In this document: one piece after another, positions 1 to 64,000 of the stretch | Layout: each line of letters opens with the position of its first letter | How positions within the stretch are numbered: the first letter of the stretch is position 1 | NCBI RefSeq assembly: GCF_963678165.1 | Contig: NZ_OY782755.1 | Span: 2,108,001-2,172,000, forward strand | Direction: 5' to 3' | Source: an uncultured Acetobacteroides sp. | GTDB taxonomy: Bacteria; Bacteroidota; Bacteroidia; Bacteroidales; ZOR0009 | Length of the DNA stretch: 64,000 bases | Made by a program: the position numbers and the translations under genes | Notes under the pieces: model-generated | What the model saw: the letters and a program-made list of their open reading frames with translations, nothing else | Databases searched by the model: none | Told to the model about the DNA's origin: nothing

Positions 1-1021
1 GGGTGGTATGCTTATATAATAGAGTCTGTTGCCTGATAGCAGCACGTTATCCCCTCTTGGGAGGGGTGTAGGGGTGGGTTCTTTCTTTTTTCATTTCGTT
101 GGTTGGTTTTTGTTTTAATGAGACGGGTTTCAATCCCGTCTCTACGGGTGTTGTCTTCCATCTCCTTTCATTTCTTTGTGCCCAAAGAAACGAAACAAAG
201 AAAGGCTATCGTGGCTTAACTCGCAGACTTCGGCGTGGGGTGTTCTTCGTCTATATAGGTTTGCACGCGCATTGGAACTTTACGTCTTATTTGGAATTGT
301 GATCGCTTCGTCCGCTTCGAACAGAACCCACGACGGAGATGGTGTGGCCAAGGCCACGGTGTTTACGGAGGGAGGTGGATGCTTTACGTGTGATTTGTTT
401 GCCGTTGGGTGGTATGCTTATATAATAGAGTCTGTTGCCTGATAGCAGCACGTTATCCCCTCTTGGGAGGGGTGTAGGGGTGGGTTCTTTCTTTTTTCAT
501 TTCGTAGGTTGGTTTTTGTTTTAATGAGACGGGTTTGAAACCCGTCTCTACGGGCGTTGTCTTTTACCTCTTTTCATTTCTTTGTGCCCAAAGAAACGAA
601 ACAAAGAAAGGCTGTCGTGGCTTAACTCGCAGACTTCGGCGTGGGGCGTTCTTATTATTCTATAAAGGTTTGTACGCGCATTGGACCTTTGCGCCTTACG
701 TGGAATTGTGATCGCTTCGTCCGCTTCGAACAGAACCCACGACGGAGATGGTGTGGCTAAGGCCACGGTGTTTACGTTGGATGCTTTGCTTATATAAAAA
801 CGTCTGTTGTAAGATAGCAGCACGTTATCCCCTCTTGGGAGGGGTGTAGGGGTGGGTTCTTTCTTTTTCCATTTCGTAGGTTGGTTTTTGTTTTATTGAA
901 AAGGATCTGAATCCCGTCTCTACGGGTGTTGTCTTCCACCTCTTTTCATTTCTTTGTACCCAAAGAGACGAAACAAAGAAAGGCTGTCGTGGCTTAACTC
1001 GCAGACTTCGCCGTGGGGTGC
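1..1021. repeat. Long tandem direct repeat, about 2.5 copies, cut by window edge
   Basis: Three imperfect copies of one block lie head to tail. Copy 1 begins at or before position 1, copy 2 starts at 407 (period 406), and copy 3 is aligned 372 bp later from about 780 and ends near 1021. Each contains a GC-rich imperfect palindrome (CCCCTCTTGGGAGGGG, near 51, 457 and 830), the phrase AGACGGG...CCCGTCTCTACGGG, and a stretch around GAAACGAAACAAAGAAAGGC. Short reading frames here are in different frames in different copies and resemble no protein I know, so I treat the block as non-coding. The left boundary is not visible. Confidence 0.85.
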
Positions 1022-1038
1022 TAACCGTTTCGCAATTC

Positions 1039-1281
1039 CGACTCACCCCCAATCCCCCTCTCTCCGAATGGCATTAGAATGCCTGCTCATGCCGTAAGCA
1101 CCTACTTGCCATTCGCAAAGAGGGGGCAGCGGCATGGATATAAGCTGCAGCCTAATCGGAGCGCTGAAGTCCCCTCTTTTAGCCGAGCAGGCGTCGCCTG
1201 AGAAAAAGAGGCAGAAGCCGCAACGTTCTTTTATTGGTTAACCAACCATTCGGCTAAGAGAGGGGGTTTAGGGGGGAGTCG
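1039..1281. mobile_element. MITE-like element with about 33-bp terminal inverted repeats
   Basis: The left end (CGACTCACCCCCAATCCCCC then TCTCT and CCGAATGG, to 1071) is repeated inverted at the right end (CCATTCGG from 1246 through AGAGAGGGGG to GAGTCG at 1281). The interior is about 170 bp with no reading frame of note. No target duplication is obvious. The C-rich/G-rich arms resemble those of the 8697-8850 element, so they may be one family. The following stretch to the promoter at 1446 shows nothing recognisable. Confidence 0.6.
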
Positions 1282-1445
1282 AAAATAAGCATGCCATAAG
1301 TACTTCCTTTAAGAATGGTATCTCTTAGCTTGATGGCTATGGGTGTATGGGTGGGGTGTAAATTGGGGGTAGGAAAAGGCTCTGTGTTCTCTGCATTTTC
1401 GTGCCTCCGTGGCTCTTTGCTTAAGAATTACCTCTGAGGCTCGGG

Positions 1446-1476
1446 TTTGGTGTATTCGTAGATAATGCTATTTTTG
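1446..1476 (+). promoter_or_regulatory. Bacteroidota-type promoter for the 1524 gene
   Basis: TTTG at 1446-1449, 19 bp, then TATTTTTG at 1469-1476. This fits the -33/-7 pattern (TTTG/TAnnTTTG) of the primary sigma factor in Bacteroidota and lies about 47 bp before the start codon at 1524. Confidence 0.6.
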
Positions 1477-1523
1477 TTTTACTAAGCATTTAGAATCATC
1501 TATAACTAATAATACCTATAGCT

Positions 1524-2261
1524 ATGGCAAATAGTATGCTTCTTGTCGAAAGGTTTATTCGGATGTATGGGCTCGATGCCGATCCCTGCAGCAGGTCGGT
1601 ACAGGAATGGGTACAGGGCGTTAACGAGGTAGCCCGGGAGGCGGCTATGCTGGTAGCAGTTTGCGATCTTACGCAGGAGCGATACTGCTTTCAGGAGTCC
1701 TACTTACCCGTGCTGGACTACTTGGCCCATCGCTCCATCTCGCTTAAGGAGCTAAAGATGCTGATACACGAGGGAGAGCACAAGCATTTTACCAATGCCT
1801 TACATTTTGGGCTTTCGTTCTTCGTGAAAAATCAGCTGGAGGATGTTGGTCGCTTGGAGCTGAACTTCGAGTGCCGGATGCGCGATAAGAGCTACGGGTA
1901 CCACAATGTGCATTTTAAGTATAGGGTAATGAGGGGCAAGCTGCCGGGACAGCAGCCTGTGCTGGTGCTTCGGATTGCGGCCATCAGGCGGATGAGGGTA
2001 TGCATCCCTCCTAAGGCTGTCTACATTGTGGATGTGGTTAGCAAGCTTATCGTAAAGGCTATTGGTCCAAACCGGCTGAAAAACTACGAAATTGAGCATT
2101 ATCGGCATCTTAAGCTGGGGAATAACCTAAGCGAGGCAGCCGATAAGGCTGGCGTATCGTACAGCTCCATTAAGCGATACCGCCAGAACCTATACTTTAA
2201 AACGGAAACCTCATCGGATATGCAGCTGGGGGCGGTGCTCGAATCGATGAATTTAAACTAA
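1524..2261 (+). CDS. PAS-like / degenerate HTH regulator-like protein
   Basis: 245 aa, not confidently assigned to a named family. The layout resembles the Bacteroidota PAS-LuxR type: an N-terminal sensor-like region (about 1-150) and a C-terminal helix-turn-helix-like segment (about 180-228) containing NNLSEAADKAGVSYSSIKRY, which reads as 'scattered determinants, then stepwise recognition helix'. The classic LuxR signature (KLTxRExEVL) is degraded to LKNYEIEHYRHLKLG. No signal peptide or membrane span. It stands alone between repeat DNA and the hxs island with its own promoter. Role in controlling hxs is possible from position only; there is an 825-bp gap between them. Confidence 0.5.
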   Translation: MANSMLLVERFIRMYGLDADPCSRSVQEWVQGVNEVAREAAMLVAVCDLTQERYCFQESYLPVLDYLAHRSISLKELKMLIHEGEHKHFTNALHFGLSFFVKNQLEDVGRLELNFECRMRDKSYGYHNVHFKYRVMRGKLPGQQPVLVLRIAAIRRMRVCIPPKAVYIVDVVSKLIVKAIGPNRLKNYEIEHYRHLKLGNNLSEAADKAGVSYSSIKRYRQNLYFKTETSSDMQLGAVLESMNLN

Positions 2262-2336
2262 GTTGTTATGCTGTTGGCTTAATGTGTATTGGCTATGATT
2301 AAGGTTGTGGAATTGCCTTCTTTTATTGCAACTTAA

Positions 2337-2580
2337 GATAAAATTGAGCCAGAATAGTGCTATTTTGAGGTAGATCTACTTTGTTTCACTCGAACTTTTG
2401 GTAATGTTGGGTTAGAATAACGTTCTCTTGCAGTAGAATTGTATTATTTCGCTTCATTTTTAGGTAATACTAGATTAATATGGTGTTCTCTCGCTGTAGA
2501 ATTATCTTTTTTACTCGAACTTTAGGTAATTCTAGGGTAGAATAGTGTTCTCTTGTCGTAGAATTACCCTCTTTCGGATT
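2337..2580. repeat. Tandem array, 62-63 bp units, about 4 copies
   Basis: The anchor GTAGA recurs at 2370, 2433, 2496 and 2558 (steps 63, 63, 62) and GGTAAT at 2400, 2463 and 2525. Units contain ACTCGAACTTT...GGTAAT...TTAGAATA...GTTCTCTTG..GTAGAATT with 10-20% divergence. No coding frame. The rest of the gap, from 2580 to 3086, is AT-rich with no clear gene or repeat. Confidence 0.8.
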
Positions 2581-3086
2581 AGATTTTCATGTGAGAGTAA
2601 TTAATTCTTACTGATCACATGTAGTTCACATGGTAGATTTTCATCTACTTTGGTGAATTTGCAGATTTATGCTCGTTTTTTTTGAGGGATCAAAAGAAAT
2701 AGAAAAATCTTTTAATAAATATGTGGGGATAAAACAGACTGTGGGTATGGCATTGTAAAACCGATACCTAGTAACGATGAAATGTGAAACTTGATTAATA
2801 TAAAGAATTATATAACCCATTAGTAGTAAATATAATAGTTGCTTTAAATGTGAAAATTGATTTAATGGTGTTAATTGAACAATATTATTATTACTTTAGT
2901 GGCTTACACGATATCTGTATTGTTAGAATTATTTTAAACTATGTAAATGATAGTCTTTGAAAGTTGATTAAATGTAATTGTTTGAATTTGAGTATATTAT
3001 AAATATTGCAGAAAGATGATTGTCTTATTTTATTGAGGATTTGATGTAGAGATAAAAACGAATTTTCAACCATAAAAGTTAAGATC

Positions 3087-3740
3087 ATGAAACTAAAACA
3101 CATCAAAATTTTAAAAAGTATTTTTCTTTCATCTGTAGCATCATTAGTATCAACGGAATCAAATGCTACAATTTATGACTTGGAAAAAATAGATTTAAAC
3201 AATGAATGTGAAAGTTCTAGTATTTCAGGGACGAAAAAAACTGAGCTAAGTCCAAAATTAGTTATAACATTCAATAATGATGATACTTATACTACTATGG
3301 CACATAGGAGCCATAGTTCACATAGCTCCCATTCATCTCATAGTTCTCATTATTCTAGTTATAATTCTACGGAAAGTACTTCATATCCGACAACAACACC
3401 AACAAGTTATACGCCTTCTACTTCCACAAATAGGAATAGTTCCACTCAGAGTGGATCATATCAAACAACATCAAATACAACATATAACACATCAAGTAAA
3501 GAATCTCAATTAAAACTTGGCGATAGAGTTTTGAAAAGAGGTATGATTGGTTCTGATGTTGAAGAGTTAATTAATCTGCTGGTTTTGAAAGGGTATTTTG
3601 TAAAGGATAATCCTGAGAAGATAATTTACAATGAATTTAATCTTAATGTAGAAATTGCTGTTATTAATTTCCAAAAAAACAAAGGACTTATAGTTGATGG
3701 AATTGTAGGATCAGAAATGATTTATTGTCTCAAAAAATAG
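3087..3740 (+). CDS. hxsA: His-Xaa-Ser repeat protein HxsA, predicted substrate of the radical-SAM pair
   Basis: 217 aa. An N-terminal signal-like segment (KILKSIFLSSVASLVS, to about residue 26) predicts export. Residues 73-91 read HRSHSSHSSHSSHSSHYSS: six His at i+3 spacing, each followed by X-Ser, matching the HxsA family signature. A Ser/Thr/Tyr-rich linker follows (about 92-140), then a peptidoglycan-binding-like domain (about 145-217; LKRGMIGSDVEEL, FQKNKGLIVDGIVGSE). Known of the family: always found with HxsB, HxsC and HxsD and predicted to be modified in the His/Ser block; product unknown. It is followed 3 bp later by hxsD. Very AT-rich compared with flanking genes. Confidence 0.9.
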   Translation: MKLKHIKILKSIFLSSVASLVSTESNATIYDLEKIDLNNECESSSISGTKKTELSPKLVITFNNDDTYTTMAHRSHSSHSSHSSHSSHYSSYNSTESTSYPTTTPTSYTPSTSTNRNSSTQSGSYQTTSNTTYNTSSKESQLKLGDRVLKRGMIGSDVEELINLLVLKGYFVKDNPEKIIYNEFNLNVEIAVINFQKNKGLIVDGIVGSEMIYCLKK

Positions 3741-3743
3741 GAT

Positions 3744-4097
3744 ATGATTGAGTTTATTCAAATTGATGATAGAACAGTTCAAGTTAAGATTGATAGTAGT
3801 ATTTTCAATGAACAAGTAATTACTAAAAGTTTATATTGGCTCAGCGAAAATTATAATATATATCAAATGTTATCAGAAAGGATATTCGTTGTAAAATTTG
3901 AAATTAAACATGGATTACTTTTTGAAAATAATGTTGAAGTTTTGAAATCTTGTTTAAGTCAATATTTAATTGATTTTAAAACAAGAGATATAATAAATAA
4001 AGAAACAAAGAATATTAGAGAAATACTTTTAATAAAAGCATTTGCGAATAATGATGAATTTGAAGATTATAATTTAATTGATAATGAGCAAAAATAG
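3744..4097 (+). CDS. hxsD: His-Xaa-Ser system protein HxsD
   Basis: 117 aa. It has no catalytic motif I recognise. Identification rests on position (between hxsA and the two radical-SAM genes, 3 bp after one and 6 bp before the next), on size, and on a conserved-looking C-terminal stretch YLIDFKTRD...IREILLIKAFA that resembles the family's C-terminal motif. In peptide-modifying radical-SAM systems small partner proteins often bind the precursor; a similar carrier or recognition role is an inference. Cytosolic, no signal peptide. Same AT-rich base composition as hxsA, B and C. Confidence 0.75.
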   Translation: MIEFIQIDDRTVQVKIDSSIFNEQVITKSLYWLSENYNIYQMLSERIFVVKFEIKHGLLFENNVEVLKSCLSQYLIDFKTRDIINKETKNIREILLIKAFANNDEFEDYNLIDNEQK

Positions 4098-4103
4098 TGT
4101 AAA

Positions 4104-5510
4104 ATGAATTATTATCTATTACCTTTTAGATTTGAAAGATTAGGAGATTATGAAATATTAGTAAATGAAGTAGGTGATTACTTGATATGTTTAGCAGGAA
4201 CATCTAAGAGAATTGTAGAAAGACAAGTGTCTGAAAATGATGAGTTGTACAAAGACTTGATATCGAATCACTTTATATCTACAAAACCAATTCCTAAATT
4301 AGTTGATAATCTTGCAGCTAGATATAGAACAAAAAAGGCTTTTCTAGATAATTTTACGGCTTTACATATTTTTGTAATGACAATTAGATGTAATCAAAAT
4401 TGTTTATATTGTCAAGCATCTAGTAAAGAATGTAATCAAACTATTTATGATATTAGTTATGAAACATTAGATTATGGAATAAATTTAATGTTTCAATCTC
4501 CATCGCCTCATTTAACTATGGAATTTCAGGGAGGAGAACCAACTCTTGTTTTTGATAAAATAGAATATGCAATTGAAAAATGTGAAAAAATAAATGATTC
4601 TAAAAATAAGCATATAATATATGTAATATGTACAAATTCTGTTTCTTTAAGCAGTGATATGCTTTCTTTATGTAAGAAATATAACGTTCTTATTTCTACT
4701 TCACTTGATGGTCCAGAATTTGTTCATAATCAAAATAGGGGGAAAAAAGATAGTTACGAAAAGGTTTTATGTGGTATTAAAAATGTTAGAAATGAGTTGG
4801 GTGATAATAAAGTATCTGCATTAATGACTACTTCTAGATTATCACTGAATTATCCAAAAGAAATAGTTGATTCCTATATTGAAAATGGATTTTCAAATAT
4901 ATTTTTACGATCATTAAATCCATATGGTTTAGTTTATGAAAATGATAATTGGGATGATTATTATAGTCAATTTATTGAATTTTATAAAATATCATTAGAC
5001 TATATTATTAAAAAAAATAAAGAAGGTATTTATTTTGAAGAAAGTTTTACTACTTTAATTTTAAAGAAAATCCTCACTCCATTTTCTATAGGATTTGTAG
5101 ATCTACAATCTCCTGCAGGTTTAATAAATTCTGTTGTTGTCTACAATTATGATGGTTATGTTTATGCATCTGATGAATCCAGAATGTTAGCCGAGCACGA
5201 AGATTTTACTTTCAGATTAGGAAGTGTAAAAGATCGATATCTTGATTTATTTTATGGAAAGAAAACTTTGGAAATAGCAAATACATGGGCCAATGAATCT
5301 TTAGCAGGATGCTCAGACTGTGCCTTTCAAGCATATTGTGGTGCAGATCCTGTACGAAATTATACAACACAGAATGATATGGAAGGATTTCGGCCAACAT
5401 CATTTTTATGTAAAAAAAATAAATCAATAATTAAGCATATATTTTCTTTAATAATTAATCGAAATGAAGAAGTAATGCCTGTGTTTAAATCATGGTTAAA
5501 TAATAATTGA
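4104..5510 (+). CDS. hxsB: His-Xaa-Ser system radical-SAM maturase HxsB
   Basis: 468 aa. The radical-SAM [4Fe-4S] site is C96-x3-C100-x2-C103 (RCNQNCLYC), followed by the SAM-binding FQGGEPTL motif. The C-terminus carries C403, C406, C412 and C436 (CSDCAFQAYCGAD...C), a SPASM-like pattern that probably binds an auxiliary Fe-S cluster, as in peptide-modifying maturases such as anSME. The first 90 residues have no clear motif. Expected reaction: SAM cleavage to the 5'-deoxyadenosyl radical, then hydrogen abstraction from the HxsA His/Ser block; the exact chemistry is unknown. Starts 6 bp after hxsD. Confidence 0.88.
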   Translation: MNYYLLPFRFERLGDYEILVNEVGDYLICLAGTSKRIVERQVSENDELYKDLISNHFISTKPIPKLVDNLAARYRTKKAFLDNFTALHIFVMTIRCNQNCLYCQASSKECNQTIYDISYETLDYGINLMFQSPSPHLTMEFQGGEPTLVFDKIEYAIEKCEKINDSKNKHIIYVICTNSVSLSSDMLSLCKKYNVLISTSLDGPEFVHNQNRGKKDSYEKVLCGIKNVRNELGDNKVSALMTTSRLSLNYPKEIVDSYIENGFSNIFLRSLNPYGLVYENDNWDDYYSQFIEFYKISLDYIIKKNKEGIYFEESFTTLILKKILTPFSIGFVDLQSPAGLINSVVVYNYDGYVYASDESRMLAEHEDFTFRLGSVKDRYLDLFYGKKTLEIANTWANESLAGCSDCAFQAYCGADPVRNYTTQNDMEGFRPTSFLCKKNKSIIKHIFSLIINRNEEVMPVFKSWLNNN

Positions 5511-5512
5511 AT

Positions 5513-6628
5513 ATGCTGAATAAGACAATTAAATGTTTACAACATAATATATCTCACGAAGTGTTGATGATATATTCAAATAATCAATTGCTTAATGGAT
5601 ATTGTTTTGTTGACGGGTTGTCTGACCAATTTGAAATTCAACTTGAGTTTGAACATGATAAATTAAAATTCTGTTGGAGGTATATATTAATTAATAAGAA
5701 TGATTTTGATTATTTTGTTGATGGTGATATATTGTTATTTCGACCAAACGGTACAATACGAATTGTTTATTGTAATAATTCTAATGATAATGTATTATTC
5801 CTTACAGAGCAATGCAATAACCATTGTTTAATGTGTTCTCAACCTCCACAAATGAAAAATGATATTAATTATTACTATTGGCTTAATACTAGATTAATAG
5901 AATTAATTCCAGATAATTTATCAAGAATAGGAATAACAGGAGGCGAACCCACACTATTGAAAAATGGATTAATTGACATTCTGAATAATATAAAAAATAA
6001 ATTTAAAAATATTGATATACAGTTATTGTCAAATGGGAGAAATTTTGAAGATATTAATTATGTTCATAGTATTTATAATATTGAATTGGAAAAATTATTG
6101 ATTGGAATTCCTCTTCATTCAGATTTTTATAAAGATCATGATTATATTGCGCAATCAGAAGATGCATATAATCAAACTTTAAAAGGATTGTATAACTTAG
6201 CTAAATATGATTTTAACATTGAATTGAGAATAGTAATAAATAAAATTAACAAAGACAGATTAAACAATATCTCAAATTTTATTTTTAGAAATCTACCTTT
6301 TGTTAAACATGTTTCATTCATGGGTATGGAATATATTGGTTTTGTTCCTAAAAACAAAGAGAAAATATGGATTGATCCTGTTGAATATAAAGAAGAACTT
6401 AAGAAATCTGTTTTGAACTTATCTTCATTGGGAATGAATGTTTCAATATTTAATTTGCCTCTTTGTTTATTAGATAAAAGTCTTTATTCATACTCAAAAA
6501 AATCCATTTCTGATTGGAAGATTAAGTATTTTGATATTTGTGATGAATGTATCTTAAGACATGATTGTGGAGGTGATTTTGAAACTTCATTGCAATATAG
6601 TTGTAATATTAAACCTGTATGTATTTAA
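5513..6628 (+). CDS. hxsC: His-Xaa-Ser system radical-SAM maturase HxsC
   Basis: 371 aa from the ATG at 5513, two bases after the hxsB stop; a TTG at 5507 would overlap hxsB by 4 bp and is a less likely start. Radical-SAM site C101-x3-C105-x2-C108 (CNNHCLMC) with GITGGEPTL downstream. C-terminal cysteines C343, C346, C352, C364 and C370 suggest another auxiliary cluster. HxsB and HxsC are clearly different proteins, so the pair probably carries out two steps, or one acts with the other on the same peptide. Last gene of the island; the next gene is convergent. Product unknown. Confidence 0.88.
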   Translation: MLNKTIKCLQHNISHEVLMIYSNNQLLNGYCFVDGLSDQFEIQLEFEHDKLKFCWRYILINKNDFDYFVDGDILLFRPNGTIRIVYCNNSNDNVLFLTEQCNNHCLMCSQPPQMKNDINYYYWLNTRLIELIPDNLSRIGITGGEPTLLKNGLIDILNNIKNKFKNIDIQLLSNGRNFEDINYVHSIYNIELEKLLIGIPLHSDFYKDHDYIAQSEDAYNQTLKGLYNLAKYDFNIELRIVINKINKDRLNNISNFIFRNLPFVKHVSFMGMEYIGFVPKNKEKIWIDPVEYKEELKKSVLNLSSLGMNVSIFNLPLCLLDKSLYSYSKKSISDWKIKYFDICDECILRHDCGGDFETSLQYSCNIKPVCI

Positions 6629-6802
6629 AATAAATTTGATATTTATGATTTTATTACGCATAAAATATTGTAAGTGATAGATATTTATTTGTTTGTAATT
6701 GTATTTCTAAAGTAAACAACTAGATTAAATCTGTTTATAATGTATTTATATATAGATACAACTTGCCGTAAATGTAAAATTTGATATATAGGGTTTTATA
6801 CC

Positions 6803-8419
6803 CTAAAACCTCGCCAACTTTTCCAACCTAATAATACTTTGTTTTACTGGATGGGTAAACTCCAGGTATTCGGCATGGAGGTAAAGGCGGTTAGCCTTGG
6901 AGCCGTAGAGTTCGTCGCCAACAATGGGGCAGCATAACCCGTGGGGATGAGCGGCGTGTACCCTTAGCTGGTGGGTACGGCCGGTTAGCGGGTAAAAGGC
7001 TACGCGAGTTTGGCCGTTGCGGCGTTCTAGCACCTGGTAATTGGTTGTGGAGGGCTTGCCGTGTTGGTGGCACACCATCTGTCGGGGCCTGTCGAGTGGA
7101 TTGAGGATAAGGGGGAGATTTACGGTGCCCTCGTTGCTATGTAGCATGCCCTCGAGGATGGCAATGTAGCGCTTCCGTACCCTGCGCTGCTCGAACTGCG
7201 ACTGCAGCTGCTTGTACACCTCCTTGTTCTTTGCAATAAGCAGCAGGCCGGAGGTGGCCATGTCGAGCCGATGTACCAAAAAGGCTTCGCGCCCCTGTAG
7301 CAGCTCGCTTGCGAGCTCCACCGCCGATTTGTCGCCTGTCTTACCTGGGGCTGAGAGCATACCTGCGGGCTTATTGATTACCAGCAGCCAATTGTCCTCG
7401 TAGATAACCTCGAGGGATAGGGGAGTGAGGCTTTCGTTTTTCTTTTCGGGATGCTTTACGGCCATACCATGTAGCATGTGGGCCAAGATGGGATCACACT
7501 TACCCTTGCAAGGGGGATAGTAGTGGCCGTGGTGGCGGATTTCCGTTTTAGGAGAGCTGCCCCACCAGAACTCGGCCATGGCAATGGGGGTAAGGCTGTT
7601 GGCAAATGCGTACTGAAGCAGCTTAGGGCCAGCACACTCTCCAGTTCCTCCGGGAGGAACCCGCTGGGCGGTATTCGCAAAGATCTCTACCAGTCCTTTA
7701 GCCTCGCCGCGTATGTTTAGCAACTGAAACTCGTCGAAGAGCCGTTGTTGAAGATCGGCTGATAGCGCCTTTCTCTTTGACCGTAGCCCCTCTATGGGTT
7801 GGGCGTAGCGGTTGTACTCGGCTTGCAACTCGGCAATTCGGGCTGCCCATCTTTTCTCTAGCCTCTTTAGCTCGGCCTTCTCGTACTGACTTTGTCGAAC
7901 CATAGCCGTTAGCTCCTCGTCCGATGGGTTTGTGGTGCGGCGCTCTTCTCTTGCAGCCTTCGAGGCCTTTAGGGCGGCCTTTGCGGCGGCAATCGCTTCG
8001 ATGGATTGCTGCTTTGCCTGCTCTAGCTGGTTCCTTCGGTTGGTAAACTCAGGGTTTTGCTCCATCTCGGCTATTTGCCGATTTATGGAGGAGATAACCT
8101 GCTCGCCCTGCTTAAAGAAGCCGTTGGGGCTTAGCAGATCGGCTACCGGGGGAACAAAGAAGGGATGGTGGTTCTTCCCTGCCAGATTTCCAGAGAAGGC
8201 GGCAAGGTAGCCTAGTCGTCCGTTGCTTTCCTTTACCACCAAAACGCCAAACATCTTACCCTGCTGCAGCTCGTCGTGCCACTGGGCTTGCTGTTCGAGG
8301 TACGCCTTTACTTCGCCAGCTGCCAACTTGCATATAGGATGCGGTTCGCTGGTAAAGGGCGAAGGGAATTGTACGGGTAGCTCTATATGGCTGGTCTCGG
8401 TAGTAAAATGGTTGAGCAT
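6803..8419 (-). CDS. RluA-family pseudouridine synthase with long N-terminal extension
   Basis: 538 aa. The C-terminal part (about 335-538) is an RluA-type catalytic domain: INKPAGMLSAPG, then HRLDMATSGLLL with H383 and catalytic D386, and LTGRTHQLRVHAAHPHG. It converts uridine to pseudouridine in structured RNA, probably rRNA or tRNA. Typical RluA proteins are 220-320 aa; here about 330 extra residues precede the domain, including a charged coiled coil (about 110-230) and a region with GTGECAGPKLLQYAF and a HGHYYPPCKGKCDP Cys/His segment. That extension could contact substrate RNA or the ribosome (inference). Convergent with hxsC across a 174-bp gap that holds no gene. Confidence 0.88.
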   Translation of the reverse strand: MLNHFTTETSHIELPVQFPSPFTSEPHPICKLAAGEVKAYLEQQAQWHDELQQGKMFGVLVVKESNGRLGYLAAFSGNLAGKNHHPFFVPPVADLLSPNGFFKQGEQVISSINRQIAEMEQNPEFTNRRNQLEQAKQQSIEAIAAAKAALKASKAAREERRTTNPSDEELTAMVRQSQYEKAELKRLEKRWAARIAELQAEYNRYAQPIEGLRSKRKALSADLQQRLFDEFQLLNIRGEAKGLVEIFANTAQRVPPGGTGECAGPKLLQYAFANSLTPIAMAEFWWGSSPKTEIRHHGHYYPPCKGKCDPILAHMLHGMAVKHPEKKNESLTPLSLEVIYEDNWLLVINKPAGMLSAPGKTGDKSAVELASELLQGREAFLVHRLDMATSGLLLIAKNKEVYKQLQSQFEQRRVRKRYIAILEGMLHSNEGTVNLPLILNPLDRPRQMVCHQHGKPSTTNYQVLERRNGQTRVAFYPLTGRTHQLRVHAAHPHGLCCPIVGDELYGSKANRLYLHAEYLEFTHPVKQSIIRLEKLARF

Positions 8420-8423
8420 GGGG

Positions 8424-8431
8424 CAAAGGTA
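8424..8431 (-). promoter_or_regulatory. -7 box (TACCTTTG) just upstream of the RluA-type gene
   Basis: On the minus strand TACCTTTG ends 5 bp before the ATG at 8419, so transcription would start at or next to the start codon, implying a leaderless or nearly leaderless mRNA. No TTTG is seen at the -33 position. Confidence 0.4.
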
Positions 8432-8459
8432 GGTTTTTGGAGGGGATTTTGGGGTGATT

Positions 8460-8700
8460 TTAGACGTTAGACATTAGAGGCTAGATATTAGACGTTAGAT
8501 ATTCGGGGAAGAGGATGATAGAGATGCCTGATGGCTGATTTGCGCTACTGGCAAACAGAATTTGCAGCAAGGTTGATGGAGGCACCTTATTAGACGTTAG
8601 ACGTTAGACGCTAGACGCTAGACTTTCGGGGAAGAAGATCATAGAAATACCTGAGGACTGGCAAACAAGAATTGCAGCAAGATTGATGGAGGCACCTTAT
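8460..8700. repeat. Two-copy direct repeat with TTAGACG heptamers
   Basis: Two copies of a 110-130 bp block. Each begins with a run of TTAGACG/CTAGACG heptamers (8460-8500 and 8590-8623), continues with TTCGGGGAAGA.GAT.ATAGA.AT.CCTGA (8502 and 8625), and ends in GGCAAACA...GCAGCAAG.TTGATGGAGGCACCTTAT (to 8590 and 8700). The second copy is shorter by 13 bp in the middle. Non-coding. Confidence 0.8.
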
Positions 8701-8850
8701 CCCCTCCTTGGGAGGGGTTAGGGGTGGGTTGGGTTTCTATTTGAAAGATTAGCCACCCAATACACCTCTTTTCAACGTGGAATTTAAGCAGTTCGTCAGG
8801 ACTGCCTTTGCTCTAAACCCACCCCCTGCCCTCTCCCGTGGAGGTGATAA
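8697..8850. mobile_element. MITE-like element, 154 bp, about 34-bp terminal inverted repeats
   Basis: The left end TTATCCCCTCCTTGGGAGGG (from 8697, continuing to GGGTGGGTT at 8730) is mirrored by the right end AACCCACCCCC (8816) to GAGGTGATAA at 8850. Each arm itself contains a palindrome. The GGGAGGGG core also recurs in the repeats near 51, 457 and 830 and at about 38425, so this is a dispersed family. The rest of the gap to 9294 shows no gene. Confidence 0.6.
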
Positions 8851-9294
8851 CGAGCGCTGATTCAGGTTTCCTCCGATTAACTTCTGCTTATTTCCGTTTA
8901 ACTACTCTTTTAAATACGGAGATACAGGGTACACTGCGTTTCCAATTTGTAATTTGTTCCCTTTGTGTGATCCATAGAGGCCTTCGTGGTAAATATCTCC
9001 TGCCAGTCTGGTATTGCTTTTTCGAGATGCTTGCGGAAGAGGGTGTGTTGATACTACTTTGCTTTATTAATGGGGTGTAGTGTACTGAAAGTAGGGTGGT
9101 TGTTGTAATTGTCGATACAAGGGGTGGCTAAGCAAAATAGTAGAAGAGAGAGTTCTGGCGCTTTCTCATTATCTTTTGTACTTGCTATATTTATGCCATA
9201 AATTGGGGGCTGAACTTGTGGTGCATTGCAGCTTGCTACCCGAGTGATGCTCGTAGGAATTATCAGAAAACGAAATAACAACAAAAGCACATCC

Positions 9295-11232
9295 ATGAAA
9301 AGAATTTGCGTGATGGTATCCTTGCTATTAGGCATAGGTATGGCCGAAGCGGCTCCAAGTAAGGTGGTAGAGGTCGCTAGCCCCAACAAGAGCATTAAGC
9401 TGAAGTTTACGGTAGATAAAGGTGGCGTTCCCACCTATTTGGTATTTTGCAACGACTCGTTGGTTGTTAAGGAATCGAAGCTTGGGCTGGTAATGGGCGA
9501 GGCCGATTTATCGAAAGGCCTAAGCATAGCAAAGGTAGGTAAGGTGGAGAAGATAACCGACAGCTACACCTTGCTAAACGATAAGCGTAGCCGCTGCACC
9601 TATAGCGCTAACCGTTGCGTTGTGGCCTTTGGGGCAAAGCAGAGCATTAAGCCTAGCATCATATTTCAGGTTTCGAATGATGGGGTGGCCTTCCGTTACC
9701 TTTTAGAGGGAGCACAGAAAGGGGTAAAGCATATTGTAAAGGAGAATACCTCGTTTTGCTTCCCCACATCGGCCAAAGGATGGTTGCACCCACATGCCGA
9801 GGCTCAGACGGGCTGGTCGAATACCCAACCCTCGTACGAGGAGTACTATAAGATGAACATTCCGGTAGGTACTCCTTCCGAGCTAAAGCAGGGATGGTCG
9901 TTTCCGGCGCTGTTCCAATCGGCAGGGCACTGGGTGCTGATAACCGAAACCGATATGTCGCGTAGCTATTGCGGTTCGCATCTGGGCAATCCAACGCCCA
10001 ATGGGGAGTACAGCATTGCTTTTGCACAGGAGAAGGAGCGCACATCGGCAGCAGCACCGTTGTTGCCCGAATCTACGCTGCCATGGACATCGCCTTGGCG
10101 CGTGATAGAGGTGGGCAAGAGCCTTTCTACCATCGTAGAGTCGACATTGCCTACCGATTTGAGCAGCCCTGCCAAGAAGATTGACTATTCGTTTGTTCAA
10201 CCCGGAAAGTCGTCGTGGAGCTGGGTGCTGCTAAACGATGGGGCTACTACCTACGATGTGCAGAAGCAGTTTATCGACTATGCGTCGCAGATGGGGTGGC
10301 GCTATTGCCTGGTAGATGCCCTTTGGGATACGCAGATAGGGTACGATAAGATAGCAGAGCTGGCCGCATACGCAAAGGGAAAGAATGTGGGGTTGCTGCT
10401 ATGGTACAACTCCAACGGTAGCTGGAATAAGGCACCTCAAACTCCCCTCAACCGCATTTACGATGCGGCTACTAGGCGTATGGAATTCGAGCGGATTAGC
10501 AAGATGGGGATAAAGGGCGTTAAGATCGATTTCTTTGGCGGCGATGGACAGTCGTTTATGGCCTACTACCAGGATATTCTCGACGATGCTGCAAAGGCAG
10601 GGCTGGTGGTCAACTTCCATGGGGCAACCATCCCTCGTGGATGGACTCGAACCTACCCCAACCTTGTTTCCATGGAGTCGGTTAGGGGATTCGAGTACCT
10701 AACCTTCGATCAGAACAACACCAACGAGGAGCCAACGCATTGTGCGGTGCTTCCATTTACCCGAAATGCCATTGGCCCGATGGACTTTACCCCGGTATGC
10801 TTCTCCGAAATCCCCGGAAAGAAGCGAATCTCCAGCAATGGATTCGAGATTGCGCTGTCGGTCATCTTCCAGTCGGGGGTACAGCACTATGCCGAGATTC
10901 CTTCGGGCATGAATAGCCAGCCCTCGTACGTGGTAGACTTTATGCGAAACCTGCCTCTACGCTGGGACGATGTAAAGCTTATTGATGGATTTCCTGGCGA
11001 GTATGCCGTAGTTGCTCGCCGTGCCGGCAGCAGCTGGTATGTTGGCGGGATAAACGGAACTTCGGCCGATAAGCACCTGACGCTAGACCTTTCGGTTCTT
11101 GGAAATGTAAAGGGGGGAACCGTTATTGCCGATGGCGAATCGGCCCGAGCCTTTACCACCTACGAGCTTAAGGGTTCGAAGCTGGATATCACCGTAAAAC
11201 CACGAGGCGGCTTTGTGGTTAAGCTGTACTAG
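9295..11232 (+). CDS. Glycoside hydrolase family 97, alpha-galactosidase/glucosidase-like
   Basis: 645 aa from the ATG at 9295, which gives a clean signal peptide (MKRICVMVSLLLGIGMAEAA). Family GH97 layout: N-terminal beta-sandwich (about 22-290), (beta/alpha)8 barrel (about 300-570), C-terminal beta domain. In the barrel, GVKIDFFGGDG places D412 where retaining GH97 members have the nucleophile; inverting members such as SusB lack it. E461 (SMESVRG) is the likely acid/base. This points to a retaining enzyme, possibly alpha-galactosidase, acting in the periplasm. No SusC/D pair is nearby. A DUF2264 gene follows 27 bp later, likely the same transcript. Confidence 0.9.
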   Translation: MKRICVMVSLLLGIGMAEAAPSKVVEVASPNKSIKLKFTVDKGGVPTYLVFCNDSLVVKESKLGLVMGEADLSKGLSIAKVGKVEKITDSYTLLNDKRSRCTYSANRCVVAFGAKQSIKPSIIFQVSNDGVAFRYLLEGAQKGVKHIVKENTSFCFPTSAKGWLHPHAEAQTGWSNTQPSYEEYYKMNIPVGTPSELKQGWSFPALFQSAGHWVLITETDMSRSYCGSHLGNPTPNGEYSIAFAQEKERTSAAAPLLPESTLPWTSPWRVIEVGKSLSTIVESTLPTDLSSPAKKIDYSFVQPGKSSWSWVLLNDGATTYDVQKQFIDYASQMGWRYCLVDALWDTQIGYDKIAELAAYAKGKNVGLLLWYNSNGSWNKAPQTPLNRIYDAATRRMEFERISKMGIKGVKIDFFGGDGQSFMAYYQDILDDAAKAGLVVNFHGATIPRGWTRTYPNLVSMESVRGFEYLTFDQNNTNEEPTHCAVLPFTRNAIGPMDFTPVCFSEIPGKKRISSNGFEIALSVIFQSGVQHYAEIPSGMNSQPSYVVDFMRNLPLRWDDVKLIDGFPGEYAVVARRAGSSWYVGGINGTSADKHLTLDLSVLGNVKGGTVIADGESARAFTTYELKGSKLDITVKPRGGFVVKLY

Positions 11233-11259
11233 GATAATTGCTGAAAACTCTATTAATAT

Positions 11260-12492
11260 ATGAGGAAGATATTATACAGCATGCTGCTTCTGCTGCTATG
11301 GCAGCCCAGCATCGGCTTGGCAAAGGAGAAAGCCAAGGCGAAAGAGAATGTACGGGAGGTGTGGCTAGCCTATATGGATAAGGTGGCGCGCCCGGTAATC
11401 GCCAATCTGGCATCGGATAAGCTAAAGGAGACGATGCCCATTGTTCTGTCGAAGACCATCGATAACCCAGAGCATCGGAAGAAGGTGGCCTACCTCGAGG
11501 CGTTTGCCCGAACGCTTTGCGGCATCTCTCCGTGGCTGAACCTAGAGGGCGGATCGGAGAAGGAGGTGGCGCTGCGCAACGAATACCGGCAGATGGCCCT
11601 AAGCGCCATCGAGCACGCGGTGGATCCCGGCAGCAAGGATTACCTACAGTGGACAGGGGGTCAGCCTCTTGTCGATGCCTCATTCTTTACCCTAGCGCTC
11701 GTTCGCTGCCCCTGGCTGTGGAATCACATGGGGGCCGACCTGCAGAACAAGGTGGTTACGGCAGTACAAGCCTCGCGCTCCACCATTCCCGTGTATAGCA
11801 ACTGGATTCTCTTTACCGGCATGGTGGAGGCCTTCCTCTGCAAGTACGATAGGCCGTACGACGCTGTGCGGATGGAGTACGGCATTCGCGAGTTCTCGCA
11901 GCACTGGTACGTGGGCGATGGCATGTTCTCCGACGGTATGCACTTTGCGATGGACTACTACAACAGCTACGTTATCCAGCCTTTCCTGACGAACATCCTG
12001 GATGCGGTTGGGTCGAAGCAGAAAACGTTTAGCTGGTTTGCGCCTAGGATGGAGAAGATAGCAGCCCGCTACGCCATCCTACAGGAGCGCATGATTAATA
12101 CTGATGGCAGCTTCCCCGTGTACGGTCGATCGATTGTGTACCGTGGTGCCGCCTTCCATCACCTAGCCGATATGGCGCTGCGCCATAAGCTGCCCGCCTC
12201 GATTCAGCCGGCACAGGTGCGCTGCGCGCTAACCGCCACCATCAAAAGGACGCTCGATGCTAAGGGAACATTTACCAGCGATGGCTGGCTTACCATTGGG
12301 CTTTGCGGGCCGCAGCCCGAGCTGGCCGACTTCTACATCAACACGGGGAGCCTTTACCTGTGCTCCACCATATTCCTTCCGCTGGGGCTACCCGCCGATG
12401 ATCCGTTCTGGAGCGATCCGGACGCACAGTGGACTGCCCAAAAGGTGTGGAGTGGGGTAGATGTGCCCGCCGACCATAGCTTTAACGATTAG
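11260..12492 (+). CDS. DUF2264 domain protein, secreted
   Basis: 410 aa. Signal peptide at the N-terminus (MRKILYSMLLLLLWQPSIGLA), then a family-typical all-alpha barrel-like sequence with YLEAFARTLCGISPWL, YLQWTGGQPLVDASFF, SNWILFTGMVEAFL and GDGMFSDGMHFAMDYYNSYV. DUF2264 proteins look like (alpha/alpha)-barrel glycan-active proteins and often sit in polysaccharide-use loci; the reaction is not known to me. Directly after the GH97 gene, so a joint role in trimming a galactoside or a related glycan is reasonable inference. Confidence 0.85.
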   Translation: MRKILYSMLLLLLWQPSIGLAKEKAKAKENVREVWLAYMDKVARPVIANLASDKLKETMPIVLSKTIDNPEHRKKVAYLEAFARTLCGISPWLNLEGGSEKEVALRNEYRQMALSAIEHAVDPGSKDYLQWTGGQPLVDASFFTLALVRCPWLWNHMGADLQNKVVTAVQASRSTIPVYSNWILFTGMVEAFLCKYDRPYDAVRMEYGIREFSQHWYVGDGMFSDGMHFAMDYYNSYVIQPFLTNILDAVGSKQKTFSWFAPRMEKIAARYAILQERMINTDGSFPVYGRSIVYRGAAFHHLADMALRHKLPASIQPAQVRCALTATIKRTLDAKGTFTSDGWLTIGLCGPQPELADFYINTGSLYLCSTIFLPLGLPADDPFWSDPDAQWTAQKVWSGVDVPADHSFND

Positions 12493-12517
12493 CCTTAATG
12501 CCATATCATCTTTTACA

Positions 12518-12796
12518 ATGGAAAAGCAGCAAGCCATAAAGGCCCTTACCGTAATCCCCGGCGTGGGCAAGTCGATTGCCAACGACCTGTGGGGGATAGG
12601 CATCTGTAGCGTTTCCGATTTGGTGGGCAAAGATCCCGAGGTGCTCTACGACCTGTCGAATCGGTTGGCGGGTACGGTGCAGGACCGATGCCTGCTGTAC
12701 GTTTTCCGCTGTGCGGTGTACTACGCCCAAACGCCGAAGGAGATGCAGGAGCCCGAGTTCCTTAAGTGGTGGAGCTGGAAGGATATTAGAAAGTAA
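12518..12796 (+). CDS. Small helix-hairpin-helix protein (Cdd1 / 'pathogenicity locus' type)
   Basis: 92 aa from the ATG at 12518, 25 bp after the DUF2264 stop; a longer frame from 12461 would overlap that gene. Residues about 8-45 read TVIPGVGKSIANDLWGIGI then SVSDLVGKDPEVLYD, a helix-hairpin-helix fold that usually binds DNA non-specifically. The C-terminal half (DRCLLYVFRCAVYYAQ...FLKWWSW) is typical of the Cdd1 family. Function unknown. It is followed 11 bp later by a flavodoxin-fold gene. Confidence 0.8.
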   Translation: MEKQQAIKALTVIPGVGKSIANDLWGIGICSVSDLVGKDPEVLYDLSNRLAGTVQDRCLLYVFRCAVYYAQTPKEMQEPEFLKWWSWKDIRK

Positions 12797-12807
12797 AACC
12801 CTATACG

Positions 12808-13443
12808 ATGAAAGTAATTGCAGTTAATGGAAGCCCCCATAAGGAGGGCAACACCTACCACGCTCTTATGCAGGTGGGCCGATCGCTAAACCTTAATGGT
12901 GTCGATTTCGAGATTATCCATGTTGGCAACAAGGCGATACATGGTTGTACTGCTTGCGGGCAATGCGCAAAGAACCGAGATGAGAGGTGTGCCATATCCT
13001 CCGATCCGCTGAACGGCTGGATTCAGCAGCTTAAGGCAGCTGATGGGATTATTATCGCATCGCCAGTTTACTATTCGGGTATTGCGGGCACCCTGAAGTG
13101 CTTCCTCGATCGGGCATTCTACGTTTCGGGGGTAAACGGAGGGCTTTTCCGTCAGAAGGTGGGAGCCGCCGCTGTTGCCCTTCGTCGTACCGGTGGCTCG
13201 GCTACGCTTGATAGCCTATACCACTACCTAACCTACTCGGAGATGATTCTAGCAACTTCTAACTACTGGAATGTTATCCACGGAAGAACACCTGGAGAGG
13301 TGCTGCAGGATGGCGAAGGTGTACAGGTTATGGAGGTTCTTGGAAACAACATGGCTTGGCTGCTCAAGATGCGAGAGCAGACTAAGGATACAGCTCCGGC
13401 TCCAGCCCCTGTTGCCAAGGTTGCCACCAACTTTATAAGGTAG
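12808..13443 (+). CDS. NADPH-dependent FMN reductase / iron-sulfur flavoprotein-like
   Basis: 211 aa. Flavodoxin-like fold: MKVIAVNGSPHKEGNTYHAL binds the FMN phosphate, and ASPVYYSGIAGTLKCFLDR is the second FMN loop. Between them, CTACGQCAKNRDERC (about 47-61) is a cysteine cluster like that of the iron-sulfur flavoproteins, though spacing alone does not prove a cluster. Expected role: cytosolic reduction of quinones, nitro compounds or a partner protein with NAD(P)H. The C-terminal Ala/Pro tail (APAPAPVAKVA) is probably disordered. Last gene of the run, followed by a hairpin terminator. Confidence 0.85.
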   Translation: MKVIAVNGSPHKEGNTYHALMQVGRSLNLNGVDFEIIHVGNKAIHGCTACGQCAKNRDERCAISSDPLNGWIQQLKAADGIIIASPVYYSGIAGTLKCFLDRAFYVSGVNGGLFRQKVGAAAVALRRTGGSATLDSLYHYLTYSEMILATSNYWNVIHGRTPGEVLQDGEGVQVMEVLGNNMAWLLKMREQTKDTAPAPAPVAKVATNFIR

Positions 13444-13508
13444 TAAGGCCGTGTGGCTAGCCAACGGCGAAGGCCGATCTTTTCTATTGCCTCAAATTCT
13501 TACAGTAT

Positions 13509-13541
13509 AAGTAGCGGTCAAACGACCGCTACTCTTGTTTT
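13509..13541 (+). terminator. Rho-independent-like terminator
   Basis: Perfect 9-bp stem GTAGCGGTC / GACCGCTAC around an AAAC loop (13511-13532), followed by TCTTGTTTT. It ends the run of genes that finishes at 13443. Confidence 0.7.
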
Positions 13542-13552
13542 ACGGCCTAGCT

Positions 13553-14040
13553 CCTTCAGCGCAGAAGGTGCGATGTGATTTATTGGGATGGCTTTTGCAG
13601 CGCAGAAGGTATGTCTTTAAAAATGGAGATGTCGTGTGCAGCGCAGAATGGATGGTGTCAAAAGTTGAGATATAAATATCTGCGCAGAATGAGTGGTATG
13701 AATTATCGGTATAGCATGTGCAGCGCAGAATGTATGTCTTTAAAGTTGGAGATGGCGTGTGCGGCGCAGAATGTATGGCGTCAAAAGTTGAGGTGTAATT
13801 ATCGGCGCAGAAGGTGTGGCGTGATTTATCGGTATAGTGTGTGCAGCGCAGAAGGTGTATGACAAAAATTGGAGATGTAGTGTGCAGCACAGAATGTATG
13901 GTGTCAAAAGTTGAGGTATAATTATCGGCGCAGAAGGCATGGTGTGAATTGTCAGTATAAAATGTGCAGCGCAGAATGTGTGTCTTCCAAATTGAAGGTG
14001 AATTGTGCAGCGCAGAAGGTGTGCCCGAATATTCAATGAA
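13553..14040. repeat. Tandem array, exactly 41 bp per unit, 12 units, with 3-unit (123 bp) higher order
   Basis: The anchor GCGCAGAA (one GCACAGAA) begins at 13559, 13600, 13641, 13682, 13723, 13764, 13805, 13846, 13887, 13928, 13969 and 14010: every step is 41 bp. Three unit types alternate (one with ATGTCTTTAAA..TGGAGATG, one with GTGTCAAAAGTTGAG, one with TGATTTATCGGTATAG), so the array also repeats at 123 bp. The minus-strand open frame across it (207 aa) arises because 123 is divisible by three; its Cys/His/Thr-rich translation has no sign of being a protein. Confidence 0.92.
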
Positions 14041-14176
14041 TCGTCTGCGGAAAAACGATGCTCCGCCCTGCCCGAGGTGGTGCTCGGTGGGCGAGGGGGC
14101 CACTTCTTTGCGATGCGGGAGGTAAGACGCTGCCATAAGGTAACATTTGCGTGGCAGCACCATGCGGCATACCTCC

Positions 14177-14184
14177 TATCTTTG
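14177..14184 (+). promoter_or_regulatory. -7 box (TATCTTTG) for the Crp/Fnr gene
   Basis: TATCTTTG at 14177-14184, 46 bp before the chosen start at 14231. This supports that start, because upstream in-frame ATGs at 14147 and 14162 would precede the promoter. The nearest upstream TTTG (14146) is spaced 27 bp, longer than usual. Confidence 0.5.
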
Positions 14185-14230
14185 CGGAAACCTTACGCCA
14201 GAGGTGTGGCGTACCGTAAAAGCAAGGATT

Positions 14231-14797
14231 ATGTACGACAGGTTTTTCTTATTCGTGGAGAGCATCATTGGGCTTGCCGATGGCGAGCGGGCGCTGCTTC
14301 GGGACGCTTTCCGTCCGGTATCCCTAAAAAAGAACGGCTACCTGGTGGAGGCGGGCCAGCGCTGCACCGAGGTAGCCTTTATGGTGAGCGGCAAGCTGCG
14401 CGTCTTCCATTTCGATGGCGCCAACGAGGTTACCTGCTACTTTGCCATGGCTGGCTCCTTTATTACGTCGTTCCCGAGCTTTATCCGCAACAAGCCCTCG
14501 AACGAGTACATTCAGGCCGTCGAGGATTCGGTGCTGCTGGTGGTCCATCGCGACGAGCTGGAGCGGATCACCCTGCTGATCCCCCAGCTGCAGCTCTTTA
14601 GGCGCATCCTCACCGAGGAGCAGTACATTGCCGCCGAAAAGCGGATAGAGATGCTGCAGACCAAGAGCGGCCAGGAGCGGTACGACCTTATGATGCGGTA
14701 CTACCCGGAGGTTATCCTCAGCTTCCCCCTTCAGCATATCGCCTCGTACCTCGGCATTACCCCCCAGCACCTTAGCCGCCTGCGCAAGAACCGGTAG
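14231..14797 (+). CDS. Crp/Fnr-family transcriptional regulator
   Basis: 188 aa from the ATG at 14231. The N-terminal cyclic-nucleotide-binding-like domain (about 10-120) includes GYLVEAGQRCTEVAFMVSGK. The C-terminal Crp-type helix-turn-helix is at about 160-188 (FPLQHIASYLGITPQHLSRL). There is no FNR-type cysteine set, so the ligand is unknown; small Bacteroidota members of this type often respond to redox or nitrosative stress or have no known ligand. It lies 72 bp before a nitroreductase-like gene on the same strand, a plausible target. The -7 box 14177-14184 probably drives it. Confidence 0.85.
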   Translation: MYDRFFLFVESIIGLADGERALLRDAFRPVSLKKNGYLVEAGQRCTEVAFMVSGKLRVFHFDGANEVTCYFAMAGSFITSFPSFIRNKPSNEYIQAVEDSVLLVVHRDELERITLLIPQLQLFRRILTEEQYIAAEKRIEMLQTKSGQERYDLMMRYYPEVILSFPLQHIASYLGITPQHLSRLRKNR

Positions 14798-14838
14798 TTT
14801 TCTTCACATTTGTTCAGCAGCCGGCGAGTGGGGGCGCG

Positions 14839-14846
14839 TACCTTTG
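14839..14846 (+). promoter_or_regulatory. -7 box (TACCTTTG) for the nitroreductase-like gene
   Basis: TACCTTTG at 14839-14846, 24 bp before the ATG at 14870. A TTTG at 14809-14812 lies 26 bp upstream, the same long spacing seen for the Crp/Fnr gene's box. Confidence 0.5.
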
Positions 14847-14869
14847 GGGCATTAACGAATAGCCATATC

Positions 14870-15904
14870 ATGGTACATAAAGCATTGCTCCTTCTTACAT
14901 CGGTGGCCCTGTTCCAGTCAGCCTTGGGCCGCGGCTACAACCCCGACTACCTGAGCATGGTGGCGAGCGCCATCAAGGCGCCATCGGGGCATAACACGCA
15001 GCCCTGGAAGTTCCGAATCCGCGAATCGGCCGTAGAGATACATCCCAACCTCAGCTGCTCGCTGCCCAATGTCGATGGCGACAACCGCGAGCTGTACATC
15101 AGCTTGGGGTGCGCCCTCGAAAACCTTTGCCTTGCCGCCAGCCAGCAGGGGTACCAGCCCATCCCTTCGGTGGTCGATAGCGCTGGCGGCTGCTACATCA
15201 GCGTTCGGCTCGTAAGGGGCGGCGCCAGCGGCTCCTCGTACCTCTTCGGGGCCATCGAAAAGCGCCAAACCAACCGCAGCGTGTACAGCGGGCGCGTGGT
15301 GGCTGTCGATACCCTCGCCCTGCTGCAAGGCCTGCCCCTCGAGCGGGGGATACGCTGCCGCATTATTGGCAGGGACGAGCGCTCCTTTCTACGGCTTACC
15401 GACTACGTTATGCGCGGCAATTTGGTGCAGATGAACGATAGGGGATTTAAGGCGGAGCTTCTCTCTTGGATTCGATTTAACAAAGGGGAGGTGCGCCGCT
15501 GCAGCGATGGGCTAACCTATAAGGTGATGGGCTCGCCATCTACCCCGCGCTGCCTGGGGAAGCGTATTGTTGGGCTATTTCTGAAGGCGGATGCGCAGAA
15601 CAAGGCCGACTTGGCCAAGATACGGTCGTCGTCGCATCTGGTGCTATTCACCTCCTCGGGCAATACCGCCGAGGATTGGATCCTGACGGGCCGTAGCCTC
15701 GAGCGCTTCCTGCTATCGGCGGCGCAGCTCGGCATCTCCTGCGCATATGTAAACCAGCCCTGCGAGGTTAAAGCATTGGCAGGTGAGCTTCAGCAGGAGC
15801 TGCTGAGCGCTACCGAACGCCCCATGTTGCTGCTGCGCATCGGCTACGCGCCACCAGCACCCTACTCGCCCCGAAAGGCGGTGGAGGATGTTGTGGTGGA
15901 GTAG
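14870..15904 (+). CDS. Exported nitroreductase-family (Acg-like) protein
   Basis: 344 aa. A signal peptide (MVHKALLLLTSVALFQSALG) precedes a nitroreductase-like domain: SMVASAIKAPSGHNTQPWKF is the usual FMN-binding start of the fold, and LGCALENLCLAASQQGY and EDWILTGRSLERFLLSAAQL are the family's internal helices. The two-lobed length is typical of Acg-like members, which bind FMN but whose reaction is poorly known. Export of a flavoprotein of this type is unusual but common in Bacteroidota. It has its own -7 box and probably belongs with the Crp/Fnr gene upstream. Confidence 0.8.
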   Translation: MVHKALLLLTSVALFQSALGRGYNPDYLSMVASAIKAPSGHNTQPWKFRIRESAVEIHPNLSCSLPNVDGDNRELYISLGCALENLCLAASQQGYQPIPSVVDSAGGCYISVRLVRGGASGSSYLFGAIEKRQTNRSVYSGRVVAVDTLALLQGLPLERGIRCRIIGRDERSFLRLTDYVMRGNLVQMNDRGFKAELLSWIRFNKGEVRRCSDGLTYKVMGSPSTPRCLGKRIVGLFLKADAQNKADLAKIRSSSHLVLFTSSGNTAEDWILTGRSLERFLLSAAQLGISCAYVNQPCEVKALAGELQQELLSATERPMLLLRIGYAPPAPYSPRKAVEDVVVE

Positions 15905-15989
15905 GCTGCCATCTGGGGAAACGTTGTGCTGCTAGTTTACAACAACAACCTGTGATTATGCATGTAGGCCTAGGGCAAAATACCATAAC

Positions 15990-16018
15990 AAAAAGGCGAG
16001 GGGGTTTGCCCTCGCCTT
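15990..16018 (-). terminator. Terminator for the hexose-6-phosphate mutarotase gene
   Basis: On the minus strand, GGCGAGGG-CAAACC-CCCTCGCC is followed by TTTTTG. It lies 31 bp beyond the stop of the 16049 gene and may also act weakly on the plus strand. Confidence 0.7.
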
Positions 16019-16048
16019 ACGATATGCGCTTGCGCGATGATGTTCCTG

Positions 16049-16954
16049 CTACACGATGCCGATTGTGGTGGTGATGCTATGGCTCTGCCCGGGTTGTAGG
16101 ACAACCGAGTTGGCGTAGGCATTTACCGCCTCCACGCATACAAACGAGCGGTATCCCTCGTCTGGGATGTCGCCAATGGTTTTTGTGGTAGCCTCCCAGG
16201 GGTTCCATACCACCGTAACCTCGCTTCCCTGCTTTTCTACGAGAATCTTGCGATTCCATGCAGCATCGGCGATGGTACAGGCTGCCGAGTGGTCGATATA
16301 TCTTCTGTTCTCCTCCTTTTCGATGGAAAGAATGGCTTCGTTCTGGGTGTGAGTGGGCTCCTTTTCGAATCCATCGTAGTAGCGGTATCCGCTTAATCCC
16401 TCGATGCCTACCTTGCCGGCATCGCTTACGTTAAAGTAGCTGTGCAGCGCGTCGCTCACCGTAAAAGGCTGGCTGCTGCCGGTATTGGTGTAGCAGAGCG
16501 TAACCTCTAGCCTTTTGCCCACCACAACGGTTAGCGATGCTGTAAAGCTGAATGGCCAAAGCCCTTCGGTGTCGCTGCTATTCCTAAGCTCTAGTACAAT
16601 TTCGGTATCTCCGGTAGGTAGGGCTGCCGTTTTTACAACATCCCAGGTGCTAAGGCGGGCGAAACCGTGTGCAGGCTTGCTGCTATCTTCGGGGTTCGGT
16701 CCAAACCAAGGGAAGCAGATAGGGATTCCGCCACGGATGGGCGTTCCCACTTCGAATGCGCTTTGTGGGCTCATCCAAAGCACCTCTTTTTGCCCGTTTG
16801 GCTGGTATTGCTGTACGTGTGCGCCGTATAGCGATATGGTTGCACAGGCTAGCCTGTTGGCTACCTTGGCTACGATTAGCCCATTTTCTTCCTTAAAGTC
16901 GATATGCCCGCTGATGGCATACTGCTGGTTTAGTTGGTTTGTGTTCATCTTCAA
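16049..16954 (-). CDS. D-hexose-6-phosphate mutarotase (aldose 1-epimerase family, YeaD-like)
   Basis: 301 aa. The beta-supersandwich mutarotase fold is shown by GGIPICFPWFGPN, the catalytic His in SDALHSYFNVSD and the catalytic Glu in SFVCVEAVNAYAN near the C-terminus. It interconverts alpha and beta hexose-6-phosphate in the cytosol. The length is normal for the YeaD type. Monocistronic, with terminator downstream; no clear -7 box upstream. Confidence 0.9.
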   Translation of the reverse strand: MKMNTNQLNQQYAISGHIDFKEENGLIVAKVANRLACATISLYGAHVQQYQPNGQKEVLWMSPQSAFEVGTPIRGGIPICFPWFGPNPEDSSKPAHGFARLSTWDVVKTAALPTGDTEIVLELRNSSDTEGLWPFSFTASLTVVVGKRLEVTLCYTNTGSSQPFTVSDALHSYFNVSDAGKVGIEGLSGYRYYDGFEKEPTHTQNEAILSIEKEENRRYIDHSAACTIADAAWNRKILVEKQGSEVTVVWNPWEATTKTIGDIPDEGYRSFVCVEAVNAYANSVVLQPGQSHSITTTIGIV

Positions 16955-17027
16955 ATGTCTGTTTTATATTTCTGTTAGGACGATATTGTGCGTAGTTGGC
17001 GCAGCATGGCTGCAAGTTTAAGGTTGT

Positions 17028-17513
17028 TTACTCCACCTGACCAATGATTACGACGTAGTTCTTACCGTACTTTTTGGCGCATTTGGGGCAGGTGGTGTAC
17101 CACATGTACCATTTCTTAATGGTGTAGCCCTTTTGCTGTGCGATGGTTTTGGAGTCGTCGCACCATTTGCCGGTATCCTTAAAGGAACCTTCGTAAACCT
17201 TGCAGTAGAACTTGCCGCTTATGGTGGTATTCTGGGCGCCAGAAATCTCCCTATCTGTTGCTAGGTAGATGTCCATATTCCATCGCGATGTATGATCGGA
17301 GAGGCAGAGGTAATCGGGTACATCGGCGCTTGCCTTCGAGAATAGATCAAAGATCCGTTTCATAACCTTGCCGAAGTTGATGGGCATGTAGAATAGTGTA
17401 CATACCTTATCCTTTATAAACTTCTTATTTTCCCATTTAACGATTCTATCGTCCCAAGGTATAGGGTCGAACACAGGGCAGCATGTTGAATCCGATTGTG
17501 AGGTAGTTGTCAT
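17028..17513 (-). CDS. Conserved uncharacterised Cys/Trp-rich protein (often labelled 'hydrolase')
   Basis: 161 aa, cytosolic. It resembles a family shared with Firmicutes: CCPVFDPIPWDDRIVKWENK at the N-terminus, DYLCLSDHTSRWNMDIYLAT in the middle and YMWYTTCPKCAKKYGKNYVV at the C-terminus. The CPKC pair could bind metal. I know of no tested function, and the 'hydrolase' label in databases has no visible catalytic motif behind it. It has a strong Shine-Dalgarno (AAAGGAGG, 6 bp before the ATG), rare in this phylum, which fits transfer from a Firmicute (inference). Confidence 0.65.
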   Translation of the reverse strand: MTTTSQSDSTCCPVFDPIPWDDRIVKWENKKFIKDKVCTLFYMPINFGKVMKRIFDLFSKASADVPDYLCLSDHTSRWNMDIYLATDREISGAQNTTISGKFYCKVYEGSFKDTGKWCDDSKTIAQQKGYTIKKWYMWYTTCPKCAKKYGKNYVVIIGQVE

Positions 17514-17901
17514 AGTAGCCTCCTTTGCTGTTGATTTTATGATGCTAATTTATATATTGTATGGCAATAATCCCATTTTTGTTGATGGGGTGTGCTGTGT
17601 TTGGTAGTTGCTTGAGTGTTCTGAATGCTTGAAATGGGACTGCTTCTGTAGTCTACATATTTAACAGATAAAATTTTAAATGCGTGCATATTGGACTTAA
17701 AGCGATCGAATAAATTGTTGTGAAGTGATGGAATTGATAGGGGAATTTCTGAACTTTTACAACAATAATAAGTTCTATTAGACTTGTGTAGGATTATACT
17801 TAAATCCAAAAATTAACATGAATGTGCTATTATTTACCTGATTTTTGAACAGGGTAATGAATAATAGAGTATTTTCGCTGAAAAATTTAATGTTCACAAT
17901 T
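17514..17901. other. Gene-free stretch between divergent genes
   Basis: 388 bp, AT-rich. Apart from the Shine-Dalgarno next to 17513, I see no RNA gene, repeat or clear promoter; a TTTTTG at about 17840 lacks the TA of a -7 box. Confidence 0.5.
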
Positions 17902-18603
17902 ATGAAGTTTAAAGTTGTTATTCTTTCAACTGTTGTTGCAGCTTTCCTTCTTTCTTCTTGCGGAAAGGGAGGACACAAGTTTGCTAACCTAGCAGATTCC
18001 GCCAGCTATGCTTTTGGTGTAAGTATCGGACGTAACCTAGAAGGTTATCATGCTCAAAATATTAACGAGAAAGTTCTTGCACAGGCAATTGAAGATGTAT
18101 TGAGCGGGGATACTACTAAGGTTAAGATGAACGATCAAATGGCCATGACCGTTATCCAAACATACTTCACTAAGCTTCAAAAGGAAGTTGCAAGCAAGAA
18201 TGTAAAAGAAGGAGAAGAATTTTTGGCAAAGAACAAGAAGGAATCGGGCGTAGTTGCTCTTCCAAACGGTCTTCAATATAAGATTAACGCTCCTGGTGAC
18301 CAAAATATTAAGCCAACCGCTACCGATACTGTGGTTGTTAACTACACAGGAACATTTATCAATGGTAAGGAATTCGACTCTTCGAAGAAGCAAGGAATGC
18401 CTGCTCGTTTCGTACTAGGTGGCGTTATTCCTGGATGGACTCAAGGTCTTCAGCTGATTGGTAAGGGTGGTAAAATTAAACTTTTCATTCCTGCTAACCT
18501 TGCCTATGGCGAAAAAGGTGCTGGTAATGTAATCCCTGCAAACTCTACCCTTGTTTTTGAAGTTGAGCTTCTTGATGTAATCAAGGGCGGTGCTAAGAAA
18601 TAG
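17902..18603 (+). CDS. FKBP-type peptidyl-prolyl isomerase, lipoprotein
   Basis: 233 aa from the ATG at 17902, which yields a lipoprotein signal with lipobox LLSS-C20. An N-terminal dimerisation-type domain (about 28-115; ASYAFGVSIGRNL) precedes the FKBP domain (about 130-228: DTVVVNYTGTFINGKEFDSS, GVIPGWTQGLQLI, GAGNVIPANSTLVFEVELLD). Like FkpA/Mip proteins it should speed proline isomerisation in periplasmic folding. A second, related FKBP gene follows after a terminator, suggesting a local duplication. Confidence 0.92.
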   Translation: MKFKVVILSTVVAAFLLSSCGKGGHKFANLADSASYAFGVSIGRNLEGYHAQNINEKVLAQAIEDVLSGDTTKVKMNDQMAMTVIQTYFTKLQKEVASKNVKEGEEFLAKNKKESGVVALPNGLQYKINAPGDQNIKPTATDTVVVNYTGTFINGKEFDSSKKQGMPARFVLGGVIPGWTQGLQLIGKGGKIKLFIPANLAYGEKGAGNVIPANSTLVFEVELLDVIKGGAKK

Positions 18604-18624
18604 TTCGCTTCTATTCTAAAATAC

Positions 18625-18663
18625 AAAAGGCTGTCATCATATTTATGTCGACAGCCTTTTTTC
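18625..18663 (+). terminator. Terminator between the two FKBP genes
   Basis: AAAAGGCTGTC ... GACAGCCTTTTTTC: a 9-10 bp stem with a U-tract. The second FKBP gene therefore probably has its own promoter or depends on readthrough. Confidence 0.8.
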
Positions 18664-18692
18664 TGCCATTTAATTTGAAAAATCAAACCCAA

Positions 18693-19505
18693 ATGAAAAA
18701 AGTACTCTTAGTTGCAATTGCTTTTGTTGGCATGAACTCGTTTTCCTATTCGTCTTCGGTTGGTGCTATTCAGAATGCCGATTCGCTGAAAACGTTTAAG
18801 CTTAACAGCGAAGCCGATTCGGTAAGCTACGCCATTGGTCTTACCGTTGGTCAGAGCCTTCGAAACTTCAAGGTGAAAGGTGTTGATGAGATCATCGTTG
18901 CAAAGGCTATTAAGGATATGCTAAGCAATAATCCGCAAAACCTCCAAATCAACGAAAAGGAGGCGATGGGTATCGTTCAATCGTACTTTGGACGAATCCA
19001 TAGAGAAGCAACGGAGAATGCGCTTAAGCAAGGCGCAGAGTTTCTTGCAAAGAATAAGCAGGAGGCTGGCGTAGTTGAACTACCTAGCGGGTTGCAGTAC
19101 AAAATCATCAATCCTGGTGATCTTAAGTTAAAGCCTAAGGCTGCCGATACCGTTGTTGTACACTACACAGGTTCGCTAATTGATGGAAAGGTGTTCGACT
19201 CTTCGAAGAACTACGGTAAGCCTATTACCTTTCCTTTAAATCAGGTTATTCCTGGATGGACCGAAGGCGTTCAGTTAATAGGGAAAGGCGGTAAGGTTAT
19301 GCTTTATATTCCATCGAAGTTGGGATATGGAGAGAATGGAGCAGGAAATGCTATACCTGGTAACTCTACCCTAATTTTCGAAATAGAGCTGCTAGACGTT
19401 AAGGTCAGCAACGCCTCTGTTGCTCAACCTAAGGTTGCGGTTCCTACAAAAAACGTGGCTCCAGCAAAAGCAGCAGCCCATGCCTCTAAGGCAAAAAAGA
19501 AATAG
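18693..19505 (+). CDS. FKBP-type peptidyl-prolyl isomerase, exported
   Basis: 270 aa from the ATG at 18693; an in-frame start at 18645 would lie inside the terminator. The signal peptide is MKKVLLVAIAFVGMNSFSYS, without a lipobox cysteine. Domain order is as in the preceding gene: helical N-domain (about 35-120), FKBP domain (about 145-245; DTVVVHYTGSLIDGKVFDSS, GAGNAIPGNSTLIFEIELLD), then an Ala/Lys tail (AKAAAHASKAKKK) the paralogue lacks. It is a soluble periplasmic partner to the lipoprotein version. Confidence 0.92.
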   Translation: MKKVLLVAIAFVGMNSFSYSSSVGAIQNADSLKTFKLNSEADSVSYAIGLTVGQSLRNFKVKGVDEIIVAKAIKDMLSNNPQNLQINEKEAMGIVQSYFGRIHREATENALKQGAEFLAKNKQEAGVVELPSGLQYKIINPGDLKLKPKAADTVVVHYTGSLIDGKVFDSSKNYGKPITFPLNQVIPGWTEGVQLIGKGGKVMLYIPSKLGYGENGAGNAIPGNSTLIFEIELLDVKVSNASVAQPKVAVPTKNVAPAKAAAHASKAKKK

Positions 19506-19526
19506 TTGTAGACGACTTATATGTAA

Positions 19527-19562
19527 GCTGCCTTCGAATTATCCTCGGAGGCGGCTTTTTTA
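19527..19562 (+). terminator. Terminator after the second FKBP gene
   Basis: GCTGCCTTCGA / TCGGAGGCGGC stem with two G-U pairs, followed by TTTTTT. Confidence 0.7.
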
Positions 19563-19588
19563 CTATCCGTTTAAAACATAATATTGCT

Positions 19589-19596
19589 TACCTTTG
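19589..19596 (+). promoter_or_regulatory. -7 box (TACCTTTG) for the cyclophilin gene
   Basis: TACCTTTG at 19589-19596, 26 bp before the ATG at 19623, immediately after the preceding terminator. No clear -33 element. Confidence 0.55.
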
Positions 19597-19622
19597 CGGG
19601 CAAACAAAAAATAGACAAATAG

Positions 19623-20060
19623 ATGAGAACAGCAGCAATTCATACCGAGAAAGGGGTGATGAAGGTTAAATTCTTCGAGGAAGATGCACCTAACACCGTT
19701 GATAACTTCTGTAAGTTGGCTAAGTCTGGCTTTTACGACGGACTTAATTTTCACCGTGTAATTCCAAACTTCGTAATTCAGGGTGGATGCCCAGATGGTA
19801 CTGGTGCAGGTGGTCCAGGCTACAGCATTAAGTGCGAGACCAGCGGAAACAATCAGTATCACGACAGAGGTGTGCTTTCGATGGCACATGCAGGCAAGGA
19901 TACCGGAGGCTCTCAGTTCTTCATTTGCCATAACCGTCAAAACACTCAGCATCTTGACCGTCGCCATACCGTTTTTGGAAAGGTTTACGAGGGATTAGAG
20001 GTTATCGACCTTATCCGTCAGGGTGATAAGATTATTAAGATTGAAATTTTTGAAGAGTAA
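19623..20060 (+). CDS. ppiB: Cyclophilin-type peptidyl-prolyl isomerase
   Basis: 145 aa, no signal peptide, so cytosolic. Cyclophilin signature: [20 protein letters not shown] with the catalytic Arg, then [21 protein letters not shown] and [15 protein letters not shown]. The minimal length is typical of bacterial PpiB. It is transcribed from its own promoter and followed 6 bp later by a DUF3127 gene. Confidence 0.92.
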
Positions 20061-20066
20061 AATATA

Positions 20067-20432
20067 ATGAGTTTAGAAGTATCAGGTAGGCTGCTAAAGG
20101 TTTTACCTCAGCAGCGTGGTGCCGGAAAAAATGGCGAGTGGGTAAAGCAAGATTTTATTATCGAAACTACCGAGCAGTATCCCAAAAAGGTTTGCTTTTC
20201 GGCTTGGGGCGATAAGGTTAACGACCTAAGCAGGGTTAATGTTGGTGACAGCTTAACGGTTAGTTTTAACGTGGAATCGCGCGAGTACAACGAGCGCTGG
20301 TACACCGATCTCCGTTCATGGAGAATCACACCAATGTCTCAGGGTAACGGTCCTGCGGATATGCCTCCATTCCCCGGCGAAATTCCACCTCCTGTTGATT
20401 CAATGGAGGGCAACGAAGATCTTCCATTCTAA
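20067..20432 (+). CDS. DUF3127 protein, predicted OB-fold
   Basis: 121 aa. Family-typical sequence: VSGRLLKVLPQQRGAGKNGE, WVKQDFIIETTEQYPKKVCF, WGDKVND, VGDSLTVSFNVESREYNERW, then a Pro/Gly-rich tail ending in an acidic tip (EGNEDLPF). That acidic tip resembles the C-terminus of SSB proteins, and the fold is OB-like, so single-strand nucleic acid binding is a reasonable guess but untested. Likely co-transcribed with ppiB. Confidence 0.82.
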   Translation: MSLEVSGRLLKVLPQQRGAGKNGEWVKQDFIIETTEQYPKKVCFSAWGDKVNDLSRVNVGDSLTVSFNVESREYNERWYTDLRSWRITPMSQGNGPADMPPFPGEIPPPVDSMEGNEDLPF

Positions 20433-20444
20433 TGATAAATGATT

Positions 20445-20473
20445 AAAACCTCTGTTTTGGCAGAGGTTTTTTT
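20445..20473 (+). terminator. Terminator after DUF3127
   Basis: AAAACCTCTG-TTTTGG-CAGAGGTTTTTTT, a strong intrinsic terminator. Confidence 0.85.
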
Positions 20474-20562
20474 ATGGGCTTACTTTTTCAACATTCCAAC
20501 TACAGAAGGCATCTAGTTCCAGCATTCAATGCTTAGTGTGGAATGCTTCATTCAATTTGGTG

Positions 20563-20570
20563 TAATTTTG
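20563..20570 (+). promoter_or_regulatory. -7 box (TAATTTTG) for the epimerase gene
   Basis: TAATTTTG, 20 bp before the ATG at 20591; no matching -33 element. Confidence 0.45.
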
Positions 20571-20590
20571 GGGTTCTAAAATAGTAAGTA

Positions 20591-21517
20591 ATGCGGGTAG
20601 CAATTCTCGGAGGCTCGGGGTTTATTGGTTCTCATCTGGTGCAACATCTAGTTCGAGAGAGATGGGAAACTGTTGTAGTTTCACGACGACCTGCTGCTGG
20701 TGCCGATAAAGGATCTAGGTCAGTTTCCTACGTGCAGTGGGACGGAAGGTCTGTTGATGGGCTGGTTTCGATAGTTAAAAGGGCAGATGCTGTGATTAAC
20801 CTGATAGGCGAAGGTGTTGCCGATAAGCGCTGGACACCCGAGCGTAAAGAATCCATATTATCATCACGGATAAACTCTGCTAGCGTACTTTGTCTGGCTA
20901 TTCAACAAGCAGCCCATAAGCCGGAGGTGGTAGTGCAGGCATCGGCGGTTGGGTATTACGGCTATAAGTACGAGAGGAAGGATGAGGTTGAAATAGATGA
21001 GTTTTCGGAGCAGGGCACCGGTTTCCTCTCGGAGGTTTGCAAGCAGTGGGAGGATGCCATACTTCCCATAGAAAATATTATTCCGCGGTTAGCCATTATT
21101 CGCACAGGGATTGTGCTTGGCAGCAATAGCGGATTCATTAAAAAGCAGGCTTCTTTATTTAAGCTGGGGCTGGGAGGTGCTGTGGGGAAGGGAAGTCAGC
21201 CTTTTCCATGGATTCATATTGATGATGAGGTTGGAGCAATAGCTCATCTTATAAAGGATAAGGCAGCATCGGGAGTTTACAACCTTGTAGCGCCTAATCC
21301 ATGTACCTATAGCGCGTTTGTGAAAGATTTTGGAGATGTCTTGCATTGTCCCACGTTCCTATCTATCCCTGCGTGGTTCGTTCGGCTTCTGTTTGGAAAG
21401 GAAATGGCTAACGAGGTGATTCTGGGAGGTAAGATAGTCGCTCCTCGTAGGCTTGTTGAGTCTGGTTACCATTTTAAATACTCGTTGTTGCAGGATGCCT
21501 TAAAGTCGACTCTGTAG
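20591..21517 (+). CDS. TIGR01777-type NAD-dependent epimerase/dehydratase (SDR, YfcH/SulA-like)
   Basis: 308 aa. Extended SDR: the nucleotide-binding MRVAILGGSGFIGSHLVQHL at the N-terminus, then VQASAVGYYGYK with the catalytic Tyr region, and PWIHIDDEVGAIAHLI. The C-terminal DUF1731-like segment (about 250-300) contains KIVAPRRLVESGYHFKY. The substrate of this family is unknown. No operon partner: 458 bp of mostly featureless DNA follows. Confidence 0.88.
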   Translation: MRVAILGGSGFIGSHLVQHLVRERWETVVVSRRPAAGADKGSRSVSYVQWDGRSVDGLVSIVKRADAVINLIGEGVADKRWTPERKESILSSRINSASVLCLAIQQAAHKPEVVVQASAVGYYGYKYERKDEVEIDEFSEQGTGFLSEVCKQWEDAILPIENIIPRLAIIRTGIVLGSNSGFIKKQASLFKLGLGGAVGKGSQPFPWIHIDDEVGAIAHLIKDKAASGVYNLVAPNPCTYSAFVKDFGDVLHCPTFLSIPAWFVRLLFGKEMANEVILGGKIVAPRRLVESGYHFKYSLLQDALKSTL

Positions 21518-22026
21518 CAACTGGGGTTGGCTGTATAACTGGGGTTGGCCGTTTGCTAAAGAATTCAATCAACTATTTCGTGGCTGTTTACTTCCCTTGT
21601 TCTACCCTCCCGAGTTTCTCTCGGGGCTATCGCGTTGACGCTCTTAAGGTCTTCAATGTACCGTAATGAAGGTTAGGCGCTATGCTTACCCTTGATTAAT
21701 GCCGCACTATGGCTGTTAAACCATAATCCGAAGGTGTTGAATACGAATTATACCGTATTGCATTCGATGCAATTTCTACTGGCTTCCTATTCAACTGTTC
21801 TGCGGTTGAATAGGAAGCCAGTAGTGGGACTTACCCACCTAAATCGTTATAGTGCCTTAGCATTTATTGGAAGAGAGGGTGTATTATTCTTCTGTTTTGT
21901 CGTAAAAATGGCGAAATGACTTCTACATTGTAGCTGCAATTGGGGTTTGTGGTGTAAATGTGATGCAAAATTGCTGTGGTTTGTTTTAAAGTAGTATTTT
22001 TACCGTCAAAAGTAAAAGGTATTAAT
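21518..22026. other. Gene-free stretch with one long hairpin
   Basis: 509 bp. A 75-aa frame at 21692-21919 runs through a perfect palindrome and resembles nothing, so I do not call it. Besides the hairpin (21776-21824), there is CTCTCGGGGCTATCGCGTTGA, whose flanking phrase looks like degraded repeat DNA. No -7 box seen before the acyl-CoA synthetase gene. Confidence 0.5.
21776..21824. repeat. Perfect inverted repeat, 20-bp arms, 9-bp loop
   Basis: Arms at 21776-21795 and 21805-21824 are exactly complementary; the loop is TGTTCTGCG. There is no T-tract after it, so it is not a standard intrinsic terminator. Confidence 0.9.
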
Positions 22027-24090
22027 ATGATAAACGAACAACTGATAAACCCCAAGAGCATAGTTGTTGTTGGCGGTAGCGACGATATTCAAAAACCAGG
22101 AGGCAAGGTTCTTAAGAATCTCATAGATGGAAGCTTCGCAGGAGACCTTATGGTGGTAAACCCTAAGGCCGAAAATGTTCAGGGCGTAAAAACATTTAAA
22201 ACCGTAGCGGATCTCCCTCATGTAGATTTGGCTATTCTGGCCATTGCTGCAAAGTTTTGTCCTGCATCGGTGCGCGAGTTGGCCGAGAAGAAGGGCACGA
22301 AAGCCTTTATCATCCTTTCTGCTGGATTTCATGAGGAGAATGAGGAGGGGGCTCGCTTGGAGCAAGAGATCGTGGATATCATCAACGCAAATAACGGTTG
22401 CCTGATTGGCCCCAACTGCGTGGGGGTTATGAACTCCAACTATCAGGGGGTTTTCATCACGCCAATCCCGAAGCTCGACCCCATGGGCGTCGATTTTATC
22501 TCGGGATCGGGTGCTACGGCTGTTTTTATCATGGAATCGGGAATTCCTAATGGCTTAACCTTTTCTAGCGTGTATTCCGTTGGGAATAGCGCCCAGATGG
22601 GGGTCGAGGATGTTATTAAGCACCTTGATGAGACCTACGTTGAGGGCAAGAGCTCGAAGGTAAAGCTGATTTATATCGAGAGCATCAATAAGCCGGACAT
22701 GCTGCTTAAGCATGCCTCGTCGCTCATCTCTAAAGGGTGCCGGATTGCGGCCATTAAGTCGGGCTCGTCGGAGGCCGGGAGCCGCGCTGCCTCGTCGCAT
22801 ACGGGGGCGCTTGCCAGCCCAGATGTTGCTGTGGAAGCCTTGTTCCGCAAGGCGGGCATCGTTAGGTGCGGCGGCAGGCAGGAGCTGTCTACCATCGCCT
22901 CCATCTTCATGCACCCGGAGCTGAAAGGGAAGAATGTTGCGGTGATTACCCATGCGGGTGGCCCTGCGGTGATGCTTACCGATGTCCTCTCGAACAACGG
23001 GCTTAACGTACCTCCTATTACAAGCCCCAAGGCAAAGGATCTTCTCGAAAAGCTCTTCGCGGGATCGTCGGTGGCCAATCCAATCGACTTTTTGGCAACA
23101 GGTACGGCGCAGCAGCTGGCCGATATCATCGACGCCTGCGAGCACGACTTCGACGAGGTGGACGCCATGGCCGTCATCTTTGGTAGCCCCGGGCTTTTCC
23201 CCGTTTATGATGTGTACGATGTGCTCGACCAGAAGATGAAGGAGTGCAAGAAGTCGATTTATCCCGTACTGCCCAGCGTTATCAACGTAAAGGACGAGAT
23301 TGCGGCATTCCTCGAAAAGGGGCGCATCAACTTCCCCGACGAGGTGGTGTTTGGCGCTGCGCTTGCCAAGGTCTACAACACGCCCAAGCCTGCTGTTCTG
23401 GATGCCGATTCGCATCAGTATGCCGTAGATGCCGCCAAAATCCGCAGGGTGGTGGACGAGGCTGCGAATGGCTACTTGTCGCCCGATAAGGTGCAGATGC
23501 TGCTCGATGCTGCAGGCGTGCCACGCGCGAAGGAGATGGTGGTTGCGACCCCAGAGGCCTGCGCTGCTGCGCTCGGCGAGATCGGCTACCCAATTGTGAT
23601 GAAGGTGGTAGGGCCCGTGCACAAGTCGGATGTTGGCGGGGTGGTGCTTAACGTGACCAACGAGGCGACCGCCCTTAAGGAGTTCGACCGGATGATGAAG
23701 ATTAAGGATACCACGGCCATCCTGCTTCAGCCCATGCTTAGCGGCACCCAGCTATTTGTTGGTGCAAAGCAGGAGGGCGACTTCGGCCACCTGATCTTCT
23801 GCGGGCTTGGGGGTATTTTTATCGAAGTACTAAAGGATGTTACCGCAGGCCTGGCACCTATTGGCATCGGCGAGGCGCACGATATGATTCGCAGGCTTAA
23901 GTCGTACAAAATTATTGAGGGCGCAAGAGGGCAGGAGCCCGTTAACGAGGCGCAGTATGCCGAGGTTATCGCGCGGGTTTCGGCGCTATGCCGGGTTGCC
24001 CCCGAGATATTCGAGATGGACATCAACCCGCTGCTCGGCACCCGCGATAGGGTGGTGGCCGTGGATGCGCGTATCCGCATAGAGAAGTAG
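22027..24090 (+). CDS. Acyl-CoA synthetase (NDP-forming), fused alpha-beta subunits
   Basis: 687 aa from the ATG at 22027. Domain order: CoA-binding Rossmann domain (about 1-130), succinyl-CoA-ligase-like domains with the phosphohistidine H258 in RAASSHTGALASP, then an ATP-grasp half (about 470-687; GYPIVMKVVGPVHKSDVGGV, MEMDINPL type ending). Such enzymes interconvert acetyl- or acyl-CoA with ADP+Pi and acid+ATP, saving energy at the end of fermentation, in the cytosol. It is the archaeal/fermenter type rather than AMP-forming Acs. A hairpin follows. Confidence 0.92.
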   Translation: MINEQLINPKSIVVVGGSDDIQKPGGKVLKNLIDGSFAGDLMVVNPKAENVQGVKTFKTVADLPHVDLAILAIAAKFCPASVRELAEKKGTKAFIILSAGFHEENEEGARLEQEIVDIINANNGCLIGPNCVGVMNSNYQGVFITPIPKLDPMGVDFISGSGATAVFIMESGIPNGLTFSSVYSVGNSAQMGVEDVIKHLDETYVEGKSSKVKLIYIESINKPDMLLKHASSLISKGCRIAAIKSGSSEAGSRAASSHTGALASPDVAVEALFRKAGIVRCGGRQELSTIASIFMHPELKGKNVAVITHAGGPAVMLTDVLSNNGLNVPPITSPKAKDLLEKLFAGSSVANPIDFLATGTAQQLADIIDACEHDFDEVDAMAVIFGSPGLFPVYDVYDVLDQKMKECKKSIYPVLPSVINVKDEIAAFLEKGRINFPDEVVFGAALAKVYNTPKPAVLDADSHQYAVDAAKIRRVVDEAANGYLSPDKVQMLLDAAGVPRAKEMVVATPEACAAALGEIGYPIVMKVVGPVHKSDVGGVVLNVTNEATALKEFDRMMKIKDTTAILLQPMLSGTQLFVGAKQEGDFGHLIFCGLGGIFIEVLKDVTAGLAPIGIGEAHDMIRRLKSYKIIEGARGQEPVNEAQYAEVIARVSALCRVAPEIFEMDINPLLGTRDRVVAVDARIRIEK

Positions 24091-24109
24091 GCGATGTGCT
24101 ACAGCATAC

Positions 24110-24137
24110 GGAAAGGGCGGCTTCGGCTGCCCTTTCC
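24110..24137 (+). terminator. Hairpin after the acyl-CoA synthetase gene
   Basis: GGAAAGGGC ... GCCCTTTCC with an inner GGCTTCGGCT loop, 20 bp after the stop. There is no T-tract, so termination by it is uncertain. Confidence 0.5.
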
Positions 24138-24204
24138 TGCGTTGGGAGGTGTGGGGCAGTGCATGAGGCTTTCGTTTACGGTTTTTTGGCTCGTGCAAGC
24201 TGCA

Positions 24205-24480
24205 AAGAGATAAAAGTTACTGATTTTTTATCCATGCATACGGTAAGAAGATAAAATGCATGTGCTATTATAGCCATGTATAATGTAGTATGATAAAATG
24301 CATGTGAAATTATTACCATGCTTAATGCAAGATGATGAAATGCAATTGTAATTATGGCTATGCATGTTGTAGAAGAGTAAAATGCAAGAGAAATTATATA
24401 TATGCATATTGCAGAATTAAAAATAGCATGTGTATTATTTTCCATGCATATTGCATGAAGATAAAATGCATAGGTTTTTA
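24205..24480. repeat. Tandem array, 42 bp units, 6-7 copies, AT-rich
   Basis: The anchor ATAAAATGCA-like word begins (counting from AAAATGCA) at 24253, 24295, 24337, 24379, 24421 and 24463: five consecutive steps of 42 bp. A degenerate first unit sits at 24212, 41 bp earlier. Units also carry ATTATxxCCATGCATA. The sequence is unrelated to the 13.56-kb array. The minus-strand frame across it is an artefact of a period divisible by three. Confidence 0.88.
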
Positions 24481-24681
24481 GCTCCGTGCAGACATTCAAG
24501 AGGCAACAATGTGCAGGATTTTGGTTTGCTCACCGGATATAGATGCCTTCATGTCCGATTTCGAAGTTTTAGGCAGCCTGCAAGGATTGCCCCTTTGTGC
24601 CGGAGGGGGAGGCGCCTGCCTTAACGCGGTGTGGGCGTGCGCATAATTTCAGTATGCGGGCAGATAGTAGCATTCTTTTGC

Positions 24682-24689
24682 TACTTTTG
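24682..24689 (+). promoter_or_regulatory. -7 box (TACTTTTG) for the 24714 gene
   Basis: TACTTTTG, 24 bp before the ATG at 24714; no -33 element seen. The rest of the gap from 24490 shows nothing else. Confidence 0.55.
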
Positions 24690-24713
24690 CAGGTCAAAAT
24701 AAAAGATGAAGCT

Positions 24714-25661
24714 ATGAGTAACCGAGTTGCCTCCCTTTTCAATATAAAGTATCCGATAGTTCAAGGTGGAATGGTATGGTGCAGCGGCTGGCGCTTGGCC
24801 GCAGCGGTATCGGAGGCGGGCGGACTGGGCCTTATCGGGGCCGGATCGCTGCATCCCGAGATGCTGCGCGAGCACATACAGAAGGCCAAGGCGGCCACCA
24901 GCAAGCCGTTTGGCGTAAATGTGCCGCTGCTCTACCCCGAGATTGAGAAGATCATGCAGATCATCGTCGAGGAGGGGGTTAAGGTGGTCTTTACCTCGGC
25001 TGGGAACCCCAAAACCTGGACCAAGCACCTAAAGGATAACGGCATCACCGTGGTACACGTAGTGTCGAGTTCCAAGTTCGCGCGCAAGTGCGAGGAGGCG
25101 GGCGTTGATGCCGTGGTGGCCGAGGGCTTCGAGGCTGGTGGCCACAACGGACGTGAGGAGACCACCACCTTTGCGCTGATTCCGCAGGTGCGTAAGGCCA
25201 CCACGCTTCCGCTTATTGCGGCAGGCGGTGTAGGGTCGGGCAGCGGCATGCTGGGCGCCATGGCGCTGGGCGCCGATGGGGTACAAATCGGAACTCTTTT
25301 TGCCCTTTCCGAGGAATCGTCGGCCCACGAGGCCTTCAAGCAGCGCTGCATCGCGCTCGAGGAGGGCGATACGATGCTTAGCCTTAAGAAGATTGGTGCA
25401 ACCCGCCTTATCAAAAACGAATTCTACCAGAAGGTGGCTCAGCTGGAGGATCGCGGAGCCGCCGCCGAGGAGCTCAAGGAGCTGCTGGGCCGCGGCCGCG
25501 CCAAGAAGGGCATCTTCGAGGGCGATTTGGTGGAGGGCGAGCTCGAGATCGGGCAGATCGCCTCGATGGTAAAGGCCATTAAGCCTGTTAAACAAATCGT
25601 AGATGAGCTTGTTGCTGAGTTTAGCCAAGCACAAGCGGCCCTATCATCCATTAAATTCTAG
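24714..25661 (+). CDS. Nitronate monooxygenase / FabK-like flavoprotein
   Basis: 315 aa. FMN-dependent TIM barrel: NIKYPIVQGGMVWCSGWRLA at the start, then AVVAEGFEAGGHNGREETTT (the AxEGxExGGH region), LIAAGGVGSGSGMLGAMALG binding the FMN phosphate and GVQIGTLFALSEES. Members are either nitronate monooxygenases, which detoxify nitronates, or FabK enoyl-ACP reductases; sequence alone does not decide, though the AGGHNG form and length are compatible with both. Starts the run with two M16 peptidase genes, the next gene being 4 bp after its stop. Confidence 0.8.
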   Translation: MSNRVASLFNIKYPIVQGGMVWCSGWRLAAAVSEAGGLGLIGAGSLHPEMLREHIQKAKAATSKPFGVNVPLLYPEIEKIMQIIVEEGVKVVFTSAGNPKTWTKHLKDNGITVVHVVSSSKFARKCEEAGVDAVVAEGFEAGGHNGREETTTFALIPQVRKATTLPLIAAGGVGSGSGMLGAMALGADGVQIGTLFALSEESSAHEAFKQRCIALEEGDTMLSLKKIGATRLIKNEFYQKVAQLEDRGAAAEELKELLGRGRAKKGIFEGDLVEGELEIGQIASMVKAIKPVKQIVDELVAEFSQAQAALSSIKF

Positions 25662-25665
25662 GTTG

Positions 25666-26904
25666 ATGATCGATTTTAAAAAGCATACGCTAGCCAACGG
25701 GCTAACGGTTATCGCGCACCGCGATGGCTCGTCGCCCTTGGCTGCCTTTAACCTGCTCTACAAGGTGGGTTCGCGCAACGAGTCGCCCGAGCGCACGGGC
25801 TTTGCCCACCTCTTCGAGCACCTGATGTTTAGCGGCTCGGCAAACGTGCCCTCGTTCGACGATCCGCTGCAGATGGCCGGCGGCGAGAACAACGCCTTTA
25901 CCAACAACGACTACACCAACTACTACGAGACGCTCCCCAAGGAGAACATCGAGACGGCCTTCTGGCTGGAGTCCGACCGCATGTTCGGGCTCAACATCAA
26001 CGAGCAAAGCCTCGGGGTGCAGAAGAACGTGGTGGTGGAGGAGTTCAACCAGCGCTACCTCAACCAGCCCTACGGCGACCTGTGGCTGCTGCTGCGCAAG
26101 CTCGCCTACACGGTGCACCCCTACCAGTGGCCCACCATCGGCAAGGAGACGTCGCACATCACCAACGCCACGCTCGCCGACGTGCGCGACTTTTACCAGC
26201 GCTTTTACAGCCCCAACAACGCCATCCTGAGCGTAACGGGCGATTTTGATAGCCAGTACATCTTCGACTTGGCCGAGAAGTGGTTTGGCGATCTTCCTGC
26301 CCAACCGCTCGATGGAAGCATCATTTCACAGGAGCCCAAGCAAGCCGAGGCTCGCTTCCTTGAGGTGGAGCGCGAGGTGCCCACATCGGCGCTCTACAAG
26401 GTGTACCACATGGCCGATAGGCTAGGCTGCGGGTATCATGCCACCGATATGCTGTCGGATATCCTATCGAACGGCCGTTCGTCGCGCCTCTACCGCAACC
26501 TGGTGCAGGAGCGCCGCCTGTTTACCGAGGTAAACGCCTACCTCTCGGGCGATGTCGACCCGGGGCTGTTCGTGTTCTCGGGCAAGCTCAGCGAGGGCAT
26601 TTCCTTTGATGCTGCCGAAGCAGCCATTGCCGAGGAGATTGAACGGGTTACCAACGAGAAGATCTCGGAGTACGAGCTCGAAAAGGTGAAGAATAAGTAC
26701 GAAGCCTCCATCGTGTTTGGCGAGACCAGCATTCTCAACAAGGCGATGAACCTGGGCTACTACCAGATGCTCGGCGATGCCGGCATGATAAACACCGAGG
26801 TGGATAGCTACCGCGCCGTCACCGCCGACGATATCGCAAAGGCAGCAGCCGCGCTGCTGCTCGAGAGCAACTCGTCGACCCTTCGTTACATCGCAAAAAA
26901 ATAG
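25666..26904 (+). CDS. M16 zinc peptidase, catalytic subunit
   Basis: 412 aa. The inverted zinc motif H48-L-F-E51-H52 is intact, with the third ligand probably E125 or E126 in VVVEEFNQR. It has the two-domain M16 fold typical of processing-peptidase beta or pitrilysin-like half enzymes, about 400 aa. No signal peptide, so probably cytosolic. Start at 25666 avoids overlap with the preceding gene. The adjacent gene (6 bp on) is the non-catalytic partner; the two should form a heterodimer that degrades or trims peptides in a closed chamber. Confidence 0.92.
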   Translation: MIDFKKHTLANGLTVIAHRDGSSPLAAFNLLYKVGSRNESPERTGFAHLFEHLMFSGSANVPSFDDPLQMAGGENNAFTNNDYTNYYETLPKENIETAFWLESDRMFGLNINEQSLGVQKNVVVEEFNQRYLNQPYGDLWLLLRKLAYTVHPYQWPTIGKETSHITNATLADVRDFYQRFYSPNNAILSVTGDFDSQYIFDLAEKWFGDLPAQPLDGSIISQEPKQAEARFLEVEREVPTSALYKVYHMADRLGCGYHATDMLSDILSNGRSSRLYRNLVQERRLFTEVNAYLSGDVDPGLFVFSGKLSEGISFDAAEAAIAEEIERVTNEKISEYELEKVKNKYEASIVFGETSILNKAMNLGYYQMLGDAGMINTEVDSYRAVTADDIAKAAAALLLESNSSTLRYIAKK

Positions 26905-26910
26905 GGAAAC

Positions 26911-28188
26911 ATGGTAAACAGAGCAATCCAACCCGAGTATTCGTTACCGGTCACGCTGGAGATTCCTACTCCCAACAAGTACCTCACCGCCGACCAGCGC
27001 GAGGTGCTTTGGCTGAAGATAGGCACCCAAAATATAGTACGCATTACCCTGCAGTTCCCCGCGGGCACCAAGTACCAGCAGAAGATGCTGCAGGCATCGT
27101 CCACCATGGGGCTCCTGTCCGATGGCACCAAGAACTACAGCGCCCGGGAACTTGCCGAAAAGCTCGACTTCTACGGGTCGCACATCGACTACAGCATCGA
27201 CCGCGATCATGCGGTGGTGTCGGCGTTCTGCTTGGAGAAATACCTCTACCAGACCATCGAGCTGCTAACGGACATCGTGCTATACCCCAGTTTCGACGAG
27301 CACGAGTTCGAAACCTACCGTCAGAAGCGCAAGAGCACCATGGCTATCGACAAGGCAAAGGTGATGTACCAGGCGCGCGAGCAGTTTGCCGCAGCTCTAT
27401 ACGGAAAAGCGACCCCTTACGGTTCCTATGCCGAGCCAGAGGACTACGATGCCCTCTCGTCGGACGATTTGCGGGCATTTCATCGCGAGCGATACCTTAC
27501 CCCAGGGGGCTTGCTGTTTGTGTCTGGCATGGTAACCGAGGAGATTGTCGCCAATGTAGCTCGCGAGTTCGATGCCGTTATCCGCCGTAACACTACTGAT
27601 GCCCCAATAGTAAGCCTATCCGAGCTTCCAGCGCCTAGTCGCATCTTCATACAAAAGGATGATGCAGTGCAGTCCGCCATTCGCATGGGACGGGTGCTCT
27701 TCTCTCGCAACCATCCCCACTATTCGGGGATGCAGGTGCTTACCACCGTCCTCGGCGGCTACTTTGGCTCTCGCCTAATGGCCAACATTCGCGAGGATAA
27801 GGGGTATACCTATGGCATATTCTCGTCATTGGTGTCCATGCAGGAGAGCGACTACCTCACCATCTCCACCGAGGTGGGATGCGGGGTAACCAACCCAACC
27901 ATCGAGGAGGTGGTAAAGGAGATGCAGCTCCTTCGTGCAGAAAAGATAGGAGAGGAGGAACTAGCGTTGGTGGTTAACTACATGGTAGGCGAAATGCTTC
28001 GCATGCTCGATGGGCCGTTCAGCATCGTCGATGCCATCCTCGACCTGTACCAGTCGGGGCTGCCCATCAGCTTCATCTCGCAGCACTTCGAAAGGATCAA
28101 GAGCATTACCTCCGACGAACTTTTGGCGCTAGCCCAAAGGTATCTCGATCCCAAGGACTACTCCGAAATAGTTGTGGGGAAGCGATAG
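26911..28188 (+). CDS. M16 peptidase-like, non-catalytic partner
   Basis: 425 aa. The same fold as the preceding gene but without HxxEH; the corresponding region reads GLLSDGTKNYSARELAEKLD. It keeps the C-terminal substrate-gripping half (YFGSRLMANIREDKGYTYGI). It matches the alpha-subunit role in mitochondrial processing peptidase and in bacterial M16 pairs. Same operon as the catalytic subunit. Confidence 0.9.
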   Translation: MVNRAIQPEYSLPVTLEIPTPNKYLTADQREVLWLKIGTQNIVRITLQFPAGTKYQQKMLQASSTMGLLSDGTKNYSARELAEKLDFYGSHIDYSIDRDHAVVSAFCLEKYLYQTIELLTDIVLYPSFDEHEFETYRQKRKSTMAIDKAKVMYQAREQFAAALYGKATPYGSYAEPEDYDALSSDDLRAFHRERYLTPGGLLFVSGMVTEEIVANVAREFDAVIRRNTTDAPIVSLSELPAPSRIFIQKDDAVQSAIRMGRVLFSRNHPHYSGMQVLTTVLGGYFGSRLMANIREDKGYTYGIFSSLVSMQESDYLTISTEVGCGVTNPTIEEVVKEMQLLRAEKIGEEELALVVNYMVGEMLRMLDGPFSIVDAILDLYQSGLPISFISQHFERIKSITSDELLALAQRYLDPKDYSEIVVGKR

Positions 28189-28353
28189 CCCTTCATAGGC
28201 TGAATTTTTGAAGCAGGCACATTGTTGTAAACCGTTAATGGGTACAATACAGTCCCTTTTTTAGTTATATTAGGCCACTTGTTTTAAAATAGACGGATTA
28301 GACATAAGCCACCGTAGCAAATTACGGTTGTTGAAATTTTAGGTTAACGGACG

Positions 28354-30636
28354 ATGGCAAAAGCGGAGCAGCCCCAATTATCGATACAGGAAGAGCAGGA
28401 TATGGTCAACGAGCGTTTCGAAGAGATGCTCAGCAGCTGCATACGCCAAATTGACGAGAATGGTGTGGCAATGATTCGTAAGGCATTCGAGTTTGCCAAC
28501 GAAGCCCACATGGGGGTGCGGCGTAAGTCCGGTGAGCCCTATATCCTACATCCCATCTCTGTAGCGCGCATCGTAGCCCACGAAATTGGGCTAGGGGCAA
28601 AGTCTATAACCTCCGCATTGCTGCACGATGTGGTAGAGGATACCGAGTTTACCATCGAGGATATTGAGCATCGGTTTGGAACCAAGATCGCCTATATGGT
28701 TGATGGGTTAACCAAGATGTCGGGGGTGTTCGACCAGAACGCCTCGCTTCAAGCCGAGAACTTTCGGAAGATGCTGCTCACCATTACTGACGACATTCGG
28801 GTTATTATCATAAAGCTGGCGGATAGGCTCCATAATATGCGGACGCTCGATTCGATGCCTCCGCATAAGCAGATGAAGATTGCCAGCGAAACCATCTACC
28901 TCTTTGCCCCGTTAGCCCATCGCCTAGGGCTTTATGCCATCAAGTCGGAGTTAGAAGATTTAAGCCTAAAGTACCGCTTCCCCGAGGCGTACGATAGGAT
29001 TCTTAAGAAGATTGAGGAGACTGAGGCCAACCGACACGAGCTAATACAGCAGTTTACTCACCCAATTCTAGAAAAACTGCAGGAAAGCAACATCGTGTTT
29101 GAGTTGAGCAGCCGGATGAAGTCGATCTACTCCATCTGGAGAAAGATGCAGGTGAAAAAAGTATCCTTCGAGGAGATCTACGACCTCTTTGCCATTCGAA
29201 TAGTTTTCGAACCATCACCAGGAATACCCGAGCGCGCACAATGCTGGCACATTTACTCCATAATTACCGAAATATACAAGCCAAAACCAGATAGACTTCG
29301 CGACTGGGTAAGTACTCCCAAAGCAAATGGCTATGAGGCTTTGCACTGTACAGTAATGGGACCTCTTGGTACATGGGTAGAAGTGCAAATTCGGTCTGAG
29401 CGCATGAACGATATTGCCGAGCGCGGCTTTGCTGCCCACTGGAAGTATAAGTCCGGTGATCAAACTGCTGCTGAGAGGGAGTCGGAAATTGATAAGTGGA
29501 TACGTCGTATTCGCGAGCTGCTCGAAGACCCTAAAAGCGATGCAATAGAGTTCTTGGAGGATTTTAAACTTAACCTTTTTGGAGCCGAAATTGTGCTGTT
29601 TACCCCTAAAGGGATGGAGAAGGTCATGCCCCAAGGTGCAACCGCGCTTGATTTTGCCTACGAGATTCACTCGGAGATTGGCAATCACTCAATAGGGGCG
29701 AAGGTGAACCACAAATTGGTGCCGCTTAACCATATCCTTAATAGCGGGGATCAGGTGGAGATACTTACCGCGAATAACCAAAAACCACAGAGCGAATGGC
29801 TCAACTTTGTGACTACCGCAAAGGCAAAATCGTACATCAAAAGTGCGATGAAGTCCGAAGTGAAGAATCGAATAGCAAAAGGTAAAGAGATTCTTGCCAG
29901 CCGCCTACAGGAATTGGGGCTTACCCCAAATTCACGAGTTCTGAATAAGCTGCTTCCTGCCTATAAGATGCAATCGAAGGAGGAATTTTACAGTAAGATT
30001 GGTGCCGGTATCATTAATATCGATGATTTTAAGAATATCCTAAAGCAAAACAAGCCCAACCGCTTTGTCCGCTACTGGAATATTACCTTTGGTGGATTAG
30101 TTCATATTAATACCAATTCAAATCGAGATTTTGAGGAAGAGGAGAAGCCTAGCGTCGATATTAAGAAGCCATTCATGCTTGAGGAAAATGTGGTGGATAA
30201 TACGGCGACACTCTCCTATGTTCGTTCTGAATGTTGTAGACCTATTCCTGGTGATGACGTAATCGGCTACCTCGACGAGGACGATAATGTAGTAATTCAC
30301 AAGAAAGGGTGTCCTGAAGCAATTCGCCTTTCGGCACAGCACGGCGATAGAATTGTGAATGCAAAATGGTCGGTGCACAAGCTGATGTCCTTCCTTAGCC
30401 GAATTGAAGTTCGTGGAATAGATAGAATAGGAATCATAAGCGACATTGCAGGGCTTATTTCAGACCAACTCAACGTTAATATGCGCCGATTTACCATCGA
30501 AAGCCACGATGGCATATTCGAAGGGTATATTGACCTATATGTTCATAGTAGAACCGACCTGAATAACCTTATTCTAGGTCTTATGAAGATAAAAGGCATA
30601 GACTCCATCAATCGTGTAGAAAAGGTGGAGGAATAG
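28354..30636 (+). CDS. Bifunctional (p)ppGpp synthetase/hydrolase, RelA/SpoT family
   Basis: 760 aa, the full Rsh length. Order: HD hydrolase domain (about 40-200; ILHPISV with H66, ALLHDVVEDT with H91-D92), synthetase domain (about 240-370; STPKANGYEALHCTVMG, ERGFAAHWKYKSGD), TGS domain (about 400-470; FTPKGMEKVMPQGATALDFA), helical and zinc-finger-like region, and a C-terminal ACT domain (about 685-760; RIGIISDIAGLI). Both activities look intact. It sets the stringent response: makes and degrades (p)ppGpp on starvation, cytosolic and ribosome-linked. Monocistronic. Confidence 0.95.
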   Translation: MAKAEQPQLSIQEEQDMVNERFEEMLSSCIRQIDENGVAMIRKAFEFANEAHMGVRRKSGEPYILHPISVARIVAHEIGLGAKSITSALLHDVVEDTEFTIEDIEHRFGTKIAYMVDGLTKMSGVFDQNASLQAENFRKMLLTITDDIRVIIIKLADRLHNMRTLDSMPPHKQMKIASETIYLFAPLAHRLGLYAIKSELEDLSLKYRFPEAYDRILKKIEETEANRHELIQQFTHPILEKLQESNIVFELSSRMKSIYSIWRKMQVKKVSFEEIYDLFAIRIVFEPSPGIPERAQCWHIYSIITEIYKPKPDRLRDWVSTPKANGYEALHCTVMGPLGTWVEVQIRSERMNDIAERGFAAHWKYKSGDQTAAERESEIDKWIRRIRELLEDPKSDAIEFLEDFKLNLFGAEIVLFTPKGMEKVMPQGATALDFAYEIHSEIGNHSIGAKVNHKLVPLNHILNSGDQVEILTANNQKPQSEWLNFVTTAKAKSYIKSAMKSEVKNRIAKGKEILASRLQELGLTPNSRVLNKLLPAYKMQSKEEFYSKIGAGIINIDDFKNILKQNKPNRFVRYWNITFGGLVHINTNSNRDFEEEEKPSVDIKKPFMLEENVVDNTATLSYVRSECCRPIPGDDVIGYLDEDDNVVIHKKGCPEAIRLSAQHGDRIVNAKWSVHKLMSFLSRIEVRGIDRIGIISDIAGLISDQLNVNMRRFTIESHDGIFEGYIDLYVHSRTDLNNLILGLMKIKGIDSINRVEKVEE

Positions 30637-30732
30637 CCTTTAATCATCTGCTTACGTAAGGAGATAGGTGTTTGTCTACACATCCCTTGTTAACTTGTTG
30701 GTCTTCTTCTTCGGATAATTCATCAATTTTAG

Positions 30733-30762
30733 TTTGATTTATAATAAATCTAAATAAATTTG
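30733..30762 (+). promoter_or_regulatory. Bacteroidota-type promoter for the Fur gene
   Basis: TTTG (30733-30736), 18 bp, TAAATTTG (30755-30762), 29 bp before the ATG at 30792. A good match to the -33/-7 pattern. Confidence 0.65.
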
Positions 30763-30791
30763 CAAAGCCGTTTTGAATAAAAGATTGAGCT

Positions 30792-31256
30792 ATGGTTTGC
30801 ATCGATTCCCGCGATACCGTTAAGAAAATTTTTACCGACTACCTTGAGAAACGAGGACACCGTAAAACTCCTGAACGATTTGCTATTCTTGAAGAGATTT
30901 ACTCCCGCGAAGGTCACTTCGATGTAGAAACTCTCTACATCTACATGAAAAATAAGAACTATCGAGTAAGCCGTGCTACGCTTTACAACACCATAGAACT
31001 TCTTCTGGAATGTGGATTGGTTACCAAGCACCAGTTTGGAAAGAACTTGGCTCAATTCGAAAAGGCATTCGAGTGTAGCCAGCACGATCACCTAATCTGC
31101 CTAGAGTGTGGTGATGTTATCGAGTTTTGTGATCCCCGGATACAGGAGATTAAGGATACTGCCGGTAGGCTGATGGACTTTAAGATTGCCTACCATTCAC
31201 TCTACTTCTACGGTATCTGCAATAAATGTAAAAGCAAAAAGCCCGAGGAGCAATAG
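30792..31256 (+). CDS. fur: Fur-family metal-responsive repressor
   Basis: 154 aa. N-terminal winged helix (about 10-85; [40 protein letters not shown]) and a C-terminal metal-binding dimer domain with [16 protein letters not shown] and a second CNKCKSK pair that probably holds structural zinc. It binds operators when loaded with metal; whether iron, zinc, manganese or peroxide is sensed cannot be decided from this. It has its own promoter. Downstream is a weak hairpin (31334-31361). Confidence 0.88.
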
Positions 31257-31333
31257 CAGGCTGCTTGTGTTTCGTGATGCCCATTAGATAAGCGACATCT
31301 AGCACCTCATCGCTTTACAAAGCATAAATATTA

Positions 31334-31364
31334 GGGGAACTGATTCTGTCAGTTTCCCTTTGTT
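31334..31364 (+). terminator. Weak terminator after fur
   Basis: GGGGAACTGA-TTCTG-TCAGTTTCCC stem with one mismatch, then TTTG. Not ideal; 78 bp after the stop. Confidence 0.45.
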
Positions 31365-31414
31365 GCATAATATAGAATTCATAATGATTAACATAGGACG
31401 GTTGCATAATTTTA

Positions 31415-31422
31415 TACCTTTA
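31415..31422 (+). promoter_or_regulatory. -7-like box (TACCTTTA) before purA
   Basis: TACCTTTA, one base off consensus, about 100 bp before the purA start. Confidence 0.3.
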
Positions 31423-31523
31423 CGAACTGTAAAAAAAGAGCAACTGCGACCCGCACTACTTTGCACCCCTTGTGTTTGGTATTGCGGGTTGTATATGAAC
31501 AATATAATTTAATGCTTCTTCCG

Positions 31524-32789
31524 ATGAAAGTAGATGTTGTTTTAGGTCTTCAATGGGGAGACGAAGGGAAAGGTAAGGTGGTTGACGTGCTTACTCCGAA
31601 ATACGAGGTTATTGCACGCTTTCAGGGGGGGCCAAATGCTGGTCACTCGCTTGAATTTAACGATTCAAAGTTTGTTCTTCACACCATCCCTTCCGGTATA
31701 TTCCACGACACCATCAACCTCATTGGCAATGGCGTTGTTATTGACCCAGTAATTCTCTCGGAAGAGATTAAGCAGATCGAAGAGTTCGGCGCTGATCTTA
31801 CCAAGAAGCTTGTCATTTCGAAAAGAGCGCATTTAATACTTCCTACCCACCGTATACTTGATGCTGCCTCGGAAGCATCAAAAGGTAAAACCAAAATTGG
31901 TTCGACTCTTAAAGGTATTGGGCCAACTTACATGGATAAAACTGGTCGTAATGGCCTTCGTGTAGGCGATGTTATCTCGCCATCTTTCATGCAAAAGTAC
32001 GAGGCGCTAAAGCAAAAGCATATGGACATGCTTAAGCATTACGATTTCCAGTACGATGTTGCAGAATACGAGCAGAAGTGGTTCGAAGGTATTGAGAACC
32101 TTAAGCGATTTAAGTTCATAGAAAGCGAGCATGAGATTAACAAGTACCTTACGGAGGAGAAGTCGATTCTTGCCGAAGGTGCTCAGGGATCGCTTCTCGA
32201 TATAGAGTTTGGCTCTTACCCATTTGTAACCTCTTCGAATACCATTTGTGCTGGTGCTTGTACCGGATTGGGTCTTGCTCCTTCGCGTATTGGTAACGTT
32301 TACGGAATATTTAAGGCATACTGCACCCGCGTAGGTAGCGGTCCGTTCCCTACCGAACTCGACGATGAGGTGGGTGAGGAGATTCGCCGTATTGGCCGCG
32401 AGTTTGGCGCAACAACAGGTCGTCCTCGCCGTACAGGTTGGCTAGATTTGGTTGCCCTAAAGTATGCGGTAATGCTTAACGGTGTTACTGGCTTTATTAT
32501 GACTAAGGCGGATATCCTCGATACCTTCGACACCATTAAGGTGGCTGTTGCCTATAAGGTAAACGGCGAGGTTATCGATTATCTACCCTACGATATTGAG
32601 GCAAAAATTGAGCCTGTTTACAAGGAATTCAAGGGATGGAAAAAAGACATCTCGAAGTGCAAAGCTTACGATGAACTACCTGCTGAACTAAAGGACTACA
32701 TCAAGTACATCGAAACCGAAACTGGTGTACCTATTCAGGTGGTATCGGTTGGCCCAGATCGCGAGGCAACCATCGTTCGTTCGCTGTAG
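31524..32789 (+). CDS. purA: Adenylosuccinate synthase
   Basis: 421 aa from MKVDVVLGL at 31524; in-frame ATGs at 31461 and 31512 would add a tail absent from homologues. GTP-binding LQWGDEGKGKVVD at 10-22, then FQGGPNAGHSLEF, KGIGPTYMDKTGRNGLR and TTGRPRRTGWLDLV. It joins IMP and aspartate using GTP, the first step from IMP to AMP, in the cytosol. guaB, the GMP branch, lies 4 kb away but not in the same operon. Confidence 0.95.
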   Translation: MKVDVVLGLQWGDEGKGKVVDVLTPKYEVIARFQGGPNAGHSLEFNDSKFVLHTIPSGIFHDTINLIGNGVVIDPVILSEEIKQIEEFGADLTKKLVISKRAHLILPTHRILDAASEASKGKTKIGSTLKGIGPTYMDKTGRNGLRVGDVISPSFMQKYEALKQKHMDMLKHYDFQYDVAEYEQKWFEGIENLKRFKFIESEHEINKYLTEEKSILAEGAQGSLLDIEFGSYPFVTSSNTICAGACTGLGLAPSRIGNVYGIFKAYCTRVGSGPFPTELDDEVGEEIRRIGREFGATTGRPRRTGWLDLVALKYAVMLNGVTGFIMTKADILDTFDTIKVAVAYKVNGEVIDYLPYDIEAKIEPVYKEFKGWKKDISKCKAYDELPAELKDYIKYIETETGVPIQVVSVGPDREATIVRSL

Positions 32790-32815
32790 ATATTTCTTTT
32801 CTTTCTGCTATATAC

Positions 32816-32849
32816 AAACCGCCATTCAGCAATGAATGGCGGTTTTTTT
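32816..32849 (+). terminator. Terminator after purA
   Basis: AAACCGCCATTCA-GCAA-TGAATGGCGGTTTTTTT, an excellent intrinsic terminator. Confidence 0.9.
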
Positions 32850-32885
32850 ACGTTTGCTTAGTTCCTGCTACAGCAAGATTCAAAT

Positions 32886-32918
32886 AAAAAAGGCACCCCG
32901 AAATGGAATGCCTTTAAA
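32886..32918 (-). terminator. Terminator for the MFS transporter gene
   Basis: On the minus strand AAAGGCATTCC-ATTTC-GGGGTGCCTTTTTT; the stem includes G-U pairs and is followed by a T-run. Convergent with the purA terminator. Confidence 0.65.
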
Positions 32919-32933
32919 ATATTGTAGATTTCC

Positions 32934-34334
32934 CTATTTCTTAATGTTAGGAAGTTCGAGTCCATAACCCTTTTTAGCATCTTCGCGCTTAAGCATGAAA
33001 GCAAGAACAACTGCAAGCACACCGAAACTGGCGAATGTAAGCATTGGAAGCGTGTAGTTGTAGGTTGTAAGGGTTATTCCATTAATAACTCTTGTACCTG
33101 TAATACAGTAGGTGTTAAGTATCCACCCAATTAGAGCAGGAACACCCATTAGACCAATATTCTGAACCCAGAAAATAAGAGCGTATGCGGTACCAAGTTG
33201 ATTTTCTGGGATAATTTTAGGAACGGAAGGCCACATAGCAGATGGAACAAGCGCGAAGCCAATACCCAAAATAATGGTAAGAACAATAGCAAATAGCCAA
33301 CTGTTGAAGAATGGAATAGCAAATAAAAGGTGTACCATCACTAGTATTAACGATCCAAGAATCATGATGGAAGCGCCTTTGCCTTTTCGGTCGTATAGGT
33401 TACCAAAAAGAGGGGTGAGGATAATGGTTCCAAATGGAAGCATCGAAGGGATGGCTCCTGCAAGATTTGGATTAATATCAAACTTCTGAACCATCAAATC
33501 AGCAGCATACTTTAGGAATGGGAATACTGCAGAGTAAAACAGTAGGCAAAGAAGCGCGATCAGCCACCAACCTTTGTTTCCAAGAATGCTAAATATGTCG
33601 CTAATTTTAAACGATTCTTCCTCTTCCTCTACTACATTGTTTTGAATCCCAACGGCGGTAATGGATGCTTCGAGTTTCCTATCCATAAAGGTGTAAACGA
33701 TGAAGGAAATCAAGCCGATTATTACCATGACCACTCCAAAAAGAACGGGTTTCGAGACGTTATTAAAGGAATTCGCAATTGGAAGCGCGGTGCCTAGCGC
33801 AAGACCAGTACCAATACGTGCAACCGCCATCTCGAGGCCCATTGCAAGCGCCATTTCTTTTCCCATAAACCACTTTACGATGGTTTTTGAAACGGTGATA
33901 CCCGCTATTTCGATACCTACTCCAAAAATGGCGTACCCCAGACCTGCCATTAGAACTTGGGCATTGACGTCCCAAACGATGACTTTCCAAACCTGTCCGT
34001 CGAGAGCGTGGGTGGATATTGCCCAGTATTTAATGCATACGCCAATAAACATGATGGCGGCGGCCATTAATCCTGTAAATCGAACGCCCATTTTGTCTAG
34101 TATTATACCTCCAAAAATGAGCATCAGTAGGAATACGTTAAACCATCCGTAGGCGCTAGTAAACACACCGTAGTCCACGCTATTCCAGTGGAGTTGTCCC
34201 TCGAGCAGTCCTTTAAGCGGAGCCATTACGTCGGTTACGAAATAGCCGCAGAACATCAAGAAGGCTACAAGCCCTAGGGCTGTCCATCTTGCCGCTTTAG
34301 AATCAGAAAGGACTTTGTGAATTTTTTCTGTCAT
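32934..34334 (-). CDS. MFS transporter
   Basis: 466 aa from the ATG at 34334; an upstream in-frame ATG at 34361 would lie inside the promoter. About 12 membrane spans, with an insertion between the two halves (about 230-255, acidic VVEEEEESF) as usual in MFS. Motifs include GGIILDKMGVRFTG between TM2 and TM3 and FGNLYDRKGKGASIM in the second half. It resembles carriers of small organic acids such as the oxalate:formate group, but substrate cannot be assigned. A TAGTTTTG -7-like box lies at 34359-34366 on the minus strand. Confidence 0.85.
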   Translation of the reverse strand: MTEKIHKVLSDSKAARWTALGLVAFLMFCGYFVTDVMAPLKGLLEGQLHWNSVDYGVFTSAYGWFNVFLLMLIFGGIILDKMGVRFTGLMAAAIMFIGVCIKYWAISTHALDGQVWKVIVWDVNAQVLMAGLGYAIFGVGIEIAGITVSKTIVKWFMGKEMALAMGLEMAVARIGTGLALGTALPIANSFNNVSKPVLFGVVMVIIGLISFIVYTFMDRKLEASITAVGIQNNVVEEEEESFKISDIFSILGNKGWWLIALLCLLFYSAVFPFLKYAADLMVQKFDINPNLAGAIPSMLPFGTIILTPLFGNLYDRKGKGASIMILGSLILVMVHLLFAIPFFNSWLFAIVLTIILGIGFALVPSAMWPSVPKIIPENQLGTAYALIFWVQNIGLMGVPALIGWILNTYCITGTRVINGITLTTYNYTLPMLTFASFGVLAVVLAFMLKREDAKKGYGLELPNIKK

Positions 34335-34358
34335 GTAGCAGTTAATTTTTGTTTGTCG

Positions 34359-34366
34359 CAAAACTA
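34359..34366 (-). promoter_or_regulatory. -7 box (TAGTTTTG) for the MFS gene
   Basis: On the minus strand TAGTTTTG, 24 bp before the ATG at 34334. No -33 element. Confidence 0.45.
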
Positions 34367-34428
34367 AACAAAATGGGCTAACGTGATTCGAAAAGTGAAA
34401 GAATTTTAAAAAAAAGAGTGACGAAAAG

Positions 34429-36330
34429 CTAAGCGATTCTTGAAACCACCTTTTCGCCGACTATTTCGACCATGCCCGTGTCGATCATCCAGCTTAGGAC
34501 GGTGGCTACCTTTTCGGGGGGGAACTTTACGGATTCGGTAATGGTACTGGGTAGGGCACCGCTGTTGCCAATGGCCTTGAGAATGTCACCCTTGATGGTG
34601 TCCTGCTCGTGGCGGGCCATCTCCAACTCGGTTTTTTCGAGGCACACGTCGCACACGCCGCAGGGCTTGTGGCTCTGCTCGCCGAAGTAGGCCAGCAGCT
34701 GCTGGTTGCGGCACTGGGGGGCGTTGCAGTAGTCGAGCATGGCGTTGAGCCGCTGCTGGTAGCGCTCCTTGCGCAGGCGGTAGTTCTCGGGCGAGAAGCG
34801 GATATTCCTGTCGTCGAGGCGCTCCTCGGTGAAGATGATCAGCGGCGTTTTCTTTCGGGGGATGTAGTTGATGACGCCCGCCTTGGTGAGCTGCTTGAGC
34901 AGTTCGTACACCACCTGGACGTTCACCCCCGATATCTTGGCCAGGTATCCCTCATCGATATTCGCGTAGCTGGAGAAGAGGCCGGTGTAGGTGCGCAGCA
35001 GCAGCTTGGTGATGGCGTCGAGCTCCTGGCGCGACACCTGCACCTTGTACAGATCCTCGCGCGATACGGTGAACATGGCCCTGGAGGGGTTGTCGAGCTC
35101 GTCGGTAACCTCCAGGTAACCCTCGCTCTTGAGCAGCTGGGTGGCGTTGTACACCGACAGGGTGCTCATGCGGTAGTGGGTGCAGAACTCCATCAGGTTG
35201 AAGTCGTACACCTGCCCCTTGCCGCCGCCGTAGGGGATGTTGTAGAACGAGTAGAGCGCATGGTACACCCGCCGCAGCTCGTCGATGGGCGGGAACGACT
35301 TCTCGAGCCTGTCCCTAGCCTGCACCTCGTCGGCCTGGCTGAAGAGCATCACGGCGTAGGCCTTCTTCAGGTCGCGCCCGCCGCGGCCCGCCTCCTGGAA
35401 GTAGGCCTCCACGCAGTCGGGCACATCGAGGTGCACCACAAAGCGCACGTCGGGCTTGTCGATGCCCATGCCAAAGGCGTTGGTGGCCACAATCACGCGG
35501 ATCTGGTTCTTGATCCAGCGGTCCTGCTTCAGGTTGCGCATCTCGGTGGATAGCCCCGCGTGGTAGAAGTCGGCCGAGATGCCCGCCTTGGCCAGCATGG
35601 TGGCAATCTCCTTGGTCTTGTTCCGGTTTCGGACGTACACCACGCCCGACCCCTTCACGCTGCTGGCGATTTTGACCAGCTGCTGCTCCTTGTCGTCGCA
35701 GCGGCGCACCACGTAGGCCAGGTTGGGGCGCTCGAAGCTCGACTGGAAGCGCCGCTCGTTCTTAAAGCTCAGCTTTAGGCAGATGTCGTCGGCCACCTCG
35801 GGCGTGGCGGTGGCCGTAACGGCCAGGATGGACACGTCGGGCAGGTGCTCGCGCAGCTTGGCGATCTCGAGGTAAGAGGGGCGGAAGTCGTAGCCCCACT
35901 GCGAGATGCAGTGCGACTCGTCGACGGCCACCATGCTGATGGTCATCTTCTGCAGCCGCTCCAGGAAGAGGTCGGTGCCCAGCCGCTCGGGCGAGAGGTA
36001 GAGGAACTTCACCGAGCCGTAGGCCACGTTGTCCAGCGCGATGTCAATTTCGCGGCGGGTAAGCCCCGAGTGGATGGCCATGGCGCTGATCCCCTTCTTT
36101 TTTAGGTTCTCCACCTGGTCCTTCATCAGCGCGATGAGCGGCGACACCACCAGGCAGGTGCCCCCCTTGGCCAGCGCCGGCACCTGAAAGGTGATGGACT
36201 TCCCGCCGCCGGTGGGCATCAGCGCAAGCGTGTCGTGCCCCTCGAACACCGATTGGATGATGTCGAGCTGCAGCGGCCTGAAGCTGCTGTAGCCGTAGTA
36301 CTTCTTAAGTATTTGGTGGAAGATGTCCAT
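34429..36330 (-). CDS. recQ: ATP-dependent DNA helicase RecQ
   Basis: 633 aa. SF2 helicase: Walker A MPTGGGKS (38-45), DEAH-box variant D137-E-S-H, SPERLGTDLF, and helicase C-terminal motif HLDVPDCVEAYFQEAGRGGR. The zinc-binding part of the RQC region reads CNAPQCRNQQL...CGVCDVC (about 545-590). The end (to 633) looks like a winged helix rather than a full HRDC domain. RecQ unwinds forked and recombination DNA 3' to 5'. The 41-bp palindromic repeat array begins 79 bp upstream of its start. The minus-strand -7 box TATCTTTG is at 36356-36363. Confidence 0.93.
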   Translation of the reverse strand: MDIFHQILKKYYGYSSFRPLQLDIIQSVFEGHDTLALMPTGGGKSITFQVPALAKGGTCLVVSPLIALMKDQVENLKKKGISAMAIHSGLTRREIDIALDNVAYGSVKFLYLSPERLGTDLFLERLQKMTISMVAVDESHCISQWGYDFRPSYLEIAKLREHLPDVSILAVTATATPEVADDICLKLSFKNERRFQSSFERPNLAYVVRRCDDKEQQLVKIASSVKGSGVVYVRNRNKTKEIATMLAKAGISADFYHAGLSTEMRNLKQDRWIKNQIRVIVATNAFGMGIDKPDVRFVVHLDVPDCVEAYFQEAGRGGRDLKKAYAVMLFSQADEVQARDRLEKSFPPIDELRRVYHALYSFYNIPYGGGKGQVYDFNLMEFCTHYRMSTLSVYNATQLLKSEGYLEVTDELDNPSRAMFTVSREDLYKVQVSRQELDAITKLLLRTYTGLFSSYANIDEGYLAKISGVNVQVVYELLKQLTKAGVINYIPRKKTPLIIFTEERLDDRNIRFSPENYRLRKERYQQRLNAMLDYCNAPQCRNQQLLAYFGEQSHKPCGVCDVCLEKTELEMARHEQDTIKGDILKAIGNSGALPSTITESVKFPPEKVATVLSWMIDTGMVEIVGEKVVSRIA

Positions 36331-36355
36331 ATATCCCGTTTGCGGTTGCCATCAG

Positions 36356-36363
36356 CAAAGATA
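36356..36363 (-). promoter_or_regulatory. -7 box (TATCTTTG) for recQ
   Basis: On the minus strand TATCTTTG, 25 bp before the ATG at 36330; no -33 element. The repeat array starts less than 50 bp further upstream. Confidence 0.5.
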
Positions 36364-36409
36364 ACCGAAATGTTGGGAATGGGAATTCTTCGGTGGGCGA
36401 TCGACGCTT

Positions 36410-36655
36410 CGTACTGATCCCAGTACGCGTTCCTGCAGCGTGCATGGCGTCGTACTGATCCCAGTACGGGTTCCTGCAGTGTGCATGGAGGCGTACTGAT
36501 CTCAGTACGGGTTCCTGCAGCGTGCATGGCGTCGTACTGATTCCAGTACGGGTTCCTGCAGTGTGCATGGCGTCGTACTGATTCCAGTACGGGTTCCTGC
36601 AGTATGCATGGAGTCGTACTGATCTCAGTACGGGTTGCATGGAGCCATGCAGCGT
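36410..36655. repeat. Tandem array of hairpins, exactly 41 bp per unit, 6 units
   Basis: CGTACTG begins at 36410, 36451, 36492, 36533, 36574 and 36615, each step 41 bp. Each unit has the palindrome CGTACTGATCCCAGTACG (or ATCT/ATTC in the loop), then GGTTCCTGCAG and GCATGG. The units abut directly, so there are no spacers. It lies between the divergent recQ and guaB genes. From 36656 to 36783 I see nothing else. Confidence 0.93.
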
Positions 36656-36783
36656 TGAGCGCCGATTCCTTTGGGCTACATGATGCTGTTGAGCCACCGT
36701 ATCGGCTGCCAACTAGCCTTAAAGGGTACCATTAAAGAATGTCAATCTTGCCGGGCGTAGGCCGCCTGTGAGCAGAAAAAGGC

Positions 36784-36791
36784 TACTTTTG
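36784..36791 (+). promoter_or_regulatory. -7 box (TACTTTTG) for guaB
   Basis: TACTTTTG, 25 bp before the ATG at 36817; no -33 element. Confidence 0.5.
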
Positions 36792-36816
36792 CTCAATTTT
36801 ATAAAAAACACTCCTG

Positions 36817-38283
36817 ATGTCGTTCATTAATGATAAGCTTGTAGCCGAAGGGTTAACCTTCGATGATGTTCTTTTAGTACCAGCCTATTCTGAAGTGCTG
36901 CCCCGCAACGTCGACATTTCCACCCGCTTTACCCGTAACATCAAGCTGAATGCACCCATCGTATCGGCTGCCATGGATACCGTAACCGAGGCCGAGCTGG
37001 CCATAGCCATCGCTCGCGAGGGAGGTATCGGGGTAATCCACAAGAATATGTCCATCGAGAAGCAGGCCGCAGAGGTTCGTAAGGTTAAGCGTGCAGAAAA
37101 CGGCATGATCTACGACCCCATCACCCTGCACCACTCCGGATCGGTGGGCGATGCGCTTGGCCTGATGAAGGAGAATAAGATCGGCGGAATCCCGGTTGTC
37201 GACGACCGCAGCGCTCTTGTGGGCATTGTCACCAACCGCGACCTGCGCTTTCAGGAGGATCTGAGCCGCCCCGTTCGCGAGGTGATGACTTCGGATAACA
37301 TCATCACCACGATGTCTACCGAGATCGAAACCGCCACCGAGCTGCTCAAGAAGAATAAGATCGAGAAGCTGCCCGTTGTTGATAAGGATAACAAGCTGGT
37401 TGGCCTGCTCACCTTTAAGGATATCACCAAGATTAAGGATAACCCTAACGCCTGCAAGGATGTTAAGGGCCGCCTACGGGTTGCCGCCGGCGTAGGCGTT
37501 ACCGCCGACTCGATGGTGCGCATCAAGGCGCTTGTCGATGCGGGCGTCGATGCCATCGTTATCGACACCGCGCACGGCCACTCCAAGGGCGTTATCGACC
37601 TTCTGAAGCTGGTCAAGAAGGCTTACCCCGCCCTCGACGTGGTTATCGGCAACATCGCCACCGGCGATGCCGCCCGCATGCTGGTTGATGCCGGAGCCGA
37701 TGCCGTAAAGGTGGGCATCGGGCCAGGCTCCATCTGCACCACCCGCGTAATTGCCGGCGTGGGCGTACCCCAGCTCGAGGCCGTTTGGGATGTGTACAAC
37801 GCCATAAAGGGCACCGGTGTTCCCATTATTGCCGATGGCGGCATCCGCTACTCGGGCGATGTGGTTAAGGCGCTGGCTGCTGGTGCCGATACCATCATGG
37901 CCGGATCGCTATTTGCTGGGGTAGAGGAGTCTCCTGGCGAAACCATTATCTTCAACGGACGTAAGTTTAAGTCGTATCGCGGCATGGGTTCGCTCGATGC
38001 TATGCAGCAGGGCTCTAAGGACCGCTACTTCCAGGATGTGGAAGACGACATCAAGAAGCTGGTTCCCGAAGGTATCGTTGCACGTGTTGCATATAAAGGT
38101 AATCTTGCCGAGGTTTACTACCAGATGATTGGCGGCCTACGTGCCGGGATGGGCTACTGCGGAGCACCAACCATCACCGCGCTTAAGAATGCTAAGTTCA
38201 TCCGCATCACATCTTCAGGAATGAACGAGAGCCACCCGCACGACGTGCAGATTACCAGCGAAGCACCAAACTACAGCCGATAG
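36817..38283 (+). CDS. guaB: IMP dehydrogenase
   Basis: 488 aa, standard length. A TIM barrel is split by two CBS domains (about 95-205; [40 protein letters not shown]). The catalytic loop is [19 protein letters not shown], with the active-site Cys near residue 304, then [15 protein letters not shown] and the flap [20 protein letters not shown]. It oxidises IMP to XMP with NAD+, the committed step to GMP. Monocistronic, with its own -7 box and a strong terminator. Confidence 0.96.
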
Positions 38284-38305
38284 AGCCGTAGGTCTTACCA
38301 TATAA

Positions 38306-38343
38306 CCGAGCCACGCTACCCGCTAGCGTGGCTCGGCTTTTTA
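38306..38343 (+). terminator. Terminator after guaB
   Basis: CCGAGCCACGCTA-CCCGC-TAGCGTGGCTCGG (13-bp stem), then CTTTTTA. Confidence 0.92.
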
Positions 38344-38419
38344 TGTATGCGAGATGATACTTTGGATTTCCATATAACAAACGGTTAAAGAATAGCGGCC
38401 TAGCCTACAATCAAGGCTG

Positions 38420-38560
38420 CTTTTCCCCTCCTTGGGAGGGGCAGGTGTGGGGTTTGCTGATGATGTCAAAGGCGTTAATGGAAACGTTGGTGTCGCATGG
38501 TGGCCGCTGAGCCTATGTGCGAAAGCGGCCTCACCTCTCCCGAAACGGCTATTTTTTTTC
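38420..38560. repeat. Possible copy of the GGGAGGGG palindromic element
   Basis: CCCCTCCTTGGGAGGGG at about 38425 followed by a G-rich phrase, as in the elements near 51 and 8697. A weaker inverted partner (CCTCACCTCTCCCG, about 38527) may mark the other end. The gap before the next gene holds no other feature except a -7 box. Confidence 0.4.
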
Positions 38561-38622
38561 AAATCCGCTAATAAAATGGCGATGCCATCCGTTATCTATA
38601 GTAATAAAATCGGCTATTTACC

Positions 38623-38630
38623 TATTTTTG
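38623..38630 (+). promoter_or_regulatory. -7 box (TATTTTTG) for the periplasmic chaperone operon
   Basis: TATTTTTG, 27 bp before the ATG at 38658; no clear -33 element. Confidence 0.5.
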
Positions 38631-38657
38631 TAGGCTGTCAGCAAAACTGGCAAAAGG

Positions 38658-39515
38658 ATGATGAGAAAAGGACTGTACTTACTTGTGCTTATGGTTGGAG
38701 CATCGGCCTGTTCCTTTTTTAGGGACGCCCAGGACGAGCCTATCGCGGAGGCGTTTGGGAAAAAGCTCTACATATCGGATGTAAAAAACATATTTCCCGA
38801 AGGGGTGAAGCCCTCCGACAGCCTTGCTATACTTAAGGGGTACATCGATAGCTGGACTCGTAAGCAAATCCTGCTGAACCTCGCCGAGGATAACCTATCA
38901 AGCTCCGATAAGGATGTGGAGCAGGAACTCGACGACTACCGAAGCACCCTGCTGATCAACCGCTACGAGCAGCAGTTCCTAAACCAAAAGCTCGACACCA
39001 ACGTCTCGAAGGAGGAAATCCAGAAGGTGTACAGCGCCAACTCGCAAAGCTTTGTCCTCACCGCCTCCATTGTAAAGGCGCTTTACATTAAGATAAAGAC
39101 CACCTCACCCTACCTCGATAAGATCCGATCGCTATACAAGGGCAGCGGCGAGTCGTCGATGAAGGAGCTGGAGAGCATTGGGCGTCAGGCTGCCGAAAAC
39201 TTTGACTACTTTAACGATAAATGGGTCTTCTTTAATGAAATATTGAGCGAGCTGCCAACAAAACCCGCAAATGCGGATGAATTCTTGGTAAAAAATCCCA
39301 ACTTTGAGCAGCACGACAACGCCTATACCTACTTTGTATCGGTAAGGCAGTATAAGCTCAAAGGTTCGCTCTCGCCTTTCGACTACGAAATGGAGAACAT
39401 CAAAAGCGTAATCCTCAATAAGCGTCGTCAGGAACTCATTGAGGGCTTGGAAAAGGGCGTTTTCGAGAATGCAAAGCGCCAAAAAAAGGTGAAAGTTTAC
39501 GTTGATAATAAATAA
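38658..39515 (+). CDS. SurA/PrsA-like periplasmic folding protein, lipoprotein
   Basis: 285 aa. Lipoprotein signal (LLVLMVGASAC, Cys about 18). A helical chaperone-like region (about 60-130; WTRKQILLNLAEDNLSSSD) precedes a degenerate rotamase-like part without the parvulin signature. It resembles Bacteroidota proteins that sit directly before the SurA-like isomerase. It overlaps or abuts the next gene (whose chosen start is 8 bp after this stop). Likely role: chaperone for outer-membrane proteins, anchored in the inner or outer membrane. Confidence 0.78.
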   Translation: MMRKGLYLLVLMVGASACSFFRDAQDEPIAEAFGKKLYISDVKNIFPEGVKPSDSLAILKGYIDSWTRKQILLNLAEDNLSSSDKDVEQELDDYRSTLLINRYEQQFLNQKLDTNVSKEEIQKVYSANSQSFVLTASIVKALYIKIKTTSPYLDKIRSLYKGSGESSMKELESIGRQAAENFDYFNDKWVFFNEILSELPTKPANADEFLVKNPNFEQHDNAYTYFVSVRQYKLKGSLSPFDYEMENIKSVILNKRRQELIEGLEKGVFENAKRQKKVKVYVDNK

Positions 39516-39522
39516 ATTCTAT

Positions 39523-40896
39523 ATGCGAAAGCTTTTAAAAGTTGTACTAACGCTATTTTTTCTAACCACCGGATTCCTCTCCTTTGCCCAGCAAAAGGGT
39601 GTGGTGGATTATATCGTAGCAGTTGTTGGTAAGGATATTATACTTGCATCGGATATCGATCAGCGCTTGCTGATGATGAAGCAAAGCGGCGAACTTCCTA
39701 CTACAGGCGATGTAAAGTGTCAGCTACTAGAGCAGATGCTAACCGAGAAGCTGCTCCTAAACCAGGCACGCATCGATAGCATTAAGATAAACCAGATGGG
39801 GGTAGAAGGCCAGCTACAAGATAGAATGGATAGGCTTGTTGCCACCATGGGATCAATGAAGGCTGTTGAGGAAATGTATAAAAAGACAGCCTTTCAGATT
39901 AAGCAGGAGCTTCGCGAAACCATCAAGGATCAGTATTTGGCAGGGCAGGAGCGTTCTTCCATAATGGAGAAGGTTACCATAACCCCAACGGATGTACAAA
40001 GGTTTTACAGCAAGCTTGCCAAGGATAGCCTTCCACTACTTCCCGATCAGTACGTATTCCGTCAGATCGTTCTTTACCCACCAGCAGGTAGCAATGCCAA
40101 GTTAGAAGCTAAGGATAAGCTACTTTCCATTCGCGAGCGTATTCTAAAGGGCGAGAAGTTTGCAAACTTAGCCATCCTATATTCGCAGGATGTGGAGTCG
40201 GCTAAGCGTGGCGGCGAATTAGGCTTCGCTCCGGGCAAGAATTATGTTAAGCCTTTTGCCGAGGCTTGTGCCAACCTTAGGGAAGGTCAGGTTTCGAATA
40301 TTGTAGAAACAGAGTACGGTTTCCACATCATTCAGATGGTCGAGCGCAAGGGAGACCTATTTAATGCACGCCATATCCTTATCAAGCCCGATTTTTCGGC
40401 AGAGCATAAGATGCAGGTTATAAATAAGCTCGATAGCATTGCCAATCTTGTACGTCTAGATTCGCTAACCTTCGAAAAGGCTGCGCTTCGATTTTCTGAA
40501 GACAAGAATAGCCGTTTGAATGGAGGTCTAGTGGTTAATATGGTTCCATACAACTCAAACATTAACTACAACACGACCAAGTTCGATAAGGACTACATCA
40601 ATCCAAAAGATTACTACTCAATTAGCAGCTTAAAGGAAGGACAAATTTCACAGCCCTACGAATCAATAGATGATGCTCAGCAGGCTGTGGTAAAGATTAC
40701 CAAGATCGAGAAGTTTATTCCTTCGCACGTGGCCAATCTAAAGGATGACTTTAAGCAAATTCAGGATATAGCCCTTCAAAAAAAGCAGGAAGAATATTTT
40801 GAGAAGTGGCTGGGTGAAAGCATCCAAAAGATGTACATCCGAATCGATCCTTCGTATGTAAAGTGCGATTTCCGTAAAAAAGGTTGGATTAAATAG
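39523..40896 (+). CDS. SurA-like parvulin-type peptidyl-prolyl isomerase
   Basis: 457 aa from the ATG at 39523; a start at 39502 would overlap the previous gene. Signal peptide (MRKLLKVVLTLFFLTTGFLS to FAQ). SurA N-domain (about 25-165; VVDYIVAVVGKDIILASDID), then two parvulin domains: PDQYVFRQIVLYP...GGELGFAPGK...YGFHIIQMVERK (about 180-280) and FNARHILIKPDFS...NGGLVVNMVPYN (about 282-385). It escorts outer-membrane beta-barrel proteins through the periplasm. It is the middle gene of a three-gene operon with an OstA-like protein. Confidence 0.9.
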   Translation: MRKLLKVVLTLFFLTTGFLSFAQQKGVVDYIVAVVGKDIILASDIDQRLLMMKQSGELPTTGDVKCQLLEQMLTEKLLLNQARIDSIKINQMGVEGQLQDRMDRLVATMGSMKAVEEMYKKTAFQIKQELRETIKDQYLAGQERSSIMEKVTITPTDVQRFYSKLAKDSLPLLPDQYVFRQIVLYPPAGSNAKLEAKDKLLSIRERILKGEKFANLAILYSQDVESAKRGGELGFAPGKNYVKPFAEACANLREGQVSNIVETEYGFHIIQMVERKGDLFNARHILIKPDFSAEHKMQVINKLDSIANLVRLDSLTFEKAALRFSEDKNSRLNGGLVVNMVPYNSNINYNTTKFDKDYINPKDYYSISSLKEGQISQPYESIDDAQQAVVKITKIEKFIPSHVANLKDDFKQIQDIALQKKQEEYFEKWLGESIQKMYIRIDPSYVKCDFRKKGWIK

Positions 40897-40902
40897 GTGT
40901 AG

Positions 40903-42519
40903 ATGAAGATTGTAAAACTTATATTTTCTCTTGCAGTACTTCTTTCTTGTTTATCGGTAAGAGGCCAGTCTGACTGGAAATCAGGTTGCGATAATATGAC
41001 TGGGGATGGATTAAATACTGTAATGCAGGGGAATGTTTATTTTATAAAATCTGGAGTAAAGATTACCTGCGACAGAGCTGTTCAATTTCCTGACAAGCGA
41101 ATACTGGCAACTGGCAATTTGGTTATTAACCGTGAAGGTAGTAAACTCTATGGCTCCCAAATGGATTTTGATAAACCCAACGATTTTGCAGTAATCACTA
41201 GCAATACTGGTATAGTTCGTATTGTAACAAAAGATGGAGCAATCTTAAAAACCCCTGTGGTAAACTATAAGTTGAATAAAGGCGAGATGTCCTTTTCTGG
41301 TGGAGGTGTTATCGAATCGGAAGGTTCCATTATCGAAGGAGAATTTGGCTTTTACGATGACAATTCAGGAAGGGCTAATCTAACCAAGAATGTGCAGGTT
41401 CACCATCCCGACTACCTTGCTATTGCCGATTCTGTTATTTACGATAAAAACGCCAAGAGGGTAACCGTATTAGGAAAGTCTGTTTTCTGGCATAAGGATG
41501 GAATGCTTACCTGTAAAAAAGGATCTTACCACGAGCCATCGAAGACATTTACCCTTTTTGCCAACTCGTACGCGCTTTCGAAGGAGAATCAGGCTTGGGC
41601 TGATTCCATTGTTTACCATAAGAAAACGGAGTTGTTCTATTTAGGTCACAATATTTGCCTCTTGGATACTGCTAACCATGGTGCGCTGTTGGGCGATTAC
41701 GGTTTTGTTGATAGGAAACGGGAGTACGCCTTTATGACCAAGAAGGCTGCAGCTGTTACCTTTCAGCCTAAGGAGGATTCGCTATTTCTACGTGCCGACA
41801 CCCTAAAGGTGTATAACATACATAATAGAAAGGTTACCACTAAGGATTCCCTTAACCGTTTTGCCAAGGCACTTCACCATGTTCGCTTTTTCCGTACCGA
41901 TCTTCAGGGGGCATGTGATTCGTTGGTGTATACAACCAAGGATTCGGTTATGTATATGTATGGTGTTCCATTGATTTGGAATGATCAGAATCAGATTTCA
42001 GCCGATTCTATTTCTATTTATACAAAAAATCAGAAGGTAGATAGGGCCGAAATGGTGCTAAACTCCTTCCTTACTCAGAAAGAAACCGATAAGTACTTCA
42101 ACCAGATTAAGGGCCGTAGCATGACAGCCTTCTTTAAGGATAATAAAATATCGAGGGTTGATGTAAAGGGTAATGGCCAAACCGTATACTTTGTAAAGGA
42201 TAGCACCATAATAAAAGGTGTAAATCTGGCTACTAGTAGTGGAATAGGTATTAATCTTTCGGAAGGAAAGGTGGAGAACATGGTGTTTAGGGTTAAACCC
42301 GAATCGAATATGTTTCCCCTTGAAAAGGTCGAAGAGTCGCAGCTAAAGTTGAAAGGATTTAAGTGGACGCCTGACAACAGGCCGTTAACCCGATTTGACG
42401 TAACTCAAAAGGTGGTACGAAAGAGTATTGCTAAGGAGGTAGAGGCTATTCCAAGGCCTACGTTTCCAATATATCAGCGCATAAACGGGAGGAAACTCTC
42501 GAATGAGATAAAAAAATAA
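40903..42519 (+). CDS. OstA-like protein (LPS transport, LptA/LptD N-domain type)
   Basis: 538 aa. Signal peptide, MKIVKLIFSLAVLLSCLSVR, then a long run of beta-jellyroll repeats of the OstA type (MQGNVYFIKSGVKITCDRAV, ILATGNLVINREGSKLYGSQ) to about residue 450. No C-terminal beta-barrel of LptD is present. It would bridge or bind lipopolysaccharide in the periplasm, as LptA does. It starts 6 bp after the SurA-like gene, and the grouping of chaperone, isomerase and LPS-transport protein fits outer-membrane assembly. Ends at a bidirectional terminator. Confidence 0.85.
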   Translation: MKIVKLIFSLAVLLSCLSVRGQSDWKSGCDNMTGDGLNTVMQGNVYFIKSGVKITCDRAVQFPDKRILATGNLVINREGSKLYGSQMDFDKPNDFAVITSNTGIVRIVTKDGAILKTPVVNYKLNKGEMSFSGGGVIESEGSIIEGEFGFYDDNSGRANLTKNVQVHHPDYLAIADSVIYDKNAKRVTVLGKSVFWHKDGMLTCKKGSYHEPSKTFTLFANSYALSKENQAWADSIVYHKKTELFYLGHNICLLDTANHGALLGDYGFVDRKREYAFMTKKAAAVTFQPKEDSLFLRADTLKVYNIHNRKVTTKDSLNRFAKALHHVRFFRTDLQGACDSLVYTTKDSVMYMYGVPLIWNDQNQISADSISIYTKNQKVDRAEMVLNSFLTQKETDKYFNQIKGRSMTAFFKDNKISRVDVKGNGQTVYFVKDSTIIKGVNLATSSGIGINLSEGKVENMVFRVKPESNMFPLEKVEESQLKLKGFKWTPDNRPLTRFDVTQKVVRKSIAKEVEAIPRPTFPIYQRINGRKLSNEIKK

Positions 42520-42547
42520 GGGGATTAAAAATCCCCTTATTTTTTTC
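42517..42547. terminator. Bidirectional terminator between convergent genes
   Basis: AAGGGGATT-AAAA-ATCCCCTT, followed by ATTTTTTT on the plus strand and preceded by AAAAAAATAAG, giving a T-run on the minus strand. The last codons of the OstA-like gene overlap it. Confidence 0.85.
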
Positions 42548-42549
42548 TT

Positions 42550-42771
42550 CTAGTACTCATCCTCGTTAAAGAAGAAGTCGTCTTTGCTTGGATAGTCTGG
42601 CCAAATATCTTCGATGCTTTCGTAGATTTCACCCTCATCCTCGATTTCTTGAAGGTTCTCGATAACCTCTAAAGGTGCTCCAGAACGGGTAGCGTAGTCA
42701 ATAAGCTCATCTTTTGATGCTGGCCAAGGCGCATCCTCAAGTTTAGATGCAAGTTCTAGTGTCCAATACAT
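42550..42771 (-). CDS. DUF2795 protein
   Basis: 73 aa from the ATG at 42771; a longer frame would start in low-complexity DNA. Sequence: MYWTLELASKLEDAPWPASK, ELIDYATRSGAPLEVIENLQ, then an acidic, Phe-rich end (DDFFFNEDEY). The DUF2795 family is small, acidic and highly conserved in Bacteroidota, but function is unknown to me. It lies in the minus-strand run with the adenosyltransferase and ABC genes, 81 bp downstream of the former. Confidence 0.88.
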   Translation of the reverse strand: MYWTLELASKLEDAPWPASKDELIDYATRSGAPLEVIENLQEIEDEGEIYESIEDIWPDYPSKDDFFFNEDEY

Positions 42772-42852
42772 AGTGATATTTTTTTTTGAGTAATTCGCTT
42801 GTTTGGTTGAATTCGCATTTCTGCTTTTGCGCAAAATAAATAAAAATATTTT

Positions 42853-43404
42853 CTATTCTACTCGCGGTTTCCATATAATTTCATCCGCATTGGCATCTTT
42901 AATTGCTTTTCGAGCCAAAATAAATAGAAAATCGGAAAGTCGGTTAAGGTAGCGTATGCAATTTTCAGGTACTTCGCTTTGTTCGGCGAGCCTTAAAGTA
43001 TGGCGTTCTGCTCTACGGCAAATGCTACGAGCTACATGGCAGTGCGACGATAGTGTCGATCCTCCAGGTATTACAAACGCGCGAAGCGGCGGTATTTCTG
43101 ACGTATATGCGTCAATTTTACCTTCAATAAAGGCGAAATCTTCGTCCTTTATGAGCGGAATTTTGTAGGTGGGGTCGATAACGTCGAACGAAAGAATGCC
43201 CCCAATGCTCATTAGGCGGTCTAGTATCTCTAGTAATACTTCTTTTACCTCCTTGTTGTCGTATAGGTCTCTAACTAGCGCAACGTATGAGGTAAGCTCA
43301 TCTACCGTTCCGTATGCTTCTATCCTAGGATTGGTTTTTGCCACGCGTGTGCCTGTTGCCAGCGACGTGGTCCCTTTGTCTCCTGTTTTAGTGTATATCT
43401 TCAT
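42853..43404 (-). CDS. Cob(I)yrinic acid a,c-diamide adenosyltransferase, PduO type
   Basis: 183 aa. N-terminal ATP-binding MKIYTKTGDKGTTSLATG, then VAKTNPRIEAYGTVDELTSY, and C-terminal SICRRAERHTLRLAE...CIRYLNRLSDFLFILAR, the PduO-type ATR pattern. It transfers the 5'-deoxyadenosyl group from ATP to cob(I)alamin, making coenzyme B12, in the cytosol. It starts immediately beyond the ABC ATPase gene's stop (1 bp apart), so the two are probably co-transcribed. Relevant to the B12-binding radical-SAM gene at 63.3 kb only in that the cell handles cobalamin. Confidence 0.92.
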   Translation of the reverse strand: MKIYTKTGDKGTTSLATGTRVAKTNPRIEAYGTVDELTSYVALVRDLYDNKEVKEVLLEILDRLMSIGGILSFDVIDPTYKIPLIKDEDFAFIEGKIDAYTSEIPPLRAFVIPGGSTLSSHCHVARSICRRAERHTLRLAEQSEVPENCIRYLNRLSDFLFILARKAIKDANADEIIWKPRVE

Positions 43405-43405
43405 T

Positions 43406-44134
43406 TTACCCTTCTAATGTTACTTCTTGGTAAAGCGTTGGGTTCTCGTTAATATGATCCGATTCGATAAGTCCATCGCGAAGGCGAACGATTCTACGGG
43501 CGTGTTTGGCTATATCCTCTTCGTGGGTAACAACTATTATGGTATTACCCTGGTTGTATATTTCCTCAAATAGGTTCATGATATCAACAGATGTTTTCGT
43601 ATCAAGGTTACCTGTTGGCTCGTCGGCGAGGATGATGGATGGCTTGTTGATAAGGGCGCGGGCTACCGCTACGCGTTGCCGCTGTCCTCCGGATAGTTCG
43701 TTGGGCTTATGGTCCATTCTGTCGTTCAATCCTACGTTGTTGAGAGCTTCAATCGCCTTATTTGCTCGTTCTTCGCGTGTATCCCCGGAATAAATTAGCG
43801 GGAGCATTACGTTGTCTAACGCCGAATAACGTGGAAGCAGGTTGAATGTTTGAAAGACGAATCCGATTTCCTTATTTCTAACGCCAGCGAGCTCGTCGTC
43901 GTTCATCTTGCTAACATCGGTTCCGTTGAGTACGTAGGAACCTCCTGTGGGGGTGTCGAGGCAGCCAAGGATGTTCATAAGGGTGGTTTTTCCTGACCCT
44001 GATGGCCCCATTATGGCAACGTACTCGTTGGTCCCTATCTGCAAGTCCACGCCACGAAGTGCCTTTACGGTTTGTGTGCCGACCTTATAGAATTTGGTAA
44101 TTCCTTCGATTTTGATGATTGCTTTATCTTCCAT
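43406..44134 (-). CDS. ABC transporter ATP-binding protein, LolD/MacB type
   Basis: 242 aa. Walker [11 protein letters not shown] (43-52), signature [15 protein letters not shown], Walker [13 protein letters not shown] and the H-loop VVTHEEDIA. The [16 protein letters not shown] loop is typical of the MacB/LolD/FtsE group. The permease is not next to it, so partner and substrate are unknown: lipoprotein release, efflux or cell-division roles are all possible. In the minus-strand run between the methyltransferase (39 bp upstream) and the adenosyltransferase. Confidence 0.9.
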
Positions 44135-44173
44135 ATGCTTGGCGCTATATTTTCCCTGAAAGTAGAAATTTTT

Positions 44174-44950
44174 TTAATAGCGTACCTGATATTCCTGCTT
44201 TTGTAGTATCGGATTGAGAAATATTATGCCAATTCGTCCCAAATCGACGCTTACGCGCACTTGCGGATGCTGCTTTACCTGGTTCCAGGCGCGGAACATC
44301 TCCTCCGACCAGCGAATATCATCGAGCACGATGAATGCTTCTGGTGCTGCAACGCTTAATGAATGCTCGAAGGTGCTGATGGTTGCCTCGTAGGTGTGGG
44401 CTCCATCAATAAAAATTAGGTCGAACTTTGGGGTAGGGGCAAGGCTTTCGAAGAATTCGGCGAAGGTGCTGTTGGCTACCGAGACGTTGGTGATGCCAAG
44501 GCTCCTGAAGGTTGTCTGCGCAATATCAGCATAAGTCTTCATCCCTTCAACGGTTACCACATGGCTGTTGGTGTTACTGTTTGCAAGGTAGTACGACGAT
44601 ACGCCTAGCCCTGAGCCCAGCTCGAGTACCTCCTTGGGAGCGTAGTTACAAACGATGGCGTTAAGCAGCTTGCCGTACTTGGGGCTGATGCTTATCTTCT
44701 GAAGCAGGCTGTGGGTAGATTCCGTTTGGTTGCTGGGCGATGCCCCAAAGCTGCTTTTGGTAACGGATTTGGGCGCAATTCTCCTTAGCTCTGCAATATA
44801 CTGGCTGGCATTGGGCTTCTTTGATGCCTTCATGAGTGTTTCCCGAATAAAGTGGTACATGAATGGGGAGTGTACGCCATGCCCCCGCCAGTGCTCGGAC
44901 TTAAGGAGGTAACGCGCGAATTCTACTAGCTGAAATGCCTTCTTCATCAT
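44174..44950 (-). CDS. Class I SAM-dependent O-methyltransferase-like protein
   Basis: 258 aa (start could equally be the second Met). Rossmann methyltransferase: ELGSGLGVSSYYLANSN binds SAM, VVTVEGMKTYADIAQTTF is the second strand and FDLIFIDGAHTYEATISTFE is motif IV; AFIVLDDIRW follows. This pattern is close to the class of O-methyltransferases and their uncharacterised relatives that include catechol-type and small-molecule enzymes. Substrate unknown. First gene of the minus-strand run. Confidence 0.85.
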   Translation of the reverse strand: MMKKAFQLVEFARYLLKSEHWRGHGVHSPFMYHFIRETLMKASKKPNASQYIAELRRIAPKSVTKSSFGASPSNQTESTHSLLQKISISPKYGKLLNAIVCNYAPKEVLELGSGLGVSSYYLANSNTNSHVVTVEGMKTYADIAQTTFRSLGITNVSVANSTFAEFFESLAPTPKFDLIFIDGAHTYEATISTFEHSLSVAAPEAFIVLDDIRWSEEMFRAWNQVKQHPQVRVSVDLGRIGIIFLNPILQKQEYQVRY

Positions 44951-44989
44951 TTTTGTAAATAGGGTGCGAAATTAAAAATAAAATTCGCC

Positions 44990-44997
44990 TATTTTTG
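44990..44997 (+). promoter_or_regulatory. -7 box (TATTTTTG) for recG
   Basis: TATTTTTG, 22 bp before the ATG at 45020. It supports that start over in-frame ATG-like starts at 44999, which would lie right at the transcription start. Confidence 0.5.
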
Positions 44998-45019
44998 GTT
45001 GATAATACCATTTGTTGGC

Positions 45020-47131
45020 ATGCGATCATCCATTTTAGATAGCGAAATAAAGTTTATTCCGGGTGTTGGGCCTAAGCGGGCGCAGCTTTTGGAGAAGGAG
45101 CTGGGGATAAGAACCTTTAAGGACCTGCTCTACACGTTCCCGTTTAGGTATGTCGACCGCTCTAAGTTCTACATGATTTCGGAGCTGCACCCCGATATGC
45201 CCTACATCCAGCTAAGGGGTAAGTTTGTTCGCTTCGAGACGGTGGGTAATGGTCGCTCGGCGCGCTACGTGGGCTACTTCAGCGATGGGCGGTCGTCCAT
45301 CGAGGTGGTCTGGTTTCAGGGCGTGAAGTGGATTAAGGATAAGTATAAGGTAGGGGTGGAGTACGTCCTCTTTGGGAAGCCCACGTCCTTTAACGGCAAG
45401 CTGAACGTTGCCCATCCTGAGATTGAGCAGCCCAAGGCGGAGGAGGGGATCATCAGCACCGCCATACACGGGGTGTACAGCAGCACCGAGAAGCTGAAAG
45501 ATGGGTTCCTATCGACAAAGGCCTTCTCGCGCATTATTGCCACGCTGCTGCAAATGACTCTTCACCAGATAGAGGAGACGCTGCCCGAGCATATCGTTAA
45601 GCAGCTAAAGCTGCTGCCGCTGCGTGAGGCGCTTCTGAACATCCACTTCCCCAAGAACTCGCAGCTGCTGGCCCATGCCGTACAGCGGCTGAAGTTCGAG
45701 GAACTCTTCTACATCCAGCTAAATCTTTTAAAGCAAAAGGTGATTCGCGAGCGCACCACCAACGGGCTCGTGTGCAAGGTGGTTGGCGACAAGTTCAACA
45801 CCTTTTACAGCAGCTACCTTCCCTTCCCGCTTACCGGTGCCCAGAAGAGGGTAATCAAGGAGATGCGGGCCGATATGGGCAGCGGACGGCAGATGAACCG
45901 CCTGCTGCAGGGCGACGTGGGCAGCGGCAAGACGCTGGTGGCGCTGATGATGGCGCTTATTGCCAGCGATAACGGCTACCAGGTGAGCCTGATGGCGCCT
46001 ACCGAGATTTTGGCCAACCAGCACTACGAGTCGATCACCGGAATGCTGAAGGATATGCCCGTAAGGGTGGCGCTGCTCACCGGGTCGACCCGAAAGAAGG
46101 CACGAACTACCATCCACGAGGGGCTGCTCTCGGGCGAAATCAGCATACTAATAGGTACCCATGCGCTGATTGAGGACACCGTCCAGTTCAGCAACCTCGG
46201 TCTGGTGATTATCGACGAGCAGCACCGCTTTGGGGTGATGCAGCGTGCCAAGCTCTGGACCAAGAACCATCTGCCCCCCCATATTCTGGTGATGTCGGCA
46301 ACGCCCATCCCCCGAACGCTGGCCATGACCATCTACGGCGACCTAGAGGTGTCGGTGATCGACGAGCTGCCCCCAGGCCGAAAGCCCATCACCACCATGC
46401 ACTTTACCGATAGCCAGCGCCGCCGCCTCTTCGGCTTCATGAAGGAGCAAATCGACCTAGGGAGGCAGGTGTACGTCGTCTATCCGCTGATAAAGGAATC
46501 AGAAAAGATGGACTACAAGGACCTAGAGGATGGCTACGAGAGCATTACCCGCGCCTTTCCGCTGCCCGAGTACCAGACGGTGGTGCTGCACGGCAAGATG
46601 AAGTCCGAGGATAAGGATATCTCGATGACCCAATTCGCCAGCGGCAAGGCGCACATCATGGTGGCCACCACGGTGATTGAGGTGGGGGTGAACGTGCCCA
46701 ACGCGTCGGTGATGGTGATCGAGAGCTCCGAGCGCTTCGGCCTTTCGCAGCTGCACCAGCTACGGGGGCGCGTGGGGCGCGGCGCCGAGCAGTCGTACTG
46801 CATCCTGATGTCGGGCTACAAGCTCTCCAAGGAGTCGAAGAAGCGCCTGGAGACCATGGTGGCCACCAATGACGGCTTCGAGATTGCCGAGGCCGACCTC
46901 AAGCTGCGCGGCCCTGGCGACCTGGAGGGTACCCAGCAGAGCGGCATCCCCTTCGACCTGAAGATTGCCAACCTGGCCAAGGACGGCCAGCTGCTGCAGT
47001 ACGCCCGACGGGTTGCCGAGGAGATCCTTGACGAGGACCCAACGCTCAGCCAGCCTCAGCATGCCGTACTCCACTATCAGCTGGCGCAGGTTGCCGCCGA
47101 AAAGCGGGTAGACCTGAAGGAGATTAGCTAG
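45020..47131 (+). CDS. recG: ATP-dependent DNA helicase RecG
   Basis: 703 aa from the ATG at 45020. N-terminal wedge OB domain (about 10-250; FIPGVGPKRAQLLEKELG, LLYTFPFRYVDRS), helicase motifs LLQGDVGSGKT (Walker A), APTEILANQHY, IIDEQHRFGV (DEQH box), MSATPIPRTLAMT and the RecG C-terminal HQLRGRVGRGAEQSYC. It reverses stalled forks and moves Holliday junctions. Full length. Immediately downstream are two tandem repeat arrays (47.18 and 47.4 kb). Confidence 0.95.
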   Translation: MRSSILDSEIKFIPGVGPKRAQLLEKELGIRTFKDLLYTFPFRYVDRSKFYMISELHPDMPYIQLRGKFVRFETVGNGRSARYVGYFSDGRSSIEVVWFQGVKWIKDKYKVGVEYVLFGKPTSFNGKLNVAHPEIEQPKAEEGIISTAIHGVYSSTEKLKDGFLSTKAFSRIIATLLQMTLHQIEETLPEHIVKQLKLLPLREALLNIHFPKNSQLLAHAVQRLKFEELFYIQLNLLKQKVIRERTTNGLVCKVVGDKFNTFYSSYLPFPLTGAQKRVIKEMRADMGSGRQMNRLLQGDVGSGKTLVALMMALIASDNGYQVSLMAPTEILANQHYESITGMLKDMPVRVALLTGSTRKKARTTIHEGLLSGEISILIGTHALIEDTVQFSNLGLVIIDEQHRFGVMQRAKLWTKNHLPPHILVMSATPIPRTLAMTIYGDLEVSVIDELPPGRKPITTMHFTDSQRRRLFGFMKEQIDLGRQVYVVYPLIKESEKMDYKDLEDGYESITRAFPLPEYQTVVLHGKMKSEDKDISMTQFASGKAHIMVATTVIEVGVNVPNASVMVIESSERFGLSQLHQLRGRVGRGAEQSYCILMSGYKLSKESKKRLETMVATNDGFEIAEADLKLRGPGDLEGTQQSGIPFDLKIANLAKDGQLLQYARRVAEEILDEDPTLSQPQHAVLHYQLAQVAAEKRVDLKEIS

Positions 47132-47174
47132 GGAGTGAGAAGTGAGCAGGGAATAGGGAATAGTGGCTTTCAGA

Positions 47175-47365
47175 CTATACCTCTTTCAGCACTGAAAGTG
47201 CTTAATCCGAGCCTCCGACATCCCACTTTCAGTGCTGAAAGAGCAAGATCCGAGCCCCCGACATCCTACTTTCAGTGCTGAAAGTGCTTGCCCTGAGTCC
47301 CGACATCCCGCTTTCAGTGCTAAAAGAGCTAGGCCCGAGCTACCGATGTCCCAGTTTCAGTACTT
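47175..47365. repeat. Tandem array of hairpins, 42-43 bp units, about 5 copies
   Basis: CTTTCAG begins at 47183, 47226, 47269 and 47311, and GTTTCAG at 47354 (steps 43, 43, 42, 43). The intact units carry the palindrome CTTTCAGTGCTGAAAG, then GAGC or GTGCTT, CCGAG and CCGACATCC. It is adjacent to, but unlike, the 47.4-kb array. Confidence 0.85.
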
Positions 47366-47394
47366 GAATGGTGTGCTTTTCGCCCCCTGATTTG

Positions 47395-47825
47395 CCTCTC
47401 CAGAACCTTGAGAGCTTGCTCCGACCCCCCGATTTGTCTCTCCAGAACCTTGAGGGCATGCTCCGACCTCCCGATTACTCTCTCCAGAACCTTGAGGGCG
47501 TGCTCCGACCCCCCGATTAGCCTCTCCAGAACCTTGAGGGCATGCTCCGACCCCCCGATTAGCCTCTCCAGAACCTTGAGAGCTTGCTCCGACCCCCCGA
47601 TTTGTCTCTCCAGAACCTTGAGGGCATGCTCCGACCTCCCGATTACTCTCTCCAGAACCTTGAGGGTGTGCTCCGACCCCCCGATTAGCCTCTCCAGAAC
47701 CTTGAGGGCATGCTCCGACCCCCCGATTAGCCTCTCCAGAACCTTGAGAGCTTGCTCCGACCCCCCGATTACTCTCTCCAGAACCTTGAGGCCATGCTTC
47801 GCCCCCCGAGCTGCCTCTCCCAATT
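47395..47825. repeat. Tandem array, exactly 42 bp per unit, 10 units, with a 4-unit (168 bp) higher order
   Basis: CAGAACC begins at 47401, 47443, 47485, 47527, 47569, 47611, 47653, 47695, 47737 and 47779, always 42 bp apart. Each unit reads CAGAACCTTGAG-GGC-TGCT and CCGACCCCCCGATT. The small differences repeat every four units, so 47401-47568 and 47569-47736 are near duplicates. All frames stay open on both strands because 42 is a multiple of three; the translations (such as LERLIGGSEHALKV) are not credible as a cellular protein without promoter or start signals. Confidence 0.93.
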
Positions 47826-47938
47826 CGTGGAAGCCTCTTCCGGCTAAATAAGTTGCTTGGACAGCCTGTAGGGGCGTGGCATTCGAGGTGCGGTTCTCTG
47901 AAATGTTTCATAAATTGGGGTACTAAAACAGTGCAGCC

Positions 47939-48799
47939 ATGGAACGAGTAGGCGGTAGGGTGGCATTTTGGTGCGGGCTTTTGGTGGTGCTTCTGCTGAT
48001 CGGGATGCTCGCCAGCGCGCAGCGGCGCAGCAGCCAGATGGATACCAGCAGCGGCGCATGCGCCTTCCGAATCGACGAGGAGATAAAGATTGTGATCAGC
48101 TACAGCTGGTTCTTCGTGTGGACCGATGTGGTTGATGTTTGGCTCAAGCTCAGCGCCGAGAAGAAGAACGGGCGGGATGCCATCCGAATCAACGGCTTTG
48201 GTAAGTCGCGCCCTTTTTACGACTGGTTCTACCAGGTGCGCGACACCTACGAGACCTGGCTTGATCCAGCATCGCTACGTCCCATCTTCTTCAACCGCGA
48301 CGTGAACGAGGATGGCTACCTGATCAAAAACTTCTACACCTACGACTGGGGCAACCGGCGCATCGTTGCCCGCATCCAGCGGCGCAGCAAGCAGGCCTAC
48401 CTGGACACCATCGCCATAACCCCGAGCACCAACGATGTGATTTCGCTCATCTACAGCATCCGGAATATCGATTTTAGCAAGCTGCAGCCCAACGAGCGAT
48501 TCCCGATAGAGCTGGCCATTGACGATAAGGTACACGCGCTAAGCATTAAGTTCGATAAGACGGAAACGATTCGGGTAAAAGGCATGGGCAAGTTCCGCTG
48601 CATAAAGCTATCGGCAAAGATGATGAAGGGTCGAGCCTTTTCTGGCAAGGAGAGCATGTACATCTGGATCACCGACGACGACAACCGCCTCCCCATATAC
48701 ATGGAGTCGCCCATCAAGGTTGGCACCATTAAGGCCCGAATCACCGAAATGAAGAACCTAAAGCATCCGTTAACCTCAAAGGTAAGCGGCAGGGAGTAG
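47939..48799 (+). CDS. DUF3108 protein, secreted
   Basis: 286 aa. N-terminal hydrophobic segment (FWCGLLVVLLLIGMLASA) is an uncleaved anchor or signal peptide. The body has the DUF3108 pattern of beta strands (WLKLSAEKKNGRDAIRINGF, DTYETWLDPASLRPIFFNRD, DDDNRLPIYMESPIKVGTIK). In other bacteria this family includes periplasmic proteins of unknown role; an outer-membrane assembly function is only a guess. Single gene between the repeat arrays and the rseC/rnf operon. Confidence 0.82.
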   Translation: MERVGGRVAFWCGLLVVLLLIGMLASAQRRSSQMDTSSGACAFRIDEEIKIVISYSWFFVWTDVVDVWLKLSAEKKNGRDAIRINGFGKSRPFYDWFYQVRDTYETWLDPASLRPIFFNRDVNEDGYLIKNFYTYDWGNRRIVARIQRRSKQAYLDTIAITPSTNDVISLIYSIRNIDFSKLQPNERFPIELAIDDKVHALSIKFDKTETIRVKGMGKFRCIKLSAKMMKGRAFSGKESMYIWITDDDNRLPIYMESPIKVGTIKARITEMKNLKHPLTSKVSGRE

Positions 48800-48915
48800 C
48801 GAATAGTTGCAGCCTTTCTGAACGTTGGCTGTAGCGCGATGTTTAGTAAAGGAGCGCAAATCCCAATTCCTTATAAGAATTGCAGGGCGCCTATAATATC
48901 GCATTATGTAGAGTT

Positions 48916-49338
48916 ATGTTGCAGCAAAGCCCAACCATTAAGCATCTAGGTGTTGTTGATGAGGTAACCGAGCGCACCATCAGCATCCGCATTACCAGCA
49001 CGTCGGCCTGCGACGCATGCGGGGCAAGGCAGGCCTGCTCGATGGCCGATCAGGTGGATAAGCTGCTTCGTATTCCCAATACTGGGATAGCGGTTGTAAA
49101 GGGCGAGACGGTAAACGTTGTAATGGAAGCATCGGCGGGGTACTGGTCCGTTTTTCTGGCCTACGTCATCCCCATTCTTCTTTTAGTTCTGGGGATTGCC
49201 CTTTTCACCCTCCTTTCCCTTGCTGATGTCGCTGCGGTGCTGCTTAGCCTCGCTCTAGTAGCGGCCTACTACGCTATCCTTTTCTGGCTGCGCAAGCCCC
49301 TAGAGAGGAAGTTCGCGATGCGTATCGAAAAGCTGTAG
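48916..49338 (+). CDS. rseC: SoxR-reducing system protein RseC
   Basis: 140 aa from the ATG at 48916. N-terminal cytosolic part carries four cysteines in CDACGARQACSM (about 34-45) plus a nearby pattern typical of RseC; then two membrane spans (about 78-98 and 103-122) and a short tail. In Escherichia coli RseC supports the Rsx complex (Rnf homologue) that keeps SoxR reduced; in Bacteroidota it commonly precedes rnf and may help assemble it. It is the first gene of the rnf operon, 21 bp before rnfB. Confidence 0.88.
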   Translation: MLQQSPTIKHLGVVDEVTERTISIRITSTSACDACGARQACSMADQVDKLLRIPNTGIAVVKGETVNVVMEASAGYWSVFLAYVIPILLLVLGIALFTLLSLADVAAVLLSLALVAAYYAILFWLRKPLERKFAMRIEKL

Positions 49339-49359
49339 CCTAAACCATACCACAAGATA

Positions 49360-50220
49360 ATGAGCACAACAATCCTATTTACGGTAATCACGCTAAGCCT
49401 TCTGGGGGTTGTCCTAGCCGTTGTTCTCTACTTTGTAGCCGAAAAGTTTAAGGTCTACGAAGATCCTCGGATTGACGAGGTAGAGGCGCTGCTGCCCGGC
49501 GTTAACTGTGGCGGCTGCGGCTATCCGGGCTGCCGGGGGCTTTCGGATGCCATCGTCAGGGCCGACACCATGGAGGGGCTGTACTGTCCGGTTGGCGGTG
49601 CCGAAACCATGGCTTCGATTGCCAAGCATCTGGGGCGCGAGGTTGCCGTTAGCGAGGTTATGGTAGCAGTACTTCGATGCAGCGGGGCAAAGTCGGTGCG
49701 CAGGAGCATCAATACCTACGATGGAGCCCCAACCTGTGCCATTGCCTCGGCTACCTATGCGGGGAATACGGGGTGCCAGTACGGTTGCCTTAGCTTTGGT
49801 GACTGCGTTGCCTCGTGCCGCTTCGATGCCATGAGGATGGACGACGCTACCGGCCTCCCGGTTATCGACGAGGAGAAGTGTACCTCCTGTGGCGCCTGCG
49901 TTAAGGCCTGCCCGAAGGTAATCATCGAGCTGCGTAGGAAGGGCCCTAAGGGAAAGCGTGTTTTTGTTTCGTGCATCAGCAAGGATAAGGGCGCCGTAGC
50001 CAAGCGTGCATGCAACGTGGCCTGTATTGGTTGCGGGAAGTGCGTTAAGATCTGCCCTTACGATGCCATTACCCTCGAAAATAACCTTGCCTATATCAAT
50101 TTCAACAAGTGCAAACTCTGTCGAAAATGTGCGCCAGTTTGTCCGACCTCAGCCATCCTCGAGGCGAACTTTCCACCACGGCCAAAGGAAGATGCTGGAG
50201 CCTCTGCACCCGATGCATAA
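49360..50220 (+). CDS. rnfB: Rnf complex subunit B, ferredoxin-like electron entry
   Basis: 286 aa. One N-terminal membrane span (about 2-25), then a 4Fe-4S domain with CGGCGYPGCRG and CPVGG (about 48-77), then further ferredoxin modules: CTSCGACVKACPK (about 171-183), a CIGCGKCVKICPYDAI module and CKLCRKCAPVCPTSAI. Together they would pass electrons from reduced ferredoxin into the membrane complex. Rnf couples ferredoxin oxidation to NAD+ reduction and Na+ or H+ export. Order B-C-D-G-E-A is the usual one. Confidence 0.94.
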   Translation: MSTTILFTVITLSLLGVVLAVVLYFVAEKFKVYEDPRIDEVEALLPGVNCGGCGYPGCRGLSDAIVRADTMEGLYCPVGGAETMASIAKHLGREVAVSEVMVAVLRCSGAKSVRRSINTYDGAPTCAIASATYAGNTGCQYGCLSFGDCVASCRFDAMRMDDATGLPVIDEEKCTSCGACVKACPKVIIELRRKGPKGKRVFVSCISKDKGAVAKRACNVACIGCGKCVKICPYDAITLENNLAYINFNKCKLCRKCAPVCPTSAILEANFPPRPKEDAGASAPDA

Positions 50221-50241
50221 TCATCCGCACAAAACCATTTG

Positions 50242-50258
50242 AAAGGAGGTTAGTCGTG
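50242..50258 (+). promoter_or_regulatory. Shine-Dalgarno and GTG start of rnfC
   Basis: AAAGGAGG at 50242-50249, 6 bp before GTG at 50256. It decides the rnfC start: an ATG-started frame from 50109 would overlap rnfB by over 100 bp. Strong Shine-Dalgarno sites are rare in this phylum. Confidence 0.8.
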
Positions 50259-51587
50259 TCAAGAACATTTAAGATAGGAGGTATTCATCCGCCAAGTAGT
50301 AAACTTTCGGCAAGCAGCCCTATAGAGGCGCTTCCCCTTCCCGAAGTTGCATATATCCCCGTTGGACAGCATGTCGGTGCTCCGGCAACGCCCATTGTTG
50401 CCAAGGGCGATAGGGTAAAGGTGGGGCAGCTCATTGCCAAGGCAACTGGATTTCTTTCGGCAAATGTTCACTCGTCGGTTTCGGGTACGGTTATCGGTAT
50501 CGAAAATATGGTGGATGTCAGCGGATATCCCCGCCCAACCGTTGCCATTGCCGTAGAGGGTGATGAGTGGGAGGAGTCGATTGATAGAACCCCAACGCTG
50601 GCCGAAGAAATTCGGTTATCCTCCCAAGAGGTTATAAGGCGTGTTGCCGACATGGGCATTGTTGGCATGGGGGGCGCAGCCTTCCCCACGCACATTAAGC
50701 TGATGGTGCCCGAAGGCAAGAAGGTCGAAGTGCTCATCATCAATGGTGCCGAGTGCGAGCCCTACCTCACCGCCGATGACAGGCTGATGGTGGAGCATGG
50801 CCGCGAGATTCTGGTTGGCGTTAAGCTGCTGATGAAGGCGCTCAACGTAGATCGTGCCATTATTGGCATCGAAAATAACAAACTGGAGGCCATTGGCAAT
50901 CTTTCCATGCTTTGCGAGTATCATAGCGGGATAAGCGTACTGCCGCTAAAGGCTAAGTATCCGCAGGGAGGCGAAAAGCAGCTGGTTAAGGCTACCATTA
51001 CCCGCGAGATACCCTCAGGAGGTCTTCCTTTTGATGTTGGAGCCGTTGTGCAGAACGTGGCAACCGCTTTTGCCACCTATGAGGCCGTGCAAAAGAACAA
51101 GCCCCTTATCGAAAGGGTTGTGACCGTAACCGGCGAATCGATCTCTCGTCCATCCAACTTCCGTGCTCGTATAGGAACCCCAATTAGCCAGTTGCTGGAG
51201 GCTGCTGGAGGGCTGGCTGAAGGTGACGTTAAGGTTATCAGCGGTGGTCCTATGATGGGGAAGGCGCTGTCTACCGTAATGTCTCCTGTAGTCAAGGGTA
51301 CTAGTGGCGTGCTGGTAATAGCGGGAGGGCTGGTCAAGCGTCCTGCCGTTTCGGAATGCATCCGCTGCGCCAAATGCGTAAGCGTATGCCCAATGGGGTT
51401 GGAGCCATTCCTTTTAAATAAGTTCAGCGTGCGCAACATGTATCCCGAGCTCGAGGGCAATAGGGTAACCGACTGCATAGAGTGCGGCTCGTGCGCATAC
51501 ACCTGTCCGGCAGGTATCCCCTTGCTCGATTACATTCGCTATGGTAAGGGAGCAGTAATGCAAGCCATGCGTTCGCGAAAAAAGTAG
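50256..51587 (+). CDS. rnfC: Rnf complex subunit C, NADH-binding
   Basis: 443 aa from the GTG at 50256 (strong Shine-Dalgarno upstream), beginning SRTFKIGGIHPPSSKLS as in RnfC homologues. N-terminal barrel-like domain, then NADH/FMN-binding region (MGIVGMGGAAFPTHIKLMV, INGAECEPYLTADDRLM), an SLBB domain and two 4Fe-4S motifs at the end: CIRCAKCVSVCPMG and CIECGSCAYTCPAG. It is the peripheral subunit that reduces NAD+ in the cytosol with electrons from the RnfB side. Confidence 0.94.
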   Translation: MSRTFKIGGIHPPSSKLSASSPIEALPLPEVAYIPVGQHVGAPATPIVAKGDRVKVGQLIAKATGFLSANVHSSVSGTVIGIENMVDVSGYPRPTVAIAVEGDEWEESIDRTPTLAEEIRLSSQEVIRRVADMGIVGMGGAAFPTHIKLMVPEGKKVEVLIINGAECEPYLTADDRLMVEHGREILVGVKLLMKALNVDRAIIGIENNKLEAIGNLSMLCEYHSGISVLPLKAKYPQGGEKQLVKATITREIPSGGLPFDVGAVVQNVATAFATYEAVQKNKPLIERVVTVTGESISRPSNFRARIGTPISQLLEAAGGLAEGDVKVISGGPMMGKALSTVMSPVVKGTSGVLVIAGGLVKRPAVSECIRCAKCVSVCPMGLEPFLLNKFSVRNMYPELEGNRVTDCIECGSCAYTCPAGIPLLDYIRYGKGAVMQAMRSRKK

Positions 51588-51608
51588 AACAGAAAAACAT
51601 TCCGATAA

Positions 51609-52598
51609 ATGGAACGACAGCTTATAGTAGCGCCCTCGCCACATGTTCATGGCAGCTATAGCACCCAACGGCTGATGTTGGATGTGGTAGTTGCCCTGCT
51701 ACCCGCTTGGGCTGTTTCGATATTCTTCTTCGGATGGGGAGCCGTAATCACCACGCTTGTTGCTGTTGGTGCCTGTATCCTTTTCGAGTATCTCATCCAA
51801 AAGTACCTGATTAAGGGGCCTTCTACCATAAACAACCTTTCGGCAGTGGTAACGGGGATGCTCCTAGCCTTTAATCTTCCAACCAACATCTCGCCATTCC
51901 TGGTGGTGCTTGGCTCTCTGGTTGCCGTTGGCATTGCAAAGATGACCTTTGGGGGGCTAGGCTCAAACCTCTTTAACCCCGCACTTGTCGGGCGTGTGTT
52001 CCTGCTTATCTCTTACCCCGTACAGATGACCTCCTGGCCTGCTCCAATACTAGCTCGTGCGCATTATATGGATGCCGTAACGGGCGCAACGCCTCTTGCA
52101 ATAGTAAAGGAAGCGGTGAAGGCTGGTAAATCGGTCTCGGAGATTGCCAACTCAATACCCTCGTATATGGATCTCTTTATTGGTAATATGGGAGGATCTT
52201 TGGGCGAGGTTTCGGCCCTTGCGCTCCTTCTTGGGGGGGCATATCTGCTGATTCGAAAGGTGATCACCTGGCATATTCCTGTTACGATATTTGGAACCAT
52301 TGTCATCTTCTCAGGAATACTTTGGATGGCAAATCCTGAAAGGTTTATCGATCCAGTTTTCCACCTAATTACAGGAGGGGTAATGCTTGGCGCCATCTAC
52401 ATGGCTACCGATTACGTAACCTCGCCAATGACGCCGCGCGGAATGATCTACTATGCGGTAGGCATTGGGGTGCTTACCATTCTTATTCGCGACTTTGGTG
52501 CATATCCCGAGGGCGTCTCATTTGCCATCCTGCTGATGAATGCCGCCACTCCGCTTATCAACAAGTCTGTTAAACCAAAAAGCTTTGGGGAGGTGTAA
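51609..52598 (+). CDS. rnfD: Rnf complex subunit D
   Basis: 329 aa, about 8-10 membrane spans. The covalent FMN site is DAVTGATPLAIVKE, where the Thr in the S/T-GAT motif is linked to FMN by ApbE. NqrB/RnfD family: NLSAVVTGMLLAFNLPTNI and GGLGSNLFNPALVGRVFLLI. It forms the ion-translocating core with RnfA, E and G. Starts 21 bp after rnfC. Confidence 0.94.
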   Translation: MERQLIVAPSPHVHGSYSTQRLMLDVVVALLPAWAVSIFFFGWGAVITTLVAVGACILFEYLIQKYLIKGPSTINNLSAVVTGMLLAFNLPTNISPFLVVLGSLVAVGIAKMTFGGLGSNLFNPALVGRVFLLISYPVQMTSWPAPILARAHYMDAVTGATPLAIVKEAVKAGKSVSEIANSIPSYMDLFIGNMGGSLGEVSALALLLGGAYLLIRKVITWHIPVTIFGTIVIFSGILWMANPERFIDPVFHLITGGVMLGAIYMATDYVTSPMTPRGMIYYAVGIGVLTILIRDFGAYPEGVSFAILLMNAATPLINKSVKPKSFGEV

Positions 52599-52601
52599 GT
52601 C

Positions 52602-53177
52602 ATGGCTAAGGAGTCGTCCTTTAAGGAAATGGTACTAACGCTTTTGGTTGTCTCGATCTTTGCCTCAATTGCTCTTGCCGGAGTTTACCTGGTAACGCTG
52701 GAACCCATAAAGACCGCAAAATCGGCAAAGATTAACGAGGCCATCAAAAAGGTGGTGCCTGCGTTCGATAACAATCCCGGTGCCGATGTTTACAAGATGG
52801 CTGTTGATGGCGATACAATTCGCCTTTACCCAGCCCGAAAGGGAGGGGAACTTGTTGGAACTGCCGTCGAAACATTTACCAACAAAGGATTTGGTGGGCA
52901 CTTTACCCTTATGGTTGGGCTTCTGCCCGATGGAACCATTAAGAGCGTAGAGGTGCTTACCCATAAGGAAACTCCGGGATTGGGCGATAAGATGGAAAAG
53001 TCGAAATCCAATTTCAGCGTTCAGTTCGAAGGTAAGAATCCTAAAACTTTTAAGATGATGGTAAAGAAGGATGGGGGAGACGTTGATGCTATTACCGCAT
53101 CAACCATTACCTCGCGAGCCTTTACCGATGCCGTAAACCGCGCATACAACGCCTACATGAAAGGAGGTAAGCAATGA
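52602..53177 (+). CDS. rnfG: Rnf complex subunit G
   Basis: 191 aa. One N-terminal membrane span (about 10-32), then a periplasmic flavin domain. The covalent FMN motif, usually S/T-G-A-T, is here T-A-S-T in DAITASTITSRAF; the attachment Thr is kept. It hands electrons across the membrane to the RnfD side. Overlaps rnfE by 4 bp, so translation is coupled. Confidence 0.92.
   Translation: MAKESSFKEMVLTLLVVSIFASIALAGVYLVTLEPIKTAKSAKINEAIKKVVPAFDNNPGADVYKMAVDGDTIRLYPARKGGELVGTAVETFTNKGFGGHFTLMVGLLPDGTIKSVEVLTHKETPGLGDKMEKSKSNFSVQFEGKNPKTFKMMVKKDGGDVDAITASTITSRAFTDAVNRAYNAYMKGGKQ
53161..53176 (+). promoter_or_regulatory. Shine-Dalgarno of rnfE inside rnfG
   Basis: AAAGGAGG at 53161-53168, 5 bp before the ATG at 53174. 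Together with the 4-bp ATGA overlap it suggests coupled translation of rnfG and rnfE. Confidence 0.75.
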
Positions 53178-53758
53178 GCCCGCTAAGCAACCTCACCCGA
53201 GGAATTATTCAAGAAAATCCAACATTTGTACTGATGCTGGGCATGTGTCCCACGTTGGCAACTACCACATCGGCACTAAACGGGATGGGTATGGGTGCTG
53301 CAACGCTGTTTGTGCTTGCGCTCTCCAACTTAGCCATTTCGATGGTGGCCAACCTTATCCCCAACAAAGTCCGTATTCCCTGCTACATCGTTATCATTGC
53401 AACGTTTGTAACGATGGTCGATTTGCTGATGCAAGCCTTCGTTCCTGCTCTTTATGCCGCATTGGGCATCTTTATTCCGCTTATTGTGGTAAACTGTATC
53501 GTGCTTGGGCGTGCTGAAGCGTTTGCCTCGAAGAACGGCATGCTGGCTTCGCTGCTCGATGGCGTTGGAATGGGCCTCGGCTTTACCCTTTCGCTTACCG
53601 TTATTGGCGCAATACGCGAGTTTTTTGGCAGCTGGTCTATCTTCGGGCATAAGCTGGTTGGCGTAGATGGCATGCTGATGTTTATTCTTGCTCCTGGTGC
53701 CTTTATTGTGTTGGGTTACCTGATGATGCTGTTTAACCGAATCAACAAAAAGAAGTAG
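53174..53758 (+). CDS. rnfE: Rnf complex subunit E
   Basis: 194 aa, about 6 membrane spans. NqrD/RnfE family: LMLGMCPTLATTTSALNGMG, FIPLIVVNCIVLGRAEAFAS and LLDGVGMGLGFTLSLTVIGA. Pairs with RnfA in inverted orientation, and the two hold a membrane Fe-S cluster through conserved cysteines in the LGMCP and VNCIVLG motifs. Second position in the overlap chain. Confidence 0.94.
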   Translation: MSPLSNLTRGIIQENPTFVLMLGMCPTLATTTSALNGMGMGAATLFVLALSNLAISMVANLIPNKVRIPCYIVIIATFVTMVDLLMQAFVPALYAALGIFIPLIVVNCIVLGRAEAFASKNGMLASLLDGVGMGLGFTLSLTVIGAIREFFGSWSIFGHKLVGVDGMLMFILAPGAFIVLGYLMMLFNRINKKK

Positions 53759-53759
53759 T

Positions 53760-54332
53760 ATGGATTTCTTCATCATAGTCATATCGGCGATATTCGTCAA
53801 CAACATTGTTCTGGCGCAGTTTCTAGGGATTTGTCCCTACTTGGGCGTCTCCAACAAGGTCGAAACCTCCATTGGCATGTCGGGCGCGGTAACCTTTGTC
53901 ATAGCCCTTTCGACTATTATAACCTGGCTGCTGCAGAAGTACGTGCTTGTACCGCTCAACATCACCTTTATGCAAACCATCACCTTTATTTTGGTGATTG
54001 CGGCGCTGGTGCAGATGGTGGAGCTTATCCTCAAAAAGATTAGTCCGGCGCTTTACCAAGCGCTGGGAATTTTTCTTCCCCTTATTACCACCAACTGCGC
54101 GGTGCTTGGTGTTGCCATTCTGGTGCAGCAAAAGAGCTACGACCTGCTGCATAGCATCGTGTACAGCGTTGCCATCAGCGTAGGATACGGGTTGGCCATT
54201 GTGCTTTTTGCCAGCCTTCGCGAGGAGCTGGAACTGAACAACGTTCCCCGCGAGATGAAGGGAATTCCCATTGCACTTGTTACTACCGGTATTCTAGCCA
54301 TGGCCTTTATGGGCTTTGCGGGGCTGGTGTAG
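53760..54332 (+). CDS. rnfA: Rnf complex subunit A
   Basis: 190 aa, about 6 membrane spans. NqrE/RnfA family: VNNIVLAQFLGICPYLGVSN and GIFLPLITTNCAVLGVAILV, carrying the cysteines that pair with RnfE's. Starts 1 bp after the rnfE stop. It is the last rnf gene; no accessory apbE (FMN transferase) lies in the window, so flavin attachment needs a gene elsewhere. Confidence 0.94.
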   Translation: MDFFIIVISAIFVNNIVLAQFLGICPYLGVSNKVETSIGMSGAVTFVIALSTIITWLLQKYVLVPLNITFMQTITFILVIAALVQMVELILKKISPALYQALGIFLPLITTNCAVLGVAILVQQKSYDLLHSIVYSVAISVGYGLAIVLFASLREELELNNVPREMKGIPIALVTTGILAMAFMGFAGLV

Positions 54333-54556
54333 CGTTGTTCGAACTGAAAGGAATGGTAAACAAACCTCCCTATTTTGTGAATTTTGACTTGTAATTGCGA
54401 TCCAATAAATCAATACATTGTGAACCGTGTTTAGGGGGCGAAACTAGAGATCCAGTGCTTCCTCAATATTTACGGACGAAGCCTGTTGTAGCCGATAATA
54501 GTACGCTGCTGCAACGAATGGCATCTGAATATGGTTGAACTAAATCAATATATAGG
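54333..54556. other. Gene-free stretch
   Basis: 224 bp between rnfA and the DUF4914 gene. I see no -7 box, hairpin with T-tract or repeat. Confidence 0.4.
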
Positions 54557-56479
54557 ATGAGCAATCTGATAGAAACGTTAGAAGGCAAGGGGATAAAGCT
54601 GCCGGCAAATCTTGTTGGTGTCCTTAGTGGATGTAAGGGGGCTACCCTTTACAGCACAACCGATGAGCTTGCAGCAGCAGCAACAGGTGGCCTTCAGAAC
54701 GAGACTTTTGAGGTTAAGTACGATATTCCCGGCAAGGGTATGTACACCGAAGTAGTCGTTGACAGGGTGACCAACGGCATTTCTGCCAACTATACAGAGG
54801 CCTACATGCGCCGCCGCGACCCCAATACTATGGTGATTGCCGATAATAAGCCAACCGATAAGGTTCGCTTTAAGGATAAGTTCGGATACGAGTTCTCGGA
54901 GCTCCGCAAGGAGACCGAAGAGTGGTTAAAGGATCAGGAGTTGGCCGTTTTCTTCTACTTTGCCGGAAGTCATAACCTAGGCGCAGGAGGTATTGCGGTA
55001 TGCCCTGCCAATGCCGCATTCTTTGCCCTTGGGCTTGCCATGCTGCAGCAGATTGTTCCTGTCGATAAGGTCGACGCCTCCTTCAGCCTCGATTCGGTTA
55101 TCTACGTTGCTCCTCCCTTCCGTCACACCCATTTCGATGGGAAGCAGGTGGTGGTGCATAACCGCACCAACGAGCTTCACGAGGTGTTCTCGTTCAACCT
55201 TTACCCCGGACCGAGCGCCAAGAAGGGGCTCTACAGCGTTCTTCTCGACAAGGGCGAAAAGGAGAATTGGATTACAGCACACTGCTCCACAGTCCTTGCC
55301 ATTAGCCCATACGACAACGTTACCACCTTTATGCACGAAGGGGCTAGCGGTGGTGGTAAGAGCGAGATGCACCAGCATATTCTTCGTGAGCCAGATGGTC
55401 AAATTCTTATAGGGCAAAACGTGGTTACCAGCGAAAGGCGCTTGATAAGCATTCCTATGTTCTGTGAGTTCCGTCCGGTTACCGACGATATGGCCTTGTG
55501 CCACCCCTCGCTCGATAAGGGCAACGGCAAGCTTACCCTTGTTGACGCCGAGAACGCCTGGTTCATTCGCGTAGATAGCATCAAGGAGTATGGCGACGAT
55601 CCTTTCCTCGAAAAGCTGACCATTCGTCCTAAAAAGCCCCTGCTGTTCCTGAATCTGGAAACTAGGCCCGGATGTACCGCTTTGGTTTGGGATCATATAG
55701 AGGACGAGCCTGGTAAGCATTGCCCTAACCCTCGCGTTGTGGTTCCCCGCGAGCTGGTGCCTAACACCGTCGATAAGCCCGTAAGCATCGACGTGCGCAG
55801 CTTTGGCGTGCGCACCCCTCCATGTACAGCCGAGAGTCCATCGTACGGGATTATTGGTATGTTCCATATACTTCCGCCTGCGCTTGCATGGCTATGGCGC
55901 CTGGTTGCCCCCCGCGGCTACGCTAACCCAAGTATTGCTGGTGCCGGAAGCGGAACCGCAATGGAGTCGGAGGGGGTAGGGTCGTACTGGCCTTTTGCCA
56001 CCGGCGAAATGGTGCACCATGCCAACATGCTGCTCGATCAGATTGTGGCATCGCCCAACGTGGAGTTTACCCTAACGCCCAACCAGCACATCGGCGCCTG
56101 GAAGGTGGGCTTCAAGCCTCAGCTATTCATGCGCGAGTATCTCACCCGCCGAGGAAACGTTAGCCTTCGTGCCGACCAGTACCAGCCTGCGCGCTGCTCG
56201 CTGTTGGGCTACGAGCTCAACTACCTCACCATCGAGGGGTCGAAGATCCCCTCGCGCTTCCTGAAGGTGTACAAGCAGCCCGAGATTGGCTTTGACGGAT
56301 ACGATGGCGGAGCTGAAATCATCCGCGAGTTCTTCGCAAAGGAGTTGCAGAAGTACCTCCGTCCCGAGCTTTCGCCGCTTGGACGCAAGATTATTGAGGC
56401 ATTCCTTGCCGGAGCATCAGTGGAGGAATACAACGAGCTGCTGCCAATGGCCAACAACTTCCCCGACCTACAGAAGTAG
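54557..56479 (+). CDS. DUF4914 protein, PEP carboxykinase-like P-loop enzyme
   Basis: 640 aa. A kinase-type P-loop EGASGGGKSEMHQ (Lys 268) sits in the middle as in PEP carboxykinases. Other family marks: FAGSHNLGAGGIAVCPANAA, APPFRHTHFDGKQVVVHNRT, FLNLETRPGCTALVWDHIED and RSFGVRTPPCTAESPSYGII. The reaction is not established as far as I know; phosphate transfer involving ATP or GTP is inferred from the loop. It is not true PckA, whose metal and substrate motifs are absent in the expected places. Single gene with a strong terminator. Confidence 0.8.
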   Translation: MSNLIETLEGKGIKLPANLVGVLSGCKGATLYSTTDELAAAATGGLQNETFEVKYDIPGKGMYTEVVVDRVTNGISANYTEAYMRRRDPNTMVIADNKPTDKVRFKDKFGYEFSELRKETEEWLKDQELAVFFYFAGSHNLGAGGIAVCPANAAFFALGLAMLQQIVPVDKVDASFSLDSVIYVAPPFRHTHFDGKQVVVHNRTNELHEVFSFNLYPGPSAKKGLYSVLLDKGEKENWITAHCSTVLAISPYDNVTTFMHEGASGGGKSEMHQHILREPDGQILIGQNVVTSERRLISIPMFCEFRPVTDDMALCHPSLDKGNGKLTLVDAENAWFIRVDSIKEYGDDPFLEKLTIRPKKPLLFLNLETRPGCTALVWDHIEDEPGKHCPNPRVVVPRELVPNTVDKPVSIDVRSFGVRTPPCTAESPSYGIIGMFHILPPALAWLWRLVAPRGYANPSIAGAGSGTAMESEGVGSYWPFATGEMVHHANMLLDQIVASPNVEFTLTPNQHIGAWKVGFKPQLFMREYLTRRGNVSLRADQYQPARCSLLGYELNYLTIEGSKIPSRFLKVYKQPEIGFDGYDGGAEIIREFFAKELQKYLRPELSPLGRKIIEAFLAGASVEEYNELLPMANNFPDLQK

Positions 56480-56505
56480 CCAGTAGAGGAATAGATACCT
56501 TATGC

Positions 56506-56546
56506 AAAAGGAGGAGCTTGCCCGCGTGCAGCTCCTCCTTTTTTTG
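56506..56546 (+). terminator. Terminator after the DUF4914 gene
   Basis: AAAAGGAGGAGCT ... AGCTCCTCCTTTTTTT, 12-bp stem with a long T-run. Confidence 0.9.
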
Positions 56547-56550
56547 TGCA

Positions 56551-56576
56551 GTAGGCACGGTTTCGTGAATATTCCC
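56551..56576. repeat. Copy of an IS right end, in direct orientation, beside the IS left end
   Basis: GTAGGCACGGTTTCGTGAAT then ATTCCC matches, in the same orientation, the element's right terminus at 57996-58021 with five single-base differences. It lies 13 bp before the left inverted repeat, so it looks like the leftover end of another copy. Confidence 0.65.
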
Positions 56577-56635
56577 GTTGTCGAGACTGTTCATGCAACT
56601 GTGTCTGCAAAATGATAACGATAACTTTGCAGACA

Positions 56636-57860
56636 ATGAAAGAGGAAGAAAAAGTAGCGAGCTTCAGCTACGAGGAATTTGAGAAGGAGGCCATCAAAGG
56701 CCTTTACGAGCGCAAGAGCCTAAGCGGCGAGAATGGGGTGTTCGCCCCGCTGCTCAAGCACTTTTTGGAGAAGGCCCTAGCGCTGGAGTTGGAGCAGCAC
56801 CTGAAGGATTCGGAGGGCAACAAGCGCAACGGCGCTACCACCAAAACGGTTAAGAGCTCGAACGGCGAGTTTGAGCTCAGCCCCCCCAGAGACCGTAACG
56901 GATCCTTTACCCCAGAGATCGTGGCCAAGCGGCAGGTGCTGCTGGACGACGAGCTCTGCGAGAAGGTGCTCTCGCTCTACGCCAAGGGGATGAGCTACGC
57001 CGACATTCGGAAGCTGCTGATGGAGGTTTACGGGCTTTCGCTCTCGCCCGCCCAGATGAGCGAGCTCACCGATCGGCTCATCCCCGAGCTGCAGGAGTGG
57101 CAGCAGCGCCCGCTGAGCCCGCTCTACGCGATAGTCTGGTTCGACGCCATCCACTTCAAGTGCCGCGAGGGCGGTGCAGTGCAGGGCAAGGCGCTCTACA
57201 ACGTCTACGCGGTCAGCCAGGAGGGCTTTCGGGAGCTGCTGGGCATCTACATTGCCGGGAGCGAGTCGGCCCGCTTCTGGCTGGAGGTGCTGCAGGATCT
57301 GCGCCTTCGGGGCGTGGAGGACATCCTGATCGCCTGCACGGATAACCTCAAGGGCTTCAGCGAGGCCATCAGCAGCACCTTTCCCGAGACGGTCATCCAG
57401 AGCTGCATCGTCCACCAGGTGCGCAGCACGCTCAAGTACGTGGTTAAAAAAGACTACAAGGCCATCACCGCCGACATGCGGGCCATCTACGGCAGCCCCA
57501 CGCTGGAGGCGGGCGAGGCGGAGCTCGAGCGCTTCGCCGAGCGCTGGGGGACGAAGTACCCCCACCGCCGTCAAGAGCTGGCGGGAAAACTGGTACAAGC
57601 TGAGCTCCTTCTTCGACTTCGGCAGGGAGATCCGCCGGCTCATGTACACCACCAACCCCATCGAGGGCATCCACCGGCGCATGCGGAAGGTGACCAAGAC
57701 CAAGGGGTGCTTCTCCTCCGACATGGCCATCAAGAAGCTGATATACCTCGTTATTCGGGATATCAACTCGAGCCCAAAGCGGGAAGTTGCGGGGTGGAAG
57801 CTCATCTACGGGCAGCTTTGCATTAAATTTGCCGAGCGGATGGCCAAGTTTGGAGCATGA
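56636..57860 (+). pseudogene. IS256-family transposase, frameshifted
   Basis: Starts at the ATG 56636. The DDE mutator-type pattern is there: IVWFDAIHFKCREGG with the first Asp, then ILIACTDNLKGFSEAI with the second, and CIVHQVRSTLKYV. After WGTKYP the frame shifts in a run of five C (57559-57563): removing one C restores SWRENWYKLSSFFDFGREIR and the family C-terminus MYTTNPIEGIHRRMRKVTKT, to the stop at 57860. In the native frame the tail becomes a nonsense run ending at 57826. Either a real inactivating mutation, a programmed frameshift (less likely: the site is not a classic A-rich slippery motif), or a sequencing error in the homopolymer. Confidence 0.85.
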
Positions 57861-57889
57861 AGAACACCCGCGAAGGAAGGCCAGGCCTC

Positions 57890-57946
57890 CTAGCGGGGCA
57901 AGGGTATACAAGTGGCTCCGTTCCTCCGCCACCCTTGCCCCGCTAG
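57890..57946. terminator. Long hairpin downstream of the transposase
   Basis: CTAGCGGGGCAAGGGT / ACCCTTGCCCCGCTAG, 16-bp perfect stem with a 25-bp loop, inside the IS. No T-tract follows; it may protect against readthrough transcription into the element. Confidence 0.65.
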
Positions 57947-58015
57947 CAGCCCTAACCTAAAAGGCAGGCGTAATTCCTGCTTCCGAAAAAATAGGGTAGA
58001 CACAGTTCCGTGAAT

Positions 58016-58509
58016 AATCCCCCCTATTTTTTTGGAAGCCCGTTATCTACACTAGAAAGCCCCCCAATGTCGCCAGAAATCGACATGGATGATGCTTCGC
58101 TACGTTAGAGGATAGGGGATTTGATGGTCGAAGAGCCAATGATCGCCTTATGGCTTAGTGGCAGACTGCAACTGGGCCAATACCCATATGCGCCTATTTA
58201 AAATAAGCTGTAGTTCAAGCGCCTTATAGTGTTTCGAAGTTTGAATCTTTCTTTTTTTTTATACTTTTACGATCGAATAATGTAGGGTGTTGTGAATTAC
58301 TCTAAAGTTTGTAAGTTGTTTATTAGCATTTTATTGTTGCTTTAGCAAAAGCATTAAGGAGTGTTGATGGGCTTATGTTGGTTGGGCTTTCAGATTTTGA
58401 TCAAGGGTAAGCTGTCCGTGGAAAAAGAATCTCTGGCTGAACAATTTTAGTATAACAAGCGGAACCTGTTTCCTTATATACATTATTTATTTCTGTTGAA
58501 TACTATTAT
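58016..58509. other. Gene-free stretch
   Basis: 494 bp, AT-rich, between the IS and the ammonia-lyase gene. Contains a T-rich run at about 58250. I find no reading frame, repeat or consensus -7 box. Confidence 0.45.
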
Positions 58510-60042
58510 ATGTTGATCATGAATCAGTATATGGGAATTAGAGACCTTTACGACATTCTTTTTAATCGTAAGGAGTTCGTTGTTACCGACGATATCAGGG
58601 AAAAGGTTGAAAGTGCTTACCGCTTTCTCGAATGCTTCTCGAAGGATAAGGTGGTTTACGGGATTAATACCGGATTTGGGCCAATGGCGCAGTACCGTGT
58701 AGATGACGAACACCTCAAGCAGCTTCAGTACAACATTATTCGTTCCCACTCGGCTGGTGCTGGCGATCCGCTCCCCGAACTTTACGTTAAGGCCGCCATG
58801 GTGGCACGCCTGCTAACCTTTGCGCAGGGCAAGTCGGGCGTTCATGTCGAGCTCGTCGATATCCTTTCGAAGTTTATCAATCATGACATATACCCTATAG
58901 TTCCTCAGCATGGAAGCGTAGGAGCCAGCGGCGACCTCGTTCAGCTCTCCCACATTGCGCTAACGCTCATCGGCGAGGGCGAGGTAATCTACAAGGGCGT
59001 AAGGCGCGATACCAAGGAGGTTCTCGAAGAGGTCGGGATAAAGCCACTTGGCGTACACATTCGCGAAGGCCTTGCCGTTTGTAACGGTACCGCTGTTATG
59101 ACCGGTATTGGTCTGGTTAACCTGATTAACTCCCGTAGGCTGCTCCGCTGGGGCGTTATCGCCTCGGTAATGATGAACGAGATTGCCGCATCGTACGACG
59201 ATTTTATGTCGGAGGTGCTAAACGGCATGAAGTTCCATGAGGGGCAGCAGCGCATTGCCGAGATGATGCGCGACCTATCGAAGGATAGCCGTTGCCTTCC
59301 TAAGCGCGAGGTGGAGCTCTATGGAGACACCAACAACGAAAAGATATTTACGCATAAGGTGCAGCCATACTACTCGCTGCGCTGCGTACCTCAAATACTC
59401 GGTCCAGTTCTGGAAGAGCTGGATAACGCCGAAAAAGTGCTCGTAAACGAGCTGAACTCGGTTGACGACAATCCAGTTGTAGATACCGAAACCAAAAGCG
59501 TTTACCACGGAGGTAACTTCCATGGCGACTACGTTTCGTACGAGATGGATAAGCTTAAGATTGCCATCACCAAGCTTACCATGCTTTGCGAGCGCCAAAT
59601 GAACTACCTGTTTCACGATAAAATTAACGGCATCCTGCCTCCATTCGTAAATCTAGGTGTTCTAGGCCTTAACTATGGCTTGCAGGCTGCACAGTTTACG
59701 GCTACATCTACCACTGCCGAGTGCCAAACGCTTTCCAACCCGATGTACGTGCACAGCATCCCCAACAATAACGACAACCAGGACATTGTAAGCATGGGAA
59801 CGAACTCAGCGCTGATAGCCAAAACCGTTATCGAGAATTCGTTCCAGGTAATGGCCATTCATTTTATGGCAATTGCTCAAGCTGTCGATTGTTTGGGAGT
59901 ACAAGATAAGTTGTCTTCTAGCACTAAGGCTATCTACGATCAGGTTAGGGCGATTATCCCTGTATTTATCGAAGATACGCCTAAGTACAAGGAAATTGAG
60001 GCGATGGTAGCCTTCCTTAAGGCAGGAGAAATGAGTAATTAG
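58510..60042 (+). CDS. Aromatic amino acid / histidine ammonia-lyase family (HAL/PAL/TAL)
   Basis: 510 aa; an in-frame ATG at 58519 is an equally good start. The MIO cofactor-forming triad is A139-S140-G141 in HGSVGASGDLVQLSHIAL; GINTGFGPMA and IIRSHSAGAG are family motifs. The His in RSHSAG fits histidine- or tyrosine-type enzymes. It releases ammonia to give urocanate or a cinnamate. No other hut genes are nearby, while a ketosynthase, ACP and reductase follow, so an aryl-acid starter for lipid or pigment synthesis is the better guess. 118 bp before the next gene, which has its own promoter. Confidence 0.85.
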   Translation: MLIMNQYMGIRDLYDILFNRKEFVVTDDIREKVESAYRFLECFSKDKVVYGINTGFGPMAQYRVDDEHLKQLQYNIIRSHSAGAGDPLPELYVKAAMVARLLTFAQGKSGVHVELVDILSKFINHDIYPIVPQHGSVGASGDLVQLSHIALTLIGEGEVIYKGVRRDTKEVLEEVGIKPLGVHIREGLAVCNGTAVMTGIGLVNLINSRRLLRWGVIASVMMNEIAASYDDFMSEVLNGMKFHEGQQRIAEMMRDLSKDSRCLPKREVELYGDTNNEKIFTHKVQPYYSLRCVPQILGPVLEELDNAEKVLVNELNSVDDNPVVDTETKSVYHGGNFHGDYVSYEMDKLKIAITKLTMLCERQMNYLFHDKINGILPPFVNLGVLGLNYGLQAAQFTATSTTAECQTLSNPMYVHSIPNNNDNQDIVSMGTNSALIAKTVIENSFQVMAIHFMAIAQAVDCLGVQDKLSSSTKAIYDQVRAIIPVFIEDTPKYKEIEAMVAFLKAGEMSN

Positions 60043-60075
60043 TCTCTATAAGTGCATTTCTATTGCTCAAGTATG

Positions 60076-60105
60076 TTGAAAAAAGCTAACCGAATGCTAC
60101 TTTTG
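60076..60105 (+). promoter_or_regulatory. Bacteroidota-type promoter for the ketoreductase gene
   Basis: TTG at 60076-60078, 19 bp, TACTTTTG at 60098-60105, 55 bp before the ATG at 60161. This suggests that the ketoreductase through radical-SAM genes form one transcript. Confidence 0.65.
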
Positions 60106-60160
60106 GCGCTTTAAAATGGAGTAGGCTTAAGTAGAATCTGTAATGGAAGAATAGATTAAT

Positions 60161-60889
60161 ATGAGATATGCATTGGTAACTGGCGGTAGTCGTGGAATCG
60201 GAAGAGCAATTTGCGTAAAGCTTGCTCAGATGGGCTATCAGGTTATTGTAAACTATAAATCGAATAGGGAAGAAGCAGAGAAGACCCTTGAGCTTATAGT
60301 GGAGCAAGGTAGTAAGGGCGAGATGCTGCAGTTTGATGTGGCAAATGCTCAGGAAGCTGCTGCTGCTCTCGAAGGATGGCATTCGGCAAATGCAGGAGCG
60401 CATATTTCGGTGCTGGTTAACAACGCAGGAATACGTAAGGATAACCTTTTGATGTGGATGCAACCCGAGGAGTGGAGTGCAGTGCTCAATATTAGCCTTA
60501 ACGGATTCTATAATGTAACTCAGCCTTTGCTGAAGGATATGCTGGTAAAGAAGTTTGGACGTATTATCAACGTCGTTTCTCTATCGGGCATCAAAGGATT
60601 ACCTGGGCAAACCAACTATTCGGCAGCCAAGGGTGGTGTTATTGCTGCTACAAAGGCGTTAGCTCAAGAAGTTGCCAAAAAGGGTGTTACCGTAAATGCT
60701 GTAGCTCCCGGTTTTATCAAAACCGAAATGACTGCTGATCTTGATGAGGCGGAACTGAAGCGTCTTATTCCAACTGGACGTTTTGGCGAGGCTAAGGAGG
60801 TTGCCGAACTCGTGGGCTTTCTGGCTTCCGAAAATTCGGCCTACATCACCGGTGAGGTGATTTCGATAAATGGAGGATTATACACGTAG
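60161..60889 (+). CDS. 3-oxoacyl-ACP reductase, FabG-like SDR
   Basis: 242 aa. NADPH-binding TGGSRGIGRAI (7-17), LVNNAGIRKDN, catalytic Ser 140/142, Tyr 153 and Lys 157 in VSLSGIKG...NYSAAKGG, and the C-terminal GEVISINGGLYT. It reduces beta-ketoacyl-ACP to the hydroxyacyl form. Since core FabG is usually encoded elsewhere, this copy is probably specific to the cluster. Next gene starts 4 bp later. Confidence 0.9.
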   Translation: MRYALVTGGSRGIGRAICVKLAQMGYQVIVNYKSNREEAEKTLELIVEQGSKGEMLQFDVANAQEAAAALEGWHSANAGAHISVLVNNAGIRKDNLLMWMQPEEWSAVLNISLNGFYNVTQPLLKDMLVKKFGRIINVVSLSGIKGLPGQTNYSAAKGGVIAATKALAQEVAKKGVTVNAVAPGFIKTEMTADLDEAELKRLIPTGRFGEAKEVAELVGFLASENSAYITGEVISINGGLYT

Positions 60890-60893
60890 TACT

Positions 60894-62117
60894 ATGAACA
60901 GAGTGGTTATTACCGGTATGGGGATTTATTCCTGCATCGGCAAAAATCTTGAAGAGGTAAAGGACTCATTATATAAGGGAAAATCTGGAATAGGATTCGA
61001 TTCTGCCCGTAAGGAGATGGGCTTTCGTTCGGGTTTAACAGGGGTTTTAGAGTTGCCTGATCTAAAGGGGAAGCTTGATCGTAGAAGCCGCATTTGTCTT
61101 CCCGAGCAGGGCTACTATGCTTACGTAGCTACGCTCGAAGCTTTGCAGAACGCGGGTGTTGATCACGATTTTCTATTAGAAAATGAAGTAGGAATACTTT
61201 ACGGTAATGATAGCTCGGCTAAAGCGGTAATTGAAGGAGTCGATATCATGCGTGCCAAGAACAATACCACGCTTATTGGTTCGGGTAACATCTTTCAGGC
61301 GATGAACTCTACCGTTACCATGAATCTATCGACGATCTTTAATCTTCGAGGCATCAACTTTACCATTGCTGGTGCTTGTGCCAGCGGTTCTCACTCTATT
61401 GGCATGGCCTACCTTCTAATCAAGAGCGGCCTTCAAGATTACGTTATTTGTGGAGGAGCGCAGGAGGTTAACAGCTACTCTGTTGGTAGTTTCGACGGGT
61501 TAAGTGCCTTTTCGATTCGCGAGGATGATCCGACTGCTGCATCGCGCCCATTCGATAAGAGTAGAGATGGCTTGATACCTAGCGGTGGTGCAGCCACCCT
61601 TTTCGTGGAAAGCTTAGATTCGGCTCTTCGTAGAGGTGCAACCATTTTGGGAGAAATTGTTGGTTACGGTTTTTCCTCCAATGGCGAGCACATATCGGTT
61701 CCTAACGTTGATGGGCCACGTCGTTCGTTACAGATGGCGATAAAGGATGCTGGAGTCGACTGCAAGGATATTGCCTACGTCAATGCTCATGCAACATCAA
61801 CCCCAATAGGCGATTTCAACGAAGCAAAGGCTATTAGCGAAGTTTTTGGCGAACATAAGCCTTACGTAGCCTCTACCAAATCGATGACCGGACACGAGAT
61901 GTGGATGGCCGGGGCCAGCGAAATCATCTACTCGACCCTGATGATGCAGAACGGGTTTATTGCGCCGAACATCAACCTTGCCGAAAAGGACGAGGCGTCG
62001 GAGGCGCTTAACATCCCAACCCAAACGGTGGATGTAGAGTTTGACACGTTCCTTTCGAACTCGTTCGGATTTGGAGGAACCAACTCGACGCTAATTGTGA
62101 AGAAGTATAATAAATAA
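60894..62117 (+). CDS. Beta-ketoacyl-ACP synthase, FabB/FabF-like
   Basis: 407 aa from the ATG at 60894. Active-site C162 in TIAGACASGSHSIG, H299 in NAHATSTPIGD, K329 and H334 in KSMTGHEMWMAG: a complete Cys-His-His set with the usual Lys. The FabF-like fold is intact. It elongates an acyl or aryl starter with malonyl-ACP. In aryl-polyene and related clusters such enzymes act with their own ACP, which is the next gene (6 bp later). Confidence 0.9.
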   Translation: MNRVVITGMGIYSCIGKNLEEVKDSLYKGKSGIGFDSARKEMGFRSGLTGVLELPDLKGKLDRRSRICLPEQGYYAYVATLEALQNAGVDHDFLLENEVGILYGNDSSAKAVIEGVDIMRAKNNTTLIGSGNIFQAMNSTVTMNLSTIFNLRGINFTIAGACASGSHSIGMAYLLIKSGLQDYVICGGAQEVNSYSVGSFDGLSAFSIREDDPTAASRPFDKSRDGLIPSGGAATLFVESLDSALRRGATILGEIVGYGFSSNGEHISVPNVDGPRRSLQMAIKDAGVDCKDIAYVNAHATSTPIGDFNEAKAISEVFGEHKPYVASTKSMTGHEMWMAGASEIIYSTLMMQNGFIAPNINLAEKDEASEALNIPTQTVDVEFDTFLSNSFGFGGTNSTLIVKKYNK

Positions 62118-62123
62118 ATAACG

Positions 62124-62375
62124 ATGACAAACGAAGAAATTAAGGAAAAGTTGACCGCTGTGTTGGCCGATGAATTTGAAGTTGATGCTTCTATTATTAC
62201 TCCAGATGCTCCTTTGATGGAAACGCTTGATCTCGACAGCTTAGACCTAGTGGATGTGGTAGTGCTGATTGAGCAAAACTTTGGCGTAACGCTAAAGGGA
62301 CCTGATTTTGTGGGCATCAAAACGTTTGAAGATTTTTACAACCTGATCTCGGCAAAGGTTAATGGGGCAAACTAA
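62124..62375 (+). CDS. Acyl carrier protein
   Basis: 83 aa. Phosphopantetheine attachment at S39 in LDLDSLDLVDVVVLIEQNFG, the standard DSL motif; acidic, four-helix length. The N-terminus MTNEEIKEKLTAVLADEFEV is typical. It is a dedicated carrier for the cluster. Its last 14 bp overlap the acyltransferase gene. Confidence 0.93.
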   Translation: MTNEEIKEKLTAVLADEFEVDASIITPDAPLMETLDLDSLDLVDVVVLIEQNFGVTLKGPDFVGIKTFEDFYNLISAKVNGAN

Positions 62376-63258
62376 CGGAAAGACATGGAATGGCAAGTCA
62401 AGAGGAGGCTCGTTTGGGCACCTCTTTTTTATTCTTGTGATAAAGTATCTGGGAATACGGGCTGCCTATTTTTATCTCTTTTTTGTGGTTCCTTACTTTG
62501 TGCCCTTTGCGCCCAAGGCCACTAAGGCTATATGGCGCTACAACCGCTTCATCCTTAAGTACGGTAAACTGAAGGCAGGGTGGATGGTTCTCGTTAGCTA
62601 CTACCGCTTTGGACAAACAATCATCGACAAGGTGGCCATCCTGAATGGCATGGCCAATCGGTATAAGTTTGACTTTGATAACTACGAGGAGTTTCTTAGT
62701 GTGCTAAATTCTGGCGAAGGCGTAACCATAATTGGTGCACACGTAGGTAGCTGGGAGGTGGGTGCGCCATTCTTCGACCACTATGGCCGTAAGATAAACA
62801 TCGTGATGTACGATGCCGAGTACCAAAAAATAAAGGCTACTATAGAGAAGCATGGAGGCGAGAAAAACTACAAGGTGATTCCGCTAACCGAGGATTCGCT
62901 GGAAAGCATTATACGCATTAAGATGGCCGTTAACGCTAAGGAGTATGTGTGCTTTCAGGGCGATAGGTATATGTCGGACAAGAACGTGATTGCCACAAGT
63001 TTTATGGGCGCTGATGCCAAGTTTCCGTCAGGACCGTTTCTAGTTGCTTCGCGGTTGAGAGTTCCTGTTGTTTTCTACTTTGCCATGCGCGAGAAGAACT
63101 GGAGGTATCGCTTCTACTTTAAGGTGGCTACTCCGGTAACGCGTACGGCTGCACGAAAGCCGGAGACGCAGCTATTTGACCAGTATAAGGCGGAACTGGA
63201 GTCCATTGTGTCGAGGTATCCTCAGCAGTGGTATAACTTTTACCAATTTTGGAATTAA
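62362..63258 (+). CDS. LpxL/HtrB-like acyltransferase
   Basis: 298 aa. One N-terminal membrane segment (about 18-45), then the lysophospholipid-acyltransferase-like domain: GEGVTIIGAHVGSWEVGAPF holds the HX4-5D/E-like catalytic His, and VCFQGDRYMSDKNVIATSFM resembles the following motif of LpxL types. It probably moves the aryl or acyl group from ACP to a lipid or sugar head group at the inner membrane. Its stop (TAA) shares one base with the start of the next gene (TAATG). Confidence 0.87.
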   Translation: MGQTNGKTWNGKSRGGSFGHLFFILVIKYLGIRAAYFYLFFVVPYFVPFAPKATKAIWRYNRFILKYGKLKAGWMVLVSYYRFGQTIIDKVAILNGMANRYKFDFDNYEEFLSVLNSGEGVTIIGAHVGSWEVGAPFFDHYGRKINIVMYDAEYQKIKATIEKHGGEKNYKVIPLTEDSLESIIRIKMAVNAKEYVCFQGDRYMSDKNVIATSFMGADAKFPSGPFLVASRLRVPVVFYFAMREKNWRYRFYFKVATPVTRTAARKPETQLFDQYKAELESIVSRYPQQWYNFYQFWN

Positions 63259-64000
63259 TGGAGAAAACTATACTGCTTGTTTCTGCCAACCGCCACCGGG
63301 TACCCTATCCGGTGTACCCTATTGGGGTTTCTTATCTGCGAGGTTACTTGGAGTCGAATCTTGCGGATTTTCAAGTGGAGGTATTTGATTGTAACCTTCA
63401 TTCCGACGAAGAACTTGCCCATGAACTTAAAAGGATAAATCCATCGTATGTTGGAGTCTCGTTACGTAATATTGATGGGGCAAACTCGTTGGACCGATCA
63501 AGTTTTATAGGAAACTACAAGGAGATAGTTTCTTGTATCAGGGCAAACTCAGCAGCAACAATATTTATTGGTGGGGCAGGATTCTCCATCTATCCTCAAG
63601 CGCTTATCGACGAGCTTAAGCCTGATTACGGCATTATTGGAGAGGGAGAGGAGTCGCTATGCCTGCTTATTCAAACTCTTGAGAAGGGAGAAGACCCTTC
63701 GGAGATAGAGGGCATTGCCGGCTACGTGGATGGAACCTTTAGGTGTAATCCTCATACAAAATACTTAAAGTCGCTCGATGTTAATTTTGAGCACGATCTT
63801 ATCGATTTCTACTGGCAGAGCAGCGGAATGCTCAACATTCAAACTAAGCGCGGGTGTCCCTACAGCTGCATCTACTGCTCCTATCCGCTGATTGATGGAC
63901 GAAAAGTCCGCACGCTCGATACCGATCTGATTATAGATAATATCAAGCGGGTAAAAGAGGAGAAGGGGATCGACTACCTTTTCTTTACAGATTCGGTATT
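63258..64000 (+). CDS. B12-binding radical-SAM protein, truncated by window edge
   Basis: At least 247 aa, continuing past 64000. Its ATG overlaps the preceding stop. The N-terminal part (about 1-150) is a cobalamin-binding-like Rossmann domain (LLVSANRHRVPYPVYPIGVS, FIGGAGFSIYPQALIDELKP, IIGEGEESLCLLIQ). The radical-SAM motif is KRGCPYSCIYCSYPLIDG (C-x3-C-x2-C). Such enzymes methylate or rearrange lipid and natural-product scaffolds; this one is close to the 'lipid biosynthesis' B12/radical-SAM group. Its presence beside the ketosynthase sets this cluster apart from the plainest aryl-polyene sets. Confidence 0.88.
   Translation, partial: MEKTILLVSANRHRVPYPVYPIGVSYLRGYLESNLADFQVEVFDCNLHSDEELAHELKRINPSYVGVSLRNIDGANSLDRSSFIGNYKEIVSCIRANSAATIFIGGAGFSIYPQALIDELKPDYGIIGEGEESLCLLIQTLEKGEDPSEIEGIAGYVDGTFRCNPHTKYLKSLDVNFEHDLIDFYWQSSGMLNIQTKRGCPYSCIYCSYPLIDGRKVRTLDTDLIIDNIKRVKEEKGIDYLFFTDSV

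Follow-up and report, generated by a model that had tools for sequence, protein, structure and literature searches.

An HxsADBC cassette that most likely cross-links the His-Ser repeat of an exported, cell-wall-binding protein

The window (the whole 64-kb stretch of DNA that was analysed) carries hxsA, hxsD, hxsB and hxsC as consecutive genes on the plus strand at 3087-6628, separated by gaps of a few bases (Table 1), which confirms the gene row proposed by the sequence-only reading. The start of hxsC is likelier to be the ATG at 5513 than the TTG at 5507 given by the ORF tool. Family membership of the four proteins was based on NCBIfam cut-offs. Matches had been anticipated for all four; those of HxsD, HxsB and HxsC lay above the cut-offs, whereas that of HxsA fell below the TIGR03979 cut-off. 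When this model was applied to eight HxsA from other cassettes, two passed (L019 and L024) and six failed (L011, L012, L060, L003, L013 and L061), the L061 protein passing the HxsA2 model instead, so TIGR03979 leaves part of the HxsA family uncovered. We take the window HxsA to be the cassette's HxS-repeat substrate and do not claim it as a TIGR03979 equivalog. Sequence comparison supports filing the cassette as HxsADBC, and we assign it to this already predicted His-Xaa-Ser system, which is credited to Haft and Basu in a passage of PMC9062424. Among the literature matches listed, the passages available hold passing mentions only of the Hxs system.

Table 1 Features of the hxsADBC cassette, in window positions.
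Feature	Positions	Strand	Basis or remark
AT-rich insertion holding the cassette	2262..6790	.	500-base windows 23-32% GC
hxsA, putative substrate protein, 217 aa	3087..3740	+	TIGR03979 64.8 bits, E 9.8e-18, below cut-off 121.65
HxsA signal-like N terminus, residues 1-27, a basic stretch followed by a hydrophobic one	3087..3167	+	hydrophobicity scan
HxsA leader hydrophobic triad LVI, residues 58-60	3258..3266	+	13-15 residues before core
HxsA HxS core, residues 73-90	3303..3356	+	six tandem units: HRS, four times HSS, HYS
HxsA C-terminal peptidoglycan-binding domain, residues 155-212	3549..3722	+	PF01471 26.3 bits, cut-off 23
hxsD, small partner, 117 aa	3744..4097	+	TIGR03976 71.6 bits, cut-off 50
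hxsB, radical SAM/SPASM maturase, 468 aa	4104..5510	+	TIGR03978 548.8 bits, cut-off 370
HxsB N-terminal RRE-like domain, residues 1-82	4104..4349	+	three strands then helices in model
HxsB radical-SAM cluster ligands C96, C100, C103	4389..4412	+	40/40 sequences
HxsB S356-D357	5169..5174	+	Ser at AuxI ligand place, Asp aligned with anSME D277 (4k37)
HxsB AuxII cluster ligands C403, C406, C412, C436	5310..5411	+	40/40 sequences
hxsC, second radical SAM maturase, 371 aa	5513..6628	+	TIGR03977 350 bits, cut-off 267.9
HxsC radical-SAM ligands C101, C105, C108, then QPP motif	5813..5836	+	Cys 38/38
HxsC further Cys C318, C343, C346, C352	6464..6568	+	38/38

Judged solely by its signal-like N terminus, HxsA is probably secreted. 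Its leader holds a hydrophobic triad, and across 28 HxsA position -15 is V, I, L, M or F in 82%, compared with 27% over positions -32 to -1. The tandem block noticed earlier is indeed present as six HxS units (HRSHSSHSSHSSHSSHYS) that lack Cys. A six-frame scan of the 64 kb found this repeat to be the sole run of at least three HxS units, and shuffling the residues of HxsA 200,000 times gave a maximum run of three. Between the four HSS units 1-4 of 9 bases differ although the encoded tripeptide does not change, as if the repeat were being maintained at the protein level. Runs were defined with H fixed and S, T or G allowed as the third residue, anything else ending the run, and HxA units are therefore uncounted. 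By this pattern the 28 non-redundant HxsA (34 minus six dropped as over 85% alike) hold 187 HxS units, with Ser at the third position in 187/187 and 13 different residues at x. The longest relative seen has eleven units.

The cassette lies in an AT-rich insertion; elsewhere in the first 16 kb the GC content is 44-61%, windows straddling the insertion edges excepted. A type I restriction cluster sits between the same two flanking genes in a congener, and HxsC is absent from two congeners, one of which has the site filled differently. The four-gene cassette is horizontally acquired. Of 72,556 plasmid records, 415 had HxsB matches at E 1e-20 or better, and Klebsiella accounted for 318 of these. 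The insertion, the differently filled site and the lack of HxsC in these congeners would also suit a recently acquired, silent or decaying insertion in which the repeat is, in this organism, an unmodified metal-binding sequence; however, the four frames are open and all alignment-invariant Cys are present, and we consider this very unlikely.

We compared the flanks of around 30 cassettes (140 proteins: 136 of the 158 listed and four added by hand). Beyond A, B, C and D no gene recurred widely, and many of the remaining clusters are reading frames that run opposite hxsB or hxsC. Among the flanking proteins Endonuclease_NS occurred three times (one of them, L038, put on the list by hand) and SNase twice, and 6 of 15 nuclease matches in 27 records fell within 4 kb of the cassette, with 0.24 expected. 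We do not claim a nuclease link, because the idea was formed on these same loci, and at eight new loci (L065 and L066 near-identical) neither Endonuclease_NS nor SNase was annotated in the flanks. At L063 there is a distant HNH endonuclease.

HxsB and HxsC diverge in parallel: over 38 loci (L026, L032, L034, L035, L036 and L043 left out) their distances gave a Mantel r of 0.90, with 0 of 9,999 permutations as high. The loci were mostly found through HxsB, and L007-L010 through HxsC, so that the presence of the query enzyme is by construction. Co-occurrence, parallel divergence and the constant Ser together suggest that both enzymes act on the HxS repeat. Each enzyme has an invariant CxxxCxxC motif and four further invariant Cys, in agreement with the earlier description of two radical-SAM proteins with additional cysteines.

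The AlphaFold2 model of HxsB (pLDDT 90.2, pTM 0.90) has a small N-terminal RRE-like domain followed by a SPASM radical-SAM enzyme. In Foldseek searches the best match was CteB (E 3.6e-19), followed by anSME (1.3e-16), ChlB (1.9e-14) and TigE (2.4e-14). The alignments to CteB, TigE and SuiB, each of which carries an RRE, run over 477-491 columns, gaps included. A profile of the N-terminal sequence retrieved no RRE from the PDB (best E 1.4, an unrelated protein), and we call the domain RRE-like on the strength of the model and the fold alignments.

We take S356 and D357 of HxsB to occupy the places of an AuxI ligand and of the catalytic Asp, D277, of anSME. In the alignment to anSME 4k37, Cys is absent from the AuxI places of the window HxsB. 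Among 40 aligned HxsB (the 38-locus set plus L004 and L005, close relatives included), position 356 is S in 31 and S, T or A in 37, position 338 is A, S or N in 31, position 416 is P in 32 and Cys in none, and D357 is kept in all 40. The HxsB of L004, L005 and L033 keep Cys at 338, 356 and 415; since L005 and L033 adjoin HxS repeats, loss of AuxI is not required for acting on an HxS substrate. Isolated Cys also occur at or near these places, at 338 in L019 and L027, 343 in L003, 344 and 417 in L037 and L041, and 417 in L024.

Ser is a known anSME substrate, and HxsB could be an anSME-like dehydrogenase that converts the repeat Ser to formylglycine (-2 Da each); the resulting ladder of aldehydes might go on to react with His or the cell wall. 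The rank of anSME as the second-best group in the profile and fold searches and the invariant Asp speak for this, whereas the missing AuxI Cys in the window HxsB speak against it, and the equal regularity of His and Ser would be left unexplained; we regard this as unlikely.

HxsC has the QPP motif well conserved (Q 37/38, P 36/38, P 37/38), and its four further Cys likely form one auxiliary cluster. Its profile reached SkfB and viperin-like enzymes, with E values of 1e-7 or weaker, and no cyclophane makers. This profile, and Cys sufficient for one auxiliary cluster, would be in keeping with action of one or both enzymes at the alpha-carbon. The outcome would be D-residues or some other uncoupled modification, and the repeat would serve as an array for periodic recognition. 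Such alpha-carbon chemistry is improbable in our judgement: HxsB groups with SPASM cross-linking and oxidising enzymes, and the epimerase EpeE matches its model at about E 1e-5 only. Against the anti-phage defence models of PADLOC-DB, a library without cut-offs, the cassette gave matches to viperins alone, via the radical-SAM core (best 41.3 bits). Searching the PDB with the HxsD sequence gave no convincing relative, the best match being a designed helix bundle (E 0.0097).

A further comparison concerns the cyclophane makers. As described in a review (PMC11002830), triceptides follow a motif rule with an aromatic residue at i and its partner at i+2. C2(His) is bonded to Cbeta(Ala) at these two positions by HaaB and ScaB and to Cbeta(Arg) by YhhB, and MscB links C4(Phe) with Cbeta(Ser). 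The 187 HxS units of the 28 HxsA fit this rule. ChlB, which the title of a reference in PMC12636437 names a multiple cyclophane synthase, has in its PDB sequence (9gm3) the four AuxII Cys and the Asp, and Cys is missing from its AuxI places. All seven YhhB-like proteins from Bacteroidota in the comparison likewise keep the AuxII Cys and are free of Cys where HxsB has 338 and 356; the Asp is kept in six (not in L077), a Cys lies about five residues after the Asp place in six, L076 has a Cys at 339, and none of the set reaches the YhhB cut-off of 445 (best score 355 bits). The AuxI argument is weakened by this less uniform set and by the isolated Cys of some HxsB relatives. HxsB itself remains under the cut-offs of cyclophane families: 63.4 vs 445 bits for YhhB (NF041707), 62.6 vs 310 for GrrM (TIGR04261) and 37.3 vs 370 for FxsB (TIGR04269). 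After its own family, HxsB scores highest against PapB, the NCBIfam model of a ranthipeptide maturase (109 bits). That PapB ranks ahead of YhhB and GrrM, and that the top fold match, CteB, is a thioether enzyme, count against a cyclophane. The blank for TIGR04261 in 395 Bacteroidota genomes is no evidence, because the control matched nowhere either.

Taken together, the cassette most likely stitches cross-links into the His-Ser repeat of an exported, cell-wall-binding protein. Our specific proposal, to which we give a probability of roughly 0.45, is that HxsB makes three-residue His-Ser cyclophanes on HxsA and HxsC adds a second change. It draws directly on the gene content, the family membership of HxsB, HxsC and HxsD, the invariant Cys, the AuxI ligands missing in the window HxsB, the modelled fold, the constant Ser with variable x and the parallel B/C divergence; from these we infer the bond, leader binding, step order, export and everything about role. 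In newly made HxsA the signal-like N terminus would be followed by a hydrophobic leader strand, the six-unit core and the peptidoglycan-binding domain, and its leader would be bound by the RRE-like domain of HxsB. The 5'-deoxyadenosyl radical of HxsB would abstract a beta-hydrogen from the side chain of Ser(i+2), leaving a radical that the His(i) imidazole captures, most simply at C2, with the AuxII cluster taking up the electron and Asp357 acting as a base. The product would be a three-residue C(His)-Cbeta(Ser) cyclophane, 2 Da lighter per unit and up to 12 Da lighter over six units. HxsC would modify this core a second time, by a further cross-link or a change at the alpha-carbon, with HxsD assisting. 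After export HxsA would be retained at the cell wall, where it would present a rigid row of imidazoles, plausibly for metal binding.

If so, a protein-scale, wall-anchored product would join a class so far made of small peptides. A bolder idea, which we rate as possible but doubtful, is that HxsA is the first of a cell-wall-anchored class in which imidazole-serine cyclophanes, up to six in the window HxsA, follow one another like rungs and make the protein a stiff rod that binds metal, either periplasmic or at the cell surface; on it, the spread on plasmids and islands would follow from the cassette being a self-contained four-gene trait. The Hxs system is predicted but widespread, and the tie of HxsB to AuxI-less cyclophane enzymes makes the question of its function testable by mass spectrometry, with a defined shift and defined residues.

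Compared with known systems, the cassette resembles HxsADBC in its four adjacent genes, in HxsB, HxsC and HxsD scores above the family cut-offs and in a tandem HxS repeat beside the enzymes, and differs in an HxsA that stays under its own cut-off; hxsA comes first, as in 17 of the 35 loci compared for gene order. HxsB shares the SPASM fold and an aligned catalytic Asp with anSME, but anSME has two auxiliary clusters, whereas the window HxsB has the AuxII Cys without those of AuxI, and a repeat substrate and an extra N-terminal domain set HxsB apart. The thioether maturases CteB and PapB are the best fold match and next-best family model, respectively, but the window HxsA core has no Cys and HxsB none at the AuxI places. 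From the triceptide maturases (ChlB, YhhB, HaaB and MscB), HxsB differs in passing no cyclophane family cut-off seen, in working beside a second radical SAM enzyme and, relative to the solved ChlB chain, in having about 90 rather than about nine residues before the radical-SAM core. Nevertheless, in both kinds of substrate an aromatic residue at i is followed by its partner at i+2, and ChlB and most YhhB-like proteins share with HxsB the AuxII Cys and the Asp together with the lack of AuxI Cys.

Four plus-strand genes follow one another at positions 3087-6628, and the sequence-only reading had taken them for a complete hxsADBC set that should match all four Hxs family models. Three of the products, HxsD, HxsB and HxsC, exceeded their NCBIfam cut-offs, whereas HxsA fell below its own (E 9.8e-18).

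Genes of the cassette, with NCBIfam scores and cut-offs in bits
Gene	Position	Strand	Order in cassette	Score	Cut-off
hxsA	3087-3740	+	first	64.8	121.65
hxsD	3744-4097	+	second	71.6	50
hxsB	4104-5510	+	third	548.8	370
hxsC	5513-6628	+	fourth	350	267.9

The C terminus of HxsA exceeded the cut-off of a Pfam peptidoglycan-binding model (26.3 versus 23 bits). Coverage of the family by the HxsA model is incomplete, because only two of eight HxsA from other cassettes reached its cut-off (L019, 230.6 bits; L024, 162.8 bits); those of L003, L011, L012, L013, L060 and L061 scored 23.9 to 104.4 bits, and the last of these exceeded the cut-off of the HxsA2 model instead. By the curated rule the predicted substrate in the window is not a TIGR03979 equivalog, and the other parts of the system and the repeat are present. 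The Hxs system is already known as a prediction: the excerpted text of PMC9062424 credits the HxS motif to Haft and Basu and has the enzymes putatively maturing it. Among the matches listed, the literature excerpts contained passing mentions only of the Hxs names and no report of Hxs chemistry.

The core of the window's HxsA consists of six tandem HxS units; 200,000 shuffles of its residues yielded three at most, and no further run of at least three units was found in six frames of the window. The codons vary among the four HSS units (1-4 of 9 bases differ). Of 34 HxsA collected, 28 were retained after removal of 6 near-duplicates, and their HxS units had Ser at position 3 in 187 of 187 cases under a pattern that permitted S, T or G there, with 13 residue types at x, mainly S, R, A and Y. 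A hydrophobic triad lies about 15 residues ahead of the core (V, I, L, M or F in 82% at -15 versus 27% across the leader), and Ala is found at -2 in 21 of the 28 and at -1 in the window's own HxsA. Half of the set (14/28) terminates at most 15 residues past the core, which leaves no room for a wall-binding domain, so the common element is the leader plus core; wall binding is optional among HxsA.

HxsB was modelled with AlphaFold2 from a 16-sequence alignment (mean pLDDT 90.2, pTM 0.90), and residues 1-82 formed three strands followed by helices. Foldseek aligned the model to CteB (E 3.6e-19, 477 columns), anSME (E 1.3e-16, 397), ChlB (E 1.9e-14, 401), TigE (E 2.4e-14, 485) and SuiB (E 1.6e-12, 491), the column counts including gaps, with whole-chain rmsd of 6-13 Å for CteB, TigE and SuiB. 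We take these three to carry an N-terminal RRE, which would account for their longer alignments; sequence profiles alone revealed no RRE in HxsB. In the alignment with anSME, for which we assume the cluster ligand assignment and the role of D277, the AuxII places are held by C403, C406, C412 and C436 and D357 aligns with D277, all five being invariant in 40 HxsB sequences. Cys at AuxI places was rare (position 356 in 3/40, 338 in 5/40, 416 in 0/40). Cys at 356 is confined to the sequences from L004, L005 and L033, all of which have it at 338 and 415 too, and isolated Cys are found close to these places in L003, L019, L024, L027, L037 and L041; the window's HxsB has none at or near them in this alignment. 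Hits of the HxsC profile to viperin-like enzymes and SkfB were no stronger than E 1e-7, and HxsC has a QPP motif behind the radical-SAM Cys and four further invariant Cys, sufficient for one auxiliary cluster.

HxsB scored above 100 bits in 38 of 41 stretches examined and was accompanied by HxsC in 36 of the 38, the archaeal loci L004 and L005 being the exceptions; both occurred together in eight of eight further loci. Their distances correlated across a set of 38 loci (r 0.90; none of 9,999 permutations reached this value). No HxsD was detected in L023, L038-L040 and four rhizobial loci, nor in L032 and L035, whose contigs stop close to hxsB; some loci therefore lack it or carry a diverged form. 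Relative to HxsB, HxsA is encoded upstream in 17 of 35 loci and downstream in the other 18. HxsC is rare in the group: leaving aside the genome of the window itself, it was found in 2 of 59 relatives and 1 of 394 phylum genomes, the latter a contig-edge fragment under the cut-off. Plasmid records with an HxsB match numbered 415 of 72,556; 328 of these were typed as conjugative, and the nearest named relatives seen are plasmids of Bacteroidota (Adhaeribacter, Hymenobacter) and one of Leptospira (52-53% identity).

The DNA that carries the cassette has 23-32% GC versus 44-61% in the remaining first 16 kb, edge-straddling intervals excepted, and HxsC is absent from two congeners. In one (G002), homology picks up again on both flanks (RluA-type gene, 87% protein identity; left flank, 929 aligned bases at about 81% DNA identity), and the gap is occupied by matches to the restriction, methylation and specificity subunits of type I systems. 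Together with an AAA ATPase and partner gene, which we read as McrBC-like with weak PADLOC support, these lie at L058 2573-11943, hence the site is variable. Only the RluA side was recovered from the second congener. Excerpts describe a similar swap in Vibrio parahaemolyticus (PMC6537148) and list hxs genes alongside conjugative and phage genes in Pseudomonas aeruginosa (PMC8446631).

Four imperfect 62-63 bp tandem repeats (2321-2576; 62-78% alike to the reference copy) lie within the AT-rich insertion, immediately next to its left end. A 247-nt repeat occurs three times at 1-1025 (other copies 96% and 89% alike), with related copies on the far side of the congener's RluA-type gene, and a tandem array of 123/246-bp period and 41-bp sub-period spans 13559-14017 (about 81% matches). 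Upstream of the cassette, a 245-aa protein (1524-2261) gave only weak helix-turn-helix matches, and the rest of its own genome and its genus yielded nothing better than weak matches at 21-27% identity.

Among other cassettes, the divergent HxsB systems of L004 (5072-8489), L005 (5148-8490) and L033 (2907-7401) retain AuxI-type Cys and adjoin a prepilin-peptidase-like gene (Peptidase_A24; L004 E 3.4e-9, two members E 1e-5, L033 E 0.0037 and under the cut-off); they are possibly a pilin-type export branch. L004 and L005 each have two HxsD-like genes and a radical SAM protein nearby, that of L004 not being HxsC (40 versus 267.9 bits). Directly after the L037 cassette, Pfam matched an OLD-like TOPRIM ATPase and then a UvrD helicase (5246-8952), presumably a Gabija-like pair, and L034 (3833-7696) has an ATPase frame related to the former. 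SNase/Endonuclease_NS genes adjoin cassettes in L015 (8591-9304), L016 (8988-9521), L022 (3808-4758), L038 (8862-9911) and L060 (9234-9992), with none beside the cassette in the eight new loci.

The likeliest HxsB product is a His-Ser cyclophane, which we put at a little under even odds because of the ligand pattern of YhhB-like proteins and ChlB and the fit of HxS to precedents for bonds from His to residue i+2. Seven Bacteroidota YhhB-like proteins, all below the YhhB cut-off, lack Cys at the 338/356 places and retain the AuxII Cys (7/7 each), with the Asp in six of seven and a Cys about five residues further along in six. One of them matched ChlB in the PDB (E 6.4e-58), which in the same alignment has the four AuxII Cys and Asp and no AuxI Cys; a title cited in the excerpted PMC12636437 calls ChlB a "multiple cyclophane synthase". 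Against this stand the thioether makers PapB and CteB, respectively the nearest other family model and the nearest fold to HxsB. A thioether is unlikely since the window's HxsA core has no Cys. Oxidation of Ser by HxsB is a real rival. For the cyclophane, excerpts of PMC11002830 describe bonds from His to residue i+2 by HaaB, ScaB and YhhB and from Phe to Ser by MscB, a cross-link pattern that the HxS of HxsA fits.
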